A stretch of DNA of 64,000 nucleotides from positions 124,001-188,000 of the forward strand of contig SHZU01000005.1 of assembly GCA_009692115.1 (NCBI GenBank), read 5' to 3'. A program made the position numbers and the translations under genes. Every line of letters begins with the position of its first letter. Positions within the stretch are counted from its first letter, which is position 1. The notes below the pieces were generated by a model. It searched no databases. It had not been told where the DNA came from and worked only from the letters and a program-made list of their open reading frames with translations. The stretch is from Gemmatimonadota bacterium. GTDB lineage: Bacteria; Gemmatimonadota; Gemmatimonadetes; Gemmatimonadales; GWC2-71-9. Of this stretch, positions 1 through 64,000 are shown one piece after another.

Positions 1-412
1 CCAACTCAGGCACATACCGTTCCGCGGGGTCCTCCAGCGACAGTTTGCCGGCGTCCCGAAGCTGAAGAATCGACACGGCGGCAAAACTCTTGCTCATCGA
101 AGCGATCCGAAACACCGTCGACGTGTCCACCAGTGAGCGGGAGGCCAACTCCCGATATCCGGCGACGTTCATGTGAACCACTTTCCCGTCGACGACGATC
201 CCATAGCCGATGCCCGGAACGTGGGTCCGCTCGGCAAACCCGAGCATGATGCGATCGATCGCGGGAAACGCGGTCCGAAGCTTGGCCAGCCGGTCCGGAT
301 CGGCAAACCGTGCCGGTGGCGCCATGCTGCTGGTCGGCGATTGGGCGGCGGCGGGGTTCGATGCGATGACAACGGCTCCGCACCAGACGGCGAACAGTAC
401 GCGATTGGACAT
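1..412 (-). CDS. Serine hydrolase, beta-lactamase class C family (partial, C-terminus outside window)
   Basis: The reading frame starts at ATG 412-410 and stays open to the window edge, so only the first 137 codons are visible. Residues 1-24 look like a signal peptide ending in AAAQ, so the protein is probably exported. The class C/PBP-type active-site tetrad S-x-x-K is present as SMSK at about residues 105-108, followed by the usual helix and 'LQLRDAGKLSLEDP', the segment that normally leads to the 'YxPE' strand. Family members are D-aminopeptidases, esterases or beta-lactamases; the substrate cannot be told from this fragment. The start lies 5 bases after the stop of the upstream ornithine-cyclodeaminase-like gene, so the two are probably co-transcribed. 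Confidence 0.85.
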   Translation of the reverse strand, partial: MSNRVLFAVWCGAVVIASNPAAAQSPTSSMAPPARFADPDRLAKLRTAFPAIDRIMLGFAERTHVPGIGYGIVVDGKVVHMNVAGYRELASRSLVDTSTVFRIASMSKSFAAVSILQLRDAGKLSLEDPAERYVPEL

Positions 413-417
413 GAGGT

Positions 418-1401
418 TTACCATTCGATCAGTTGACCAACGCCTTGCTGCTCTGCTTCGCGGAGGATGAAATCAGCGGCCACCAGGTCCTCGGCCACCA
501 TGCCAAGGGACTTGAAAAGTGTGATGTCCTGGTCCGATGTCCGGCCCGCGACCCGGCCGGTGAGCACGTCGCCGATGGAGCCGAGAATGTGACGCTCATC
601 GACGATGCCGGCTTCTTTGGCCCGGCGGAAGTCGCCCGCGAGTGCCAAGGCGCTGTCCTTGAAGTCGACGAACAGGCGGGTCCGGGCCACTGTGTCGATG
701 TCGATTTCCGACGTGGTTGGAATACTCGATCCGACCACGTTGAGATGCTGGCCGGGTCGAAGCCACCGGGCCTCGAAGAACGGTTCCTTGGCTGCCGTGG
801 TGGTGCAGAGAACGTCGGCCGGGAGGGCCGCCTCTTCCGGGGTCCTGACCGCCGTGATTTCGAGATCATGATGAACCGCCTCGGCGGCGGCGAATGCCGT
901 CGCCCGGGCGAAGTCTCGTCCCCACACCAGCGCCCGTTCGAACTTTCGGACCTGGGTGATGGCCTCGAGATGGGTGTGGGCTTGCTCTCCGTAGCCGAAG
1001 ATGGCCAGGGTCTTGGTGCCGGGCTTTGCCAGCGCGTCGGTCGCGACCGCTGTCGCGGCTGCGGTCCGAATCGCGGTGATCTCGCGACCGTCTAAGATGG
1101 CCCGCGGGGCCCCGTTTGTAGTCTCGAATAGGTGCACAAATCCTTGGTGCGACCCGAACGCCGTCCCGAAGTTACCTGGGAACACCGTCATGATCTTGAT
1201 ACCTAGCCATTCGGGGTCGGCGGTGTAGCCGGGCATCATGCTGAGGAGCCCTCGCCGGTCGGGATGGTACAGCGCTTGGCGGATGGGCTGCACGGCCTGC
1301 TCGGTTGCCACGAGGGTCATGGCCTGCCGCATCAGGTCGGTGCAGCGGCGAATCGGAAGCAGGGCTCGGACGGCGGCGGCATTGAGAACGCGGATTTGCA
1401 T
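418..1401 (-). CDS. Ornithine cyclodeaminase / mu-crystallin family protein
   Basis: 327 residues, the normal length for the OCD/mu-crystallin family of NAD(P)-dependent enzymes (ornithine cyclodeaminase, alanine dehydrogenase, imine reductases). Visible features are the substrate-side lysine region 'GIKIM' near residue 69, 'REITAIRTAAATA' near 106-118, and a dinucleotide-binding turn 'GYGEQA' at 136-141. It would act in the cytoplasm on an amino acid or cyclic imine. Sequence alone does not separate ornithine cyclodeaminase from the other activities. It precedes a secreted serine hydrolase by 5 bases, consistent with use of amino acids released from peptides. The upstream side is a decayed gene. 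Confidence 0.85.
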   Translation of the reverse strand: MQIRVLNAAAVRALLPIRRCTDLMRQAMTLVATEQAVQPIRQALYHPDRRGLLSMMPGYTADPEWLGIKIMTVFPGNFGTAFGSHQGFVHLFETTNGAPRAILDGREITAIRTAAATAVATDALAKPGTKTLAIFGYGEQAHTHLEAITQVRKFERALVWGRDFARATAFAAAEAVHHDLEITAVRTPEEAALPADVLCTTTAAKEPFFEARWLRPGQHLNVVGSSIPTTSEIDIDTVARTRLFVDFKDSALALAGDFRRAKEAGIVDERHILGSIGDVLTGRVAGRTSDQDITLFKSLGMVAEDLVAADFILREAEQQGVGQLIEW

Positions 1402-1419
1402 GCTGGAAAGAGCGGGCTC

Positions 1420-1839
1420 CGGCCAACGGTGTCAAGACGGCCCGCCGTTTGCCCGACAGCTCAAGGTAGGACACGACGGTACCTTCGAGTTTGTTGCCCT
1501 TGATGACGCCGTCGAAGGTGGTCGAGGTCTTCTCGCCGGTGTCGGGATCCGGATAGGGATCGAGCCAGCCGGTCACCGCCGTGCCCTCACAGCGGACGAA
1601 GCTGATCTTGAGGATGCGGGGGTCCGCAGCATCGGATCATCGCTTCGAGGGGTGGTGCCGGCCGGCTCGATGTTGGCCGGCACCATCATGACATCACCGA
1701 CGGCGGTATCGCGTCCGGCAACCAGTGTGAAGACGATCGAGCCGACCCGCCCCGGAACCGGGGTTTCGGGGGCACCGCAGGCCGCCGCCAGCAAGAACAC
1801 CTCGCTCCACCCGATCGTTCGCGTCATATGGATACCCAC
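1420..1839 (-). pseudogene. Frameshifted lipoprotein-like gene
   Basis: Reading from ATG 1839 gives a short lipoprotein-like N-terminus with a cysteine after 'LLAAA', then about 65 residues of plausible protein. Near position 1630 the sensible reading moves to another frame, which continues 'ILKISFVRCEGTAVTGW' and 'FDGVIKGNKLEGT', a beta-rich pattern like small secreted proteins that describe excess binding or tolerance domains. That second frame has a stop just upstream (TGA near 1632), so the two halves cannot be one product without a frameshift. The second half also runs into the start of the next gene without a natural C-terminus, suggesting a second lesion. I could not name the family. 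A sequencing error is possible for the single shift. Confidence 0.5.
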
Positions 1840-1905
1840 CCTCTTTCTCTCAGGACCATAGCTATGGCCAGATGAAGATTAGATGAGACCGGTGAGAAGG
1901 TGGTG

Positions 1906-2961
1906 CTATCTCCAGCGGAAAATTCGGAGGGCCACGGTGAAACAGATAACGAGCCAGGCCATCAAAATGGATAACTGGAGACCGAGATCGGCGAACCCGG
2001 CGCCTTCGAGCATGATGGCGCGAAGCGCGTCATTGACCGCGGTGAGCGGAAGGGCCTTGACGAACGGCTGCATTGCATCGGGAAAATTGGCTGATGAAAA
2101 GAAGACGCCGGACAGCACCCACATGGGGAGCATGGCGAAGTTCATCAACCCGGATGCCGCCTCGACAGTCTTGGGCCGGGCCGCAATCAGGAGCCCAAGA
2201 CCCCCAAAGGCGAGGGAGCCGAGGAGGCAAACCACGGACAGCGTCGCCACCGATCCGCGGAGCGGTACGCCGAACACCACCACGCCAAAGGCGACGAGAG
2301 TGCCGACTTCGACCACGAGTAACGTAAGCCGGGCTAACAGAAACGAGAGCAAGTATTCCGCTCTGGACATCGGAGTGGCGACGAAGCGCTTGAGCAGCTT
2401 CTTTCGGCGCTGGTCGACGACTGTAAATCCGATACCCCACATACTGCTGGCCATCAGATTCATGCCGAGGAGACCCGGGATCAGGAAATCGATATACCGC
2501 GATCCTCGGTCGCGAACGAGCGCGTCGGCGGCGACCACGGGATCTTGGCGCCCGTTGCCCCGCTGCAGGGCATCGTCGACGATCCGCCGGGCGCTGATCG
2601 ACTCGGGGCGGGTGTCGTCAAAGCGGTATTCGACGGTGGTGCCCGTGGTGGCTGCCACGACGAGAGCCACCTTGCCGGTCCGCAGATATCGGATCGCGAC
2701 CGAGTCGTCGAGCAGCTTGACGTCGAGCTGGCGGTCCCGCGTCAATCCGGTGACGATCGCGGCCGCCGCGTCGTTCCGGACCACGGCCACTTTGAGGACC
2801 TCCGGCGGTTTGTTCCGAAAGGCGAGCCCGAGTCCCGCGGCCATGATGATCGGGAAAATGAAAGTCCAGAACATGGCCTCCGGCTCCCGGTAGAACTCCC
2901 GGAACCGGGCCAGGGTCAGCTGGACGATGGCGCGTTCGCGCCAGTGGCGGGCGTCAGCCAT
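1906..2961 (-). CDS. ABC-2 type transporter permease
   Basis: About 351 residues when started at ATG 2961, which overlaps the TGA of the upstream ATPase gene in the string ATGGCTGA; an upstream ATG at 2997 is open but would overlap the ATPase by 44 bases. A first membrane helix ('MFWTFIFPIIMAAGLGLAF') is followed by an extracytoplasmic domain of roughly 110 residues and then a group of five or so hydrophobic helices. This is the DrrB/YhgE-like ABC-2 export layout. It should pair with the ATPase just upstream to export a lipid, drug or peptide; the substrate is unknown. Confidence 0.85.
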   Translation of the reverse strand: MADARHWRERAIVQLTLARFREFYREPEAMFWTFIFPIIMAAGLGLAFRNKPPEVLKVAVVRNDAAAAIVTGLTRDRQLDVKLLDDSVAIRYLRTGKVALVVAATTGTTVEYRFDDTRPESISARRIVDDALQRGNGRQDPVVAADALVRDRGSRYIDFLIPGLLGMNLMASSMWGIGFTVVDQRRKKLLKRFVATPMSRAEYLLSFLLARLTLLVVEVGTLVAFGVVVFGVPLRGSVATLSVVCLLGSLAFGGLGLLIAARPKTVEAASGLMNFAMLPMWVLSGVFFSSANFPDAMQPFVKALPLTAVNDALRAIMLEGAGFADLGLQLSILMAWLVICFTVALRIFRWR

Positions 2962-3901
2962 CGCGGAGGTGCCGTCCGGTGAGATGGACGAAGACATCTT
3001 CGAGCGTCGCGGTATGGGTGACCAAGTCAGCCAACGTGGCGTTGATGCTCGTCAGGTACATCAGCAGCGCGGGAATGGTCTGATGGACTTGGGACACATC
3101 GAGTTGATAGCGGTCATCGACCGCCTTCACCCGGGTGACCCCCGGCAGCGCGCCGAGGGTCGCAAGGTCGGCGGCGCCACTCTCGAGCCGAAATTCGACC
3201 ACGTGTTCGCTGCCGACGAGCCCGATCAGCTCGCGCGGGGTCCCGAGCGCGATGATCTTGCCGTGGTCGACGATGGCCACCCGGTCGCATAGTTGCTCGG
3301 CCTCGTCCATGTAGTGGGTGGTGATCACCACGGTGCGGCCCTCGGCCTTGAACCGGGTGATCAGCTCCCAAAGCTGGCGGCGGGATTGAGGGTCGAGACC
3401 GGTCGTCGGTTCATCGAGGAAGAACAGCTCGGGGTCGCCAACGAGGGCGCAGGCCAGGGCCAGCCGCTGTTTCTGTCCCCCCGAGAGCGAACCCACGCGA
3501 GCATGCCGCTTCTCGCCGAGCTGAACCGCCGCGATGACTTCATCGACCGGGCGGCGGCGGGGATAGAAACTCTGGAACAGCTGCACGGTTTCTTCGACCG
3601 TCAGTTTTTCGGTGAGCTGGGTTTCCTGGAGTGAAATCCCGATCGAGGCGCGGATTTCATCGGGATGTTCCCGATGGGTCATCCCGAGGACTCGGACCTC
3701 GCCTTCGTCGGCCTCGTTCAGCCCCTCGCAGATCTCGATGGTCGTGGTCTTGCCGGCTCCGTTTGGGCCGAGAAGGCCGAAACATTCGCCGCGGCCGACG
3801 GTCAGGTCGAGGCCGGCGACGGCGGTGACGTCGCCGTAGCGTTTGATCAGCCCTCGAATCGCGAGGGCTGGCGTGGCGTCCGCCGACACGAGTGGCTTCA
3901 T
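2954..3901 (-). CDS. ABC transporter ATP-binding protein (DrrA-like)
   Basis: 315 residues from ATG 3901. An in-frame ATG at 4108 exists, but the extra 69 residues overlap the small upstream gene and have no conserved features. Walker A 'GPNGAGKTT' lies at residues 45-53, the signature 'LSGGQKQRL' and Walker B 'ELFFLDEPT' follow with normal spacing, then the H-loop 'TTHYMDEAEQL'. The C-terminal 80 residues are the DrrA-like accessory domain. It energises the permease encoded immediately downstream, whose start overlaps its stop. It is third in a minus-strand operon led by a PadR regulator, a common arrangement for PadR-controlled exporters. Confidence 0.92.
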   Translation of the reverse strand: MKPLVSADATPALAIRGLIKRYGDVTAVAGLDLTVGRGECFGLLGPNGAGKTTTIEICEGLNEADEGEVRVLGMTHREHPDEIRASIGISLQETQLTEKLTVEETVQLFQSFYPRRRPVDEVIAAVQLGEKRHARVGSLSGGQKQRLALACALVGDPELFFLDEPTTGLDPQSRRQLWELITRFKAEGRTVVITTHYMDEAEQLCDRVAIVDHGKIIALGTPRELIGLVGSEHVVEFRLESGAADLATLGALPGVTRVKAVDDRYQLDVSQVHQTIPALLMYLTSINATLADLVTHTATLEDVFVHLTGRHLRDG

Positions 3902-3920
3902 CAAGGGCCGAGAACTGTAA

Positions 3921-4220
3921 CTAGGTGACCCGGGGCTTGGCGAGGGTCTCAGGCTCTTTTTGGGCCAACAGTCGCTCGGTGAAATCAAGGCGATTCTCGA
4001 GCTCGCCGACCCGGGCTTGCAGTTGCTCGACTTCTCCGAGCCGGCCTTCGAGATCGCTCCGAAGGGCGGCCACTTCATCGGCGAGCCCTGAGTCGCCGAG
4101 GCCCCCATCCCATCCGCCCCACTTTCGGGACCAGCGCCGTTTCGACCGGCTGCCCCACAGACTCCATTGAACGGCCGGCACCACCACGAACACGATCAAC
4201 AAAATCGTCCCGACACCCAT
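3921..4220 (-). CDS. Small membrane protein with coiled coil
   Basis: 99 residues: one N-terminal transmembrane helix (about residues 4-22, rich in Val, Ile and Leu), a basic and Trp/Gly-rich linker, then a predicted coiled coil from about residue 45 to 85 with heptad-like Leu and Glu spacing. Size and shape recall PspB-type or small membrane-anchored coiled-coil proteins, but I do not recognise a family with confidence. It lies between the PadR regulator and the ABC ATPase in the same operon, so it may be an accessory subunit or stress partner of the transporter. Confidence 0.7.
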   Translation of the reverse strand: MGVGTILLIVFVVVPAVQWSLWGSRSKRRWSRKWGGWDGGLGDSGLADEVAALRSDLEGRLGEVEQLQARVGELENRLDFTERLLAQKEPETLAKPRVT

Positions 4221-4247
4221 GTCAGCGCTCCCTTTCGCGGAGTGGAG

Positions 4248-4835
4248 TTAGGCTTTTTCCCATTCGCGTTCGATATCATCCGCCGCTTGTTTGAGGATCG
4301 CCACGATCTTGGGCACGGATGGGTGATCGGGTCCCCAACGCCAGGCTCGCTTGTACGTCACCTTCGCGAGGCGGGTGAAGGCGTGATTGAGGTCGGCCAT
4401 GTGGCCGCCGGCGAAGTCCCTGACCGTGTCCTTGACCCGGTCGAAAATGTCGTCGAGGACGGTTTGGTTCTGGTCGAGGAACTGCTCGCCCTCAGGGGTA
4501 ATGTGATAGACCTTCTTGCCGTCCTGATCGGCCGCTTTGACATAGCCTTGGTCTTCGAGGAGCTGAAGCGTCGGGTACACGGTTCCCGCGGAGGGCGTGT
4601 AGCAGCCGCCGAGCCGTTCTTCGAGGGCCTTGATGACCTCGTAGCCGTGGCGGGGCTTTTCCCGGAGCAGGCGGAGAATGACGAACTTGACCTCTCCGGA
4701 CTCGAACATGTGACGTCGGCCTCGGCCCCAGTTCTTGTTCCGGGCGCCGCCTCCGAATTTGAAATCGAACTTGCTCGGGTCGAACGCAAACCCGAAAATT
4801 TCACCTAAACCCCAGTCATCATTGTGTTTAGACAT
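4248..4835 (-). CDS. PadR family transcriptional regulator
   Basis: 195 residues from ATG 4835, preceded by GAGGA; an in-frame ATG at 4910 would start inside the operator region and is unlikely. A poorly conserved, Gly/Asn/Arg-rich 50-residue N-terminus precedes the PadR winged helix: 'VKFVILRLLREKPRHGYEV', then 'TPSAGTVYPTLQLLEDQGYV' and the wing 'KKVYHITPEGEQFL'. A helical C-terminal dimerisation region follows. PadR proteins are ligand-responsive repressors, often of multidrug ABC exporters. It heads an ABC operon on the minus strand and is divergent from a second ABC operon at 5004, so it probably controls both through the palindromes in between. Confidence 0.9.
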   Translation of the reverse strand: MSKHNDDWGLGEIFGFAFDPSKFDFKFGGGARNKNWGRGRRHMFESGEVKFVILRLLREKPRHGYEVIKALEERLGGCYTPSAGTVYPTLQLLEDQGYVKAADQDGKKVYHITPEGEQFLDQNQTVLDDIFDRVKDTVRDFAGGHMADLNHAFTRLAKVTYKRAWRWGPDHPSVPKIVAILKQAADDIEREWEKA

Positions 4836-4883
4836 CCGGTCCTCGCAGTGTAGTGGCGGCGAATCCGAGGTAACGTTAGAGCT

Positions 4884-4897
4884 TACGATATATCGTA
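4884..4897. promoter_or_regulatory. 14-bp perfect palindrome, candidate PadR operator
   Basis: TACGATATATCGTA reads identically on both strands. It lies 49 bases upstream of the padR-like start, in an AT-rich patch that contrasts with the GC-rich surroundings. Position and symmetry suit an autoregulatory dimer-binding site. Binding by this PadR protein is inferred. Confidence 0.55.
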
Positions 4898-4925
4898 CGA
4901 CATGTTTCAACTCAATTCCAGTATC

Positions 4926-4940
4926 GTTTCACGGTGAAAC
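4926..4940. promoter_or_regulatory. Inverted repeat GTTTCAC-G-GTGAAAC, candidate operator for the plus-strand ABC operon
   Basis: Two perfect 7-bp arms flank one central base, 63 bases upstream of the ATPase start at 5004. The half-site GTTTCA also occurs once more at about 4904-4909, between the two palindromes. The site is a candidate second operator for the PadR protein or for another regulator. Confidence 0.5.
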
Positions 4941-5003
4941 TGGCTATCCGATTGGTCCGTAGGCGGGGCACATTCAGTCACCGCACATTCCTGAGGAGTT
5001 ACC

Positions 5004-5971
<968 letters not shown>

Positions 5972-5975
<4 letters not shown>

Positions 5976-6751
5976 GCCTGATCGCCACGAAGGCTTCTGG
6001 ATGGTCGACCGGGTTCGGCAATCTCCTCGACAAGGAGTTGGGCCTCTGGTGGCGGACTCGGCGGTGGTTGGTCCATTTGCTGATGTGGCTCGGTGTCATC
6101 ACCGGGCTCATCCTCCTGGTTTCGCTCGCATCGGGCGGCAACACCATGCCGGCCCGCGGGCTCGACGGGGCCATGAATATCTTTTTTCAGGCTGGTGGCT
6201 TCTTTTCGCTGGTCGGGGCGATCTTGGTGACCCAAGGGGCCATCGTCGGAGAGCGGTCGTACGGGACCGCTGCCTGGGTGCTGACGAAGCCGACGACGCG
6301 GAAGGCCTTCGTTCTCTCGAAATTCGTCGGGATTACCGGCACCTTCCTGCTGCTGTCGTTAGTCGTCCCGGCGGTGGCCACCCTGATTGTCTGTCAGGTT
6401 CTCTGGGGCTTGCTGCCCGGCCTCGACCACTTCGGCGAGGCGATCGGGATCCTGGCACTGCACCAGACGTTCTATATCGCCCTCACGTTGATGCTGGGCA
6501 CGTTGTTTCCATCCCGGGGGCCAGTGGGCGGACTGGCGCTGGGGTTCTGGGTGGCGGGCAATATCCTTTCGAACTTCGCGCCGGAGTGGCTCACCATGGC
6601 GATGCCGTGGAACCTGGCCCGGGCGGCGAGCGCCATTGCGTTGTGGAATCCGGTGGGGGTACCGCTCTGGATTCCCGCGACCACCACCGCCGTCCTCATT
6701 GGGGTGATGTTGCTGGTGGCCCTTTGGCGGTTCGAACGGGAAGAGTTCTAG
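5972..6751 (+). CDS. ABC-2 type permease
   Basis: 259 residues with about six hydrophobic helices and the cytoplasmic motif region 'GERSYGTAAWVLTKP', characteristic of ABC-2 permeases (COG1277-like: insertion of the transporter is followed by 'GE...GT...L..P'). The start codon overlaps the ATPase stop in ATGA, so translation is coupled. It forms the membrane part of the second exporter at this locus. After it, about 190 bases without a gene precede the next operon; I see no convincing terminator or promoter there. Confidence 0.87.
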
Positions 6752-6943
6752 TGCCCCTGGGTTGTTACCTCCCCGTGGCCGATTCTTGCAGGGACGTGAC
6801 AGAGGGTTCCTAGTTTGAAGGTCAGAAGTATTTGCCTCGCCGTTCCCCGTACATAACGACCTCGCCGGTACCCCGTGGTGGCCTCACGCCGATCCGAGCG
6901 GGAGCGTAGATTTCCGCCAACTTCTCACCAGGGCCTCACACCG

Positions 6944-8779
6944 ATGCGCCGGGACATGCTGCTCTCTGTAGTTTTGCTCTTCGTTACCGACCCACTCCCA
7001 GCCCAGTCCACTCGCTCAGACTACATCCAGCGGACGGAAATGATTCGGATGCGGGACGGGACCAAGCTCTACACGGAAATTTTCACCCCCGCTACCCGAT
7101 CGGGCCCGCTGCCAGTCCTGATCGAGCGAACTCCGTACAATGCCCGCCAGGTCGGGCCCCGGCTGGCAAACCGTTATCAGTTGCTGGCCGACGAGGGCTA
7201 CATTTTCGTGTTCCAGGACATTCGGGGGAAGTACCAGTCCGAGGGAACGTTCATGATGATCCGGCCGCCCCGCGACCCGAAACGCGGCGAGACGGTCGAC
7301 GAGGGCACCGATACCAACGACACCATTGATTGGGTTCTGGCCAATGTGCCCGGGCACAACGGCCGAGCCGGGATGGTCGGCATTTCGTACGGTGGTTGGC
7401 TCACCATGATGGCCCTGGTCGAGCCCCACCCGGCGCTCAAGGCGGCCTCACCGCAAGCCTCGCCAGACGACATGTACCTGGGCGACGACTTTCACCACAA
7501 CGGGGCGTTTCGGTTGAGCTATGGCTTCGAATACGTGGCCAACCTGGAAGCTGGGCGGATCAGTGAGCCCTTCAAGTTCGACCGGTTCGACACCTTCGAA
7601 TGGTTCCTCCGGTTGGGTGGGCTCGCCAACGTGGACCAGCGCTACTTCCAGGGCAAACGCCCCACCTGGACCGACTTTGAAAGCCACCCGAACTTCGACG
7701 ACTTTTGGCAGCGGCGCAAAGTTCGACCGGTGTTCGCGAACAAACCCGTCACGGTTCCAACCCTGACGGTGGCCGGGTGGTGGGACCAGGAAGACTTCTA
7801 CGGCCCCCTGACGATTTACCGGGCCATGGAGCCCAATGACACCAAGGGCATCAATCATCTGGTGATCGGCCCATGGAACCACGGGGGATGGTCTCGCGGT
7901 GATGGGAATCGCCTCGGGCCGATTCAGTTCGGGAGCAACACCGCCGCCTGGTTCCGGGAAACAGTCGAGGCGCCCTGGTTTGCGTATTGGCTCAAAGACA
8001 AAGGCAAGCTGGATCTTCCTGAGGCGTTGACGTTTCGGCCCGGCGCCAATCAATGGCAGCGGCACGAGACCTGGCCGCCGCGCCAGAGCGTGACGTCGAA
8101 GCAGCTCTACTTTCAAGCGGCCGGCGGTTTGTCGTGGAGCAAGCCCACGGCACCGGCTGCCTTCGACAGCTACGTTTCCGACCCGGCTCGTCCGGTGCCC
8201 TATCGGCAGCGGCCCATTACCCCGCTGTACGGAGGTCCGGTGGCCTCGACGTGGCCGATCTGGCAGGTGGACGATCAGCGCCACAGCCACCTTCGACCCG
8301 ATGTCTTGAGTTTTGAGACTGAGCCGTTAACGGACGCGGTTACCCTGAGCGGGGATGTGATGGCCAAGCTCTTCGCTTCGACAACGGGGACCGACGCGGA
8401 CTGGATCGTCAAGTTGATCGACGTCTATCCGAACGATTACCCCGCCGACCCGAAGATGGGTGGCTACCAACTGATGATCGCGGGGGACGTATTCCGGGCC
8501 AGGTTCCGGGCCAGCTACGAGCGGCCGGCCGCCGTCGTGGCCAACCAAGTCACCCCCTACACCATCGACCTCCACGGCGCCGACTACACCTTCCTCAAGG
8601 GCCATCGAATCATGGTTCAGGTCCAAAGTACGTGGTTTCCGCTGATCGACCGAAACCCGCAGAAGTTCGTGCCCAATATCTATCGCGCCAAGGACGCCGA
8701 TTTCATGTCGGCGACGCAGCGGATTTTTCGATCCGGGCGGTACCCATCCCATCTCGACGTGTCGGTGGTGACGCCATGA
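6944..8779 (+). CDS. CocE/NonD family hydrolase (X-Pro dipeptidyl-peptidase-like), copy 1
   Basis: 611 residues from ATG 6944, chosen because a clear signal peptide ('LLSVVLLFVTDPLPAQ') follows; the frame is open further upstream without conserved sequence. The S15 alpha/beta-hydrolase fold shows 'RTPYNARQ', the oxyanion region 'FQDIRGKYQSEG', and the nucleophile elbow 'GISYGGW'; the C-terminal third is the jelly-roll X-Pro C domain. Members cleave esters, amides or N-terminal X-Pro dipeptides, and with a signal peptide this one works outside the cytoplasm. It heads a five-gene operon and is followed by a close paralogue whose ATG overlaps its stop. Confidence 0.9.
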   Translation: MRRDMLLSVVLLFVTDPLPAQSTRSDYIQRTEMIRMRDGTKLYTEIFTPATRSGPLPVLIERTPYNARQVGPRLANRYQLLADEGYIFVFQDIRGKYQSEGTFMMIRPPRDPKRGETVDEGTDTNDTIDWVLANVPGHNGRAGMVGISYGGWLTMMALVEPHPALKAASPQASPDDMYLGDDFHHNGAFRLSYGFEYVANLEAGRISEPFKFDRFDTFEWFLRLGGLANVDQRYFQGKRPTWTDFESHPNFDDFWQRRKVRPVFANKPVTVPTLTVAGWWDQEDFYGPLTIYRAMEPNDTKGINHLVIGPWNHGGWSRGDGNRLGPIQFGSNTAAWFRETVEAPWFAYWLKDKGKLDLPEALTFRPGANQWQRHETWPPRQSVTSKQLYFQAAGGLSWSKPTAPAAFDSYVSDPARPVPYRQRPITPLYGGPVASTWPIWQVDDQRHSHLRPDVLSFETEPLTDAVTLSGDVMAKLFASTTGTDADWIVKLIDVYPNDYPADPKMGGYQLMIAGDVFRARFRASYERPAAVVANQVTPYTIDLHGADYTFLKGHRIMVQVQSTWFPLIDRNPQKFVPNIYRAKDADFMSATQRIFRSGRYPSHLDVSVVTP

Positions 8780-10584
8780 TGTATCCAATTGTTCTTGCCC
8801 TGCTGGCCGGGCAGGCCGGCCCGGCCGACTATGAGCGGAGCGTCTCGGCGATCCCGATGCGGGACGGGGTCAAGCTCAATACGGTAGTCTGGCGGCCCAA
8901 GGTGGCGCCGACCCCGCTTCCGATTCTGCTCGTCCGGACGCCCTACGATGCAGAGTCGACCTGTCGCGGCGAATTAGCGGGCTATCCCACGATGGTTCGC
9001 GACCAATACCTGATTGTCTGCCAGGACCTTCGGGGCAAATTCGGATCCGAAGGCACCTTTGTGATGATTCGTCCGACCCGGAAGCCCGGTGACACCGCTG
9101 GTATCGACGAGACGACCGACGCCTACGACACGATCGATTGGCTGGTCAAACACGTCCCGAACAACAACGGGCGGGTGGGGATGCACGGGATCTCATACGA
9201 CGGGTGGACCACGATGATGGCCCTGCTCGATCCGCATCCGGCGTTGAAGGCGGCGTCGCCCCAGGCCTCGCCGGACGACATGTTCTTGGGCGACGACTTC
9301 AGTCACAACGGCGCGTTTCGGTTGAGCTACGGATTTGAATATGTCGCGGCGGTAGACGGGCAGCGCTTTACGCCGTTCGCATTCGATCGGCTCGATACCT
9401 ACGAGTGGTTCCTACGCCTGGGAGGCCTTGGGAACGTCGACGGGACGTACTTCCACCGAAACAAACCGGCCTGGTCCGACTTTGCCGCCCACGCCACCTT
9501 CGACGACTACTGGAAGTCCCGGAAGGTGACCCGCCACATTTCCAAGGTGACCGTGCCGACCCTCACGGTGGCCGGGTGGTGGGATCAGGAAGACTTCTTT
9601 GGTCCGCTCACGATCTATGACAAAATGGAGTCGCTCGACACCAAGGGCCTGAACTACTTGGTCGTCGGTCCGTGGAACCACGGCGGGTGGGCCGGCAGCT
9701 CGACGGACGGCGAATCCCTCGGACCCATCGCATTCGGGTCCAAGACCAGTTCCTTCTTCCGGGACTCGGTCGAGGCCCCATGGTTCGCGTATTGGCTCAA
9801 GGACCAAGGCAAACTCGATTTGCCCGAGGCCCTCACCTTCCGACCGGGGGCCAACCGCTGGCAGCGCCACGAATCCTGGCCTCCGAAGACCGGCGTGGCC
9901 CAGCGCCGGTTGTTCCTTGGACCGAACGGATCGTTGAGTTGGAGTCGGCCCACCACCTCCGCCGGCGTCGACCGGTATGTCTCCGATCCAGCGCGGCCAG
10001 TGCCCTATCGGGCCCGGCCCATTGTCCCGCTCTACGGCAACGCCCCCCCTTCAACCTGGCCCTTGTGGCAGGTGGACGACCAGCGTCACAGCCACCTTCG
10101 GCCCGACGTGCTGTCATTCGAAACCGCACCACTTGACCGAGACGTCACGATTTCCGGAAAGATCGCCGCGAAACTCTTTGCGTCGACCACTGGAACCGAT
10201 GCGGACTGGGTCGTCAAATTGATCGACGTCTACCCGGAGGAGTACCCGGCCAACCCCAAGATGGGTGGCTACCAGCTGATGGTCGTCGGCGACGTGGTCC
10301 GGGGCCGGTTCCTGAAGAGTTTCGAGAAACCGGCGCCGCTGGTGCCGAACCAGGTCAATCAGTACCCGATCGATCTCCACGCGGCCGACTATACGTTCTT
10401 GGCGGGCCACCGCATCATGGTTCAAGTGCAAAGCACCTGGTTTCCGCTGATCGACCGGAACCCCCAACGTTTCGTACCCAACATCTTCGAAGCGAAGGAT
10501 CGCGACTACCAATCGGCGACCCACCGGATCTTTCGGTCGGCACGGTACCCGTCCCACATCGAAGTGTCGGTGGTGGAGCCCTGA
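8776..10584 (+). CDS. CocE/NonD family hydrolase, copy 2
   Basis: 602 residues from ATG 8776 (ATG-ATG; the first overlaps the TGA of copy 1). It is clearly homologous over its whole length to copy 1: the segments 'NHGGW', 'WFAYWLKD', 'PEALTFRPGAN' and 'SHLRPDVLSFET' are nearly identical. The nucleophile elbow is 'GISYDGW', with Asp in place of the first Gly after Tyr of copy 1. The short hydrophobic N-terminus ('YPIVLALLAGQAG') may be a signal peptide. The pair arose by tandem duplication, and divergence around the active site suggests different substrate preference. Confidence 0.9.
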   Translation: MMYPIVLALLAGQAGPADYERSVSAIPMRDGVKLNTVVWRPKVAPTPLPILLVRTPYDAESTCRGELAGYPTMVRDQYLIVCQDLRGKFGSEGTFVMIRPTRKPGDTAGIDETTDAYDTIDWLVKHVPNNNGRVGMHGISYDGWTTMMALLDPHPALKAASPQASPDDMFLGDDFSHNGAFRLSYGFEYVAAVDGQRFTPFAFDRLDTYEWFLRLGGLGNVDGTYFHRNKPAWSDFAAHATFDDYWKSRKVTRHISKVTVPTLTVAGWWDQEDFFGPLTIYDKMESLDTKGLNYLVVGPWNHGGWAGSSTDGESLGPIAFGSKTSSFFRDSVEAPWFAYWLKDQGKLDLPEALTFRPGANRWQRHESWPPKTGVAQRRLFLGPNGSLSWSRPTTSAGVDRYVSDPARPVPYRARPIVPLYGNAPPSTWPLWQVDDQRHSHLRPDVLSFETAPLDRDVTISGKIAAKLFASTTGTDADWVVKLIDVYPEEYPANPKMGGYQLMVVGDVVRGRFLKSFEKPAPLVPNQVNQYPIDLHAADYTFLAGHRIMVQVQSTWFPLIDRNPQRFVPNIFEAKDRDYQSATHRIFRSARYPSHIEVSVVEP

Positions 10585-11961
10585 ATGCATCTCCCGGCCG
10601 AATTACTGACCGAGCTGACCGAGTTACTGCAGGACCGATTCACCGTTGCGCCGGCGATTCGGGAGCACCACGGACAGGGCGAAGCCTACCCTGGCGTCTA
10701 TCCACCGGACGGAGTCGTGTTTCCGGTTACCACGGACGAAGTGAGCCGGATCGCGGCGGCTTGCAGCCGTCATCGAGTCCCCATGGTCCCGTGGGGCGCC
10801 GGTACCTCGCTCGAGGGGCACGTCTCGGCCGTTCGTGGCGGGATCACCGTCGACCTTTCCCAGATGAACAAACTGGTCCGCCTGTCCGTCGAGGACCTCG
10901 ACGTGACGGTGGAGGCCGGGGTCACCCGGAAGCAGCTCAATGAGGAACTCAAAGGAACCGGCCTCGCCTTCTTCATCGACCCTGGCGCCGACGCCACGCT
11001 CGGAGGGATGGCGTCGACCCGGGCCTCGGGTACGACGGCCGTCCGGTACGGGACGATGCGGGAGAATGTCCTCGGTTTGACGGTGGTGCTGGCGGACGGG
11101 CGAATCATCCGGACCGGCGGGCGGGCCCGGAAGTCATCGGCTGGATACGACCTGACCCGGCTCTTCGTGGGCGCCGAAGGCACGTTGGGGATCATCACCG
11201 AAGTGACGCTCCGTTTGCACGGGATTCCGGCCGCCATGGCCGCGGCGGTCTGTCCGTTTGCCGATCTGGCCGGGGCCGTCAACAGCGTGATCTCGATCAT
11301 TCAGCTCGGGATCCCAGTGGCCCGGGTCGAACTGCTCGACGAGGCGTACATGGCCGCGGTCACCAAGTATTCCGGGTTGTCGTATCAGGCGGTGCCGACC
11401 CTCTTCTTCGAGTTTCACGGCGGGTCGGACCGGAACGTGGCTGAAGATGCCGAGACCGTGCGGGAGATCGTGACACAAAACGGGGGTTCGGACTTCCAGT
11501 GGGCCACTGACGAGGCGTCTCGTGCCAAGCTCTGGAAGGCCCGCCATGAAGCGTACTTTGCCGGCTTGGCCATGCGCCCCGGGGCCCGGCCATTGATCAC
11601 CGACGTGTGCGTTCCGATCTCTCGATTGGCCGAGTGTATCCTCGAGACCAAGAAAGATGCCGAGGGATCACCGATGCTGGGTGCGATTCTCGGGCATGTC
11701 GGGGACGGGAATTTCCATGTTGGCTACTTGATCGACCCGGCCAATCCGGCCGAGGCGGCCGAGGCCCACCGGCTCAACGACCGGATGGTTGCCAGGGCCA
11801 TTGCCATGGGTGGCACGTGCACCGGCGAGCATGGAATCGGGATGGGCAAACGGGCCTCGCTGGTGAAGGAGCAGGGGGCGGGCGTCGCCGTGATGCGCCA
11901 AATCAAACAGGCGCTGGACCCCGACGGGCTGATGAATCCCGGAAAGATCTTCGAGGACTGA
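10585..11961 (+). CDS. FAD-binding oxidoreductase, D-lactate/glycolate dehydrogenase family (GlcD/DLD-like)
   Basis: 458 residues. The N-terminal FAD-binding type 4 domain shows 'PWGAGTSLEGH' and the flavin-contact segment 'GGMASTRASGTTAVRYG'; the C-terminal FAD-oxidase domain carries the metal/substrate motifs 'GHVGDGNFH' and 'GEHGIGMGK'. This set is typical of D-lactate dehydrogenase (cytochrome) and GlcD, which oxidise D-2-hydroxy acids and pass electrons to the respiratory chain. No glcE/glcF partners are adjacent, which favours a stand-alone D-2-hydroxyacid dehydrogenase. The ATG directly abuts the previous stop. Confidence 0.88.
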   Translation: MHLPAELLTELTELLQDRFTVAPAIREHHGQGEAYPGVYPPDGVVFPVTTDEVSRIAAACSRHRVPMVPWGAGTSLEGHVSAVRGGITVDLSQMNKLVRLSVEDLDVTVEAGVTRKQLNEELKGTGLAFFIDPGADATLGGMASTRASGTTAVRYGTMRENVLGLTVVLADGRIIRTGGRARKSSAGYDLTRLFVGAEGTLGIITEVTLRLHGIPAAMAAAVCPFADLAGAVNSVISIIQLGIPVARVELLDEAYMAAVTKYSGLSYQAVPTLFFEFHGGSDRNVAEDAETVREIVTQNGGSDFQWATDEASRAKLWKARHEAYFAGLAMRPGARPLITDVCVPISRLAECILETKKDAEGSPMLGAILGHVGDGNFHVGYLIDPANPAEAAEAHRLNDRMVARAIAMGGTCTGEHGIGMGKRASLVKEQGAGVAVMRQIKQALDPDGLMNPGKIFED

Positions 11962-13103
11962 TGTTCTGGTTTGCCGTGATCATTTTGGTCTTGAGTGGGT
12001 TGATTGCGCTCGAGGCGGTGATCGGCAACTCGCGGATCGAGCGGCTCCGCAACCTGCAGTGCCGGGCCGCCGGGCCGGGCCCCAAGGTCTCGATCGTGGT
12101 GGCGGCCCGGGACGAAGAGCGGCACATCGAAACCGCCATGCGATCGATGCTGACGCAGGACTATCCCGACTACGAGATCGTTGCCGTCGACGACCGATCC
12201 ACTGACCAGACCGGACCGATCCTGGACCGGCTGGCCGCGGAGGACCGCCGGTTCCGGGCGGTCCATGTGACCGATCTTCTTCCTGGGTGGCTCGGGAAGA
12301 ATCACGCGCTTCAGGTTGGGGCGGACCAGTCGTCGGGCGAGTGGATTCTCTTTACCGACGCCGACATTCACCTCAACCCGACGGCGTTGGGCCGGGCCAT
12401 TCGGTTTGCCGACGAACGAGGCATCGATCATCTCGCCATCGCGCCGAACCTGATTCTTCCGGGTCTCTTGCTCGAGGGGTTCGGGGTCTTTTTCCTCTGG
12501 TCGTTTCTCTTGTTTGCGAAGCCGTGGAAGGCGCGGGATCCGAAGAGTTGGTTCCATGTCGGGGTTGGCGCGTTTAACCTGGTTCGACGGTCCGCCTACC
12601 GGGCGGTGGACGGCCATCGACCGATCCGGCTCCGTCCTGATGACGACCTCAAGCTGGGTAAGATTCTCAAGCGGGCCGGGTTTCGGCAAGATGCCTTAAG
12701 CGGCCAAGGTCTCATCAGCGTCGAATGGTACCACTCACTTCGCGAGATGATTCCGGCGTTCGAGAAGAACATGTTTGCCGGGATCGAATACAACATTATG
12801 TTGTCGTTGATCGGCGGGGTGGTCCAGCTGGCAGCGGGGGTTGTTCCGGTGGTGGCGCTCTTCTTCACGAGCGGAATGACCCAACTCCTGCTCGGGGTCC
12901 AGGTGGCCCTGAGCCTCGCCATCTTCATCAAGCTGGCTCGCTCGATCGACACCCGGGCCACCGTGGCTCTGATCTATCCGGTCGTGGTGCTTCTCTTCGT
13001 GTACATTTTGTGGCGGACCATGGTCGTCAACCTGGCGACCGGCGGCATTCAATGGCGGGGGACGTTTTACTCCCTGCGCGAACTCAAGGCCAATCGCATA
13101 TGA
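11961..13103 (+). CDS. Membrane glycosyltransferase family 2
   Basis: 380 residues from ATG 11961, which shares one base with the stop of the FAD oxidase (TGATG). One N-terminal helix precedes the GT-A domain: 'SIVVAARDEE', 'AVDDRSTDQT', the metal-binding 'DADIHL' (DxD) and a later 'RPDDDLKLG' acceptor-side motif. Three or four C-terminal helices anchor it in the membrane. The layout matches GT2 enzymes that glycosylate lipids such as carotenoids or hopanoids. Its place among hydrolases in a tight operon is unusual and gives no substrate hint. Confidence 0.86.
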   Translation: MFWFAVIILVLSGLIALEAVIGNSRIERLRNLQCRAAGPGPKVSIVVAARDEERHIETAMRSMLTQDYPDYEIVAVDDRSTDQTGPILDRLAAEDRRFRAVHVTDLLPGWLGKNHALQVGADQSSGEWILFTDADIHLNPTALGRAIRFADERGIDHLAIAPNLILPGLLLEGFGVFFLWSFLLFAKPWKARDPKSWFHVGVGAFNLVRRSAYRAVDGHRPIRLRPDDDLKLGKILKRAGFRQDALSGQGLISVEWYHSLREMIPAFEKNMFAGIEYNIMLSLIGGVVQLAAGVVPVVALFFTSGMTQLLLGVQVALSLAIFIKLARSIDTRATVALIYPVVVLLFVYILWRTMVVNLATGGIQWRGTFYSLRELKANRI

Positions 13104-15094
13104 GACTCGTTTTTCTCTGGTTGATCCTGCCGGCCATCGTGACGGCCCAGACCCCGGCCAAGCGACGGCTGGTTCAGGGCGATCTCTACCGAATCAAGGA
13201 CGTTGGCGGCCCGGTGGTATCACCAGACGGCCAGTGGGTGGCCTATACGGTCACGACCGCCGACTCGGCCAAGGACAAACGCAATGCGGATGTGTACATG
13301 GTCAGTTGGGATGGAACCCGCACGGTGCAACTGACGTCGTCGCCCGACGGCGAGTCGGGTCCGAAGTGGAGCCCTGATAACCGATACCTCAGTTTCTTGA
13401 GCGGCCGGGGCGATAGCGACAAGGGCGCCCAGCTATGGCTCCTCGACCGCCTCGGTGGTGAAGCGGTCAAGGTGACCGATCAGAAGAGCGGAATCGACGA
13501 CTATGAATGGTCCCCGGACGGGAAACGGCTGGTGTTCGTGATCCAAGACCCCGACCCGGACACCACGAAATCGGCCGACAAGAAGGTTCCGAAGCCGATC
13601 GAGATCGACCGGTGGGATTTCAAGCGGGACTATGTCGGATATGTCGGACCTCGGCGCAACCATCTCTACTTGTTCGACCTTGCCACCCGGAAGATCGAAC
13701 AGCTCACCCGGGGCGACTTTGACGACGCCCAGCCGGGCTGGTCACCGGACGGCCGGGAGATCGTCTTTTCGAGCAAGCGGGCGACCGGAAGCGACCGGAA
13801 CGACAACTCGGATCTCTACGCCATCGAGGCGCGGATCGGGGCCGAACCGAAGCAGTTGACCACCTACATCGGCAACGACGGCAGTCGAGGCGGAGGGAGC
13901 TACGGCCCGGATGGCAAATGGATCGTCTATCTCCGGGGCGGTGATCCGAAGTACTGGGCCTACGGAAATCCCCGGGTGGCGGTCATTCCGGCCGGCGGCG
14001 GCGAACCCCGGATTCTGACCGAGACGCTCGATCGGAATGCCGGAGATCCGGCCTGGTCGGCCGACGGGCGATTTATCTATTTCACCTATGATGACGACCG
14101 TACCGGCCCCCTGGCCCGGATCAGCCTCGCGACTGGGGCCATCGAACGGCTGAGCAAGGGTCCGAGTGGCGTGGGTTCGCCGTCAGTGGCCGGGGCGAAA
14201 ATCGCCGTGTCCTTCAGCTCGCCCACGGAACCAAACGAAATCTCCGCTTTCGAGAACGGGACTTTCCGTCGTCTGTCCCGCCACAACGATTCCCTGATGG
14301 CGACGATCGACCTCGGCGAGGCTCGGGGGATCGAATCGAAGAGTAAGGACGGGACGGTGGTCGGCAGTATGCTGTATCTGCCGCCTGATTATCGGCCGGG
14401 CCAGAAACTCCCGCTGGCGCTCCACATCCACGGCGGTCCGTTCGGCCAGGATGGCTATGACTTCGATCTGATGCGCCGAGTGTTCGCCGCCAAAGGCTAC
14501 GCGGTCCTCGCGCCCAATTACCGGGGCAGCTCCGGTCGCGGCGAAGCCTTCAGCCGCGCCATTTTTGCCGATTGGGGCAACAAGGAAGTGATGGACCTCC
14601 TCGGCGCGGTCGACGATGTCATTGCCCGGGGAATTGCGGACCCCGAGCGGCTGGTGCTGGGTGGCTGGAGCTACGGCGGCATCCTGACCGACTATACGAT
14701 TGCCTCGGACACCCGCTTCAAAGCCGGCGTGAGCGGGGCCGGGAGCGCGCTCCAACTCTCGATGTACGGCAGCGATCAGTACATCTACCAGTACGAGCAA
14801 GAGCTCGGCGCGCCGTGGAAGAACCCGGAGGCGTGGATGAAGGTGTCCTACCCTTTCTTCAAAGCCGACCGGATCAAAACGCCGACGATGTTCATGGGGG
14901 GCGAGAAGGATTTCAACGTCCCGATCATCGGGTCGGAGCAGATGTATCAGGCCCTCAAGACCAACGGGATCGACACCAAACTGGTGGTGTTTCCCGGCAT
15001 GTTCCACGGGCCGAGCGCCCCGAGCCAGCGGATCGAGATCATGAATCGGTTCTTGGGTTGGTGGGAAAAGTATGTCAAGCCGATGGTACCCTAG
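13100..15094 (+). CDS. S9 family peptidase (prolyl oligopeptidase / acylaminoacyl-peptidase type)
   Basis: 664 residues; ATG 13100 overlaps the previous stop in ATGA. A signal peptide ('LVFLWLILPAIVTAQ') precedes a beta-propeller of PD40-like repeats ('SPDGQWVAYTV', 'SPDNRYLSFLS', 'SPDGKRLVFVI', 'SPDGREIVFSS'), then the alpha/beta-hydrolase domain with nucleophile 'GGWSYGGI', Asp region 'GEKDFNVP' and His region 'MFHGPS'. The catalytic triad appears complete. It is probably a periplasmic oligopeptidase. It closes the five-gene operon begun by the two CocE-like hydrolases, so the unit carries three secreted hydrolases. Confidence 0.92.
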   Translation: MRLVFLWLILPAIVTAQTPAKRRLVQGDLYRIKDVGGPVVSPDGQWVAYTVTTADSAKDKRNADVYMVSWDGTRTVQLTSSPDGESGPKWSPDNRYLSFLSGRGDSDKGAQLWLLDRLGGEAVKVTDQKSGIDDYEWSPDGKRLVFVIQDPDPDTTKSADKKVPKPIEIDRWDFKRDYVGYVGPRRNHLYLFDLATRKIEQLTRGDFDDAQPGWSPDGREIVFSSKRATGSDRNDNSDLYAIEARIGAEPKQLTTYIGNDGSRGGGSYGPDGKWIVYLRGGDPKYWAYGNPRVAVIPAGGGEPRILTETLDRNAGDPAWSADGRFIYFTYDDDRTGPLARISLATGAIERLSKGPSGVGSPSVAGAKIAVSFSSPTEPNEISAFENGTFRRLSRHNDSLMATIDLGEARGIESKSKDGTVVGSMLYLPPDYRPGQKLPLALHIHGGPFGQDGYDFDLMRRVFAAKGYAVLAPNYRGSSGRGEAFSRAIFADWGNKEVMDLLGAVDDVIARGIADPERLVLGGWSYGGILTDYTIASDTRFKAGVSGAGSALQLSMYGSDQYIYQYEQELGAPWKNPEAWMKVSYPFFKADRIKTPTMFMGGEKDFNVPIIGSEQMYQALKTNGIDTKLVVFPGMFHGPSAPSQRIEIMNRFLGWWEKYVKPMVP

Positions 15095-15175
15095 CGGGGC
15101 GACGCGATCTTGCGGCCGCCTTGGCCAACGCCGTGGCCGAGCCGGGCTGGTGGTCGAACAGGCGGTAGCCGCCGC

Positions 15176-15536
15176 CTAACGAAAAACCAGATCCAGCCAG
15201 ACCTGCATCGGAGGAAACACGTCGAGCGGCCGGCCGTCCGGGGCAAAGAGCGAGTGATTGCCATCGGGTCCGGCCCAGCGCCCGAATCAGGCTATCGGCC
15301 AGTTGGGCGGATCGGACCGCGGGAATACTTCGATCGAGCCCCCCGAGCCCCCAGTACGCGTCGCCCTTCATCGCGACGACATCGGCGATCGGGCTGTAGC
15401 CCCTTGGTCCGGCGAACGCAGCCAACACTCGGGGATTCACCGCCACCATCACGGTACAGGCAACGCCTGGGAGCGGTCCGGTGTGCGGGTACCAGGTGTC
15501 CTGGACCGGCACCAAGCAAGGGGGCGATAACGTCAT
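15176..15536 (-). pseudogene. C-terminal remnant of an alpha/beta hydrolase, frameshifted
   Basis: On the minus strand one frame reads through 'AMKGDAYWGLGG' and 'DRSIPAVRSAQLADSLIRALG', the usual strand and Asp region of alpha/beta hydrolases. Near position 15283 the sensible reading moves to another frame, 'AGPDGNHSLFAPDGRPLDV', which carries the expected catalytic His region and ends 'WLDLVFR' at a TAG at 15178-15176. No nucleophile elbow or N-terminus exists upstream because the CarH-like gene ends at 15586. So this is the tail of a lost gene, with at least one frameshift. The rest of the gap 15095-15585 holds nothing else I can recognise. Confidence 0.6.
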
Positions 15537-15585
15537 TCCCTAGAGTGGGCCGGGAGGAATCGGCGGGTCACCCAGCGTTTGGTGG

Positions 15586-16521
15586 TCAGCCCCCGGACAC
15601 CCGACTGAGCTCGACCCGCAGCGCGTCGAAGCTGTCGATCGGCCGGAGGTGCAGTTGGTCGAGGAGGGTGCGGTGGCGCCGGGCGGCTTCGCCCCCGACG
15701 AACACCGGGGTCCGGGTTCCCAAGGCCTGGCTTAACGCCCGGAGGTCCAGTTCGATCGCGGAATCCTCGGCCCTGTAGACGATACTGACGCCGACTGCGC
15801 GGGCCCGAAGCCGTTCGGCCGCGATGGCGATTTCCTCGCCTGGAAGATCAGCTCCGAGATAGACGGCCCGCCAACCTTCGCCCGCCGCGATAGCGGCGGC
15901 AAGCAGGGCGCCGATTTCATGGTGCTGCCCCGAGGTGGTGGCCGCGATGAACACCGGGGCGGTGGGCGCGGTCACCGTGAAGGCGAGCAGGTTGCTCATG
16001 ACATGTCGAATCGTGGCAGTGGCCAGGTGCTCCTGAACGATTCGGAGTTTTCCCTGATGCCAGAGATCGCCGATTTCCCGAACCAAGGGAACCACGAGTT
16101 GTTCCGCAAACGCGACCGGGCCCATCCGGACGGCGGCTTGGCGTAGCAAGGCGTCCAGCGTTCCCCCGTCCATCCAACCGAGCGCCTCCAACCCGCGCTG
16201 GCGAATCGACGCGGAGTAGTCGGACGCCACGTCGGTCGGTTTGGTTACCGCGAACTGGGGTGCCGTCTCCAAGAGCCCCGCAACTTCCTCGTTGGTGAGC
16301 TGGGCGACTCGCCCAATCGAATGACCGTAGACGGTGGCCCGTTTGAGCAGCAGGAGGCGGTCAACGTCCGCTTCCGAGTAGAGCCGTTGGCCACCCTGGG
16401 TTCGGCCGGGGTGTACGACCGCATACCGTCGCTCCCAGGCCCGGAGCAGTTCGGCGGTCAGGCCGGTTCGCCGGAGGACGATTCGAACCGGGTATACGGG
16501 GTTGTCCAAGCTTAGCGTCAT
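15586..16521 (-). CDS. carH: CarH/LitR-type MerR regulator with adenosylcobalamin-binding photosensory domain
   Basis: 311 residues from ATG 16521; an upstream in-frame TTG at 16554 falls inside the predicted -35 box and is rejected. A MerR helix-turn-helix lies at about 11-80, followed by a four-helix B12-cap region and a Rossmann B12-binding domain. The photoreceptor hallmark W-x9-E-H is present with the axial His directly after Trp: W154-H155 and E164-H165. The lower-ligand motif is Q199-x-H201-x-x-G204, with Gln where Glu/Asp is usual. In CarH, dark AdoCbl-bound tetramers block a promoter and light releases them. The gene is divergent from a fasciclin gene across a shared promoter region. 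It may be autoregulated and leaderless. Confidence 0.85.
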
Positions 16522-16526
16522 ACTGA

Positions 16527-16554
16527 AGAATATCTTCTGTATTGCTTCTGTCAA
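16527..16554 (-). promoter_or_regulatory. Predicted sigma-70 promoter for the CarH-like gene
   Basis: On the minus strand, TTGACA (16554-16549) and TATTCT (16532-16527) are separated by 16 bases. Only five bases lie between the -10 box and the ATG at 16521, so transcription would begin at or very near the start codon and the mRNA would be leaderless. The region is AT-rich against a GC-rich background. Confidence 0.6.
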
Positions 16555-16573
16555 TCTATCATCTTGAAATACC

Positions 16574-16602
16574 TTGACAGAAAGTACTTGATGTTGTATT
16601 GT
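16574..16602 (+). promoter_or_regulatory. Predicted sigma-70 promoter for the fasciclin gene, likely CarH operator
   Basis: TTGACA at 16574-16579 and TATTGT at 16597-16602 are 17 bases apart, an almost consensus promoter. Both divergent -35 boxes are embedded in the same string TTGACAGAA, and TGTATTG occurs near each -10 (16537-16543 and 16595-16601). Such repeated elements overlapping -35 boxes are where CarH-type repressors bind. Binding is inferred. Confidence 0.65.
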
Positions 16603-16650
16603 AGTGGTAAGGTACAGGACAATAACAGGACAATTCTCCAGGGGGTTCGT

Positions 16651-17133
16651 GTGATCGGTCGATTGATGGTTGGGTTGAGTGCGGCGGTGCTTCCGATATC
16701 AGGGGCGGTGGCTCAGGCCTCCAGTGCCCCGGCCAACACGATCGTCGACGTGGCGGTCGGAGCGGGAAACTTCAAGACGCTGGTTGCCGCGGTGCAGGCG
16801 GCTGGCTTGGTCGAAACCCTGAAGGGTGCCGGTCCGTTCACGGTGTTTGCCCCGACGGACGAAGCGTTTGCCAAGTTGCCCCCGGGCACCGTCGAGGCGC
16901 TGCTCAAAGACAAGGCGAAGCTGGCCGCCATCTTGACCTACCACGTGGTAAGCGGTGCGGTGGGATCGGATCAAGTCGTCAAGCTCAAGTCGGCCAAGAC
17001 GGTGAACGGCAAGGACGTCTCGATCATGGTCATGAACGGCAAGGTGATGGTTGGCAATGCCCACGTGATCACGACCGACATCAAGGCCTCCAACGGCGTG
17101 ATCCACGTGATCGACGCCGTCCTCCTCCCATAA
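16651..17133 (+). CDS. Secreted fasciclin (FAS1) domain protein
   Basis: 160 residues from GTG 16651, which has AGGGGG six bases upstream; an ATG at 16564 lies in the same frame but before the promoter. A signal peptide ('[18 protein letters not shown]') is followed by one complete FAS1 domain: the H1 box '[11 protein letters not shown]', the central 'LTYHVVSG', and the H2 box '[12 protein letters not shown]' that ends the protein. FAS1 proteins mediate adhesion or cell-surface interactions. It is divergent from the CarH-like regulator and followed by a strong terminator, so it is probably a light- or B12-controlled single-gene unit. Confidence 0.9.
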
Positions 17134-17171
17134 GCCGCAGCACCTCTCGAACGACATTCTTTGTTGCGATA

Positions 17172-17205
17172 CCCCAGGATGCCTCCCCGGCATCCTGGGG
17201 TTTTT
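17172..17205 (+). terminator. Rho-independent terminator of the fasciclin gene
   Basis: CCCCAGGATGCC and GGCATCCTGGGG form a perfect 12-bp stem with loop TCCCC, followed at once by TTTTT. It begins 38 bases after the fasciclin stop codon. Confidence 0.92.
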
Positions 17206-17230
17206 CGTTGCCAACGGTTTAGAATCCACC

Positions 17231-18614
17231 ATGCAGGTATTCTCAACCGCCGAAGCCGCCGCGGCGCTGTTCCAGGCCACGATCACGTTCGGCTTGGCCG
17301 GGTTGTTCGGGTTCCTGTTCCGCCGGTACCATAAGGCTCACCTTCTGTGATGGGCCGTCGCGTTTGGCCTATACGGCCTGGGGCTTGGAGCCATCGTCTC
17401 GTTCCTGCTCACCGACGCTTGGGCTTTTCTCTATGTCCATCAGGTGGTCCTGGGCTGGACGGCGCTGGCGCTGCTCTATGCGGCGTTGGTCTTCGAACGC
17501 CAGCTCCCCTGGCGGCCCCGGTACATTTGGCTGCTCGTTTTCCCAGTGGCCTGGGCGTACGTCGCGATTTTCGGGCTCGACAACTTTGCGTTGGCGGCAG
17601 GCACGACGGTCGTGCTCCTGAGCGTGACGACGGTATGGACTGGCTGGGTCTTCTGGCGGTATCGGACCCAAACCGGGTCATCGTCTGCCCGTTTTCTTGC
17701 CGTCACCCTGGGCCTTTGGGCCCTCCACCATCTCGACTACCCGTTTCTCCGGGCCCGAGGCGCCTGGAACCCCTGGGGCTATTTTGTCGATGCCCTGTTC
17801 GTGTTGGCCACCGGCATCGGGATCCTGATGCTGATGCTCGAGGAATTTCAGGAGGGACTCCGGACCCTGACGGCGCTCTCAGCCGATCTGGGCCCGGGGG
17901 GTTCTGAGAGTATCGGCACGCTCCTCGAGCGCCCACTTGGTCTTCGGGGCGTCCGGGGCGCGGGTGTCCTGCGTTCCGGCCCTTCGGGGCCCGAATTGGT
18001 TCGTGGTTCCGGGGTAGCCGAGTCGTGGGCCGGTCAGCTTCCTCCCCGGGTGGCCGCGGCGGCGGCGGTCTTTCGCGGCGGAACGTCGGTACTCGAAGGC
18101 GGCCGCTCGGCCGATCCGGCAGCACCCGCGTTCCTGGCCGGCATCCCGTTGGGCCGGGTCGGGGGCTCGCCGATGGCCCTCGTGGTGGCCGGCGAGGTGG
18201 CGGCCGCGTTTGCCGTGCTCGACCAAAGCATCTTGGCCGCCGTGGGAGCCCAGATCGGGGCGGCACTCCACAAGGCTGAATTGAGCCGGACGTTGGAGCA
18301 GCGGCGCGTCGAGCTCGAACGGCTGTCGGTCCGGATGATTCAACAACACGAAGACCAAAGGCGCCGGATTGGCCGGGAGCTCCACGACGAAACGGCGCAG
18401 GTGTTCTCGGCTCTCAAACTCCAACTCGGTACGCTGCGGGAAGTGGCCCCCGACCCGCTCGCGCCGCGGTTCGATCGGCTTCTCGAACTGGTCGATGTCG
18501 GAAGCCGAACTGTCCGGAACGTCGCGGAAGACCTTCGCCCGGCGCTGCTCGACGACCTTGGTCTCGTCCCGGCCTTGCGGAGAGCCAAGTCGAGATACGG
18601 TCGCGCGGTCCACC
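17231..18614 (+). pseudogene. Broken NarL/UhpB-type sensor histidine kinase
   Basis: From ATG 17231 the frame encodes a membrane helix, reaches an in-frame TGA at 17348-17350, and then continues in the same frame through further helices, a GAF-like region with 'AAVGAQIGAAL', a coiled coil and a HisKA_3 box 'GRELHDETAQ'. After 'LLDDLGLVPALR' (about 18590) the family resemblance stops; the ATPase (HATPase_c) domain is absent and the frame runs into unrelated sequence. The residue replaced by TGA would most simply be Trp or Arg ('HLL-x-WAVAFGLY'). With both a nonsense codon and a missing kinase domain it cannot signal normally. No response regulator is adjacent. Confidence 0.75.
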
Positions 18615-18725
18615 GCCGGAGGCCGAACACCTCGGCGTGGAGCGAGGCGGGGAGGCCAAGGGCGGCGGCTCCGGCGGGAGGTCAGGATAAAGGCCTCCTG
18701 GCGAAATCGATTCGCGGGGGGTCGC

Positions 18726-20348
18726 TCAGGGCCGGTAACCCGGACCCCGAAGAACCCGGCCCGGCTTGGCGCCGGTGTACTTCCCGTTCTCCAGTACCAC
18801 CTGCCCATTCACCAGCACATGGCTGATTCCCTCCGACGCCACCATCGGCTCGGCGAACGTCGCCCGGTCGCGGATCGTGGCGGGGTCGAACACCACGACA
18901 TCCGCGGCCAGCCCAACGGCAATCCGTCCCCGGTCGTAGGCCAGGATTTCGTTGGCCGGGCCGGACGTGGATCGCTGCACCGCGGCTTCAAGAGACAGGA
19001 CGCCGAGATCCCGGACGTAGCGGGCAAAGACCCGGGGAAAGGCGCCGAACCCGCGAGGGTGCACCGAATATCCCGCCGCGGCCGGGCCGGCGTCGGTGTC
19101 GAACGAGGTGAACTCCTCGCGCATGGCCTTGATCTTATTGGCTTCAGACATGGTCTGCGGCATCGCGAAGACATCGAATTTGGCGATCTCGAAAAAGAGA
19201 TCCCAGGGATCTTTGGCTGTGGCCTTGGCAATGACCCCGATGGTCTGGCCGTTGTACTGGGCGTAGGCGGTCTTGGCGAGTCCGGCCACCACGATCCGGT
19301 CCCAGTCCTTGCCGGCGTGGGCAAACCAGTTTTCCCAGCCACCTAACGAATCCATCTCGCGCCGCATCTCGATCCGGGTGGCCGGATTGCCGAGCTTGGC
19401 GAGCAACGCCTCCTGGCCCTCGGCGGCGTGCCGGGGGTGGATCAGCGCCCGAATACCGAGTCCGTTGTTGATGTAGGGGTAGACATCGACGGCCACTTGC
19501 TGTCCGGCGGCCCGGGCGGCTTTGATCCGGGCCAGGGCCTGGTCCATTTTGCCCCAATTGCCCTGGCCGGCGGTCTTCAGGTGGTAGATGTGAACCGGGG
19601 TGCCCGCTGCCTTCCCGATCCGGAGCGCTTCGTCGATGGCTTCGAGGAGCCGGTCGCCCTCGTTCCGCATGTGGGTGAAGTAGCGGCCGCCATAGCCCCC
19701 GGCCACCTTGGTCAACTCGGCGATCTCCTCTTCGGAGGCGTAGATGGCGGGTGGATAGATCAATGACGTCGAGACCCCGATGGCTCCGGCTTCCATGGCC
19801 TCGCGAACATACCCCCGCATCCGTTCGAGTTCCGCGGGGGTGGCTTGCCGGTCTCTGTCTCCGATGACGATTTCCCGGATTTGGGTATGGCCCACGGTCT
19901 GGACCATGTTCATCGGCATGCCCGCGTGTTCGAGCTTCGTGAAGAACTCGCGGGTCGTGCTCCAGCCCCGGTCAGCGGCCTCCTTGCCGGCCAGCGGGGC
20001 GTCGCTGTCGCCTTCACCGGCGTTCAGGGTGGTAATGCCCTGGCTCAGGAGATTGAACGCGGTGGCGGGGTCTTTGATGAAGGGCGCCGCGGTCTGGCCC
20101 ATCATATCGATGAAGCCCGGGGTCACCACCTTGCCGGTGGCGTCGATGGCCTGGCGGGCGGCGGCCGGGTTGAGCCGGCCGATCGCGATGATCTTGCCGT
20201 CCTTGATGCCGACATCGCTGTGGTACCAGGGGGTGCCGGTACCGTCGACGATCCGTCCGCCGTGAATGACGACATCGTAGGTTTGCGCCGGGGCCGGCGC
20301 GGTGGTCAAGACGAGGGCGACGAGCGCGGTGGCAAACTTCAGTTCCAT
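18726..20348 (-). CDS. N-acyl-D-amino-acid deacylase (D-aminoacylase-like amidohydrolase), copy 1
   Basis: 540 residues with a signal peptide ending 'APAPAQ'. The amidohydrolase composite domain starts 'YDVVIHGGRIVDGTGTPW' and ends with 'LAADVVVFDPATI'. Residues 'THMRNEGD' and 'HIYHLKTAG' supply the two His of the main metal site. The first metal motif is altered: where D-aminoacylases have PGFID-x-H-x-H this protein reads 'PGFIDMMGQT', so the HxH pair is missing. It would release D-amino acids from N-acyl forms in the periplasm if still active. The gene starts inside the end of a PLP dehydratase gene (10-base overlap, with GGAGA ribosome site), a pairing seen again at 39.6-42.1 kb. Confidence 0.87.
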   Translation of the reverse strand: MELKFATALVALVLTTAPAPAQTYDVVIHGGRIVDGTGTPWYHSDVGIKDGKIIAIGRLNPAAARQAIDATGKVVTPGFIDMMGQTAAPFIKDPATAFNLLSQGITTLNAGEGDSDAPLAGKEAADRGWSTTREFFTKLEHAGMPMNMVQTVGHTQIREIVIGDRDRQATPAELERMRGYVREAMEAGAIGVSTSLIYPPAIYASEEEIAELTKVAGGYGGRYFTHMRNEGDRLLEAIDEALRIGKAAGTPVHIYHLKTAGQGNWGKMDQALARIKAARAAGQQVAVDVYPYINNGLGIRALIHPRHAAEGQEALLAKLGNPATRIEMRREMDSLGGWENWFAHAGKDWDRIVVAGLAKTAYAQYNGQTIGVIAKATAKDPWDLFFEIAKFDVFAMPQTMSEANKIKAMREEFTSFDTDAGPAAAGYSVHPRGFGAFPRVFARYVRDLGVLSLEAAVQRSTSGPANEILAYDRGRIAVGLAADVVVFDPATIRDRATFAEPMVASEGISHVLVNGQVVLENGKYTGAKPGRVLRGPGYRP

Positions 20349-21298
20349 GACAATCTCCGCAATTGATCGAGGTTGAGGTTCCCACCGCTCAAGACGCAGG
20401 CGACTCGGGAGCCGGGAGCAAGATGAACAAGGTTGTGGAGGAGGGCCGCCACCGGTGCGGCGGCCGCGGCCTCCGGTACGAGTTTGCAGCGCTCCATGAT
20501 CCAGATAACGGCCTCGAAGATCTCGTGATCCGGTAAGGCGACGATCTCATCGACAAAGCGCTGGCAAACCGAGAACGTGAGATCGCCGACGGTTTTGACT
20601 CTGAGGCCGTCGATAATGGTTCGGCAATCTATCGTGGTGACCCGGCCCGCCGCGATGCTTTCCTTCATGGCGGGCCCATCGGACGACTCGACCCCGATGA
20701 TCCGGGCGGTGGGATTGTGGCTCTTGACCGCCATGGACACCCCGGAAATCAGCCCGCCGCCTCCGATGGGGACGATGACCGCGTCCACCTCGGGCCAGTC
20801 CTCGACGATTTCAAGGCCCAAGGTCCCTTGGCCGGCGATCAAATTCGGGTCGTCGAACGGGCTGATGTAGACCAAGCCCTCGGTTCGCACCAATTCTTTG
20901 GCGCGCTCGTTGGCCTCGTCCCAGATCCGGCCGTGAAGCACGACTTCGGCGCCGTATCCCCGGGTGGCGGCTATCTTGGCGGGGGTGGCGTTCTCGGCCA
21001 TGCAGACCACGGCGCGGATGCCGTGAATTTTGGCTGCCAGGGCAACGCCCTGGGCATGATTGCCCGCCGACGAGCACACCACACCACGGCGCTTCTCCTC
21101 GTCGGTCAGGAACGTGAACCGGTTCAAGGGTCCGCGGAACTTGTACGAGCCGACTCGCTGGAACATCTCGGCCTTGAGCCGGATGTCGAATCCGGTCAGC
21201 TCCGACAGCTGACGGCTAGGTAACAGCGGCGTGCGGTGGATATGGTGGGCAATCCGGGCCCGGGCCTGCCGAAAGTCGTCGAGGGTGAGTGTCAGCAT
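20339..21298 (-). CDS. PLP-dependent threonine/serine dehydratase or serine racemase family protein, copy 1
   Basis: 319 residues, fold-type II PLP enzyme of the threonine dehydratase/serine racemase size, with no regulatory ACT domain. The PLP lysine is in 'GSYKFRGP', the phosphate-binding glycine loop is 'GGGGLISG', and 'SSAGNHAQG' binds the cofactor-substrate carboxylate. Reactions in the family are deamination of Thr/Ser to 2-oxo acids or racemisation of Ser/Asp. Its 3' end overlaps the start of the D-aminoacylase-like gene, suggesting that the two act in series on a hydroxy-amino acid released from N-acyl-D-forms. Confidence 0.88.
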   Translation of the reverse strand: MLTLTLDDFRQARARIAHHIHRTPLLPSRQLSELTGFDIRLKAEMFQRVGSYKFRGPLNRFTFLTDEEKRRGVVCSSAGNHAQGVALAAKIHGIRAVVCMAENATPAKIAATRGYGAEVVLHGRIWDEANERAKELVRTEGLVYISPFDDPNLIAGQGTLGLEIVEDWPEVDAVIVPIGGGGLISGVSMAVKSHNPTARIIGVESSDGPAMKESIAAGRVTTIDCRTIIDGLRVKTVGDLTFSVCQRFVDEIVALPDHEIFEAVIWIMERCKLVPEAAAAAPVAALLHNLVHLAPGSRVACVLSGGNLNLDQLRRLSWN

Positions 21299-21428
21299 GG
21301 ATCAGATGATAGCGACTGACGCCGAGCCGAGCCAGACGCGTCGTGCCGACCGATTTGCCCCCAGAGTGTGCGGGGCCTACTATCCCAAGCGTCCTACTCC
21401 CCGACACCTCCACCCGTGAGCCCCGACC

Positions 21429-22196
21429 ATGGATCTCGGCACGACCCGGTTGTTCCGCTGGACCGACATTCCGACCGAAGCGGTTACCGAGATGATTTCC
21501 CGCCAAGTCATTACCGGCGAACAGGTGATGGCGGGTCATATAAGGCTCAAGAAGAGCTGCGTCGTTCCGTACCACAAACATGAGGCGGAGCAGCATTCGC
21601 TGGTGTTCTCCGGCGCCCTCAAGTTCATCATCAACGGCCAGTCGATGGTCGTGGGTCCGGGCCAGATGTTGGTCATCCCGTCGTGGGTTGCCCACGAGGC
21701 GGTGGCGCTGGAGGACACCTATGAGATGGATGTATTCAGCCCGATCCGGCATGACTGGCTCAACCGATCGGACTCGTATTTCACGAACCAGCCGACCCAG
21801 CCGGCCGGGTTTCTGAATCCGGCCACCGGGGACAACCCGGCTCGACTGGTGCAATGGTCGGAGGTACTGAAGGAACCCCTGACACCCTTGATCGACCGGT
21901 CGTTCGTGTCCGGTGAGCGGGCGACAGTCTGCAACTTCCTGCTCCGCCAGGGCGCCATCGTGCCGACCCATCAGCACAAGAGCGAACAACTGACCTGGGT
22001 TCGTCGGGGCCACCTCCGCCTGACGGTCGCCGGCCAACCGTTCGAAGTTACGGCCGGGTCGGTGATTCGGATCCCCTCGGAAGCCCCGCACATGGCGGAA
22101 GCGATCGAGGAGACCGAGGCCACGGACCTCTTTGGCCCTCGGCGAGAGGACTGGGCCACTGGGAGTGACCAATATTTACGGCAGGGAAATCAATAG
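21429..22196 (+). CDS. Bicupin protein
   Basis: 255 residues made of two cupin_2 barrels. The first (about 35-115) has 'PYHKHEAEQ' and a later 'WVAHEA'; the second (about 150-240) has 'PTHQHKSEQ' and 'EAPHMAEA'. These His/Glu sets bind a metal. Bicupins include dioxygenases, decarboxylases and isomerases; I cannot choose. No signal peptide. The following quinone-reductase-like gene begins 14 bases after its stop, so both probably sit on one transcript. Confidence 0.82.
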   Translation: MDLGTTRLFRWTDIPTEAVTEMISRQVITGEQVMAGHIRLKKSCVVPYHKHEAEQHSLVFSGALKFIINGQSMVVGPGQMLVIPSWVAHEAVALEDTYEMDVFSPIRHDWLNRSDSYFTNQPTQPAGFLNPATGDNPARLVQWSEVLKEPLTPLIDRSFVSGERATVCNFLLRQGAIVPTHQHKSEQLTWVRRGHLRLTVAGQPFEVTAGSVIRIPSEAPHMAEAIEETEATDLFGPRREDWATGSDQYLRQGNQ

Positions 22197-22209
22197 GAGC
22201 CGGCTCATC

Positions 22210-23187
22210 ATGCGCGCAATCAGAGTTCACGGGTTCGGCGATCCCTCGGTGATGGTGGTGGACGAGGTTCCCGTCCCCGTCCCCGGGCCCGGCCAAGTCC
22301 AGGTCAAGGTCCACGCCGCGGGAGTCAATCCGGTGGAGACCTATATCCGGAGCGGCCGGTATGGTGCCTTGCCGACCCTGCCCTATACGCCGGGCTCGGA
22401 CGGTGCGGGAGTGATTGTCGGGGTGGGCGACGGACCCAGTGCCTGGAAGGTCGGCGATCGGGTCTTTTTCCACGGCCCGGCCGCGGGCCAAACGGGCGGA
22501 TCCTATGCCGAGATGACGGTGTGCGAGGCCAATCAGGTCTACCGGTTGCCGGCTCATGTCGGGTTTTCCGAGGGGGCGGCGTTAGGGGTGCCGTACGCCA
22601 CTGCCTACGTCGGCCTGTTCCTGAAGGCGGCCGCCCAGCCGGGTGAGATCGTTTTGGTCCACGGCGCCAGCGGCGGCGTCGGCACGGCTGCTTTGCAGTT
22701 GGCCCGTTGGAAGGGTCTCAAGGTGATTGGCACGGCCGGAAGTCCGGACGGTCTTGAGTTGGTGCGGGCCAATGGAGCGCACTTCGCCGTTGGCCATCGG
22801 GAAGCGCTGTATCTCGACCAGATCAAGGCGGCTGCCAACAACGGCCGCGGCCCCGATGTGGTTCTCGAAATGCTGGCCAACGAAAACTTGGATCACGATT
22901 TCGATGTGGTGGCCCCCCGAGGACGGATTGTGGTGATCGGAAACCGGGGGCGGATCGAGATCGATCCCCGGAAGATCATGGCGAAGGATCTGACCGTGAC
23001 CGGGGTGTTCCTATGGGGAGTTGGGGCCGAGGAACTCGCTGCGGTGTACGCCGACATCAGCGCCGGTCTTGAGCAGCGGGCGCTGGTCCCGGTGATCGGC
23101 CAGGAGTTGCCGTTGGCCGAGGCGTTCCGTGCGCACGAAGCCATCATGGGCGGTCGGGCCTACGGGAAGATCGTGTTGGTTCCCTGA
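22210..23187 (+). CDS. NADPH:quinone reductase-like MDR family oxidoreductase
   Basis: 325 residues from ATG 22210. Medium-chain dehydrogenase/reductase fold: the N-terminal GroES-like domain lacks the Cys/His zinc ligands of alcohol dehydrogenases, and the Rossmann loop is 'GASGGVGTAALQLARW', the zeta-crystallin/QOR pattern with preference for NADPH. It reduces quinones or enones in the cytoplasm. It directly follows the bicupin gene. Confidence 0.88.
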   Translation: MRAIRVHGFGDPSVMVVDEVPVPVPGPGQVQVKVHAAGVNPVETYIRSGRYGALPTLPYTPGSDGAGVIVGVGDGPSAWKVGDRVFFHGPAAGQTGGSYAEMTVCEANQVYRLPAHVGFSEGAALGVPYATAYVGLFLKAAAQPGEIVLVHGASGGVGTAALQLARWKGLKVIGTAGSPDGLELVRANGAHFAVGHREALYLDQIKAAANNGRGPDVVLEMLANENLDHDFDVVAPRGRIVVIGNRGRIEIDPRKIMAKDLTVTGVFLWGVGAEELAAVYADISAGLEQRALVPVIGQELPLAEAFRAHEAIMGGRAYGKIVLVP

Positions 23188-23353
23188 CGCGTCAGTGGAT
23201 TCCCGATCGACATTGGTGGAAGCGAACCATGGGGCCGCCACAGCGGCTGTGGCTCGTTATCGACGGTCTCGGTGGACCGCCCCGGGCAACTCCGCCGAGG
23301 GCGGTTCCGGCGGTGACGGACCAGAGCATTGCCCTATCTACGGTCTTTCGCCT

Positions 23354-23722
23354 CTAGGGTTTGACCGGCTGGGGTGGCTCGGCGGCCAGCAGTTGATGGA
23401 TGGCGGAGACGGCGCCGTTGTCGTCGCTCAACAAGATGAGTTCGCTTCCCCAGGACTGAAGCCGGACCGTGCATCGAATTACGGCACGAAGCCGAGCAAG
23501 AACCTGCACGGCAGGCAGGTCGTTCCGAAGGATTCTGACACTTTGAAAATCACCCCGTTGGATCGCCGCGCCGCTCTCGTTTGGGAGGTACTCGACGAGC
23601 GGTTGGCTCACGGTCGCCATGGCCAGGGCTGCAGAACTCTGCGCGGCGACCGCGGTGATCCGGCCGTGGGCCGTTAGGCCGAGGGCGACGATAAATACCA
23701 GAAGCAAAAAGAAAGTGGGCAT
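23354..23722 (-). CDS. Small secreted or membrane-anchored hypothetical protein
   Basis: 122 residues. A strongly hydrophobic N-terminus (residues 3-20) is followed by 'GRITAVAAQ', consistent with either a signal peptide or an anchor. The rest is a mixed alpha/beta sequence with no motif I recognise. The frame has the expected GC-rich third positions and a plausible start, but no strong ribosome site. The 166 bases between the oxidoreductase stop and this gene hold nothing I can identify. Confidence 0.5.
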   Translation of the reverse strand: MPTFFLLLVFIVALGLTAHGRITAVAAQSSAALAMATVSQPLVEYLPNESGAAIQRGDFQSVRILRNDLPAVQVLARLRAVIRCTVRLQSWGSELILLSDDNGAVSAIHQLLAAEPPQPVKP

Positions 23723-23772
23723 TTCCGACCCGTGAGTGGCAAGAGAGGTGCCAGGGGTCGGGAGTCTGCCCG

Positions 23773-24165
23773 TCAGGTGTCGTGGAATGCCGCGGCGGCG
23801 GTAATGAACTCTCGGAAAACGTGCCGGGTGTTGGGATCCGTCAATTCAAAGACCTCGGGGTGCCATTGGACCCCGACCAGGAAGTGGTCGTTGGTCGACT
23901 CGGCGGCTTCGATCAAACCGTCTGGTGCCACGGCGCTCGCCAGCAGGCTCGGGGCTAAGGTTTTGATGCCTTGGTGGTGCATGCTGTTGACCGGGATTCG
24001 GTCCTTTTCGTACCAATGCCGGAGTCGGGAGCCGCGGGTCAACGCCACGTCGTGGGCGAGATGGTCGCGTTCGAATCCATAGGTCGGGAAGTAGTCGTGT
24101 TTGATGGCGTTTGGATTCTGGTCGTCGAGATCCTGATAGAGGGTCCCGCCGAGCGCGACATTCGG
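23773..24165 (-). pseudogene. C-terminal half of a class I glutamine amidotransferase (peptidase C26, PuuD-like)
   Basis: The frame begins to resemble gamma-glutamyl-GABA hydrolase/PuuD at 'NVALGGTLYQDL', the strand just after the catalytic Cys elbow, and then keeps the rest of the family: 'VNSMHHQGIK', 'GVQWHPE' (catalytic His-x-Glu) and a normal C-terminus. The first half, including the nucleophile motif GICRG, is missing; upstream sequence is unrelated and soon becomes a perfect hairpin and the TonB gene. It lacks its active-site Cys and any evident start, so it is a remnant. Confidence 0.7.
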
Positions 24166-24226
24166 GTTGTGGTTGGCGTCCGCTTCGCGCTGTTTGGCCA
24201 ATAGCGCGGCTATCCAGAGAACCAAG

Positions 24227-24269
24227 ACGATAAAGTGGGGCGGGCACGATGCCCGCCCCACTTTATCGT
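24227..24269. repeat. Perfect 20-bp inverted repeat with 3-base loop
   Basis: ACGATAAAGTGGGGCGGGCA, loop CGA, then the exact reverse complement. It lies 22 bases beyond the stop of the TonB-dependent receptor gene and just before the amidotransferase remnant. It could terminate TonB transcription, although the U-tract is weak (TTTATCGTCTTG on that strand). The unusually long perfect stem also suits a mobile REP-like hairpin. Confidence 0.6.
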
Positions 24270-24290
24270 TTGTGGCGAGGTGGGAACCGC

Positions 24291-26831
24291 TTAGAAACGA
24301 GCGGTCAATCCACCAAGGAGGCGGCGTCCGTTGACCGAGCCGCCGAAGATCGAGTACCGCTGTTGGTCGAACAAGTTGTTGGCCGTCACGTAGACCCGCA
24401 GGTTGTTGTTGACGGCAAACCCCGCATTGGCGTCGATCGTGCCTTGCGGCTCGATCCACCCGGCGAACACGCCAGCCGCCCAGTCATACCCCTTGACCGC
24501 CCGGAAATTCACGCCCAAATCGAGGCCGCTCCGACCGGTATAGGTGACGGCGATGTTGCCTTTCGAGCTTGGCGTGTTGGGAACCAGCTGATCGCCGGCG
24601 AGCTGCTGGTTGATGTCGAACCGGAAGATCGTCAGGTTTCCGTCGACCCGAAATTCGTCGGCCAACTGGAGACCCGCGGCAAACTCAAAGCCGTACTGGG
24701 TGGCCTTGCCGGCATTAGCGTACGACACCACGACCGCGGTCTTGCCGTCCTCCTGCCGGGTCAGGCCCCGTCCGGCGGTGGCGGTGGCCGGATTGGCAAG
24801 CAAGGCGTTTCGCACCGCGCCCTCGAGGGCGGCCCGGGCCGCCGCGGGTACGGCGGCCGGAGCGGTCCAGGCGCCAAAGGTAGGATTGACACCAGGCAAC
24901 AAGTCGGTGACGAAGTCCCTCAGCACGTTCAAGTAGGCGTCGACCGAGAAGTAGAACCGATCGGTCAGATCGCCGCGATAGCCGATTTCGATACCGGTGT
25001 TCTTTTCGACTTGGAGCTTGTTGTTCCCCCGGGCCCGGACCGGGACGGCGGCGGTGTTGTCGAACAGCTGTCCGGCCGGCACGCCGGCGAGGAGGGGGCC
25101 TAACTGCGGGTTGGCCCGGAGACCGGCTTCGAGGGCCGAGAAATTGGCCGGTGCGCCGGCGGCGGCATTGAGGAAGAACTCCGAATAGTTCGGGGTCTGG
25201 AACGCCTTGTTGAACGTGAACCGGAACGAATGCCGGTCCGTCGGCGTGTAGACGATGGCCGCCTTGGGCGAGAATTGGGCGTCAATCAGGCCACCGAGAT
25301 CATACCGGCCGGCCGCTACCACTTTGGTCACCTCGCTGAGCTTGTACTCGAACTGGCTGAACAACGCGTAGTAGTTGTCGGTCCGATCGTCATCGAGGCG
25401 ATTGATCAGGGTTTGCTGGGTGTTGAGGCTGTACTTGCGGAAGGAGCCGCCGAGCACGAACCGACCCTTGTCGCCCGCGAAGGTGTTCTTCTGCTGGCCC
25501 TCGACGTGGAAGATGTCGGACCGTTCCTCGAGGCCCGCGCCGGAGGCGAGCGAATACTGCGGCTCTTCCGTTTTCCGGCCGTTCCAGTAGGCCATCACAT
25601 CGAAGGCCTTGGCGGCGTAGTTGAACCGGGTGTAGGGCCGGACCGACTTGGTGATTTGGACCCGCCCGATGCCGGTGACCGCGGTTTCGTTTTCGGCCAG
25701 CGCCATCCCGAACTCGCCGGTAGCGATGTCACCGTTGGCCGTGTAGTAATCGAGCCGGGCCGATCCGTAGGTGCTCTTGACGGGGTCCCGGTCGCCGGTC
25801 AGTGCGCCGGTGGCCGGGTCGGCGGTCTGGCCGTTCAGGGCCCGGAGTTCCCGCCGGGAACACGACGAGCAAAAGCTCCGGAAGGTCAGGGAATCGGTGG
25901 CGGGCCTGTATTCGGTCTTGAGGGCGCTGCCGTCCGCCAAGGTTCGGGAACGAGACCAGGTATCGCTTCGGTAGTAGCCCACGTTGACTCGGTATCCGAA
26001 CCGGCCGTCGTACAGCAATCCGGCGTGCCGGAGATCCGCCTTGGCGGTGGAGAGCCCGCCGCCGCCGACGCTCAGTTTGGTGCCGACGACCTCCCGGGCG
26101 GAGGGGGTCTTGATGTTGAGCACACCGGCATAGGCATTGGCGCCGTACAGGGCCGAACCGGGGCCCCGGACCAGTTCCATGGAACCGATATCTTCGGTCG
26201 GGACCGAGAGGGCGTTCCACTCTTGGTTGCCGAGGAAGCCGGTGGCAACGTCGCGACCATCGATGAGCACCAACACGCGGCGGTTCAACGACGAGTTGAA
26301 ACCGCGGGTATTGACGTTGAAATCGTTGACTCCGTTTTGGGCCAAGTCCACCCCGGGTACCGCGGCCAAGGCGAGCGGCGCTTGTCCGGTAATCGAGGTG
26401 GTCTGGAGGGTCCGGGCGTCGATGACCGACACGGCCGCCGGTGCTTGGGTGGCCCGCTCCGGAGCTTTCGAGGCGGTGGTGACGATCAAGGCATTCAAGG
26501 CGATCGGATGGGCTTCCATTTTGGCGTCGGCCGTGGTGCTGCCACCGGCCGTGACCGTGACGGACACTTCGGTTGGCTTGTAGCCGAGCCACCGAAACAC
26601 CAACGTGTAGGTGCCGGCGGGAACCCGCTCGATCACATAGCGGCCTTGGGTGTTGGTGACCGCCGTGGTGCCGGGGCCGCGGACCCCGACCGTGACGCCG
26701 GCCAGCGGGGCGCCATCATCGACTCGGGTGACTTTGCCGGCCACTGTGCCGGTGCTCTGCGCCATGACCGTGGGTGCCGCAAGGACCGCGAGGGCCGCTG
26801 CCAGCATGCCTGCCGTACGTAGCAAACGCAT
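24291..26831 (-). CDS. TonB-dependent outer-membrane receptor
   Basis: 846 residues. Signal peptide ending 'APTVMAQ', then a carboxypeptidase-regulatory-like beta domain at about 26-105 ('GTVAGKVTRVDDGAPLAG'), a plug domain at about 118-235 with 'VLVLIDGRDVA', 'MELVRGPGSALYGANAY', then a 22-strand-type barrel ending in 'GLTARF' (terminal Phe, as in outer-membrane proteins). A Cys-rich loop 'SFCSSCSRRE' lies near residue 335. It imports a large substrate (siderophore, cobalamin, peptide or glycan) across the outer membrane; the ligand is unclear. The stand-alone setting and N-terminal extension resemble SusC-like/CirA-type receptors of scavenging bacteria. Confidence 0.92.
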   Translation of the reverse strand: MRLLRTAGMLAAALAVLAAPTVMAQSTGTVAGKVTRVDDGAPLAGVTVGVRGPGTTAVTNTQGRYVIERVPAGTYTLVFRWLGYKPTEVSVTVTAGGSTTADAKMEAHPIALNALIVTTASKAPERATQAPAAVSVIDARTLQTTSITGQAPLALAAVPGVDLAQNGVNDFNVNTRGFNSSLNRRVLVLIDGRDVATGFLGNQEWNALSVPTEDIGSMELVRGPGSALYGANAYAGVLNIKTPSAREVVGTKLSVGGGGLSTAKADLRHAGLLYDGRFGYRVNVGYYRSDTWSRSRTLADGSALKTEYRPATDSLTFRSFCSSCSRRELRALNGQTADPATGALTGDRDPVKSTYGSARLDYYTANGDIATGEFGMALAENETAVTGIGRVQITKSVRPYTRFNYAAKAFDVMAYWNGRKTEEPQYSLASGAGLEERSDIFHVEGQQKNTFAGDKGRFVLGGSFRKYSLNTQQTLINRLDDDRTDNYYALFSQFEYKLSEVTKVVAAGRYDLGGLIDAQFSPKAAIVYTPTDRHSFRFTFNKAFQTPNYSEFFLNAAAGAPANFSALEAGLRANPQLGPLLAGVPAGQLFDNTAAVPVRARGNNKLQVEKNTGIEIGYRGDLTDRFYFSVDAYLNVLRDFVTDLLPGVNPTFGAWTAPAAVPAAARAALEGAVRNALLANPATATAGRGLTRQEDGKTAVVVSYANAGKATQYGFEFAAGLQLADEFRVDGNLTIFRFDINQQLAGDQLVPNTPSSKGNIAVTYTGRSGLDLGVNFRAVKGYDWAAGVFAGWIEPQGTIDANAGFAVNNNLRVYVTANNLFDQQRYSIFGGSVNGRRLLGGLTARF

Positions 26832-26938
26832 GATTCCGTCTTAACCGTGGGAGTGAACGTTAACCCGCGCCGGAACGGGGTTCCGGTTTGGGCCGAAAAA
26901 GGTGCACCCCGAACCGAGGGTAGACAAGGGCGAACCGG

Positions 26939-28129
26939 CTATTTGATCAGACTGACTTTCGTGACCCGGACGCGTCCCGGTTCGCCGGCTTCCGGGCCCG
27001 GCTCGGCGTAGGCCACGTAGAGATCCGATCCCACCAGGGCTGTCCGGGGGAATCCACCGTCTCGGGACCGGCTGGTCGTCGCGACTGTCAGGATCTCTCG
27101 ATCGGGACCCGCCCCGCCAACCGAGCGGACCCGCCAGAAGGCCTGATTGCCGTCGGCCTCGAGCCAAGTCACGACGCCTCGACCTGGGCTGGTCATCTGA
27201 AAGTGTATCCGCCCCAATGGGTTACCCTCGTCAATCCGAATCGGCTTTCCGAACGTCCGACCCCCGTCGGTCGAGAAGGCGGCATTGACCTTCGGGACGC
27301 CGTTGGCCGCGGTAAACCACGCCACGCCTACGTCGTTGCCCGTGGCGGCGATGGACGGACCGTTCACGGGACATTGTCGCGAAACCCACCCGTCGTTTGC
27401 CACCTTCACTGGTTCCGACCACCCGGCTCCGTCCTGGCGGACGACAGCAATGTCTCGGATCTCGTGTTCCGACCGATCCCGGTAGGCCACCACCAACCCG
27501 CCCCGGCCGGCGGTCATCGAGACTTGGCAGCACTCGCAGGTTCGGGTATCGAGCGCGGCCTCATCGGAGACGGTTCCATCGGGGTTCCAGAGAGCGGTCC
27601 GGACCGACATGGCGCCGGCGGAGTCGGTCATTTGTCGGCCGTCGAGCCAGGCCACGGCCACCGAACCCGAGCTGAGCGGGACCATGGCGACGAAGCCGTG
27701 CTCGGTGGCGGAGGTATCGGAATGGACGGTGACCGGTGCCGACCAGGTCCGGCCCCGGTCTCTGGAAGCGGCGAGCTTCACATGATATGCGTAAGCCTTC
27801 GTCGCGGTCTTCTCCAACCAATGGACGACCCAGGTACCGGTCGTGGTTTCAGTGATCGAGGGGAAGTCGGCCCAGTTGACGAAGAACTTGTCGCTTTCCG
27901 CGATCGTGACGGGGGGAGACCAGGCCCCGGCGGATCGGTTGGCCGCTCGGAGGGCGTAGCGACGGTCCGCTCTCGGTTCGAACCAGCTGAGCATCAAGTC
28001 GCCCTTGGAGGTGCGACTCAAAAACGGTTTGCTGCTGCCCGGCGGGCCGGACCATTCGAGGGTGGTTTTTCCACTGGGGGTGCTTCCCCCAACCGCCAGA
28101 GCCACGAGGACGATCCACGCTGTTCGCAT
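26939..28129 (-). CDS. Secreted sialidase-like (BNR-repeat) protein
   Basis: 396 residues with a short N-terminal hydrophobic segment. Asp-box-type repeats 'SRDRGRTWSAP' and 'STDGGRTFGKP' mark a six-bladed sialidase-fold propeller. The sialidase Arg triad and FRIP motif are not evident, so enzymatic sialidase activity is doubtful. An unusual 'TCECCQVSMT' motif at mid-protein has three closely spaced Cys. Spacing to the TonB receptor (107 bases, same strand) allows co-transcription. An imperfectly placed inverted repeat, CCGGAAC-GGG-GTTCCGG, lies at about 26872-26888 between the two. Confidence 0.78.
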   Translation of the reverse strand: MRTAWIVLVALAVGGSTPSGKTTLEWSGPPGSSKPFLSRTSKGDLMLSWFEPRADRRYALRAANRSAGAWSPPVTIAESDKFFVNWADFPSITETTTGTWVVHWLEKTATKAYAYHVKLAASRDRGRTWSAPVTVHSDTSATEHGFVAMVPLSSGSVAVAWLDGRQMTDSAGAMSVRTALWNPDGTVSDEAALDTRTCECCQVSMTAGRGGLVVAYRDRSEHEIRDIAVVRQDGAGWSEPVKVANDGWVSRQCPVNGPSIAATGNDVGVAWFTAANGVPKVNAAFSTDGGRTFGKPIRIDEGNPLGRIHFQMTSPGRGVVTWLEADGNQAFWRVRSVGGAGPDREILTVATTSRSRDGGFPRTALVGSDLYVAYAEPGPEAGEPGRVRVTKVSLIK

Positions 28130-28164
28130 GGTTCAATATCGCATCGGCCGGCCGGGTCCGCCAA

Positions 28165-28325
28165 TCAGTCGGTGGCGGCCTCGAGGGCTGCTTGGTTGGG
28201 CCACCGGGTGTGGCCTTTGGCCAGGTCAGCCAGGGTGGTGTGGCGGAGAGGAACCGAACCACCCGGTCGCCGAGGGCGCTCCAGGCCGCGTGGGCCGGAC
28301 AGGCGGCCTTCGCGGTGCACTCGGG
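28165..28325 (-). pseudogene. C-terminal remnant of an Rrf2 family regulator
   Basis: On the minus strand one frame reads 'ECTAKAACPAHAAWSALGD' and 'RVVRFLSAT'; a one-base shift then gives 'TLADLAKGHTRWPNQAALE' and a TGA at 28167-28165. Together these match the end of Rrf2/IscR-type regulators (Cys ligands, C-x-x-H-x-x-W, then TLADL). Everything upstream of the Cys region, including the DNA-binding domain, is missing: the sequence passes directly into the tail of a permease gene coded on the other strand. Confidence 0.6.
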
Positions 28326-28637
28326 CTGGCGCTCCTGGTTTGGCTCGGGTGTAAGGTGATCTACGATGGGATCCTCCTGCTCGTTGTCACGCTGTTCCGC
28401 GACTACCCGCTCGAGACGCCGGTGCTGATCCTCACGTTCTTGAACCCGGTCGATCTGGCCCGGGTAGTTCTTCTGCTCACGTTCGATGTAGCGATCCTGA
28501 TGGGGTACACGGGCACTCTGTTTGCCGAGTTGTTGGGGACCGGTCCCGGGATCGCCGCCGCGTTTGGCGTGCTGCTGGCTTGTGCCGCGGTTCCGTTGGT
28601 GGCCGGGTTCCGGTGGTTCGGGAAGAAAGACTTCTAA
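28314..28637 (+). pseudogene. C-terminal remnant of a NosY-like ABC-2 permease
   Basis: About 107 residues with three hydrophobic helices, the family segment 'LNPVDLARVVLLL', then 'LMGYTGTLF' and the terminal 'RWFGKKDF'. These features match the last third of NosY/COG1277 permeases, best in the version found with clade II nitrous-oxide reductase clusters. The first two-thirds of the protein is absent and no start codon or ribosome site fits. The 5' end abuts the truncated Rrf2 gene on the opposite strand at about 28310-28325. Confidence 0.6.
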
Positions 28638-28639
28638 CG

Positions 28640-29635
28640 TTAGGCAGACCGGGCCGCGGCCTCGAATCGGGCCATGATGACGGCCACCGGTTCGATGCGG
28701 TGAATCGTGCCGACGCTCATCCCGGCTTGCCAGATGGCCGTCGCGGCATCGTCGGCCCGCCCCTGGCCCCGGATCGAGGTGCGTTTGAGATCCCGAATGG
28801 CCCGGAGCCCGAACCAGGCCCGGATCCATTTCTTGGTGCGGCGGCCTGTGAAGAGCCATCGGGCCACCGGGCCGACCTTGGTGCCGATTCGGGCGATGTA
28901 GGGCGTCTTGATGACCGCAACCGGTACCCCGCTCAACCGCTCGGTGTGGGTGATGTCGGCTTCGGTTGCCGCGACGATGGCCTCTTTGTAGGCCTCGCTC
29001 GCGGTGCACTCCGGGGTCGCGATGAAGCGGGTGCCGAGTTGGACGCCAGCGTAGCCAAGGGTGAGCGCCGCCCCGAATTCCGCTTCGCTCCCAATCCCGC
29101 CGGCCGAGACCACCGGCAGTCCGAGTTCGCTGAGTTCCGCGAGGAGTTGTTCGGGGTTCCGGCTGCCGGAGTGTCCGCCGGCCCGGGCGTTGACGGCAAT
29201 CAGGCCGTGGACCCCGCCATCGCGGGCCTTCTCGGCCCATTTTCGCTCTGTCACATCATGGTACACGACCCCGCCTTGGCGGGTGACGGTATCGACGACC
29301 CAGCGGGGATTGCCGAGTGAGGTCACGAAGAATCGAATGCCTTCCTCGAGGGCGATGTCGACCCATCGCATCATCCGGTCGTGATAGGTCTTGGAACTGG
29401 TCTCGATCAGGGCGTTCATCCCGATCGGTTTCGAGGTGAATCGGTTGATGAGTTGGAGGCCGGCACGAAACTCGTGGCCATGGACGTAGGTCAGCGCGAT
29501 CGGTTGGACGATCCCGATGCCGCCGGCCTCGGACACCGCGGCGACGAGTTCGGGGTTGCTACACGGGTACATGGCGCCGCCGATAATCGGGAGGGCAATG
29601 CGGGCGTGAGCGGTGAGCGGGGTCTCGAGGCGCAT
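28640..29635 (-). CDS. Nitronate monooxygenase (2-nitropropane dioxygenase family)
   Basis: 331 residues, FMN-dependent TIM barrel. 'PIIGGAMYPCSNPELVAAVSE' style N-terminus, 'NARAGGHSG' (flavin/active-site His loop), 'VSAGGIG' and 'GVQLGTRF' phosphate-binding segments are all present. The family oxidises toxic nitronates such as propionate 3-nitronate; some members are enoyl-ACP reductases or have unknown substrates. The gene converges on the NosY-like remnant with two bases between stop codons. Confidence 0.87.
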   Translation of the reverse strand: MRLETPLTAHARIALPIIGGAMYPCSNPELVAAVSEAGGIGIVQPIALTYVHGHEFRAGLQLINRFTSKPIGMNALIETSSKTYHDRMMRWVDIALEEGIRFFVTSLGNPRWVVDTVTRQGGVVYHDVTERKWAEKARDGGVHGLIAVNARAGGHSGSRNPEQLLAELSELGLPVVSAGGIGSEAEFGAALTLGYAGVQLGTRFIATPECTASEAYKEAIVAATEADITHTERLSGVPVAVIKTPYIARIGTKVGPVARWLFTGRRTKKWIRAWFGLRAIRDLKRTSIRGQGRADDAATAIWQAGMSVGTIHRIEPVAVIMARFEAAARSA

Positions 29636-29694
29636 GGAACCGGCAATTTAGCGCGGTTGGCCCCGAAAACCCGGCCGCTCCCGACCCGCTGCCG

Positions 29695-29865
29695 TTACGG
29701 CCGACGGCGAAGCTGCTGCTTGGCTCGGGGCTTCTGGGCCTTGGCGGCGATGTTCGCCGCGTTGGCGGGCAGTGCCGCGGCCCGGGCCGCTTTCTTCTTT
29801 TCGAGAATCGCCCGGAACGCCGCTACGTTCGGATCATTCGCAGGGTCTTTGGGAGGTTTTGGCAT
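29695..29865 (-). CDS. Small basic Ala/Lys-rich protein (56 residues)
   Basis: Starts at ATG 29865 with GGAGG immediately before it, so the spacing is unusually short. The sequence begins 'MPKPPKDPANDPNVAAFR' and is then dominated by Ala, Lys and Arg, ending 'RAKQQLRRRP'. It is likely helical and nucleic-acid-binding by charge alone. I do not recognise a family, but the frame is clean and fills the space between two genes. Confidence 0.5.
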   Translation of the reverse strand: MPKPPKDPANDPNVAAFRAILEKKKAARAAALPANAANIAAKAQKPRAKQQLRRRP

Positions 29866-29917
29866 GCCTCCAAAGTAGTAGATTTGGCGGACCCCCTCCA
29901 GCCAAGACGACGAATCC

Positions 29918-30321
29918 ATGAAACTGCTTTGTTGTTTGATGGTGGCCGCCGGGCCGGTGGCCGCCCAGACCGGCCCCGTCGCCCCCGTTGACCAGTCTGG
30001 TTGGACGGCCGGCGAGTGAGCTCCGGGATGTCGTGGCCCGCTACTCATCCGACCGCCGGGCCCTCGGCCGCCAGTACGACCTCGAAGCCTCGGCGGTGCG
30101 GCGGCGCGCCATGGCGCGCTTCGATCGGGCGTGGCTCAAACAAATCACAGCCATCGGCTTCGACTCCCGCCGCGACGGCGAAGACCCTGGCCGCCACCAA
30201 GGCGTTTCACGACGCCATCCTGCAATCGGGGCACCTGCCGGTCGAGTTGGTCCGGGCCGGTTTGATGAAGCAACCGCCGCGGGGAGATTTCGAGCCCAGT
30301 TGGCGGTTTGCGGGTTTCTAG
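29918..30321 (+). pseudogene. DUF885 family protein collapsed by an internal deletion
   Basis: ATG 29918 opens a signal peptide ('LLCCLMVAAGPVAAQ') and reaches TGA at 30017. The next frame continues with the DUF885 start 'SELRDVVARYSSDRRALG' and 'RFDRAWLKQITAIGFDS'. Near 30175 a third frame gives the family's C-terminus, 'KAFHDAILQSGHLPVELV', ending 'WRFAGF' at TAG 30321. Intact DUF885 proteins are roughly 550-600 residues; here the two ends are only tens of residues apart, so some 450 residues have been deleted, and there is also a frameshift near 30010. Confidence 0.7.
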
Positions 30322-30788
30322 GCGCGGGCCAGGCGCCACACGGTGGTGACCCGGCAGACGACATCTCCGCTCTGGTCGGTAATGGTGGTCTCCACGCGGT
30401 GGTCGACCGGGAGGTTCCCAACCGGGGGCACCGTCACGCGGGCGGTGGCGACCAGTGGGCCGCGGGCTTTCTTGAGGTAGTCCGCGGCAATACTCGTGAC
30501 GATACCCCGGATGTCCGGAGGGAGGGCCAAGGTCATGGCGAGTCCGCTGGTCATCTCGCCGGCGTTGACCAACGCGACCGCATGCACCGACCGGAGGTGG
30601 TTCCGGAGGGCACGCCGGTCGTTGATCGTGACGCGGCAGTGGCCGGGCTCGAGTTCTTGGACCGTGGCTCCGATCGAGCCGCTGTACGGCACGAACCAAC
30701 CGAACAGACGGGAAAAGATCCACCGGCCGGCTGGGAGACCGATACAACGGGTCCAGAGGTTGGCCAGTTGTTCCTGCCGAGACGCCAT
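30318..30788 (-). CDS. Hotdog-fold DUF4442 / PaaI-like thioesterase
   Basis: 156 residues, single hotdog domain. 'GHCRVTINDRRALRNHLRSVHA' supplies the helix and conserved Asn-His, followed by 'LVNAGEMTSGLAM' with the Glu/Asn position used in PaaI-type thioesterases. Likely role: hydrolysis of an acyl-CoA or acyl-ACP in the cytoplasm, substrate unknown. Its stop overlaps the end of the collapsed DUF885 gene on the opposite strand by four bases. Confidence 0.8.
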   Translation of the reverse strand: MASRQEQLANLWTRCIGLPAGRWIFSRLFGWFVPYSGSIGATVQELEPGHCRVTINDRRALRNHLRSVHAVALVNAGEMTSGLAMTLALPPDIRGIVTSIAADYLKKARGPLVATARVTVPPVGNLPVDHRVETTITDQSGDVVCRVTTVWRLARA

Positions 30789-30874
30789 ACTGGTCCTTGG
30801 GTGGGGCGGAAGTAGATACTAACCGGACGTCGGCGCTCCCGAAGAGGGGTCGGCCAGGGCACATTTCAGGCTCA

Positions 30875-31156
30875 ATGCCTGAACCCACCGCGGCCCAGAC
30901 GATTTCGCTCATCGGCATTCTGGTCGAATTGGGAGCGTGTTTGCTGTTCACCACGCTGGTCCTCGGGCTCCGCCGGGAAACAACGCCTCGGCCTTACTTC
31001 ATTCATTGGTCATGGGCCTGGTTGGCGCTGTCCGTTGCGTTGGCGGCGATGGCGGAGTTTCTGGCCCGGCTCAAGACCTCTCACTGGCAGAAGCCATTCG
31101 ATCTCCGGGTGTTGGTCCAGCTGGTTGAGCGGTTTCGGGTCGGGTCGGAATCGTGA
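30875..31156 (+). CDS. Short two-helix membrane protein, possibly a truncated sensor N-terminus
   Basis: 93 residues from ATG 30875. Two hydrophobic helices (about 10-30 and 48-66) resemble the first two helices of the multi-pass input domains of histidine kinases and diguanylate cyclases, like the N-terminus of the broken kinase at 17.2 kb. The last 25 residues are hydrophilic and unrelated in character. It may be a deletion product with a foreign tail or a genuine small protein. Its stop shares one base with the TauE-like start. Confidence 0.4.
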   Translation: MPEPTAAQTISLIGILVELGACLLFTTLVLGLRRETTPRPYFIHWSWAWLALSVALAAMAEFLARLKTSHWQKPFDLRVLVQLVERFRVGSES

Positions 31157-31911
31157 TGGCCCTGGTGGGGTTCGGATTGGCCGTCGTCGTCGGCGTCGTG
31201 CTCGGACTGCTCGGCGGCGGCGGTTCGATCATGACCATTCCGGTCTTGGTGTATGCCTTGGGTGTCCCGATGAAGCAGGCTGTGCCGATGAGCTTGATCG
31301 TGGTTGGGGTGACGAGCATGGTTGGCGCGGTCAGCCATCATCGGCGGGGCAACGTCCGATGGGAGGCGGCCCTGAGCTTCAGTCCGACGGCGATCCTGGG
31401 GGCGTTCGTGGGGGCCCGGTTGGCCCATTTGGCGTCGAACCGGGTTCAGCTCGTGGTCTTTGCCTTCCTGATGCTGGCGGCCGCGGTCTCGATGTTCTTC
31501 GGTCCCGGGATCTGGCAGAACCCGGTCGGCCCGGCCAAAACCCAGATCAGGCGTCCTTTTCCGATCATCGCGGCGTTAGGTTTAGGGGTGGGGATGTTGA
31601 CGGGCCTGGTGGGGGTCGGTGGGGGATTCCTGTACGTGCCGGCCTTGGTCCTGCTTGGCGGGCTGGCGATGAAGGACGCGGTCGGGACCAGCCTGATCCT
31701 GATCATCGCCAGCTGCTTGGCCGGGTTTATCAGCTACCTCGGTACGGTCCGTCTCGATTGGAGCGCCACCGGGTTGTTTACGGTCCTGGCGATTGTCGGG
31801 GTGGCGATCGGGAGCCGGCTGACGAGCATGGTCCCCCAGACGGCGCTCCGCCGGGGGTTTGCGGTGTTGTTGGTTTTCATGGGATTGCTGGTGTTGTTCA
31901 AACCCAGGTGA
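31156..31911 (+). CDS. Sulfite exporter TauE/SafE family (TSUP) permease
   Basis: 251 residues from ATG 31156 (a GTG one codon earlier is possible). Eight or so hydrophobic helices in two pseudo-repeats, each opening with the TSUP glycine motif: 'GLLGGGGSIMTIPVLVY' in the first half and 'GLVGVGGGFLYVPALVL' in the second. TSUP proteins move sulfur oxyanions or sulfonates. The next gene, 15 bases downstream, is an MBL-rhodanese sulfur enzyme, supporting a role in exporting sulfite or thiosulfate formed from persulfides. Confidence 0.88.
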   Translation: MALVGFGLAVVVGVVLGLLGGGGSIMTIPVLVYALGVPMKQAVPMSLIVVGVTSMVGAVSHHRRGNVRWEAALSFSPTAILGAFVGARLAHLASNRVQLVVFAFLMLAAAVSMFFGPGIWQNPVGPAKTQIRRPFPIIAALGLGVGMLTGLVGVGGGFLYVPALVLLGGLAMKDAVGTSLILIIASCLAGFISYLGTVRLDWSATGLFTVLAIVGVAIGSRLTSMVPQTALRRGFAVLLVFMGLLVLFKPR

Positions 31912-31926
31912 TGGATCAGGAGAGTC

Positions 31927-33342
31927 ATGTACTTTCGTCGTTTCTACGATGAGCAGCTCGCCCAGGCCAGCTATTTGATCGGCTGCCAGGCCAACGGAAC
32001 CGCCATCGTGATCGATCCCGCGCGGAGCATTCAGCCGTACCTCGAGGTCGCGGCGGCGGAAAGATTCATGATCGTCGCGGTGACGGAAACCCATATCCAC
32101 GCCGATTTCGTCTCGGGGATTCGGGAACTGGCCGTGGCCACCAATGCCCGGACCTATGTCAGCGGTTGTGGTCCCGCCGACTGGCAGTACGAGTTTCGGG
32201 AGGCGTCGGATGTGACGGCCCTGGGCGATCGGAGCGTCATCAAGATCGGCAACATCACGATCACTGCGGTGCCCACGCCCGGTCATACACCCGAGCACCT
32301 GTCGTTCCTGGTGACGGATGGCGCGGTGGCCGAGGAACCGATCGGGGTGATCACCGGCGACTTCGTGTTCGTCGGCGATGTTGGCCGGCCCGACCTGCTG
32401 GAGAAGGCGACGAAGATTGCCAACACCGCGGAGGCCGGGGCCCGGGATCTCTATCGAAGCCTGGCCTGGTTCAAGACCCTCCCGGACTACGTCCAAATCT
32501 GGCCCGGACATGGCGCCGGGTCGGCCTGCGGCAAGGGACTCGGCGCGATCCCCCAGTCCACGGTCGGTTACGAACGCCGGTTCAACTGGGCGTTCGGGGT
32601 CGAGTCTGAAGACGAGTTCGTTCGTCAGGTGTTGGCGGGGCAACCGGAACCGCCCCGGTACTTCGGCCGGATGAAGCAGGTCAATCGGGCCGGCGCCGCG
32701 GTGCTCGGCCCGCTCCCGCCGGTGCCGTCGCTCAACTCGGCGGCGTTCAAGCGCCATCTGACCGCAGGTGCGATGGTGGTCGATACTCGGCCGAGTGAGG
32801 AATTTGCCGCCGGGCATGTTCCGGGCACCATCAATATTCCACTGTCGAGGAACTTCACGACCTATGCCGGGTCAGTGCTTCCGTATGACCAGGAAATCTG
32901 CGTGGTGCTCGTCGATGCTACAGTCGGCGAGGCGGTGGCGCGGAATCTCCGAGCCATCGGCTTCGACCGGATCGGCGGTATCATCGAGGCGACGGTGGTC
33001 GACGCGTGGAAGGGCCGCGGCAACACGCTCGGAACCGCGACCGAGCTGACCGTGGAGCAACTGGCGGACGGCTCGCCGGTCGACCGATTGGTGATCGATG
33101 TCCGGAATCGATCGGAATGGACGGCAGGGCACATGGGCCATGCGACCCTGATCCCTTTGCCGGAACTGCTGGAACGATTGGACGAGATCCCGAAGGACGC
33201 CGATATCCTGTTCCACTGTCAGACCGGCAGCCGGTCGACAATTGCCGCGAGTGTGCTCCGGTCTCGGGGCTACGAGCGGGTCACGAACCTGATCGGCGGC
33301 TTCAGCGCCTGGGTCGGGATGGGCGGCCGGATCGAACGTTAG
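31927..33342 (+). CDS. MBL-fold metallohydrolase with two rhodanese domains (persulfide dioxygenase-like)
   Basis: 471 residues, ribosome site AGGAGA before ATG. The metallo-beta-lactamase domain (1-240) has 'ETHIHADFVSG', 'PGHTPEH' and 'GDFVFVGDVGRPDL', the iron-binding set of ETHE1/BLH-type persulfide dioxygenases. Two rhodanese domains follow (about 270-355 and 375-470). The first has no catalytic Cys ('CVVLVDAT' position), the second carries it in 'HCQTGSRS'. The protein would oxidise a persulfide and handle the sulfane sulfur in one polypeptide. It is coupled to the TauE-like exporter. Confidence 0.9.
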   Translation: MYFRRFYDEQLAQASYLIGCQANGTAIVIDPARSIQPYLEVAAAERFMIVAVTETHIHADFVSGIRELAVATNARTYVSGCGPADWQYEFREASDVTALGDRSVIKIGNITITAVPTPGHTPEHLSFLVTDGAVAEEPIGVITGDFVFVGDVGRPDLLEKATKIANTAEAGARDLYRSLAWFKTLPDYVQIWPGHGAGSACGKGLGAIPQSTVGYERRFNWAFGVESEDEFVRQVLAGQPEPPRYFGRMKQVNRAGAAVLGPLPPVPSLNSAAFKRHLTAGAMVVDTRPSEEFAAGHVPGTINIPLSRNFTTYAGSVLPYDQEICVVLVDATVGEAVARNLRAIGFDRIGGIIEATVVDAWKGRGNTLGTATELTVEQLADGSPVDRLVIDVRNRSEWTAGHMGHATLIPLPELLERLDEIPKDADILFHCQTGSRSTIAASVLRSRGYERVTNLIGGFSAWVGMGGRIER

Positions 33343-34193
33343 GCGACAACGTCGCTCACCAGCCCATCCCGAAACCAAGTCCCAACCAGGGTATTGAACC
33401 GGTCGGGCCACTGCCAGTTCCACGTGTGTACCCCTCCCGAAATAAAGCTACCGCGGGCATTCGGCATCAGGGCCACCAATCGGCCCACGCTCTCCCGGAT
33501 CTTCCGGTGCTCCTTGCTGCCCGCAACCACGAGCACCGGGTGGCGGCGCTCGGCCAGGGCGGGCGGGGGCCGGAACGTCGTGACATCGAGGATCATCTGG
33601 TGAAGTGGTCCGGCCTCCAAGCGCCGGACGTCCGCTAGCAAGCTGGGGTAGTCCTCCGGCGGCACGGCCATCATCTTCGCCGTCAGACGGACCAGCGGTC
33701 CGAGCTTGCCAATGGGGAGCGTTAGAGCCGTCAGCCCGGCAAGGGCCCGAGCTCCGGCGATTCCAGTGGCCAAGGTGCCGCTGACCAGCATCTGGTCAAT
33801 GGCGTCGGGGTCCTGGGCCAATAACTGGAGAGCCACGACGCCGCCGAGGCTCAGGCCGACGACGTGCGCTTTGCCTCCGGGCACCTCGTTCTTGATGACC
33901 CTGGCCACGGCGTCGGCCGCGTCGGGCACTGAAATCCAGGGCGCTCGTGAGGCCCCGTGGCCCGGAAGCTCGACGGCCAGGCCCTTGAATCCGACCAGTG
34001 ACGCAAGCTGCTGCCGCCACATCCAACTCGAAATGCCGGCTCCGTGAATGAACACGATCGTCGGCTCCTTGTCAGTGGGCGTCCCGCGCGATACGTTCTC
34101 GCCGTGCGGTACTCCCGTCGTCGCTCCAGCCCCATTGCCCAAGCCATCACTCCGTTGTTGGCCCTCTACCTGTTGCTCCAACTGTTTCTCCAC
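33339..34193 (-). CDS. Alpha/beta hydrolase
   Basis: About 284 residues from GTG 34193; the longer frame would overlap the S9 gene and has no conserved sequence, so the start is uncertain. Oxyanion strand 'IVFIHGAGISSWMW', nucleophile elbow 'GLSLGG', and C-terminal His in 'SGGVHTWNW' are visible. No signal peptide. It follows the S9 peptidase gene (stop 34199) by a few bases on the same strand and its stop overlaps that of the MBL-rhodanese gene (TTAG shared by both stops). Substrate unknown. Confidence 0.82.
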   Translation of the reverse strand: MEKQLEQQVEGQQRSDGLGNGAGATTGVPHGENVSRGTPTDKEPTIVFIHGAGISSWMWRQQLASLVGFKGLAVELPGHGASRAPWISVPDAADAVARVIKNEVPGGKAHVVGLSLGGVVALQLLAQDPDAIDQMLVSGTLATGIAGARALAGLTALTLPIGKLGPLVRLTAKMMAVPPEDYPSLLADVRRLEAGPLHQMILDVTTFRPPPALAERRHPVLVVAGSKEHRKIRESVGRLVALMPNARGSFISGGVHTWNWQWPDRFNTLVGTWFRDGLVSDVVA

Positions 34194-34198
34194 AGCCG

Positions 34199-36406
34199 TT
34201 AGGGATTGGCCGCGAGATACTTGTCGTACCACGCCACGATTCGGTGGTGGAAGTCGACAAAATCCGCTGCCGTCGTGGCCGGGGTCCCGTGTCCGCCGTT
34301 CATGTAGTTGGCCCACGCCACCGGTTTCCCCAGCCGTCGCAAGGCATAGTACATCTCGCGGGTGTTGTCCGCCGGCACATTGGCGTCGAGCGCACCGGTC
34401 ATCAGGAGCAAGGGCGTCGCAATCCGATCCGCGAACATGATCGCCGATTGATCGAGGTACTTTTGCGGCTGCTGCCAGAGTGTGGCGCCGATGCGGTCCT
34501 GGCTCTTTTCCGCCGCGTGGACGTTCCGGACACCGAGCCGGGGTGAGTCAGTGTAGAAACTGATGAGATCGACCTTGCCGGAAATGTTGATGGCGGCCTT
34601 GAATCGCTTGGTCTGGGTGACCAGCAAGTTCGTGGCATAGCCGCCGTAGCTGATGCCTTGGACGCCGAGCCGCGCCGAGTCGGCGATGCCTCGTTCAATC
34701 AGCCGATTGGCCGCGGCGGTGACCCCCTTGAGCCACCCCTCGCCCGGGTACCCGGTCTCCAGGCTCACCGACGGCTGCACCACCACGTAGCCCGCCCCGG
34801 TCAGCGTGTTGATGATGGACTCATACCGATCGTCGAAGAACGACTCGTAGACATAGAAGATGGTCGGATACGGCTTCCCGGCCTCGAACCCGGGAGGGTA
34901 GTAGACCACGCCGAACTGGCGTTTTCCATCAACGTCGAGGTACTCGATGAGCTCGTTTTTCCCAAAGCTCACCGTTCGAAGATCCGGGTTGGTCTCGACC
35001 AACCGGGTGGCGTTTCGGAGATCCCCGCTGGCTACGAAGAGATCCGGCGGTCGGCTTCCATCGGCCACCGTGAAGACGCCCCGGCTTCCGTCGCGAGAGA
35101 AGCGAGGGGTTCCGTAGCTCCGGCCGTCCGTGATGGTGGGCTCGAGCCGCCCGGTCCGCCGGTCAAACCGCGCGAACCCTCGCTCCCAGGTTTTGCGTGA
35201 CGCCACGGAGAGCAGCACGGATTGCCGGTCATCGCTCCAGCCGACCACCGCATATCGCGGGGCCATGGTGGCGGAATCCGGCGTGGCCAGAAACATGGTC
35301 CGGGCGCCCCCGGTTGTTTCGACGAACCACATCCCCTCGGTGTTGCCGGCAATCAACTCCTGACCGTCGGGACTCAATCGAATCGGGCTGAAGCGCTCCT
35401 TCTCTCGGCGGTCGCGGGCCACCTTGGTGGTATCGATCGCAGGCGTCGTCTCCTTGGCTCCCGCGATCTGGCGGGCCGCGGTATCACCGATCGACCCGAG
35501 TAGCAGCCGGCCGTCCTTGGCATAGGCAAACCGCCGCCCGTCCCGGGACCAGACCAGGGTGAGGCCCTTGGTTGAGCCGAGGACGGTTGACCGGGCGCCG
35601 TCGCGCCGTGAAACCAGCCGACCCTCGGTGCCGAAGATGACGTCGTAGTCGGTCTTCGGGGTAATGTCCTCTTGATAGACCAGACTCGAGTCATCGTCAG
35701 CCAGGTGCCACGAGATGATCCCGATTTCGGGGGTGAGTTCCTGGGTGTGCCCAGTTCTGATGTCGATGGCCGCCACGATCCGCACGGACCCCTGGCGACG
35801 GAGGTCATCCCAGGCCAAGAACGGCTCGTCGCTCGACTGCACGAACACCGGCCCCGCGGTCATCTCCCGAAAGCGGTCCGCCGTCCGTTTTCGCCAATCC
35901 TGGCTTCGAAGCGCGACCAGGAGCCTGGTCCCAGCGCGGTCCCAGCGGAGTTCGCTGTTTTCCGCCACGAATCGGCCGGCGGGAAGTCTCACGGGATTCA
36001 ACCGGGCGCCGTCCCGGTCCCAGACGACCGGCACGACCTGATCGCCTTCGACCACGAGGATGGCGAGTCGGCGGCCGTCCGGCGACCACGCCACCGCCCT
36101 CACGTTTCGGGGTCCGGAAAAGACCCGGCTTTTCGACCCATTGTCGCTATTGATGATCCAGAGTTCCGCGCTCGCGGGCCGAAGGTACGACGGGTCGCCA
36201 TCGCGGTGGTGATCGACGCCCAACTGATCCCGCCGGCTCGAAGCCGTTGCCGCCACCCAGCGACCATCTTCCGAGACATCCTGCACCGCATACCCCACCA
36301 CACCAAGCGCAATCTCCGGCGTAAACTGCCGCCCCCCCTGAGCCCACCCCGCCCCCGCCCCCGCCACCCCAACCACCACCAACCCCGCCACCCCAATCCA
36401 CCGCAT
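34199..36406 (-). CDS. S9 family peptidase with N-terminal propeller, second copy
   Basis: 735 residues. A Gly/Val-rich signal peptide (ends 'GAGWAQ') is encoded by an extreme G-rich tract. A beta-propeller with 'SPDGRRLAILV', 'SRDGRRFAYAK' and 'SPDGQELIAG' blades is followed by the hydrolase domain: nucleophile 'GISYGGYA', Asp in 'GALDANVP', His in 'NGGHGTP'. The triad is complete. Likely a periplasmic oligopeptidase. It differs from the S9 enzyme at 13.1 kb in length and His motif and is not a recent duplicate. Confidence 0.92.
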   Translation of the reverse strand: MRWIGVAGLVVVGVAGAGAGWAQGGRQFTPEIALGVVGYAVQDVSEDGRWVAATASSRRDQLGVDHHRDGDPSYLRPASAELWIINSDNGSKSRVFSGPRNVRAVAWSPDGRRLAILVVEGDQVVPVVWDRDGARLNPVRLPAGRFVAENSELRWDRAGTRLLVALRSQDWRKRTADRFREMTAGPVFVQSSDEPFLAWDDLRRQGSVRIVAAIDIRTGHTQELTPEIGIISWHLADDDSSLVYQEDITPKTDYDVIFGTEGRLVSRRDGARSTVLGSTKGLTLVWSRDGRRFAYAKDGRLLLGSIGDTAARQIAGAKETTPAIDTTKVARDRREKERFSPIRLSPDGQELIAGNTEGMWFVETTGGARTMFLATPDSATMAPRYAVVGWSDDRQSVLLSVASRKTWERGFARFDRRTGRLEPTITDGRSYGTPRFSRDGSRGVFTVADGSRPPDLFVASGDLRNATRLVETNPDLRTVSFGKNELIEYLDVDGKRQFGVVYYPPGFEAGKPYPTIFYVYESFFDDRYESIINTLTGAGYVVVQPSVSLETGYPGEGWLKGVTAAANRLIERGIADSARLGVQGISYGGYATNLLVTQTKRFKAAINISGKVDLISFYTDSPRLGVRNVHAAEKSQDRIGATLWQQPQKYLDQSAIMFADRIATPLLLMTGALDANVPADNTREMYYALRRLGKPVAWANYMNGGHGTPATTAADFVDFHHRIVAWYDKYLAANP

Positions 36407-36419
36407 ACCATCCCCCCCG
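36331..36419 (-). other. G-rich tract with G-quadruplex potential over start of S9 gene
   Basis: On the minus strand this stretch contains at least eight runs of three or more G within 90 bases, including runs of five and seven, covering the ribosome site, start codon and signal-peptide codons of the S9 gene. It is in the non-template (mRNA-like) orientation. Confidence 0.6.
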
Positions 36420-36490
36420 TTGTGCGCTGAGTGCCGAGGTTACAATTGAAGCGTAAACGGCCAAACGCACAACCGAACCAGGAGAACCGG

Positions 36491-37348
36491 GTGATCGGAA
36501 TCATCGGGGGCAGCGGGCTGTATCAGATGGACGGGTGGGAGGGGGCCGCCTGGCAACGGGTCACCACCCCGTGGGGTGATCCCTCCGATGAGCTGCTGGT
36601 GGGAACCCTGGGCGGCCAAGCCGCGGCGTTTCTGCCTCGTCACGGCCGGGGCCATCGAATTCCGCCTTCAGATCTTAATTTTCGCGCGAACATCGCCGCG
36701 CTGAAACAACTGGGCGTTTCCGATGTGCTGAGCCTCTCGGCGGTCGGGTCGCTGCGTGAGGACCTGCCGCCCGGAACGTTCGTGGTGGTCGACCAGTTCG
36801 TCGACCGAACCTTTGCCCGCGCCAAGAGTTTCTTTGGCCCCGGGCTGGTGGCCCACGTGTCGGTGGCCGATCCCGTCTGTCGCCGACTCGGCGATCTGAT
36901 CGCCGGCGCCGCCCAGCACCTGAACCTGGCCACGGTCCGGGGCGGGACCTACCTCGCGATGGAAGGTCCCCAGTTTTCTACCAAAGCGGAATCCGCCCTC
37001 TATCGGTCCTGGGGCATGAGCGTCATCGGGATGACCAACATGCCGGAGGCCAAGCTCGCCCGTGAGGCCGAGCTTTGTTATGCGACGATCGCGATGGTCA
37101 CCGACTACGATTGCTGGCATCCCGACCACGCCCATGTCACGGTCGATCAGGTTGTCGGGGTGGTGCTTCGAAATGCCGCTGCCGCCCAGCAGCTGATTCG
37201 GACGGTGGCGCCCCGGCTGACCGACCGGCCAACCCCCTGTCCGTGCGGTTGCGATCGGGCCCTCGACTCGGCGGTGATGACGGCACCCGGTGCGCGGGAT
37301 CCCAGATTGGTCCAACAACTCCGCGGCATCGCGGGGCGGGTACTGTGA
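36491..37348 (+). CDS. mtnP: S-methyl-5'-thioadenosine phosphorylase
   Basis: 285 residues from GTG 36491, with AGGAGA seven bases upstream. Signature motifs: 'IGIIGGSGLY' phosphate loop, 'RHGRGHRIPPSDLNFRAN', 'AMEGPQFSTKAE' ribose/base contact, and 'TDYDCWH', whose two Asp favour 6-amino purines (MTAP type rather than PNP). It splits methylthioadenosine with phosphate into adenine and methylthioribose-1-phosphate. The next gene, overlapping its stop in GTGA, recycles the adenine. A short 'CPCGC' Cys cluster is near residue 255. Confidence 0.93.
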   Translation: MIGIIGGSGLYQMDGWEGAAWQRVTTPWGDPSDELLVGTLGGQAAAFLPRHGRGHRIPPSDLNFRANIAALKQLGVSDVLSLSAVGSLREDLPPGTFVVVDQFVDRTFARAKSFFGPGLVAHVSVADPVCRRLGDLIAGAAQHLNLATVRGGTYLAMEGPQFSTKAESALYRSWGMSVIGMTNMPEAKLAREAELCYATIAMVTDYDCWHPDHAHVTVDQVVGVVLRNAAAAQQLIRTVAPRLTDRPTPCPCGCDRALDSAVMTAPGARDPRLVQQLRGIAGRVL

Positions 37349-37875
37349 AAGATCTCAAGGCTTTGGTCCGCTCGATTCCCGACTATCCCAAACCCGGGAT
37401 TCTGTTTCGGGATATCACCACCCTGATGGCTGACGGACCGGCATTCCGCGAGCTCGTGGACCGGTTCACCTCCCGGTATCGCAACGAGCGGATCGACCGA
37501 GTGGCGGGGATCGAGGCCCGCGGGTTCATCCTGGGTGGCGCGGTGGCCGAGCGATTGGGTGCCGGGTTCGTGCCGATCCGAAAGAAGGGGAAGCTGCCTT
37601 CGGCCACGATTGGCCGCGACTACCAGCTCGAGTACGGGACGGACCGGGTTGAAATCCACCGCGATGCGGTCGGGACGGGGCAGCGGGTCATGCTGATTGA
37701 CGATCTGATCGCGACCGGCGGCACCGCGCTCGCGGGCCTGTCGCTGCTCGGACAGCTCGGCGCGACGGTGGTCGAGGCCTGCTTTGCGATCGATCTTCCG
37801 GAACTGGGCGGGCGCCGCCGGCTCGAAGCGGTTGGCTGCAAGACCTACTGCGTGATGGAGTTCGAGGGCCACTGA
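37345..37875 (+). CDS. apt: Adenine phosphoribosyltransferase
   Basis: 176 residues from GTG 37345, overlapping the mtnP stop. Typical APRT: 'IPDYPKPGILFRDIT' N-terminus, 'GIEARGFILGG', and the PRPP-binding loop 'VMLIDDLIATGGTAL'. It turns adenine and PRPP into AMP in the cytoplasm. The position between mtnP and mtnA shows it is used to salvage the adenine released from methylthioadenosine. Confidence 0.95.
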   Translation: MKDLKALVRSIPDYPKPGILFRDITTLMADGPAFRELVDRFTSRYRNERIDRVAGIEARGFILGGAVAERLGAGFVPIRKKGKLPSATIGRDYQLEYGTDRVEIHRDAVGTGQRVMLIDDLIATGGTALAGLSLLGQLGATVVEACFAIDLPELGGRRRLEAVGCKTYCVMEFEGH

Positions 37876-38918
37876 TGCGGGTCGGCGACCGCTGGTACCG
37901 AACGATCTGGGTTGAGGACGACGGCTGGACCGTGGCGGTCATCGATCAGACCGCCTTGCCCGGAACACTGGTCATTGCGCGGCTGCAGTCGCTCGACGAC
38001 GTGGCCGATGCGATTTGCCGGATGCGGGTCCGTGGCGCGCCGCTGATCGGGGTGGCCGCCGCCTACGGCGTTGCCTTGGCCCTGCGAACCGACCCCAGTG
38101 ACGCCGGGCTGTCGCGGGCCGTCGCAACGTTAGGCATGACTCGGCCGACCGCGATCAACCTCCAGTGGGCGCTCGACCGAGTGGTCGGCCATTTGGAGGC
38201 GTTGTCGCCCGCTGACCGGCCGCAGGCCGGCTCCGACTACGCCGCTCGCTTGGCCGATGACGACGCGGCCACCTGCCGGGCGATTGGTGAGCACGGCGAG
38301 CCGTTGCTTCGCGCCCTCTTTGAGCAGAACGGCCGGACTCGACCGGTCAATGTCTTGACCCACTGCAACGCCGGGTGGCTCGCGACGGTGGATTGGGGCA
38401 CCGCGCTGGCGCCGATCTACCTGGCCCACGATCGAGGCGTCCCGCTCCATGTCTGGGTCGACGAGACCCGGCCCCGAAACCAGGGCCTCCTGACGGCCTG
38501 GGAACTGGCCGGTCACGGGGTGCCCTGCACGGTCATTGCCGACAACGCGGGCGGCCACCTGATGCGAACCGGCCAAGTCGACTGCTGCCTGGTCGGGACC
38601 GACCGGACCACCCGTCAGGGCGATGTTGCCAACAAGATCGGGACCTACCTCAAAGCGCTGGCCGCCGCCGACACCGGGACTCCTTTCTACGTCGCGGCCC
38701 CGTCCTCGAGCATCGACTGGACGTTGACCAAGGGCAGCGACATTCCGATCGAGGAACGATCCGGAGCGGAGCTTGGCCATGGGCCCGGCGTTTCGGTAGC
38801 CAATCCAGCCTTCGACGTGACGCCGGCGCGTTTGGTCACCGGGCTGCTGACCGAACGCGGCCTTGCCGAACCATCGCTCGAGGGCCTGGCCCGACTTTTT
38901 CCGGAGGGCAGCCGATGA
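37875..38918 (+). CDS. mtnA: S-methyl-5-thioribose-1-phosphate isomerase
   Basis: 347 residues; ATG shares one base with the apt stop. Motifs of MtnA/aIF2B-like isomerases: 'RGAPLIGVAAAYG', catalytic Cys in 'THCNAGWLA', 'VWVDETRPRNQG', and catalytic Asp in 'GDVANKIGTY' preceded by 'VGTDRTTRQ'. It converts methylthioribose-1-phosphate to methylthioribulose-1-phosphate. Translation is coupled to apt upstream and the aldolase downstream (ATGA at 38915). Confidence 0.93.
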   Translation: MRVGDRWYRTIWVEDDGWTVAVIDQTALPGTLVIARLQSLDDVADAICRMRVRGAPLIGVAAAYGVALALRTDPSDAGLSRAVATLGMTRPTAINLQWALDRVVGHLEALSPADRPQAGSDYAARLADDDAATCRAIGEHGEPLLRALFEQNGRTRPVNVLTHCNAGWLATVDWGTALAPIYLAHDRGVPLHVWVDETRPRNQGLLTAWELAGHGVPCTVIADNAGGHLMRTGQVDCCLVGTDRTTRQGDVANKIGTYLKALAAADTGTPFYVAAPSSSIDWTLTKGSDIPIEERSGAELGHGPGVSVANPAFDVTPARLVTGLLTERGLAEPSLEGLARLFPEGSR

Positions 38919-39559
38919 CCGATGAAGCTGAACGGAACCTGGTGGTCGCGGCGGCCCGTCGGACCGCCACGCTTGGCCTGACGCACGGCACCTCCGGGAA
39001 TGTGAGTTGCCGCACCCCCGATGGGATGTTGATCACTCCGTCCGGCATCTCCTACGACGGCCTCGAGTCCGCTGATGTGGTCGCCATGGCGCTCGACGGT
39101 ACGATCGCCCCCGGCGGGCGTCGTCGTCCGTCGAGCGAGTGGCGGATCCATGCCCGACTCTATCAGGCCCGGCCCGACGCCGGGGCGGTGGTCCACGGGC
39201 ACTCTCCAGCGGCCTCGGCCGTTGCCTGTCTTGGCCGCGGGCTGCCGTCGTTCCACTACATGATCGCGATCGCGGGCGGTGACTCGGTGCCGGGTACCGG
39301 CTACGCCCTCTTCGGCACCGAGGCCTTGGCGGCCTTGGCCGCCGCGGCGATGCGGGATCGTTGGGCCTGCCTGCTGGCCCATCACGGATTGTTGGCCGCG
39401 GGAACGACCCTCGACCACGCGATGGCGGTGGCGGCAGAGGTCGAGTTCCTGGCCGACCTATACCTCCGGCTTCTGCCACTCGGCGAGCCGGCCCGGCTCG
39501 ATCCCGAGCAGATGCGGGCCGTGATCGACCGGTTCCGGTCCTATGGCCAACCGGGCTGA
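38915..39559 (+). CDS. Class II aldolase family protein, candidate methylthioribulose-1-phosphate aldolase
   Basis: 214 residues from ATG 38915. Fuculose-phosphate-aldolase fold: 'THGTSGNVSCR', catalytic Glu in 'SSEWRIHARLY', zinc ligands in 'HGHSPAASA' and 'HHGLLAAG'. In this operon its likely substrate is methylthioribulose-1-phosphate. Two related activities are possible: MtnB dehydratase (methionine salvage) or Ald2-type aldolase of the DHAP shunt, giving DHAP and methylthioacetaldehyde. Absence of mtnC, mtnD or mtnE nearby favours the aldolase. The next gene starts 67 bases on. Confidence 0.85.
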   Translation: MTDEAERNLVVAAARRTATLGLTHGTSGNVSCRTPDGMLITPSGISYDGLESADVVAMALDGTIAPGGRRRPSSEWRIHARLYQARPDAGAVVHGHSPAASAVACLGRGLPSFHYMIAIAGGDSVPGTGYALFGTEALAALAAAAMRDRWACLLAHHGLLAAGTTLDHAMAVAAEVEFLADLYLRLLPLGEPARLDPEQMRAVIDRFRSYGQPG

Positions 39560-39626
39560 GGCCCCCTTGCCCCCAGGCTGCTTTCACGGCAACATTGCCG
39601 CTTCCTCTCCCAATCCGGGTCGAACC

Positions 39627-41150
39627 ATGGGTTCATGCCGTGCCGCCTTCGCGGCGGTTGTCCTGTTGTCTGCGTGTCAAACGGCCTCAGGGCCGAGCGG
39701 CACGATGATCATCAACGTGCGGATTGTCGACGGAACGGGGTCCCCCGCCGCGTCCGGTGCGGTCCGGATCGTGGGCGACACAATCGTGGCGGTTGGCGCG
39801 GTCACGCCGGCCCCGGGCGATTCGGTTATCGATGGCCAAGGCATGGTGCTCGCACCCGGGTTCATCGATACCCACAGTCATCATGATTGGGGTCTGCTGA
39901 AGACGCCCGATGCCTTGGGGGCGGTAAGCCAGGGTATCACGACCATTGTGGCCGGTAACGACGGCGGTCATCCAATGCCCCTCGCTGCAACCTTCGACAC
40001 CCTGGTCAAGGCTGGTTCCTCGATCAACGTGGCGTTCTACGCCGGACATGGCAGCATTCGCTCCGCGGTCATGGGCGAGAACTTCAAGCGTCACGCCAGC
40101 TCCACGGAAGTCGATTCAATGGCGGTGCTGCTCGGGCAGGAACTCGACGCCGGCGCCCTCGGCTTGTCGAGCGGGCTTGAGTACGACCCCGGCATCAACT
40201 CGGACCGGGCCGAGGTGCTGACGCTTGCCAAGGTTGCCGCCAGAGCAGGCGGACGATACATCAGCCATATCCGGAGCGAGGATCGGTGGTTCTGGGACGC
40301 CATCGATGAGATCATCACGATCGGCCGGGATGCCAAACTCCCGGTGCAAATCAGCCATATGAAGCTGGCCATGGTCCCACTCTGGGGAAAAACCGACAGC
40401 TTGTTCGGGCTCTTGGACGCCGCCCGGGCCAGCGGCATCGACATTACGGCCGACGTGTATCCGTACACCTATTGGCAGTCCACCCTGCAGGTTCTCTTTC
40501 CGAAGCGGGATTTCGCGAACCGGGCCGAGGCCAACAAGATTCTCAAGGAAATCTCGACGCCCGAGGGGCTCTTGATCGGCGACTTCGAAGCCAATCCGGC
40601 CTACAAAGGCAAGACGGTGGCTGAGATCTCGAAACTCCGGAACGAAGATCCGGCGCACACGTTGATGGGCCTGATTCGGGAAGCCATGGTCTGGGAAAAG
40701 GCTCACCCGGGTCAAGGCGGCGAGAGCGTCGTGGCCACCAGCATGGATGAAGGCGACATCGGCAAGCTCTTGGCGTGGGACCATACCAATGTGTGTTCCG
40801 ATGGCGCGCTCGACGGCGCCCATCCGCGGGGATTCGGCGCCTTTCCGCGGGTGTTAGGCAAGTACGTTCGGGAGCAAAAGGTCATGCCGCTCGAAGTGGC
40901 GGTCAAGAAGATGACCAGTCTGGCGGCGGCGCATGTTGGGCTCACACGCCGGGGAACGATTGCGCCCGGCCAGTTTGCCGACTTGGTTCTGTTCGACCCG
41001 GCCACGGTCGGCGACCGGGCCACGCCGGCCGAGCCGCACCTGGTGTCGACCGGCATCGCCCGAGTCTGGATCAACGGCCTTCCGGTCTGGCAGGACGGCA
41101 AGACGGTGGCGAGCCGGGCCGGACGAATGCTCAAACGACAGGCCCAATGA
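39627..41150 (+). CDS. N-acyl-D-amino-acid deacylase-like amidohydrolase (lipoprotein), copy 2
   Basis: About 507 residues from ATG 39627. A lipobox ('LLSACQ') shows a lipid-anchored periplasmic protein. The amidohydrolase frame has 'PGFIDTHSHHDW' with intact HxH, 'YISHIRSE', 'VQISHMKLA', and 'DGALDGAHPRGFGAF', the standard D-aminoacylase set, and ends with 'ADLVLFDPATV'. It would hydrolyse N-acyl-D-amino acids or D-amino-acid-containing peptides from cell-wall debris. Its stop overlaps the start of a PLP dehydratase gene (ATGA), repeating the pairing at 18.7-21.3 kb in the opposite order. Confidence 0.9.
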   Translation: MGSCRAAFAAVVLLSACQTASGPSGTMIINVRIVDGTGSPAASGAVRIVGDTIVAVGAVTPAPGDSVIDGQGMVLAPGFIDTHSHHDWGLLKTPDALGAVSQGITTIVAGNDGGHPMPLAATFDTLVKAGSSINVAFYAGHGSIRSAVMGENFKRHASSTEVDSMAVLLGQELDAGALGLSSGLEYDPGINSDRAEVLTLAKVAARAGGRYISHIRSEDRWFWDAIDEIITIGRDAKLPVQISHMKLAMVPLWGKTDSLFGLLDAARASGIDITADVYPYTYWQSTLQVLFPKRDFANRAEANKILKEISTPEGLLIGDFEANPAYKGKTVAEISKLRNEDPAHTLMGLIREAMVWEKAHPGQGGESVVATSMDEGDIGKLLAWDHTNVCSDGALDGAHPRGFGAFPRVLGKYVREQKVMPLEVAVKKMTSLAAAHVGLTRRGTIAPGQFADLVLFDPATVGDRATPAEPHLVSTGIARVWINGLPVWQDGKTVASRAGRMLKRQAQ

Positions 41151-42118
41151 ACCTCGTCGATCGGATCGAGGCCGCCGAGTCGCGGATCCGGGCTCAGGTT
41201 CGGGAAACGCCGCTGGTGCTGTGTCCGAGTCTCTCGGCGGAGACCGGTGGGCGGGTATTCCTGAAACTCGAGAATCAGCAGCTCACCGGTTCGTTCAAAG
41301 TGCGTGGTGCGCTCAACAAGATGTTGTCGCTCTCGGCTGACGAGCGGGCCCGGGGTGTGGTCACGGCGTCGAGCGGCAACCACGGCGTGGCGGTCGCGTA
41401 TGCCGGGAAGTTGGCGGGCGTGGTGCCGATGGTATACCTGGCGGACAACGCCGCGCCGTCCAAGGTGGCCAAGATTCTGAAGTTGGGCGCCCGGATCGAG
41501 ATCTTCGGCAATGACTCCGGGTTGTCGGAGGTCGAGGCCCGGCGGGTCAGTGAACGAACCGGTCAGGTCTACCTGTCACCCTACAACGACTGGGACGTCG
41601 TGGCGGGGCAGGGCACCATCGGCATCGAGTTGCTCCGGCAGTGCCCCTCGCTCAGCGCGGTGGTCGTGTCGGTCGGGGGTGGTGGGTTGATCGGTGGTAT
41701 CGCGACGTGGCTCAAAGCCCATCGTCCCGAATTCTTGGTCCTCGGCTCATCGCCGAAGAACTCATGCGTCATGGCCGAGTCGGTGGCTCGAGGCGAGATT
41801 CTTGACTTGCCCTCGCTCCCGACCTTATCGGACGGAACCGCGGGAGGCGTCGAGGCCGGTGCCTTGACGTTTGACCTCTGCCGTGACTTGGTGGATCAGT
41901 ACGATCTGCCCGAGGAATCGGACATCGTGGCAGCCCTCCGGCTCTTGTTCGAGGAGGAGCGTCTGGTGGTGGAGGGGGCGGCGGCCGTGGCGGTGGCTAC
42001 CTTGCGACGACATCCCGACCGAGTGGCCGGTCGAGATGTCGCCGTGGTCCTCTGCGGCGGTAACATTGGTGCTGAGGTGTGGTGCCGGGCGGTCACGCCG
42101 GGGGAATCCGGAGCGTGA
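41147..42118 (+). CDS. PLP-dependent threonine/serine dehydratase family protein, copy 2
   Basis: 323 residues from ATG 41147. Fold-type II PLP enzyme: lysine in 'GSFKVRGA', 'SSGNHGVAVA' and glycine loop 'GGGGLIGG'. No ACT domain. Coupled by ATGA to the D-aminoacylase-like gene, so it probably deaminates or racemises the amino acid released by it. Its 3' end overlaps by 26 bases the end of a convergent lipoprotein gene. Confidence 0.87.
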   Translation: MNLVDRIEAAESRIRAQVRETPLVLCPSLSAETGGRVFLKLENQQLTGSFKVRGALNKMLSLSADERARGVVTASSGNHGVAVAYAGKLAGVVPMVYLADNAAPSKVAKILKLGARIEIFGNDSGLSEVEARRVSERTGQVYLSPYNDWDVVAGQGTIGIELLRQCPSLSAVVVSVGGGGLIGGIATWLKAHRPEFLVLGSSPKNSCVMAESVARGEILDLPSLPTLSDGTAGGVEAGALTFDLCRDLVDQYDLPEESDIVAALRLLFEEERLVVEGAAAVAVATLRRHPDRVAGRDVAVVLCGGNIGAEVWCRAVTPGESGA

Positions 42119-42446
42119 CTTGGTCGCCGGGGCTCACCATGATCTCATCGGACACCGGGGCCCGGGCGCTCCCGATCGGATCGGCTTGAAACCGAATCGA
42201 CGTCAGGCTCCGAACCAAGTACTTCGGCAACGTGAACTTGGCCTGGCTGTTCCCGCCGGCCAAACCGAGCCGCACCCGTCGTCCACCTTCGAGCACGTAG
42301 ATCGTCATGTCGGGGAACGACTGGTTGTCCACGATGAGGAGCGTCGGCGCGTTGGGGTCAACGTCGGTTTCAACCCGGTTGCGGTTGCACCCTGTCGTTC
42401 CGAGGGTGGTGATGGCGACCAACGCCAGCGATAACGTCATGTTCAT
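42093..42446 (-). CDS. Small lipoprotein
   Basis: 117 residues from ATG 42446 with ribosome site GGGAGG five bases upstream. Signal peptide with lipobox 'LGTTGC' near residue 20, then a compact beta-rich domain ('LLIVDNQSFPDMTIYVLEG'). No family recognised with certainty. It is probably anchored in a membrane and exposed to the periplasm. The gene converges with the PLP dehydratase copy 2 and overlaps its end. Confidence 0.75.
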   Translation of the reverse strand: MNMTLSLALVAITTLGTTGCNRNRVETDVDPNAPTLLIVDNQSFPDMTIYVLEGGRRVRLGLAGGNSQAKFTLPKYLVRSLTSIRFQADPIGSARAPVSDEIMVSPGDQVTLRIPPA

Positions 42447-42549
42447 ACGGCCTCCCATGTCCTTCGCGTCTCCGGCCCAACCGTAGTGCGCACCCCACCG
42501 ACACCGGATCGGGCCCGCTCCCCTGATCGGCGTTCTTTTCACGAGGTGA

Positions 42550-43533
42550 ATGGTGACTGAAGCACCCCCGACTCTGCAAGTGATCGCCGCGGCCGCGGCC
42601 CGGATGGCGCCGTACATCCGGGAAACCCCGGTGTGGGATTGGCAGGACGACCTGGTGTCGGCGACGCTCAAACTCGAGCTGTTCCAGCATTCGGGAACCT
42701 TCAAGGCCCGGGGCGCGATCAACAACGTGTTGTCCCTCACGGACGACCAGCGGAGGCGCGGGGTGACGGCGGTCAGCGCGGGGAATCATGCCGCCGCGGT
42801 GGCCTATGCGGCCCACACGCTGGGTACCACCGCGAAGGTCGTGATGCCGAAGACCGCGAGCCCCGCCCGGATCGCGATCTGCCGCCGGCTCGGTGCCGAA
42901 ATCGTGCTGGCCGCCGACGTTCATGAGGCGTTTGTGCTGGTCAAGGAGGTCGAATCAGCGGAGGGTCGGACCTTCGTCCACCCCTTCGAGGGACCGACCA
43001 CCGCCACCGGTACCGCCACGGTCGGACTCGAGTTCCTCCGGCAGGCCGATGATCTCGAGGCGATCGTGATTCCGATCGGCGGCGGCGGATTGATCGGGGG
43101 CATGGCCGCCGCAATCAAACAAATCCGGCCTGACTGCCTCGTGTACGGGGTCGAACCGTCCGGCAATGATGTGATCAAACGAAGCGTGGCCTCAGGCGTT
43201 CCAGAAACTAGCCCGAACCCGAATAGCATTGCCGACAGCCTGAGCCCGCCGTTCGCGTTGCCGTATAGTCTGAGCCTGGTACAGCGGTTTGTCGACGACA
43301 TCGTGTTGGTGAGCGACGACGATCTGACGGAAGCCATGTACCTGCTGTTTGAACGAATGAAACTCGCGGTGGAGCCGGCCGGCGCCGCCACGACGGCCGC
43401 CGCCCTGGGTCCGCTCCGGGAGCGCCTTCGCGGGAAGCGAACCGGCCTGCTGATCTGTGGCGCGAATATCGACGCCACCCGCTTCGCCGAGTACCTGCAG
43501 CGGGGCGCGGCTCGATGGAGCACCCGGGAGTAG
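42550..43533 (+). CDS. PLP-dependent threonine/serine dehydratase family protein, copy 3
   Basis: 327 residues. Lysine in 'SGTFKARGA', 'SAGNHAAAVA', and glycine loop 'GGGGLIGG'. Roughly as far from copy 1 and copy 2 as those are from each other, so this is an old paralogue. Reaction could be Thr/Ser deamination or hydroxyaspartate/serine racemisation. The following small membrane protein starts within 25 bases. Confidence 0.87.
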   Translation: MVTEAPPTLQVIAAAAARMAPYIRETPVWDWQDDLVSATLKLELFQHSGTFKARGAINNVLSLTDDQRRRGVTAVSAGNHAAAVAYAAHTLGTTAKVVMPKTASPARIAICRRLGAEIVLAADVHEAFVLVKEVESAEGRTFVHPFEGPTTATGTATVGLEFLRQADDLEAIVIPIGGGGLIGGMAAAIKQIRPDCLVYGVEPSGNDVIKRSVASGVPETSPNPNSIADSLSPPFALPYSLSLVQRFVDDIVLVSDDDLTEAMYLLFERMKLAVEPAGAATTAAALGPLRERLRGKRTGLLICGANIDATRFAEYLQRGAARWSTRE

Positions 43534-43555
43534 GGGTGGTGACGACGTGATCGTC

Positions 43556-43720
43556 ATGGTCCTATACCTGGTGTTGGTCGGGGGACTCTTGGTGCTGCTG
43601 ATGGCGTCGCTCAGTGCGCTCCGGGAGGCCATTCGACAGCGGGCCCGTTGGCAGGGCATCGGGCTGGCGATTGGCCTCGCGCTCGCGTCCCTGCTTGGTA
43701 TTTGGGCTATCCTCATTTGA
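43556..43720 (+). CDS. Small two-helix membrane protein (54 residues)
   Basis: From ATG 43556 (GTG 43547 also possible). Two hydrophobic helices (about 2-18 and 32-52) flank a short basic loop 'REAIRQRARWQ'. No known family recognised. It sits between the dehydratase and a GNAT acetyltransferase on the same strand with small gaps, so it is probably in the same transcript. Confidence 0.55.
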   Translation: MVLYLVLVGGLLVLLMASLSALREAIRQRARWQGIGLAIGLALASLLGIWAILI

Positions 43721-43733
43721 AGCAGGGTCAGTG

Positions 43734-44195
43734 ATGAGCGCATCAGCGGTAGTCCGCCAGGCCACGCCCGATGATCTCGAGCCGGTGGCGCACCTGTTCG
43801 ACCAGTACCGGCAGTTCTACCGCCGAACCTCCGATCTGGCCGCGGCCCGCGCGTTCATCGAGAGCCGGCTCCAGAACGGCGACTCGATCATCTTCGTGAT
43901 CCAGGCCGAACCGGCCGGAGCCCTCGTCGGATTTACCCAACTCTATCCGCTGTTCGCCTCGCTTTCGATTGGCCGGGCCTTCGTTCTGAACGACCTCTTC
44001 GTCAGTCCGGTGGCCCGGGGGTTGGGCCTGGGCCGCCATCTCTTGGAACGGGCCGCCGAGTATGGCCGGGATACCGGCGCCCGCTATCTCGAGCTGTCGA
44101 CCGAGACCACCAACGCGGCAGCTCAGCGACTGTATGAAAAACTGGGTTGGGTCCGCGAAACCTCGTTCTACCACTATTCGTTGGACCTGGGGTGA
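43734..44195 (+). CDS. GNAT family N-acetyltransferase
   Basis: 153 residues. Acetyl-CoA-binding signature 'ARGLGLGRHLLERA' (motif A, R/Q-x-x-G-x-G/A), the preceding strand 'FVLNDLFVSPVA', and motif B 'NAAAQRLYEKLGW' are complete. It acetylates a small molecule or protein N-terminus; the substrate is unclear. Its stop overlaps the GTG start of the methyltransferase gene by two bases. Confidence 0.9.
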   Translation: MSASAVVRQATPDDLEPVAHLFDQYRQFYRRTSDLAAARAFIESRLQNGDSIIFVIQAEPAGALVGFTQLYPLFASLSIGRAFVLNDLFVSPVARGLGLGRHLLERAAEYGRDTGARYLELSTETTNAAAQRLYEKLGWVRETSFYHYSLDLG

Positions 44196-44947
44196 CCGGT
44201 AACGCCTTTCAAGACCATTTCTCGGCCCGCGCCGCGGGGTACGCCCTGTTTCGGCCATCGTACCCCGCGGCGCTGTTCCGGTGGTTGGCCGACTCGTGCC
44301 CCGCTCGCTCGGTGGCCTGGGACTGTGGCACGGGCAGCGGGCAGGCCGCCCTCGGCCTGGCTCCCTACTTTGACCGGATCGTGGCCACCGACGCGAGTGC
44401 CTCGCAACTCGAGCACGCCAAGGCGGCACCAAACGTCGAGTATCGAGTGGCGCCGGCCGAGTCGTCAGGCCTCGACGACCGGAGCGTCGATCTCGTGAGT
44501 GTGGCCCAGGCGCTCCATTGGTTCGACCGCCCCCGATTCTTCGCGGAAGTGGGACGGGTGCTTCGCCCAGGCGGCTTGCTGGCGTGCTGGATGTACAACG
44601 TCATGGCGGTGAGCGAGGCGGTCGACCGGGTGGTGGCCCACCTCTATACTGATGTCGTCGGCCCCTTTTGGCCCGGCGACCGTGTCCTGATCGACCAAGA
44701 CTATCGGAGCCTCATGATACCCTTCGCGGAATTCGAACCGCCGAGTTTCCAAATGGCGGAGCAATGGTCGTTCGAGCACGTGGTCGGCTACCTTCGGACG
44801 TGGTCCGCCGTGACCCGGTATCGCCAAGCGAAGGGCCACGACCCGGTCGGCTTGATTGAAGCCGACTTGCTGGCGGCCTGGGGCGATCCCGCCCAGATCC
44901 GGCCGATTCGCTTTCCGTTGACGCTCCGGGTTGCCCGGCCCGCGTAA
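44192..44947 (+). CDS. SAM-dependent methyltransferase (class I)
   Basis: 251 residues from GTG 44192. Rossmann methyltransferase: motif I 'AWDCGTGSGQAAL', motif II/Asp 'IVATDASASQL', and 'SVAQALHWFD', then 'VLRPGGLLA'. This is the UbiE/Methyltransf_11 group, whose close relatives include trans-aconitate-type and phospholipid-type enzymes; substrate unknown. Coupled to the GNAT gene (GTGA). Confidence 0.88.
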   Translation: MTGNAFQDHFSARAAGYALFRPSYPAALFRWLADSCPARSVAWDCGTGSGQAALGLAPYFDRIVATDASASQLEHAKAAPNVEYRVAPAESSGLDDRSVDLVSVAQALHWFDRPRFFAEVGRVLRPGGLLACWMYNVMAVSEAVDRVVAHLYTDVVGPFWPGDRVLIDQDYRSLMIPFAEFEPPSFQMAEQWSFEHVVGYLRTWSAVTRYRQAKGHDPVGLIEADLLAAWGDPAQIRPIRFPLTLRVARPA

Positions 44948-44983
44948 CCCGGTTGCCGTTCTCGCCCACTCATTGAGGCTGTC

Positions 44984-46345
44984 ATGTTGCTAACCGCCGT
45001 CCTTGCGCTATGCACTGGTCCGAGTCCGATGGCCGTACCACCGCAGCCCCCGCGCCGGTTCGCGTTCGTCAACGTTTCGGTGGTGCCGATGGACCGAGAC
45101 TGGGTCCTGTCGGGGCAGACCGTCGTCGTCGAGGGCGACCGGATTACGGCGGTCGGCGCGACCGGCTCGGTGGCCGTTCCCGCCGATGCGGTCCGGATCG
45201 AGGGCCGCGGCAAGTTTCTGATCCCGGGTCTCGCGGAAATGCATGCGCACATCCCCCCTGGGCGACAGGTGGCCGACTCGACGATCGAGCGGGTGCTGGC
45301 GTTGTTTGCGCTGAACGGTGTCACCACCGTCCGCGGCATGCTAGGCGACCCGCGCCATCTGCCGCTTCGCGATCGGGCGGCCCGGGGCGAGTTGCTGAGT
45401 CCGACGATCTATTCATCGAGTCCGTCGGTCAACGGCAACACGATGCGGACCCCGGCCGCCGCCGCCGACTCCGTGACGACGTACCGGCTGGCAGGCTACG
45501 ACTTCCTCAAGATTCATCCGGGGCTCTCGCGGGAGGTCTTCGACACGATCGCGGCCACGGCTACACGGGTCGGGATTCGGTTTGCCGGCCATGTGCCCCT
45601 CGAGGTCGGGATCGAGCGGGCGATCGAGGCCGGCTACTGGTCGGTGGATCACTTCGACGGCGTGATGGAAGGGCTAGTGCCGGCTACCCGGCCTTTTACC
45701 ACGGCGGAGGATGGTTTCTTTGGGCTTGGCTTGATTGACCGGGCCGACGAACGACGAATTCCCGTCTTGGCCGTCAAAGCCAAGGCAGCCGGGGTGTGGG
45801 TCGTGCCGACCGAAACCCTGATGCGGCATATCGTCGGCAACTACACGGTCGATGAAATGCGGGCCTGGCCGGAACTCAAGTACATGACGGCTGCTGAAGT
45901 GGCGGGCTGGGTTCGGACCACCGCGGCGATGCGAGGTGATACGACGGTGTCGGCCGCATCCAAAGCCCGCTACCTCGCGTTCCGAAACAAGTTGATCAAG
46001 GAATTCCACCGGGCCGGCGTCGGTTTCCTGCTCGGGTCCGACGCACCGCAGGTGTGGAATGTGCCTGGCTTCTCGTTGCGCCGAGAGCTCCGCTATCTGG
46101 TCGATGCCGGTCTGACGCCGTTCCAAGCGCTCGAATCCGGCACCCGGAATGTGGCCGTCTACTTCGGAACCGAGGCGGCGACCGGTACGATCGCGGCCGG
46201 GAAACGAGCGGACCTGGTCCTGCTCGACGGGAATCCGCTCCAGGACATTGCCAATGTCGGCCGCCAGAGCGGGGTCATGGTCCGGGGCCGGTGGCTCGAC
46301 CAGGCCGAGATCGCCCGCCGCCTCAAGGCGATCGAAGTCAGGTAG
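44984..46345 (+). CDS. Secreted amidohydrolase family protein
   Basis: 453 residues, N-terminal hydrophobic segment followed by the amidohydrolase fold: 'AEMHAHIPPG' (HxH), the carboxylated Lys region 'DFLKIHPG', His in 'FAGHVPLEV' and 'SVDHFDG', and Asp in 'LLGSDAP'. The layout matches imidazolonepropionase-like/prolidase-like amidohydrolases common in this organism group. It is probably a periplasmic dipeptidase or lactonase. It converges with the M28 peptidase gene (one base apart). Confidence 0.88.
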   Translation: MLLTAVLALCTGPSPMAVPPQPPRRFAFVNVSVVPMDRDWVLSGQTVVVEGDRITAVGATGSVAVPADAVRIEGRGKFLIPGLAEMHAHIPPGRQVADSTIERVLALFALNGVTTVRGMLGDPRHLPLRDRAARGELLSPTIYSSSPSVNGNTMRTPAAAADSVTTYRLAGYDFLKIHPGLSREVFDTIAATATRVGIRFAGHVPLEVGIERAIEAGYWSVDHFDGVMEGLVPATRPFTTAEDGFFGLGLIDRADERRIPVLAVKAKAAGVWVVPTETLMRHIVGNYTVDEMRAWPELKYMTAAEVAGWVRTTAAMRGDTTVSAASKARYLAFRNKLIKEFHRAGVGFLLGSDAPQVWNVPGFSLRRELRYLVDAGLTPFQALESGTRNVAVYFGTEAATGTIAAGKRADLVLLDGNPLQDIANVGRQSGVMVRGRWLDQAEIARRLKAIEVR

Positions 46346-46346
46346 C

Positions 46347-47717
46347 CTAGCGGGGCAGGCGTTCCTCGAGGTCGGCCACGACGAAGGCCATGACGGCCAT
46401 GGCGGCGACGTTCATGGCCACTTCGCGCGGGTCGAGTTTGTCGACGTTGTCGGCTTCGGTGTGGTGATACCAGAAGTACTTGGTCTCATCCACATTGTGA
46501 CCCATGCCGGGAACACCTAACGCCATGATCGGGCCGATGTCGGCCCCGCCGCCGGCGGGTCCGATTGAATCGGCGCCGACCCGCTTCAGCAAGGGCGACA
46601 TCCGCTTGAGGATGGCCCGGGCCGCCTCCGAGCCGGTAAACCCGAACCCGGTGGGCCGGAACACTCCGCCGTCCGACTCGATGGCCAGAATGTGATTGGC
46701 CAATTCGCTCTGGTGGGCATCCCGGTACCCGGCGCCCCCGCGGCCGCCATTTTCTTCATTGGTCCAGCCCACCACCCGGATCGTCCGCCGGGGCCGAAGT
46801 CCGAGCTGTTTCATGAGCCGGATGGCTTCCCACGCAATGACCACCCCGCCGATGTCATCCATGGCCCCGGTTCCGACGTCCCAGGAGTCGGTGTGGCCGC
46901 CCATCACAATGATCTCGTCCGGCTTTTCAGACCCGCGAATTTCGCCGATCACGTTCTTGGATGGTGAATCCGGCAGGATGGCGGCGGCCATCTCCACTTT
47001 GACCACGACCTTCTCGCCCCGGTTCCTGATCCGGTGAATCATCGACGCGTCTTCCGCCGTGATGGCGAAGTGCGGGATCTTGGTGACCGCGGCGTCGTAC
47101 CGCATGCCGCCGGTGTGGGGCGTCCGCATCCCGAACGGTCCCACCGAGCGAATCATGCTGGCAACCGCGCCGGCCTTGGCCGCCTCGACCGCGCCGCCGC
47201 CGCGGTACTGCACGGTGGCGCCGTAATTGGTGAACAGCACATCGAACAACACGATCTTTCCCCGGGCCTCGGCGGCTCGGGCTTTCAGGTCGTCGAAACT
47301 GGTGACGACCATGACCTCCGCCGTGATCCCGCCGGCCGGAGTGCCAATGCTCCCGCCGAGCCCGAGCATCGGGAGCTGACCGAAGCGGGGCTGCAGCATG
47401 GCCGCGCTTTCCCGGCCTCGGACCCAGCGGGGCACCATGACCGGTTCGCCCCGGACATTTTCGAGTCCATCCGCCTTCATCCGCTCGAGGATCCAGTCGT
47501 GGGCCTGTTCCAGGGCCGCCGAGCCGGAGATCCGGTGGCCGAACCGGTCGGCCAGCTCGGCGATCTTATGCCAGGCGGCGCTATCGGCGAGGGCGGCCGA
47601 GGTCAGCCGGTCGGCGACGGCCTGATAGCGGGTGACGATCGGGTCGGGTTGGGCGTCCGCCGCGATCAGGGAGAACGAGAAGAGAGCCAGGACGGCAAGG
47701 CGGATCGACGGCGACAT
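46347..47717 (-). CDS. M28 family metallopeptidase (carboxypeptidase Q-like)
   Basis: 456 residues with signal peptide ('LFSFSLIAADAQ'). A PA domain inserts at about 115-240, followed by the zinc peptidase: 'GGHTDSWDVGTG' (His-x-Asp), 'MDDIGG', catalytic Glu in 'NEENGG', 'ESDGG' and His in 'HHTEADN'. This set is characteristic of plasma glutamate carboxypeptidase/carboxypeptidase Q. It probably releases amino acids from dipeptides in the periplasm. The stop lies next to that of the amidohydrolase on the other strand. Confidence 0.92.
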   Translation of the reverse strand: MSPSIRLAVLALFSFSLIAADAQPDPIVTRYQAVADRLTSAALADSAAWHKIAELADRFGHRISGSAALEQAHDWILERMKADGLENVRGEPVMVPRWVRGRESAAMLQPRFGQLPMLGLGGSIGTPAGGITAEVMVVTSFDDLKARAAEARGKIVLFDVLFTNYGATVQYRGGGAVEAAKAGAVASMIRSVGPFGMRTPHTGGMRYDAAVTKIPHFAITAEDASMIHRIRNRGEKVVVKVEMAAAILPDSPSKNVIGEIRGSEKPDEIIVMGGHTDSWDVGTGAMDDIGGVVIAWEAIRLMKQLGLRPRRTIRVVGWTNEENGGRGGAGYRDAHQSELANHILAIESDGGVFRPTGFGFTGSEAARAILKRMSPLLKRVGADSIGPAGGGADIGPIMALGVPGMGHNVDETKYFWYHHTEADNVDKLDPREVAMNVAAMAVMAFVVADLEERLPR

Positions 47718-47810
47718 AGGCCCGTGGTCTGGTGGTTGAGGTTCGGAAGTCTAGCGCTGCCCGCCGGGCATCTCTAGTATCCGGCACCCCGTGGAACCGA
47801 GTGTGTTGGT

Positions 47811-48329
47811 ATGGTCACCGATCTGGCGTTGGCTCTTGCTCTCGCAATGGGACGTGGCGGTACTCCGATGGACCAACAGATCCCGATCTACCGGAACCAC
47901 AACTATCGGCAGCGGGTCGACACCTTGGGGGTCGAAGCCTTCGTCCCGTCCCCGGCCGGCCGGGTATGGGAGGTGTTGCCGGCGGTGCTCACGGATCTTG
48001 GCTTGGAGATCAACTTTCGGGAGCCCACCATCAAACGGATCGGCAGCTGCTACCAGAAACCCCGGGTCCGGCTCGGGACGGAAGCGTTGTCCACGTTCGT
48101 CGACTGCGGCGACAGCCGCGGCCTCCCGAACGCCGATCGGTACGAAATGGCGCTTACCGTTCTCGTCACGGTTGTTCCGACGTCTCCGACGACGACGAAG
48201 ATCTTCACCCTCTTGCTCGGCGTCGGCCTCGAATCCTCGGGTACTGCAAGCAGTAGAATCTGGGGCTTTTCCCGCGGGGTCCTCGAAGAACGAATTCGGA
48301 CCAGGCTGGAGCAGCAGACCCGAACCTGA
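47811..48329 (+). CDS. Hypothetical secreted protein
   Basis: 172 residues. The N-terminus 'LALALALAMGRGG' is only weakly hydrophobic, so export is uncertain. The body has a START/lipid-binding-like rhythm ('GRVWEVLPAVLTDLGLE') and two isolated Cys (near 80 and 98). I do not recognise a family. The frame is long and GC-typical and has its own start with no overlap, so it is probably real. Confidence 0.65.
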   Translation: MVTDLALALALAMGRGGTPMDQQIPIYRNHNYRQRVDTLGVEAFVPSPAGRVWEVLPAVLTDLGLEINFREPTIKRIGSCYQKPRVRLGTEALSTFVDCGDSRGLPNADRYEMALTVLVTVVPTSPTTTKIFTLLLGVGLESSGTASSRIWGFSRGVLEERIRTRLEQQTRT

Positions 48330-48372
48330 CCGGTGTTTGCAGAGAGCCGGGACTCGCGCTACTCTCTAGTGC

Positions 48373-49287
48373 ATGTCAACTTGGATACCGCCTGAAATGA
48401 CCCGCTTGCTTGGTCTGGTTTGTTGGATTGCCGTGACTCATGGCGATTTCGTCGTGGCGCAGTCGGGCGCCAAGCTCGACCTCTATTGGCGGAAACTCGG
48501 GGCGGACATTGCCAAGGTCGAGAACGGGTTCGATGGCGTGATGGGCGTGGCGGTGAAGGACCTGACCGACGGCCGGACCTACCTTCTCAACGCTACCGAG
48601 CCGATGCCGACGGCCAGCATGATCAAGATTGCGGTGCTCGCGGAACTGTTCCGGCAGAACCGGCTCGACGAGCGGTATGTGGTCGACCGAAAGGATGGGC
48701 TGCCCGGCGACGACATCCTCTCCCGGCTGACCCCAGGCGTTACCTCGCTGACCCTTCGAGACGTAGCTGTGCTGATGGTGGCGGTCAGCGACAACTCCGC
48801 TACCAACGTCCTGATCGACCGGCTCTCGATGGCCGCGGTAAACCGGTTGCTCGACACCCTGGGCCTCACCACCACCCGTTTGAATCGCCGGATGTTGGAT
48901 CTCGATGCCGCCCGGGCCGGCCGGGAGAACGTGGCCACGCCGCTCGAAATGGTTGGCCTTCTCGAGGCGATTCATACCGGCCGAGCGTTCCCGGTGGAAC
49001 GGCTGCCGGGGTTTCTCAAAATCCTCGGCATGCACAAGCAGGGTTACCTCAATGCCTGGCTTCCCGAAGGCACGCCGATGGCCAACAAGCCGGGGTGGCT
49101 CGATGGCGTTCGGACCGATGCCGCCCTTGGCCTCCTCCCCAAGCGGCCCTATGCGGTGGCGGTCATGGCGACGTACGCCCCGATCGACCGGTCGGCCGAC
49201 ACGGCCATCGCGACCATCGGGAAGTTGGTTCACGAGTTCTTCGACCGGCTCGGGCGTTCGTCGCCCCTTGGCCGGCAGCTGCCATAG
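48373..49287 (+). CDS. Class A beta-lactamase-like serine hydrolase
   Basis: 304 residues (ATG 48373; an ATG at 48397 is a close alternative). A signal peptide ends near 'FVVAQ'. Serine-beta-lactamase motifs: S82-M-I-K85, S139-D-N141, and a Glu in 'GRENVATP' near 185 that could act as the general base. The third motif is K239-P-G241 instead of K-T/S-G. Proteins of this kind may be true class A enzymes or related D-Ala-D-Ala peptidases. The KPG change argues against efficient penicillin hydrolysis but does not exclude it. Confidence 0.82.
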   Translation: MSTWIPPEMTRLLGLVCWIAVTHGDFVVAQSGAKLDLYWRKLGADIAKVENGFDGVMGVAVKDLTDGRTYLLNATEPMPTASMIKIAVLAELFRQNRLDERYVVDRKDGLPGDDILSRLTPGVTSLTLRDVAVLMVAVSDNSATNVLIDRLSMAAVNRLLDTLGLTTTRLNRRMLDLDAARAGRENVATPLEMVGLLEAIHTGRAFPVERLPGFLKILGMHKQGYLNAWLPEGTPMANKPGWLDGVRTDAALGLLPKRPYAVAVMATYAPIDRSADTAIATIGKLVHEFFDRLGRSSPLGRQLP

Positions 49288-49296
49288 CGGACGTTG

Positions 49297-49782
49297 ATGC
49301 GGCCCACGCTAGCGCCCCTGGCCGATCTGTTTCGGCTCAACACCAAGTTGTTTCGGAACACCTTGGTGGGTCTTGACGAGGTTGACGCCACCGCGCGCCC
49401 GAACGAGCACACCAACAGTGCCGCCTTTATCGGCGGCCACTTGGTCGAAACCCGCGCCTGGATGGGCCGGTTTCTTGGTCTCGACACCCAGGCGCCGTTC
49501 GGCGGCGTCCTCGAGCATGCGGCCGGCCTCGACCAACTTGCGGACCTTCCCAAACTGACGGCAATCCGGCCGGAGTGGGAGGCGCTAAGCGAAGCGGTGT
49601 CGGTCCGCCTCGAGGAGTTGACCGAGGCGCAGTTGTCCAGTCCGGGCACCCAGAAGTTTCCCGGGGTCGCGCCGACACTCTTGGGCGGCATCGGCTTTTT
49701 GTTGCAGCACGAGTCCTATCACATTGGACAGTTAGCGTATCTGCGGAAGTATCTCGGGCTCCCGCCGATGTCGTATCGGTAG
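49297..49782 (+). CDS. DinB family protein
   Basis: 161 residues, four-helix-bundle metalloenzyme fold. His ligands at 'GGHLVETR' and 'HESYHIGQLAYLRK' fit the DinB/YfiT pattern (one His early, an H-x-x-x-H late). Members include mycothiol- or bacillithiol-dependent transferases and DNA-damage-inducible proteins of unknown function. It starts 9 bases after the class A-like hydrolase stop. Confidence 0.83.
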   Translation: MRPTLAPLADLFRLNTKLFRNTLVGLDEVDATARPNEHTNSAAFIGGHLVETRAWMGRFLGLDTQAPFGGVLEHAAGLDQLADLPKLTAIRPEWEALSEAVSVRLEELTEAQLSSPGTQKFPGVAPTLLGGIGFLLQHESYHIGQLAYLRKYLGLPPMSYR

Positions 49783-49816
49783 CGGCCCGATCATCCTACA
49801 GGGAAAGGCAAGGATA

Positions 49817-51199
49817 ATGGGGCGGAATCAGATCGCAGTGGCGGGACTTCTCGTGATGGCGGCGTGTGGCGGCGCCAAGACGGCCACCGCGCCGTCGGGC
49901 AATGCTAAACGGCAGGCGTTGGTGACCGAGATCGATTGGATCATCAGCGAGCCGATCGCGGCCGGCAAGGTAGCCGGTGCGTCGATTGCGATCGTCAAGG
50001 GCCGGGACACGATTGCGGTGCAGGGCTTCGGCAAGGCCAACCTCGAGCTGGATGTGCCGACCAAAGCCCATGCCACCTACGAGATCGGCTCGGTGACCAA
50101 GCAGTTTACCGGCGCGGCGATCATGCAACTGGTGGAGCAGGGCAAGATCAGCCTCGACGATGACATGTCGAAGTATTTGCCCGACTACAACGCCCAAGGC
50201 CGAAAGATCACGGTCGAACGGCTCCTTGACCACACCTCGGGAATCAAGGGCTACACCGAGATTCCCGAGTTCCGAACTCTCGGGGCGTTCAAGTATCCTC
50301 GGGACACGTTGGTCCAAATCTTCAGCAAGAAGCCGTTCGATTTCGAGCCGGGCCAAGAGCAGATCTACAACAACTCAGCGTTCTTCTTGGCCGGTCTGAT
50401 CATCGAAAAGGTCAGCGGGATGTCGTACGAGGACTACGTCCAGAAGAACCTATTTGACAAAGCCGGCATGAAGGACGCCCACTACTGCAGCGAAACCAAG
50501 ATCATCAAGGGCAAGGTCACCGGCTACGACGCAGACTCCGCGGGTCTGGTCCAGAAGGCGCCGATCAGCCACCAGTGGCCCTACGCGGCCGGCTCCCTCT
50601 GCTCCTCGGCGATCGACCTGGTGGCGTGGAACGAGGCGCTGCACCAAAAGGGCACGATTCTCGGTGCGGCGGCCTATCAGGAGTTCATTACTCCCGAGAC
50701 CCTCACCGACGGCTCGGTGCTCGGATACACCAAAGGCATTGCGATCACTCCGCGGATTGGCCGCAAGGCCCTGCACCACGGTGGCGGAATCCCCGGATTC
50801 CTGTCATCGAACAACTATTTCCCCGACGATTCCTTGAGCGTCGTCGTGCTCTTCAACGGCAGCGGGGCCAGCCCGGACGAATACGCCATGAAGATCGCAG
50901 AGTTGGTACTGGGCAAGCTGGCCGATCAGGCCAAGCCGATGGACGGCGATGCAGCCCGGTTTGCCGCCGTCTATGTCGGGCGCGGGCGGGGCCGGCCGAT
51001 GGAGATGACCATCGCGGTGGCCGACGGCAAAGTGACGGCCAAGACGCCGTTCGGTGGAAAGCCCGCCACCCTGACCTACATCGGCAACAACAGGTTCCTG
51101 ATGGGGGAGGCCCACGTGATCTTCAGCGAGCAGGGCGGGAAGATCGCCACGCTCCGGATCGACTCGGGCTTTGGCAACAACGTTTTGAACCGGAAGTAG
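49817..51199 (+). CDS. Lipoprotein serine hydrolase, beta-lactamase class C family, tandem copy 1
   Basis: 460 residues. Lipobox 'LLVMAAC' at about 11-17. Active-site S92-V-T-K95, 'YNNSAFFLAG' (Y-x-N) and 'HHGGGIPGF' (K/H-T/G-G) are all present, followed by a 100-residue C-terminal lipocalin-like domain ('RGRPMEMTIAVADG'). It is a periplasmic, lipid-anchored esterase, D-aminopeptidase or beta-lactamase homologue. It is followed 7 bases later by a homologous gene lacking the lipobox. Confidence 0.9.
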   Translation: MGRNQIAVAGLLVMAACGGAKTATAPSGNAKRQALVTEIDWIISEPIAAGKVAGASIAIVKGRDTIAVQGFGKANLELDVPTKAHATYEIGSVTKQFTGAAIMQLVEQGKISLDDDMSKYLPDYNAQGRKITVERLLDHTSGIKGYTEIPEFRTLGAFKYPRDTLVQIFSKKPFDFEPGQEQIYNNSAFFLAGLIIEKVSGMSYEDYVQKNLFDKAGMKDAHYCSETKIIKGKVTGYDADSAGLVQKAPISHQWPYAAGSLCSSAIDLVAWNEALHQKGTILGAAAYQEFITPETLTDGSVLGYTKGIAITPRIGRKALHHGGGIPGFLSSNNYFPDDSLSVVVLFNGSGASPDEYAMKIAELVLGKLADQAKPMDGDAARFAAVYVGRGRGRPMEMTIAVADGKVTAKTPFGGKPATLTYIGNNRFLMGEAHVIFSEQGGKIATLRIDSGFGNNVLNRK

Positions 51200-51206
51200 C
51201 GGCGCG

Positions 51207-52583
51207 ATGCGATCTTTCGGTGCGCTCTTCGTCGCCGGCGTGTTGCTTGCGCCGGCGGTTCTTCCGGCCCAAACCCGCTCCCGGGCCGACATGGTCCGGG
51301 CCATCGATTCGTTGGCCTTGGCCCCGATCCAGCGGGGCCAGATCGCCGGGATCTCGGTGGCGGTGGTCAAAGGCCGGGACACGATCCTGATCAAGGGCTA
51401 CGGCAGCGCCGATGTGGAGCTCGAGGTGCCGACGCCGGCCAACGCGGTCTACGAAATCGGCTCGGTCACCAAGCAGTTCACCACCGCCGCGTTGCTTCAG
51501 TTGGTGGAGCAGGGCAAGCTGGCGCTCGATGACGACATTACCAAGTACTTGCCGAACTATCCGTCCCGCGGCAATGCCATTTCGATTCGCCGGATCCTCG
51601 ATCACACCTCGGGAATCAGGAGCTACACCGAAATTGCCGAAGCCCGTGGGGCAATGAAGAACCCGATTAGTAAGGATTCGCTGACGGCGCTGTTCGGCGG
51701 CAAAGGCTTTGATTTCGCGCCAGGGACGAATTTGGTCTACAACAACTCGGCGTTCTTCCTCGCCGGTCTGATTGTCGAGAAAGTGAGCGGCCAGTCGTAC
51801 GCTGACTACGTCCAGGCCCACATCTTCGATCGGTTGGGGATGTCGAACTCGAAGTACTGCAGTGAGTCGGCCCTGATGAAGCGCAAGGTGCATGGCTACG
51901 GCTTTGCCGGGTCGGGATTGGTCAAGGCGTTCCAGCAGGACCATAGTTGGCCCTATGCCGCCGGGTCGCTCTGCTCGACGGCCGGCGATCTGATCACCTG
52001 GCTCAGGGCCCTCCACACCACCGACAAAGTGATCAGCCGGTCCTCGTACCAGGAGATGATCACGCCGGGAACCCTGAACGACGGGTATCGGGTCCGCTAC
52101 GCCAAGGGCATCGTGGCTGGCGAAGAGGACGGCCGCCGGATGATCTCCCATGGCGGCGGTATCAGCGGGTTCGTCTCGGAAACCCGGTACTACCCGGATG
52201 AGGATCTCTATGTCGTGGTGCTGATCAACACGGGCGGACCAGTGAGCGCACCGGATGGCGCCAAGGGTATTGCCCAGATCGTGTTAGGCCCAGGCAAGGG
52301 GCTCAAAGGTCAGCCCTTCGCGGGCGACCTCAACCAGATCGCCGGCAAATATCGCGGCGTGGGCCGGGGGTCTCCGATGGAGCTCACGTTGGCGGTCGAT
52401 AGTGGTGTTCTCAAAGCTCGGCAGGTGAACCAAACCGCGGGCCGAGCCCTGACCTACATCGGAAACGACACCTTCCAGGGGCCCGGGTCTGACCGCTACT
52501 CGATCATCCGTGACGGCGGAAAGGTCGCCGCGATTCGGGTGGATCTCGTGTCGGTCGTGTCGATGACCCGGCGAGTCGAATGA
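51207..52583 (+). CDS. Secreted serine hydrolase, beta-lactamase class C family, tandem copy 2
   Basis: 458 residues. Signal peptide ('GVLLAPAVLPAQ') with no lipobox, unlike copy 1. S86-V-T-K89, 'YNNSAFFLAG', 'SHGGGISGF', and the same C-terminal lipocalin-like domain. Conserved blocks ('EIGSVTKQFT', 'DHTSGI', 'QLVEQGK') show a duplication with copy 1. Different targeting (soluble versus lipid-anchored) suggests division of labour. Coupled to the downstream amidohydrolase through ATGA. Confidence 0.9.
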   Translation: MRSFGALFVAGVLLAPAVLPAQTRSRADMVRAIDSLALAPIQRGQIAGISVAVVKGRDTILIKGYGSADVELEVPTPANAVYEIGSVTKQFTTAALLQLVEQGKLALDDDITKYLPNYPSRGNAISIRRILDHTSGIRSYTEIAEARGAMKNPISKDSLTALFGGKGFDFAPGTNLVYNNSAFFLAGLIVEKVSGQSYADYVQAHIFDRLGMSNSKYCSESALMKRKVHGYGFAGSGLVKAFQQDHSWPYAAGSLCSTAGDLITWLRALHTTDKVISRSSYQEMITPGTLNDGYRVRYAKGIVAGEEDGRRMISHGGGISGFVSETRYYPDEDLYVVVLINTGGPVSAPDGAKGIAQIVLGPGKGLKGQPFAGDLNQIAGKYRGVGRGSPMELTLAVDSGVLKARQVNQTAGRALTYIGNDTFQGPGSDRYSIIRDGGKVAAIRVDLVSVVSMTRRVE

Positions 52584-53824
52584 CCCGCCGGCTGATGGCC
52601 GGAGTGATGGCGGTCGTCGTCCCGGCCTTGTTGTTCGCGCAGGGCCGGAATCCGGACGGGAGCTTGGTTCAGCCCGACGTGGCTCTGACCAACGCCAACG
52701 TCGTCGATGTGCGGTCCGGGGCCATTCGGCGCGCGGTCACGGTCCTGGTCAGAGCGGGCCGGATTGTGACGGTGGGCGCCGTCGACATCGGGGCTGGGAT
52801 GACGGTCGTCGATCTGCGGGGCAAGTACGTGGTGCCCGGCTTGATGGATGCTCACACCCATCTCGACAACCTGGCCGCGGCCCGGCGGGCCCTCGAGACC
52901 GGGGTCACCACCGTTCGAAGCGCCAGTGTTGGATCGTTCCGGGACGTGGCGCTCCGAGAGATGTCGAAGGCCGGGTTCATTGCCGGCCCCGACGTGCTGG
53001 CGGCCGGCCTGTTCGTGTCGCCCAATCTCGAAGACGCGATCCTGTCCGACCCGTCGTTAGGTAATCTGATCGTCGGGGTCACGACCACTGACCGGCTCCG
53101 CCAGTTGGTCCGGGCCAACCTGGCCCATGGGGTCGACGTGATCAAAACTCGGGGTACCGAACGGGCCGGCCGGCCCGAGACCGACCCGCGCCAACAGACC
53201 TACACCGAGGCCGAGTTGCGCGCCGTCGTGGATGAAGCGGCAACGAAGAACGTCCCGGTGTTGGCCCATGCCCATGGCGATGAAGGGGCGTACGCCGCGG
53301 TGAAGGCGGGGGTCCGGAGTATCGAACACGGGACCTACCTGTCCGATTCGACGTTGGCGTTAATGAAGGCCCGGGGCACCTATCTCGTCGCCACGTATTC
53401 AACTCTGGTGGACTTGGTGGAACCCGGGGGCGACTACGACGATCCGGTGACCAAGGCCCGCGGCATGTACATGATGCCGCGGATGGAAGAGACCTTCAAG
53501 AAGGCCCACGGGCTCGGCATCAAGATGGTGACCGGCGCCGATGTCAGCTACACGCCGCTGAGCATCACCCGGGTGTCCCACGAGGTGACCAATTTCGTGA
53601 AGCTGGGCATGACGCCGCTCGAAGCGCTTCGGTCGGCGACGATCACGGCGGCCGAGCTGTTCCGAATCGAGAAGAAGACCGGGGCCATCGAGCCGGGGCT
53701 CGAGGCCGACCTGATCGTGGTCGAGGACAATCCGCTCGAGGTGGTGAGGACGTTGCAGGACGTGTTGTTCGTGATGAGCAACGGCCGGATTGCGGTCGAC
53801 CGGCTTCGCTTTGGCAAAACCTGA
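52580..53824 (+). CDS. Secreted amidohydrolase family protein
   Basis: 414 residues from ATG 52580, overlapping the preceding stop. Signal peptide ending 'LLFAQG'. Metal motifs 'DAHTHLDNL', Lys in 'VDVIKTRGT', His in 'LAHAHGDEG' and 'IEHGTYL', and Asp in 'TGADVSY', with the usual C-terminal 'GLEADLIVVEDNPLE'. The imidazolonepropionase-like amidohydrolase (Xaa-Pro dipeptidase type) is the best guess. Position with two serine hydrolases suggests a periplasmic degradation operon. Confidence 0.9.
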   Translation: MTRRLMAGVMAVVVPALLFAQGRNPDGSLVQPDVALTNANVVDVRSGAIRRAVTVLVRAGRIVTVGAVDIGAGMTVVDLRGKYVVPGLMDAHTHLDNLAAARRALETGVTTVRSASVGSFRDVALREMSKAGFIAGPDVLAAGLFVSPNLEDAILSDPSLGNLIVGVTTTDRLRQLVRANLAHGVDVIKTRGTERAGRPETDPRQQTYTEAELRAVVDEAATKNVPVLAHAHGDEGAYAAVKAGVRSIEHGTYLSDSTLALMKARGTYLVATYSTLVDLVEPGGDYDDPVTKARGMYMMPRMEETFKKAHGLGIKMVTGADVSYTPLSITRVSHEVTNFVKLGMTPLEALRSATITAAELFRIEKKTGAIEPGLEADLIVVEDNPLEVVRTLQDVLFVMSNGRIAVDRLRFGKT

Positions 53825-53923
53825 TCAGAGCGTTGGACGGAAGGACAGGCCCAGCGAGCGGCGTTCGCAACCTCGACCTCGGTATCTTAGGGCCGTATCC
53901 ACCGCCAAGTCCAAGGAGCCACC

Positions 53924-53998
53924 GATGCGCCTTGCCGCCACTTTGCTCATGACCGTGATGGTTGCCGGGTCCCCCCTCGCGGGGCAAACCCGCCAGCT
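53924..53998 (+). pseudogene. Orphan signal-peptide start of a lost secreted-protein gene
   Basis: ATG 53924, preceded by AAGGAG, opens a strong signal peptide 'LAATLLMTVMVAGSPLAGQT'. Immediately after cleavage-site sequence, at about 53990-54005, the DNA becomes the 3' part of a truncated permease gene on the opposite strand, and the frame soon ends. A gene start with a good ribosome site but no body implies that the remainder was deleted. Confidence 0.5.
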
Positions 53999-54364
53999 GG
54001 CGACATTGGCACCGACGCCGAGCGCCAGAGTGAGGCCGGTGGCCAGGGCAAACCCGGGCTCCCGGATCAGGCGCCGAATTGCGTGACGAACATCGCTGGC
54101 AAACATCTGGAAAGGCTCCCGGGGTTTCAGGGTGGTGGGGGGCGCGGGACGGGACCGATCGAACGCCGCCAGTCGCCAGCAGTCGAGCACGAGCCAGGCC
54201 ACGGCCAGCCGATATCTGAACCGGAGCAGCACGGCCTGGCGGCGGTTGGTGGCCCGGGCCAGGCCGGACACGTGGTCGATCCACAGATCGCGCCAGGCCG
54301 GCTCGAACCAAGCGGCCGCCCGTCTGGTCACCAGGTGAAACGGCATGGTTGGCTCGTTAGGCAT
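53998..54364 (-). pseudogene. N-terminal remnant of an ADOP-type (FtsX-like) ABC permease
   Basis: From ATG 54364 the frame encodes about 120 residues: 'WRDLWIDHVSGLARATNRR' N-terminal extension, then 'FASDVRHAIRRLIREPGFALATG' and 'LTLALGVGANVA', the first membrane helix. This is the standard beginning of ADOP permeases, which are 800-900 residues long. At 'GANVA' the similarity stops and the sequence joins the truncated signal-peptide gene on the other strand. The start overlaps the PadR stop (ATGCCTAA), the usual PadR-ADOP coupling. Confidence 0.7.
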
Positions 54365-54692
54365 TGGACCACCGCCTCGAGCCGGCGGCCGCGACCGCCT
54401 CATGAAAGGCCCGGGTCTGTTCCCAGGCCCGGGTGCCGGCCGGGGTGATCCGGTACCGGCGTTCGGTGACCGCCTGGTCGCCGACCCGGATCTGTTCGTA
54501 CCACCCTTCGATCAGATGATCCCGTTCGAGGCGGGCCAACATCTAATAGAACGCGGCCGCCGATCGCCGGACGCCGAAATAGCCGGCCTCGTCGCGAATT
54601 TCACGGCCGGGGCGTTCCCGGAGCCGGAGGAGTCCGAGGGCGAGGTACTGGAGATGGGAAACTTTGGGGAGCCGAGGCGGTCGATCCGACAT
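54357..54692 (-). pseudogene. PadR family regulator with in-frame TAG
   Basis: ATG 54692 begins 'VSHLQYLALGLLRLRERPG', the PadR helix. After 'SAAAFY' there is TAG (54545-54543), then the frame continues as 'MLARLERDHLIEGWYEQ' and 'RRYRITPAGTRAW', the rest of the winged helix. The expected residue at the stop is Gln (CAG to TAG). An internal ATG follows the stop directly but lacks the first half of the DNA-binding domain. It regulates the ADOP permease gene in intact loci. Confidence 0.75.
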
Positions 54693-54713
54693 AATGCGAC
54701 CTTTTTTACGATT

Positions 54714-54893
54714 CTACGCCAGACGGAACAATCCCCGAGAAGGTTTCAGCGTCCGTCCCGATTTGTACGCCGCGTCGCCGGAGATTTCCTGACTCAAGAT
54801 CCGAGTCTTGACCGGATCGAGCAGCGCCAGACTTTGGGCGGACACCTGGGTAGTGGCCGCGATCAAGAACAAGAACGATGGGACGAGGTGCAT
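54714..54893 (-). pseudogene. N-terminal remnant of an M28-type peptidase
   Basis: ATG 54893 starts a signal peptide 'LVPSFLFLIAATTQVSAQ' followed by 'LLDPVKTRILSQEISGDAAY', the usual beginning of M28 aminopeptidases, then an unrelated 17-residue tail to TAG at 54716-54714. No metal-binding residues are left. The rest of the stretch up to 55049 shows nothing I recognise. Confidence 0.55.
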
Positions 54894-55049
54894 GGACTGT
54901 CGGGATGGGGGCGCCTCCAGTAAGCATCGGGCAGGCTCTCGCTGTAATGGCGGTCACCGATCAGTCTGCCAGGGAGAATTGATCGGGGTTGTTGGGCTCG
55001 CTGAAGCACCGTATGCTCGGGAAAAGAAACCACCGTCCGGAGTCCTTAT

Positions 55050-58000
55050 ATGCGAATCGACAAATTCTTGTTGGTCGGGCTTATCCTTGCGTTCGGTGGG
55101 CCGCTGCTCGAGCTCTCGGCTCAAGAACCCAAGCGCTGGAGCGTCGAGACCCCGACCGGCCCTACCCGGCCGCTCGCCTTCGACGCAACGGAAGGCACTT
55201 GGATGAGCCTTGCGGTCTCGCCCGACGGACGTTTCATGGCCTTCGATCTCCTCGGGAGTATTTACGAGATTCCAATCGTCGGCGGGACCGCGCGGCGCTT
55301 GACCGAGGGCCGGTCCTGGAACCTGTTCCCTCGCTACAGTCCCGACGGCCGACTGATTGCTTTCTCCTCCGATCGCTCCGGGAGTCACAACATCTGGGTC
55401 ATGGATCGCCAGGGCGCCGGACTCCGCAACGTCGCCCCATCCGTCGAGAACATCTATAAGCCGAGTTGGTCGCCGGATGGCCGCCGGATCTTTGCGGGGA
55501 CCGCGGGTGATGGGGTTCCGAACCAACTGGTCGCATTTACGCTGGCGGGTGGCCGGCAAACGCTGCTCCAAAACAGCGGGTCAGTCAACGGGGCCGGATC
55601 CGAACCGTTGGGTGCTGGTCTCATCTTTGAACGGAGTGTCCGGCCCGTCTATCCCTTTGGCTTCAACCCCTACGTGACCCCGCTGGGCGGCGTCCGGATC
55701 GACCGGTACGACCAAGCCACCGCCGAGGTCACGACCGTGGTTGAACGGCCCGGTGGTGCCTTCGCGGCAGCGCTCTCGCCGAATGGACGGATGCTGGCGT
55801 ATATCAACCGGGATATCGACGACGTCCGCTTGATCGTCCACGACCTGGTCACCCGTGCTGAGCGAGTTCTCCTCCGGCGGCTCGACCGGGATCGCCAGGA
55901 CAGCGGGTCGGACTACGGTCCGTATCCGACGATGGCCTGGCACCCCGATGGTAGCCAGCTCTTCCTTGGCCGAGGCGGGAAGCTCATCGCGATCGAGGTG
56001 GCGACCACAAAGGTGACTGAGATTCCGTTCCGCGCCCCCGTCGAGCGCCAGATGTCGGAGACGATCCGGTTCAAGGCCGATGAACCCAGCGGTCGGACCA
56101 CCACCCGCACCCACCGCTTCGGGAGCCGGACCTCCCAAGGCATCCTCTTCGAAGCCCTCGGCGACCTCTGGCTCGAGGACGCCGCCGGGGTCCGTCGCAA
56201 CCTGACTCAATCTGATGCCCACGAGACGAGCCCGGTCCTCGATCCCAAAACCGGGGCGCTCTACTACGCCTCGTGGACCGACGACAGCCTCGGCGCGATC
56301 TACCGGTCGGCAACCCTCGGCGGCTCTACCGAACGCCTCACGTCGATACCGGCCCAGTATGGGAGCCTTGCCGTGTCGCCCGATGGAGTGACCCTCGCCT
56401 ACGTTCGGGGTGCGGGCGGGGTCGAGCGCGGTCTCTGGCTCTCGAACGAAACCGATTTCGAACTGATCGTTCGCGCCCCGACCGGCGTCGAGCGGCGGGT
56501 GGCCGGGATTTCGGGCCAGCCGCTCGAGTATGCCAACATCGCGGGCAAGATTCCGCCCAGCGTCCAGTTCGGGCCGACCGGTCAGACGCTCTACTTCACC
56601 GAATTTGAGCGCGATACCCTGGTGCTCAAGCGAATCGGCGTCAACGGTGCCGGCGAGACCGTGCTGTTCCGGTTTCCGAATGCCGTCGCGGCGGTGCCGT
56701 CGCCGGATCTCACTTGGATTGCGGTGCGGGAGTATCAGCGCAGCTTCATCACGCCCTTTGCCGACGCCGGCCAGCCGGTCTCGGTCTCTCTGTTCGACAA
56801 GACCGGCTTCTCAGTCCGGGTCGATCCGGAGGACGGCGGCTACCTCACCTGGTCCCCGGACGGCCGGACCCTCGGCTGGACTCGCGGCACCGGCTTCTAC
56901 GAAAAGGACGTCGACCGGATCGAGGCCGAGGCGAGGAGCCCGGTAATCGTGCCCGTGGGTGGGTCGTGGACCGGTCCCCGGGTGCCCGGATCGACGGCAC
57001 GCCGGACCGAGACGGCCATCGAGTTCGCGATCGACGCGCCGAGCGGCGCGGTGGCGCTGACCGGGGTTCGGTTGGTCACCATGAATCCGAAGCGCGAGGT
57101 CCTCGAAGGCGCCACGATCCTGATCCAGGGCAGCCGGATTGCCGCGATCGGGAAGCGGGTGGCCATTCCGGCCGGGGCCAAGGTCTTTGACCTCGGTGGC
57201 CGGACCGTCATTCCCGGGTTGGTGGATGCTCATGCCCATCCCCACATCGAACATTCGTCGCTGCACGTCATCGAACAGCGGCCGACCTATCTCTCGGGTC
57301 CGCTCGCCTATGGCGTCACCACCGTCTTCGAGATTTACGGCAACGAGTATCGCGACGGCTGGATCAGCGACATGCTCCGCGCCGGCAAGATGACCGGGCC
57401 CCGGTTCTTCACGACCGGCTCGGTCATCTACGGCCAGCGCCGCGGCAGCCGGCTTCGGATGTACCGGCCGATTGAAACGCTCGACGACGCCCGCGAGCAG
57501 CTCCGTTGGAACAAGGATCATGGAGCCACCGCGGTGAAAGACTATGCCCAGGACACTCGCCTTCGCCGCCATCTCGTCATCACGGCCGCGCGCGAGTTGG
57601 GTTTGAACGTGGTGTCCGAGTCGAGCTCCGATCCGCAAATGAACTTCACCCAGTTGATGGATGGCGTGACGGGGATCGAGCACTCGATGGGGCTGGCGCC
57701 GTTCTACGACGATGTGATTCGCTACTGGGGCGGGACCTCAGCGGGAATGACACCCACCCTGCTCGTCGTCTACAACGGCAAGATGGGCGAGGGCTGGTAT
57801 CACCAAGGGAGAAAACTTTGGGAAGACGCCAAGCTCACCCGGTTCATTGCACCCGAACAGCTGATGCGGATCCGGAATCCAACCCATCTCTGGCCGGAAG
57901 ACATGTTCGCGTGGACGATGGCGGCTGAGATCAGGAAACTCTTCGCGGCCGGAACCTCACTCCAAATGGGGGCCCACGGCCAGATGTTCGGGCTCGACGC

Positions 58001-58295
58001 GCACTGGGAAATGGACCTGATGGCCAAGGGCGGATTTACGCCGGCCCAGGTGCTCGAGATCGCCACGATCCGAGGGGCGGCGTATCACGGCCTCGATGGT
58101 CAGATTGGGTCCCTCGAGGTCGGCAAGCTGGCCGATCTCGTGGTCCTCGACGCGAACCCGTTGGTCGACATTGGGAACGCCCAGAAGATCCGCTACGTGA
58201 TGAAGAACGGAATTCTCTATGCCGGTACCGATGCCGCGCGGGTCTGGCCCGGACCCCGGCCGGCCGGCAAGCCGTACTTCCTCGGGAGGCAATGA
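55050..58295 (+). CDS. Secreted PD40 propeller-amidohydrolase fusion
   Basis: 1081 residues: signal peptide ('LILAFGGPLLELSAQ'), then about 620 residues of TolB/PD40-type propeller with many 'SPDGR' blades ('SPDGRFMAF', 'SPDGRLIAF', 'SPDGRRIFA'), then a complete amidohydrolase domain (about 670-1075). The latter holds 'DAHAHPHIEH', Lys in 'TAVKDYAQD', 'GIEHSMGL', and 'MGAHGQMFG', ending 'LADLVVLDANPLV'. Such Tricorn-like/amidohydrolase giants are widespread in this bacterial group; the propeller may gate peptides to the hydrolase. It stands alone with no operon partner. Confidence 0.9.
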   Translation: MRIDKFLLVGLILAFGGPLLELSAQEPKRWSVETPTGPTRPLAFDATEGTWMSLAVSPDGRFMAFDLLGSIYEIPIVGGTARRLTEGRSWNLFPRYSPDGRLIAFSSDRSGSHNIWVMDRQGAGLRNVAPSVENIYKPSWSPDGRRIFAGTAGDGVPNQLVAFTLAGGRQTLLQNSGSVNGAGSEPLGAGLIFERSVRPVYPFGFNPYVTPLGGVRIDRYDQATAEVTTVVERPGGAFAAALSPNGRMLAYINRDIDDVRLIVHDLVTRAERVLLRRLDRDRQDSGSDYGPYPTMAWHPDGSQLFLGRGGKLIAIEVATTKVTEIPFRAPVERQMSETIRFKADEPSGRTTTRTHRFGSRTSQGILFEALGDLWLEDAAGVRRNLTQSDAHETSPVLDPKTGALYYASWTDDSLGAIYRSATLGGSTERLTSIPAQYGSLAVSPDGVTLAYVRGAGGVERGLWLSNETDFELIVRAPTGVERRVAGISGQPLEYANIAGKIPPSVQFGPTGQTLYFTEFERDTLVLKRIGVNGAGETVLFRFPNAVAAVPSPDLTWIAVREYQRSFITPFADAGQPVSVSLFDKTGFSVRVDPEDGGYLTWSPDGRTLGWTRGTGFYEKDVDRIEAEARSPVIVPVGGSWTGPRVPGSTARRTETAIEFAIDAPSGAVALTGVRLVTMNPKREVLEGATILIQGSRIAAIGKRVAIPAGAKVFDLGGRTVIPGLVDAHAHPHIEHSSLHVIEQRPTYLSGPLAYGVTTVFEIYGNEYRDGWISDMLRAGKMTGPRFFTTGSVIYGQRRGSRLRMYRPIETLDDAREQLRWNKDHGATAVKDYAQDTRLRRHLVITAARELGLNVVSESSSDPQMNFTQLMDGVTGIEHSMGLAPFYDDVIRYWGGTSAGMTPTLLVVYNGKMGEGWYHQGRKLWEDAKLTRFIAPEQLMRIRNPTHLWPEDMFAWTMAAEIRKLFAAGTSLQMGAHGQMFGLDAHWEMDLMAKGGFTPAQVLEIATIRGAAYHGLDGQIGSLEVGKLADLVVLDANPLVDIGNAQKIRYVMKNGILYAGTDAARVWPGPRPAGKPYFLGRQ

Positions 58296-58331
58296 GGGTT
58301 CTCGCAACCCGGTCTCCGTCGCCTCGCCCCG

Positions 58332-58556
58332 TCAGGGCGCGGTCCAGGTCGTTGGATGGAGTTGTCCGGTCGGCCCGGAGTACGCCCGCTCGCCCCGGGC
58401 GGTCTCGATCCCGAGAACCCCGGGTTGGGTGGCCGCGAGACTGGCCATACGCTCGGCCATCGCAGCGTACCCGTTGTTGCCGGGGGTTCGGCGAGAGGCG
58501 AAGATTACGGCGTAGTAGTGGGGCGGGATGTTTGGGGCAAAGGCCGGATCGGTCAT
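58332..58556 (-). CDS. Antibiotic biosynthesis monooxygenase-like protein, probably truncated
   Basis: 74 residues from ATG 58556. The start 'PHYYAVIFASRRTPGNNGY' and 'MASLAATQPGVLGIETARG' match small ABM-fold heme-degrading or polyketide-cyclising monooxygenases of about 100 residues. After 'ARG' the expected last strand is missing and a dissimilar tail ends at 58332, so a frameshift is likely. The ATG overlaps the stop of the upstream MaoC gene in ATGA, so translation is coupled. Confidence 0.55.
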   Translation of the reverse strand: MTDPAFAPNIPPHYYAVIFASRRTPGNNGYAAMAERMASLAATQPGVLGIETARGERAYSGPTGQLHPTTWTAP

Positions 58557-59023
58557 TCTGCGCTCGGTCCCGGTTTCTTCTGGGCCGAACCCATCCACTC
58601 CGCAATGACGTGGGGCTCGGAGGAGCCTTCGACCTCGATGGTCACCGCGAACCTGAGAACCGCGCGCGATCCCCGATCCTCGACCGCCATCAGCCGCCGG
58701 CGGGCCCGGATCGGCTTGCCGACCGGGACCGGCCGAATGAACCGAATCTTGTCGAACCCGTAGTTGAGCACATACTCGACACCGTCGAGCGGTTCGTCAG
58801 CTGGATGCCGGGTGAACCAGGTCAGATTTGCAAGCAGGAGGAAGCCCTGCACGATAGTGCCACCGAACGGCGTATTGGCTTTCGACCACGCGACATCGTC
58901 GTGAAACGGGTCCGCATCGCCGGTGAGGGCCGAGTAGGTGTCGACCATCTCTTGGGTAATGACCCGCCAATCGGACAGGACCTCCCGGCCGATGTCTTGT
59001 TTCAGTTGCTGCAGGGTTGCCAC
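58553..59023 (-). CDS. MaoC-like hotdog dehydratase
   Basis: 156 residues from GTG 59023, which follows a strong GAGGAGG site; ATG 59053 is in frame but less well placed. The MaoC motif 'YSALTGDADPFHDDV' holds the catalytic Asp/His, followed by 'FGGTIVQGFLLLANLTW'. These are (R)-specific enoyl-CoA hydratases or related dehydratases. Coupled by ATGA to the monooxygenase-like gene downstream. Confidence 0.88.
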   Translation of the reverse strand: MATLQQLKQDIGREVLSDWRVITQEMVDTYSALTGDADPFHDDVAWSKANTPFGGTIVQGFLLLANLTWFTRHPADEPLDGVEYVLNYGFDKIRFIRPVPVGKPIRARRRLMAVEDRGSRAVLRFAVTIEVEGSSEPHVIAEWMGSAQKKPGPSAE

Positions 59024-59160
59024 GGGTACGCCCTCCTCGGAGCTTGAGGTCAAGATAGCGTTGGATCAGGAGAGCGGCCACCGTCCTGGCACGAAACCAG
59101 CCGGGCCCTCGTAGGGTGCTCAGGCTCGAACCCAATCCATCCATTGTCAGCGAGATCTGG

Positions 59161-59946
59161 ATGACAGAGACGTTAGGCGCTCGATCGACGCCGTTGTGGC
59201 CGCGGCGGGACCTCCTCACACTGGCCCTTGGCGCCGCGGCCGTGCCGCCATGACTTGGCTGTCAGGCGCCGGTCGAGCCGGTGCCGGTCGAATCGCACCT
59301 GACCGCCCGGCCCGCGCTCCCGACCATCGAACCCACTCGCGGGGTCACGCCCCTCGGCCTCGCCCCCTGGCGGGACGGGACCCTCTATGTCCCCGCGAGT
59401 TACGACCCTGCCGTCCCGGCGCCGTTGTTCGTGGCCTTCCATGGGGCCGGTGGATCGAGCGCCGAGTGGGCGGCCTATCGGGTGCGGGCCGAGCAACGGA
59501 AGATGATCCTGTTGGCCCCCGATTCCCGGAGCGGAACCCGGGATCTCTTGTTGCGCCAGGTCGGGCCCGATGTGGTGTTTCTCAACTGAGCCCTTGGCCA
59601 CACCTTTGCCCGGTGCCGGATCGATCCGGCCAAGATTTGCCTTGACGGGTTTTCGGACGAGGCCTCCTATGCGCTGACGTTAGGCGTGTCGAACGGTGAT
59701 TTGTTCACGAACTTGATCGGCTATTCGCCGGGTTTGTTGACGTTCATCGACGGCCGGATCGGCCGGCCCCGGGTGTTCGTGTCGCACGGCACCGCCGATC
59801 CCATCCTGCCGGTGACGACGACCCGCGATGTCATCGTGCCAGTGCTTCGGGGCACCGGCTACGATACGACGTACCGCGAGTTCAGCGGGGTTCACGAGGT
59901 GCCGGCCGCCATTTCCGACGCTGCGCTCGACTGGTTCCTCGCCTGA
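59161..59946 (+). pseudogene. Esterase (alpha/beta hydrolase, PHB-depolymerase-like) with two in-frame TGA codons
   Basis: ATG 59161 starts a twin-arginine signal 'RRDLLTLALGAAAVPP', then TGA (59251-59253), then a lipobox-like 'LGCQ' and the hydrolase in the same frame: 'LYVPASYDPAVPAPLFVAFHG', TGA (59587-59589), 'GFSDEASYAL' (nucleophile elbow), 'SHGTADPILP' (Asp) and 'GVHEVP' (His), ending at 59946. All 262 codons are in one frame apart from the two stops. The nucleophile elbow has Glu where relatives have Gly (GFSDGAS). The two TGAs can come from CGA or GGA by single changes. Confidence 0.75.
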
Positions 59947-59992
59947 CCCGAGCGTATTATCCAGCGTGACTTCATCTCCCGACGCCAACGCC

Positions 59993-60610
59993 ATGACGCC
60001 AACCAAGGCCGCCCGTGGCGTGGCTCTGGTCACGCTAGCGGTCTTGGCGGCTTGCGGCGGGCCGGTGCGTTCCTCGGCTCCCGCCCCGTTGGTCCGGCCG
60101 GCTCCCGCGGTCTCGGCGGCCGATATTGAGTTCATGTCCGGCATGATTCCCCACCACGCTCAGGCCGTCAAGATCGCCGGCTGGACCGTGAGCCACGGAG
60201 CCCGTTCTGACATCCGGATTTTGGCTGAGCGGATCATCGTGGCCCAACGCGACGAAATCGCGCTGATGCAGGCCTGGCTCCGGGATCGCGGGCAACCGGT
60301 CCCGGCGGCCGATGCCACCCACCACCGGATGATCATGGACGGCGCCGCTCACGACATGTTGATGCCGGGGATGCTGACCGACGAGGAGCTTGCGGCGCTC
60401 GATCAGGCCCGCGGCTCGGCCTATGACCGGTTGTTTCTGACCCACATGATCAAGCATCACGAAGGCGCGATCACCATGGTCGACCGCCTCTTTGCCGCAG
60501 ACGGCGCCGGCCAGGACGAAGTGGTGTTCCGATTCGGATCCGATGTTCACGCCGACCAGGGTACCGAAATCGAGCGAATGCAGTCGATGCTGGCAACAAT
60601 TCCCAAGTGA
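59993..60610 (+). CDS. DUF305 domain lipoprotein
   Basis: 205 residues from ATG 59993 (GTG 59966 possible). Lipobox 'LAVLAAC' near residue 20. Two helical DUF305 repeats carry the conserved pairs 'MIPHHAQAVKIA' and 'MIKHHEGAITMV'; the His/Asp/Met pattern is thought to bind a metal, probably copper. It is periplasmic and lipid-anchored. The following LVIVD lipoprotein starts 14 bases on, and this pair recurs in related genomes. Confidence 0.9.
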   Translation: MTPTKAARGVALVTLAVLAACGGPVRSSAPAPLVRPAPAVSAADIEFMSGMIPHHAQAVKIAGWTVSHGARSDIRILAERIIVAQRDEIALMQAWLRDRGQPVPAADATHHRMIMDGAAHDMLMPGMLTDEELAALDQARGSAYDRLFLTHMIKHHEGAITMVDRLFAADGAGQDEVVFRFGSDVHADQGTEIERMQSMLATIPK

Positions 60611-60623
60611 CGGAGCCCCGCCT

Positions 60624-62426
60624 ATGAACCGCGTGTCTGTTCCATCCCTGGTGCTGATCGGGGCGCTCTCGCTCGCCGCCTGTTCTCAATCCACCTCCGG
60701 TTCGGGTACCACGCCGGTTCCCGTGGCCGGCCTTTCGACCGTGGCGCCGAGCCCCGATCCCCGGGTTGGTTTGAGTGCTGGAAAAGCCACCGCCGGCGTG
60801 GCCGCTTGGAACATGCGCTTGGTGTCGAACACGCCCTCGCCTGCGCTGTTCCAGGGGGTCAGCAACTCGGACCTCGCGTTTCGGGGTACCCACGTGTTCC
60901 AGGGCAACTACAACGGGTTCGTCGTGTGGGACATGGCCAATCCGAAGAAGCCCACCCTCACCAAGCCGTATCTCTGCCCGGCGTCGCAGAGTGACGTGTC
61001 GGTGTACGGCAATCTCTTGTTCGTGTCCGGCGAGGGCCTGACCGGCCGGCTCGACTGCGGGCCCCAAGGAGTGCAGGACGCGGTGAGCCACGACCGGCTC
61101 CGCGGGATCCGGATCTTCGATGCCACCGACGTCACCAACCCGAAATACATCGCCAACGTCCAGACCTGTCGCGGGTCCCACACCCACACTGTGGTCGAGG
61201 ATCCGAACGACAAAGCCAACGTCTATATCTATGTCTCCGGCTCATCCGGTGTTCGTCCGAACGACGAGCTCCCAGGCTGCTCGGGCCTGATGCCGGAGGA
61301 CGACCCGAACTCCGCGCTGTTCCGAATCGAAGTCATCAAGGTGCCGCTCGCCGCACCCGAGCAAGCCCGGATCGTCAGTTCGCCCCGGATCTTCCAGGAC
61401 CTCGCCCCGGTGGCGCGTCACGCCGAGCCGGCCGACTCGGCCGACCTGACCCGCGCGGCGGCCCGCCCGCCTCGTCCAGCCCGCCCCGGTGCCGGTCGCG
61501 GCCCGACCCAGTGCCACGACATCACCGTCTATCCCGCCATCGGCCTCGCCGCCGGTGCGTGCGGCGGCTACGGTCTCCTGCTCGACATCAGTGACGTCGC
61601 CAATCCAATCCGGATCGGTGCGGCGGCCGATTCGAATTTTTCGTTCTGGCATTCCGCGACGTTCAGCAACGACGGGTCGAAGATCCTGTTTACCGATGAA
61701 TGGGGCGGGGGATCGGCGCCCCGCTGCCGGGTGACCGACAAGTACGAGTGGGGCGCCAACGCGCTCTTCACGCTGGTCAACCGGCAGATGCAATTCAAGA
61801 GCTACTACAAGATGCCGGCCGCGCAGACCTCGGTTGAGAACTGTGTGGCGCACAACGGCTCGTTGATCCCGATTCCCGGACGCGATGTCATGGTCCAAGC
61901 CTGGTATCAGGGCGGGATTTCGATCTTCGACTGGACCGATGTCTCCAAGCCAACCGAGATCGCCTACTACGACCGGGGCCCGGTGGACTCGACCCGGCTG
62001 GCCAATGGCGGTTCGTGGTCGGTGTATTGGTACAACGGTTACATGGTGAGTTCGGAGATTGCCCGGGGCCTCGACATCTTCGAGCTGGTGCCGAGCGGCC
62101 ACCTGTCGCAGAACGAAATCGATGCGGCCAAGTCGGTCCGGTTCGACTACCTGAATGCGCAGGGGCAGCCGAAGCTGGTGTGGCCGGCCACGTTCTCGCT
62201 GGTCCTGGCGTACCTGGACCAACTCGAGCGAGTCAACGGACTGGCCGCCGACAAGATTGGATCAGCGCGGGCCGAACTGGCTCGGGCCGAGAATCTCTCC
62301 GGCCAATCCCGGCGGGATGCGTTGAGTCAGTTGTCGACCCGGCTCCACGGCGATGCCCGGGGCGCCGCGGCGGAACCCAAGGCCCACACGCTGGCCTCGG
62401 CGGTTGGGGAGCTGGCCAAGCGCTAG
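60624..62426 (+). CDS. LVIVD repeat lipoprotein
   Basis: 600 residues from ATG 60624. Lipobox 'LSLAACS' (about 15-21). A beta-propeller of LVIVD repeats: 'VVWDMANPKKP', 'RIFDATDVTNPKYIANVQ', 'LLDISDVANPIRIG', 'SIFDWTDVSKPTEIAYYDRG'. A C-terminal helical extension follows residue 500. LVIVD propellers are cell-surface scaffolds or enzymes of unknown reaction. It is transcribed with the DUF305 lipoprotein and may act with it in metal handling or envelope function. Confidence 0.88.
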   Translation: MNRVSVPSLVLIGALSLAACSQSTSGSGTTPVPVAGLSTVAPSPDPRVGLSAGKATAGVAAWNMRLVSNTPSPALFQGVSNSDLAFRGTHVFQGNYNGFVVWDMANPKKPTLTKPYLCPASQSDVSVYGNLLFVSGEGLTGRLDCGPQGVQDAVSHDRLRGIRIFDATDVTNPKYIANVQTCRGSHTHTVVEDPNDKANVYIYVSGSSGVRPNDELPGCSGLMPEDDPNSALFRIEVIKVPLAAPEQARIVSSPRIFQDLAPVARHAEPADSADLTRAAARPPRPARPGAGRGPTQCHDITVYPAIGLAAGACGGYGLLLDISDVANPIRIGAAADSNFSFWHSATFSNDGSKILFTDEWGGGSAPRCRVTDKYEWGANALFTLVNRQMQFKSYYKMPAAQTSVENCVAHNGSLIPIPGRDVMVQAWYQGGISIFDWTDVSKPTEIAYYDRGPVDSTRLANGGSWSVYWYNGYMVSSEIARGLDIFELVPSGHLSQNEIDAAKSVRFDYLNAQGQPKLVWPATFSLVLAYLDQLERVNGLAADKIGSARAELARAENLSGQSRRDALSQLSTRLHGDARGAAAEPKAHTLASAVGELAKR

Positions 62427-62431
62427 ACCGC

Positions 62432-63253
62432 CTAACGGGGGATCGGCCCGGCCGTGGTGACCTGATAGTTGCCGTCGGGATCGACCGTGACCGTGACCGT
62501 GCCGTCGGTGTCGGTGCGGTAGACCGCCCGGCGGTGCAGCTGGTAGTACCGCATCGCGGCCGGGTCGGGATGGCCGTAGCCGTTCGTGGCGCCGACGCTG
62601 ATCACCACCACCTCGGGCTTGGTGCGGTCAATCCACCCCGGCGTCACGCCGTTCCGGGCACCGTGATGGGCGGCCTTGAGGACATCCACGTCAGGAATAA
62701 TCCCGGCTTCCATCCAGGCGTTCAGCGCCTCGACTTCGCTATCGCCGGTGAGCAGAGCGCGGAAACTGCCGCGCTCAACCAAAACGCCCAAGCTGCTGTT
62801 GTTCTCGGATGCCCCGGTCAGCGCCGACGGGAAGACGGTAATCCGGACATCGCCAAGCATGATCGGATCCCACGGGAGGGGCGGGCTTTGGATGCCCCGC
62901 CGGGCCAGCCACTCTTCCACCGATCGGGCATTGTTGTTGGCGGACGGGCGGTGATTGAAGAAGTATTGGCCGACCGGAAGACTCGAAAGTACCGCGTCCA
63001 TGCCGCCGATATGGTCGGCGTGGTTGTGGCTTCCGATCGCGGCCACCAACGAGTCGACCCCCTGCTCGGCCAGGACCAGTACGATGTCGTCGCCCCGACT
63101 CGCGTCAACCAACACCGCGCGCCGGCCCAGTTGAATCAAGATCGCGTCGGCCTGGCCCACATCGAGGAACTTGAGTTCGAGGGCCTGCGCCGCCGCGACG
63201 GAGGCGGCCAGCAGCCAGACCAGAACCGCTAGCGCCCCGCGGAAGAACCTCAC
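62432..63253 (-). CDS. Secreted ComEC/Rec2-like MBL-fold hydrolase
   Basis: 273 residues with signal peptide ('LLAASVAAAQ'). Metallo-beta-lactamase core: 'GSHNHADHIGGMD' (HxHxDH), 'ALLTGDSEVE', 'KAAHHGARNG' and 'GNGYGHPDP'-type end ('ATNGYGHPD'). It matches the soluble MBL domain of ComEC with no membrane part. Role is uncertain: extracellular phosphodiesterase or nuclease. Convergent with the LVIVD gene, five bases apart. Confidence 0.88.
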   Translation of the reverse strand: MRFFRGALAVLVWLLAASVAAAQALELKFLDVGQADAILIQLGRRAVLVDASRGDDIVLVLAEQGVDSLVAAIGSHNHADHIGGMDAVLSSLPVGQYFFNHRPSANNNARSVEEWLARRGIQSPPLPWDPIMLGDVRITVFPSALTGASENNSSLGVLVERGSFRALLTGDSEVEALNAWMEAGIIPDVDVLKAAHHGARNGVTPGWIDRTKPEVVVISVGATNGYGHPDPAAMRYYQLHRRAVYRTDTDGTVTVTVDPDGNYQVTTAGPIPR

Positions 63254-63262
63254 CCGGACTTC

Positions 63263-64000
63263 TTAGTGCCGGACAACCGGCTCCAACCGGACCACCGAGG
63301 ACGGCTTGCTCTCCCCGTCGATGGCGAGATAGATGAACCCGTCGACTCCTTGCCGGACGTCCCGAATCCGGCCCTGCCGGCGGAAAAGAATCTCGGTCAA
63401 CTCGGCCTTCTGCCCGTTAATTGTCAGGCGGTCGAGTCGGTCGCCGCTCAAGCCACCGACCAACGCGCTGCCTTTCCAATTTGGGAACTGATCGCCGGTG
63501 TAGAACAGGAGGCCCGAGATCCCGATCGACGGAACCCAGATGTTGGCGGGCTGTTCCATGCCGGTTTTGTGGGTGCCGCTGTGGATGGCGTTGCCGCTCC
63601 CATAATTCACCCCGTAGCCGATGACCGGCCAGCCGTAGTTCAGGCCCTTCCGGATGTTGTTCAGCTCATCGCCGCCCTGCGGTCCGTGCTCCACGGCCCA
63701 GACTTCGCCGGTCTCGGGATGCACAGCCAAACCCTGCGAGTTCCGATGGCCGTAGCTCCAGCTTTCGGGCCGGGCGCCTTCTTTCCCAACGAAGGGATTG
63801 TCGGCCGGCACTTTCCCGTCGGCCTGAAGCCGAATGATCTTGCCCTGGTGGTTCGACAGATCCTGGGCCGGATGGGCCGTCAGATCGCCGATGGACGGTA
63901 CCATTCGGTCACCGACGGTGATGAACAAGAACCCGCTCTTGTCGAACGCGAGCCGAGATCCGAAGTGACCCGGCGCGCCCTTGGTGACCGCGACGAAGAT
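63263..64000 (-). CDS. PQQ-dependent soluble aldose dehydrogenase (YliI/Asd-like), partial
   Basis: At least 246 codons are open to the window end, so the N-terminus lies outside. Six-bladed-propeller features: 'GSRLAFDKSGFLFITVGDR', 'SYGHRNSQGLA' (His-Arg-Asn around PQQ), 'EHGPQGGDE' (PQQ/Ca2+ contacts) and 'GLNYGWPVIGYG'. It oxidises aldose sugars in the periplasm with PQQ as cofactor. The gene is followed on the same strand by the ComEC-like hydrolase 9 bases on. Confidence 0.9.
   Translation of the reverse strand: MFVAVTKGAPGHFGSRLAFDKSGFLFITVGDRMVPSIGDLTAHPAQDLSNHQGKIIRLQADGKVPADNPFVGKEGARPESWSYGHRNSQGLAVHPETGEVWAVEHGPQGGDELNNIRKGLNYGWPVIGYGVNYGSGNAIHSGTHKTGMEQPANIWVPSIGISGLLFYTGDQFPNWKGSALVGGLSGDRLDRLTINGQKAELTEILFRRQGRIRDVRQGVDGFIYLAIDGESKPSSVVRLEPVVRH

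Follow-up and report, generated by a model that had tools for sequence, protein, structure and literature searches.

Remnants of a nos gene cluster at a probable deletion scar in a Gemmatimonadota genome

In one Gemmatimonadota lineage, a deletion of about 6.4 kb very probably removed a nos gene cluster, which serves the conversion of the greenhouse gas nitrous oxide (N2O) to nitrogen by nitrous-oxide reductase, and left behind a chimera of two gene tails. The DNA analysed, termed the window, is a 64-kb stretch (G000:C5:124001-188000) of the genome G000, one draft assembly of its species (3.12 Mb in 23 contigs; 97.1% complete, 1.5% contaminated). It was compared with the genomes of 60 relatives, including five congeners (G001, G002, G003, G004 and G005). 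The loss is evident from the two remnants themselves, from three congeners in which this site still holds an intact cluster, and from the absence of nosC, nosZ, nosB, nosL and nosD from the whole assembly. As reconstructed, the deletion would have taken nosC, nosZ, nosB, nosL, nosD and nosF entirely, together with two thirds of rrf2 from its 5ʹ end and ~160 codons from the start of nosY. The rrf2 and nosY tails would then have been fused into a non-functional chimera by illegitimate joining, with no long repeat involved.

Gemmatimonadota nosZ is among the commonest in soil (PMC10581226), yet the gene is unevenly spread in the phylum, found in at least 23% of Gemmatimonadota genomes (PMC9426454). 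Patchiness of nosZ is usually inferred from presence and absence alone; a located scar with conserved flanks is direct evidence of loss and of its direction. With such a scar, the change from N2O sink to non-sink can also be put to the test across a set of closely related species.

Two gene tails and the intact locus in relatives

The scar and its flanks comprise the following features.

24291..26831, minus strand: TonB-dependent receptor, conserved left flank (sequence comparison with relatives)
26939..28129, minus strand: BNR-repeat (sialidase-like) protein, conserved left flank (PF13088; also in G001, G003, G004, G007 and at a contig end of G022)
28165..28328, minus strand: 3ʹ remnant of rrf2, the divergent Rrf2-family regulator of the nos cluster (tblastn with G003 Rrf2; custom profile; intact orthologues in G001, G003 and G004)
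28246..28247, no strand: insertion of 2 bp that shifts the frame of the rrf2 remnant (DNA alignment with three relatives; position within a few bases either way)
28320..28328, no strand: deletion joint with ~6.4 kb missing, ~9 bases compatible with either parent
28321..28637, plus strand: 3ʹ remnant of nosY, the ABC-2 permease of the NosDFY maturation system (tblastn with NosY; weak PF12679 match, E 0.008)
28640..29635, minus strand: nitronate monooxygenase-family protein, conserved right flank (PF03060; a neighbour in relatives as well)

The rrf2 remnant retains the final ~54 codons and the stop of a gene whose 5ʹ two thirds are missing. Residues 97-126 and 123-149 of G003 Rrf2 match 28328-28239 and 28248-28168 on the minus strand (joint E 8e-7; tblastn against the 64-kb window). 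Additionally, a custom profile built from six intact Rrf2 proteins has this remnant as its best match in the six frames of the window (E 1.9e-5; runner-up 0.68). The 2-bp insertion near 28246 is absent from all three congeners compared by DNA alignment. The nosY remnant keeps ~105 final codons and the stop, and ~160 first codons are gone. Residues 165-263 of G003 NosY match 28338-28634 on the plus strand with 74% identity (E 2e-45; next best in the 64-kb window E 0.15), and the tail is 74-78% identical to the congener NosY encoded directly after nosF, which identifies it as a NosY orthologue. Pfam and NCBIfam searches of the raw remnants were discarded as a means of identification, as sequences this short gave weak matches only. 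Only 2 bp separate the nosY stop from that of the monooxygenase gene (28637-28640).

An earlier note on this DNA had described a regulator tail of 50 residues with one frameshift and, on the plus strand, a permease tail of 107 residues, both cut at nearly one point at 28310-28325. The two tails, the frameshift and the near-coincidence of the cuts all stand on the tblastn, profile and alignment evidence, whereas the lengths become ~54 and ~105 codons and the place of the cut moves to 28320-28328.

A search of the 60 relatives with the NosY tail gives matches in all five congeners, three of which (G001, G003 and G004) carry an intact clade II nos cluster at this site. In the intact locus, rrf2 is divergent from nosC-nosZ-nosB-nosL-nosD-nosF-nosY. 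Single contigs of G001 and G003 preserve the order TonB receptor, BNR gene, rrf2, nosC/Z/B/L/D/F/Y, DUF486 gene and nitronate monooxygenase gene, with ~3.9 kb of other genes separating nosY from the DUF486 gene in G001. The G004 locus is spread over contig ends (left half up to the nosZ start on C2, middle on C427, right half on C24). The earlier note had supposed just such a locus, with the regulator divergent from a cluster ending in nosY and with nosZ perhaps within the lost DNA, and had proposed comparison with relatives. That comparison bears it out, in that relatives have a full clade II nosZ between rrf2 and nosY, and their locus has the BNR/sialidase-like and nitronate monooxygenase genes on either side as in the window.

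NosZ of G003 scores 923.7 bits on TIGR04246 (Sec-dependent; cut-off 625) and 363.6 on TIGR04244 (TAT-dependent), which places the lost nosZ in clade II. NosD reaches 409 bits on TIGR04247 (cut-off 300). The remaining families in the cluster are Rrf2 (TIGR00738), cytochrome c, NosL (weak, E 6e-4), an ABC ATPase and an ABC-2 permease. The names nosC and nosB were assigned from position together with cytochrome c or membrane character; nosB had no family match in the profile searches, and those of NosY and NosL were general or weak. The congener locus is like the clade II (Sec-dependent) nos clusters with Rrf2 in its content (Rrf2, c-type cytochrome, nosZ, nosB-like gene, nosL/D/F/Y and no nosR), and PMC6264515 reports an enrichment of Rrf2 regulators on clade II scaffolds. 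The window differs from such clusters in holding two gene tails only and is thus a fossil.

The conservation of the site reaches beyond the genus. In G007, which belongs to another genus, nos genes without rrf2 have the same left and right neighbours, and on partial contigs nos genes adjoin the BNR gene in G022 and the monooxygenase gene in G031. This distribution indicates that the presence of nos genes at the site is ancestral and that the window represents a loss.

The joint and the deletions beside it

Homology to the Rrf2 protein extends to 28328 and homology to nosY begins at ~28320-28321. Measured on G003, the stretch missing from the window is 6381 bp long, and on G001 it is 6448 bp; comparison of the window with these two genomes found no long repeat at the joint. 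In a check for microhomology, the 9 joint bases fit either parent, and the relatives are too diverged to supply the ancestral letters. The pattern of the joint is what would be expected of illegitimate joining, possibly guided by microhomology.

A single deletion, the history favoured in the earlier note, is consistent with the one joint seen, although nested deletions would give an identical scar. Successive or nested deletions, or inactivation before deletion, are variants compatible with the loss and, if rather unlikely, find some support in the neighbourhood, where two or more further internal deletions occur and the DUF486 gene is gone. However, a single joint is visible between rrf2 and nosY, with nothing left from the interior of the cluster. 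One event remains the preferred reading. The two further scars nearby are as follows.

29982..30321, plus strand: second scar, in a DUF885-family gene (compared with G007, 15427-15610 and 16963-17080)
30875..31156, plus strand: third scar, in a PAS/histidine kinase/receiver (hybrid histidine kinase) gene (compared with the domains of the G001 orthologue)

Both of these scars fall no more than 2.5 kb downstream of the nos scar. The DUF885 gene has kept a stretch near its N-terminus as well as its C-terminus; compared with G007 it lacks ~1.35 kb from the middle, and its frame is interrupted. In the kinase remnant, the N-terminal membrane part is fused in frame to the last ~40 residues, and the counterparts in G001 and G004 are longer by ~2.0 kb. 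Furthermore, the DUF486 (DMT_6) gene, which adjoins the monooxygenase gene in G001, G002, G003 and G004, is absent across the whole G000 assembly. There is also no match in G000 to ccoN (cbb3 oxidase), an absence from a 97% complete draft that is weaker evidence than a scar; ccoN is above the cut-off in G002, G003 and G005 and is represented by contig-end pieces in G001 and G004. At 3.1 Mb, G000 is the smallest assembly among the six of the genus, the others spanning 3.9-5.4 Mb. The scars, together with the absence of the DUF486 gene and of ccoN, fit a lineage that is shrinking by deletion and leaving low-oxygen respiration.

Absence of nos genes from the genome and their apparent turnover in the genus

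In G000, nosZ has no match anywhere in the assembly (3.12 Mb, 97% complete). A joined query of rrf2, nosC, nosZ, nosB, nosL, nosD and the DUF486 gene yields only a distant Rrf2 paralogue on C10, with nosC, nosZ, nosB, nosL and nosD on none of the G000 contigs; the same query recovers the nos genes in all five congeners, except nosL in G005. The genome-wide absence covers these five genes; ABC ATPases such as NosF are too numerous to be distinguished in this way. When full-length NosY is the query, the tail remnant is the sole match in G000. Across the 61 genomes searched, nosZ is above the cut-off in 25, and it is present in all five congeners, the G004 copy being split into pieces below the cut-off. 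Because all five congeners keep nosZ, we infer that this species has lost N2O respiration and would be unable to reduce N2O with NosZ, as the earlier note had surmised in calling the locus a fossil. Among other respiratory markers, NirK is above the cut-off in G001 and G002 only (not in G000), the NorB cytochrome c-like domain (PF22085) is found in none of the genus, and cytochrome bd (PF01654) is found in G004 only.

With G000 represented by one draft assembly in 23 contigs, the assembler might have fused the ends of an intact nos cluster that the real genome retains. Such an artefact is very improbable, given that nosC, nosZ, nosB, nosL and nosD are on no contig of a 97% complete assembly and that the joint has no long repeat able to mislead an assembler. 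Moreover, the rrf2 tail is frameshifted at a place distant from the joint, and the two further deletions nearby have unrelated joints.

Two congeners have no nos genes at this site. Some 70 bp is all that separates the monooxygenase gene from the BNR gene in G005, and in G002 the DUF486 gene alone stands between the two; neither empty site holds nos remnants beyond what chance gives in GC-rich sequence. Both genomes have nos clusters at other loci, G002:C5 (L029) and G005:C12 (L027). The NosZ tree unites G003, G005, G001 and G004 in one clade (100/99), to which G007 is adjacent (98/97), and the nosZ of G005 looks vertically inherited but relocated. Because G002 NosZ falls outside the group of these four and G007, its gene is suggested to be a likely replacement by a more distant version. 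The monooxygenase tree places all six genomes of the genus in one clade (100/99), inside which the species order is unresolved. At the level of the order, the NosZ tree has two deeply separated groups, with G023, G028, G044, G060, G036, G008, G018 and G009 in one and the rest in the other.

The empty sites in G002 and G005, with nosZ elsewhere, imply that nos genes move within the genus and could suggest that the two tails are the leftover of a failed horizontal acquisition in a lineage that never had a working cluster here. This is still less probable than an assembly artefact: the two-sided synteny is the same as in three congeners and another genus, and the identity of the NosY tail to G001, G003 and G004 (74-78%) is about that of the flanking genes (71-77%, monooxygenase). 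Deletion of a resident cluster is the reading retained. More tentatively, and somewhat less likely than not, nos genes would turn over fast in the genus (kept in place in three species, moved in G005, replaced in G002, deleted here), and the deletion would be part of a streamlining that includes removal of the cbb3 oxidase, a switch from low-oxygen-capable to strictly oxic life.

Known nos losses and the age of the deletion

Loss of nos genes is already known as a type of event; what is new is an unusually clean instance and the wider pattern of deletion around the scar. In PMC4250227, losses of the nos regulon are cited for Azospirillum and Neisseria, and these are alike in that N2O reductase is gone while relatives keep it. 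The present case differs in concerning an uncultured member of the Gemmatimonadota, with a joint placed within nine bases against syntenic congeners. Pseudogulbenkiania has nosZ-like pseudogenes (PMC5017806) and is alike in that a nos gene remnant persists in the genome; however, that remnant adjoins a full-length nosZ, whereas the genome of the window has no nosZ left. The literature searched, of limited extent, held no description of a nos deletion scar in Gemmatimonadota.

Among the points against the deletion account is the state of the nosY tail, which is free of stops and frameshifts and seems to remain under constraint, unlike a very old pseudogene. Over 103 codons compared with G001, G003 and G004, its pN/pS is about 0.25, resembling intact copies. 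On the protein branch of the tail, G000 has 0.249 and G003 0.145, a ratio of 1.7 (0.69, 0.75, 0.91 and 1.08 in four neighbouring controls), an excess that is mild and drawn from few sites. From a TTG at 28005, the nosY frame runs through 210 codons without a stop, but that the joined tails still yield a functional short protein or RNA is the least credible of the alternatives, since this frame crosses the start of the BNR gene antisense, most of the membrane domain lay in the lost part, the partner ATPase NosF is gone from the site, and the G000 branch is 1.7 times that of G003 where control genes give 0.7-1.1. The open frame of the NosY tail and its merely mild acceleration point to a young deletion, which, though undated, is read as recent relative to the species split.
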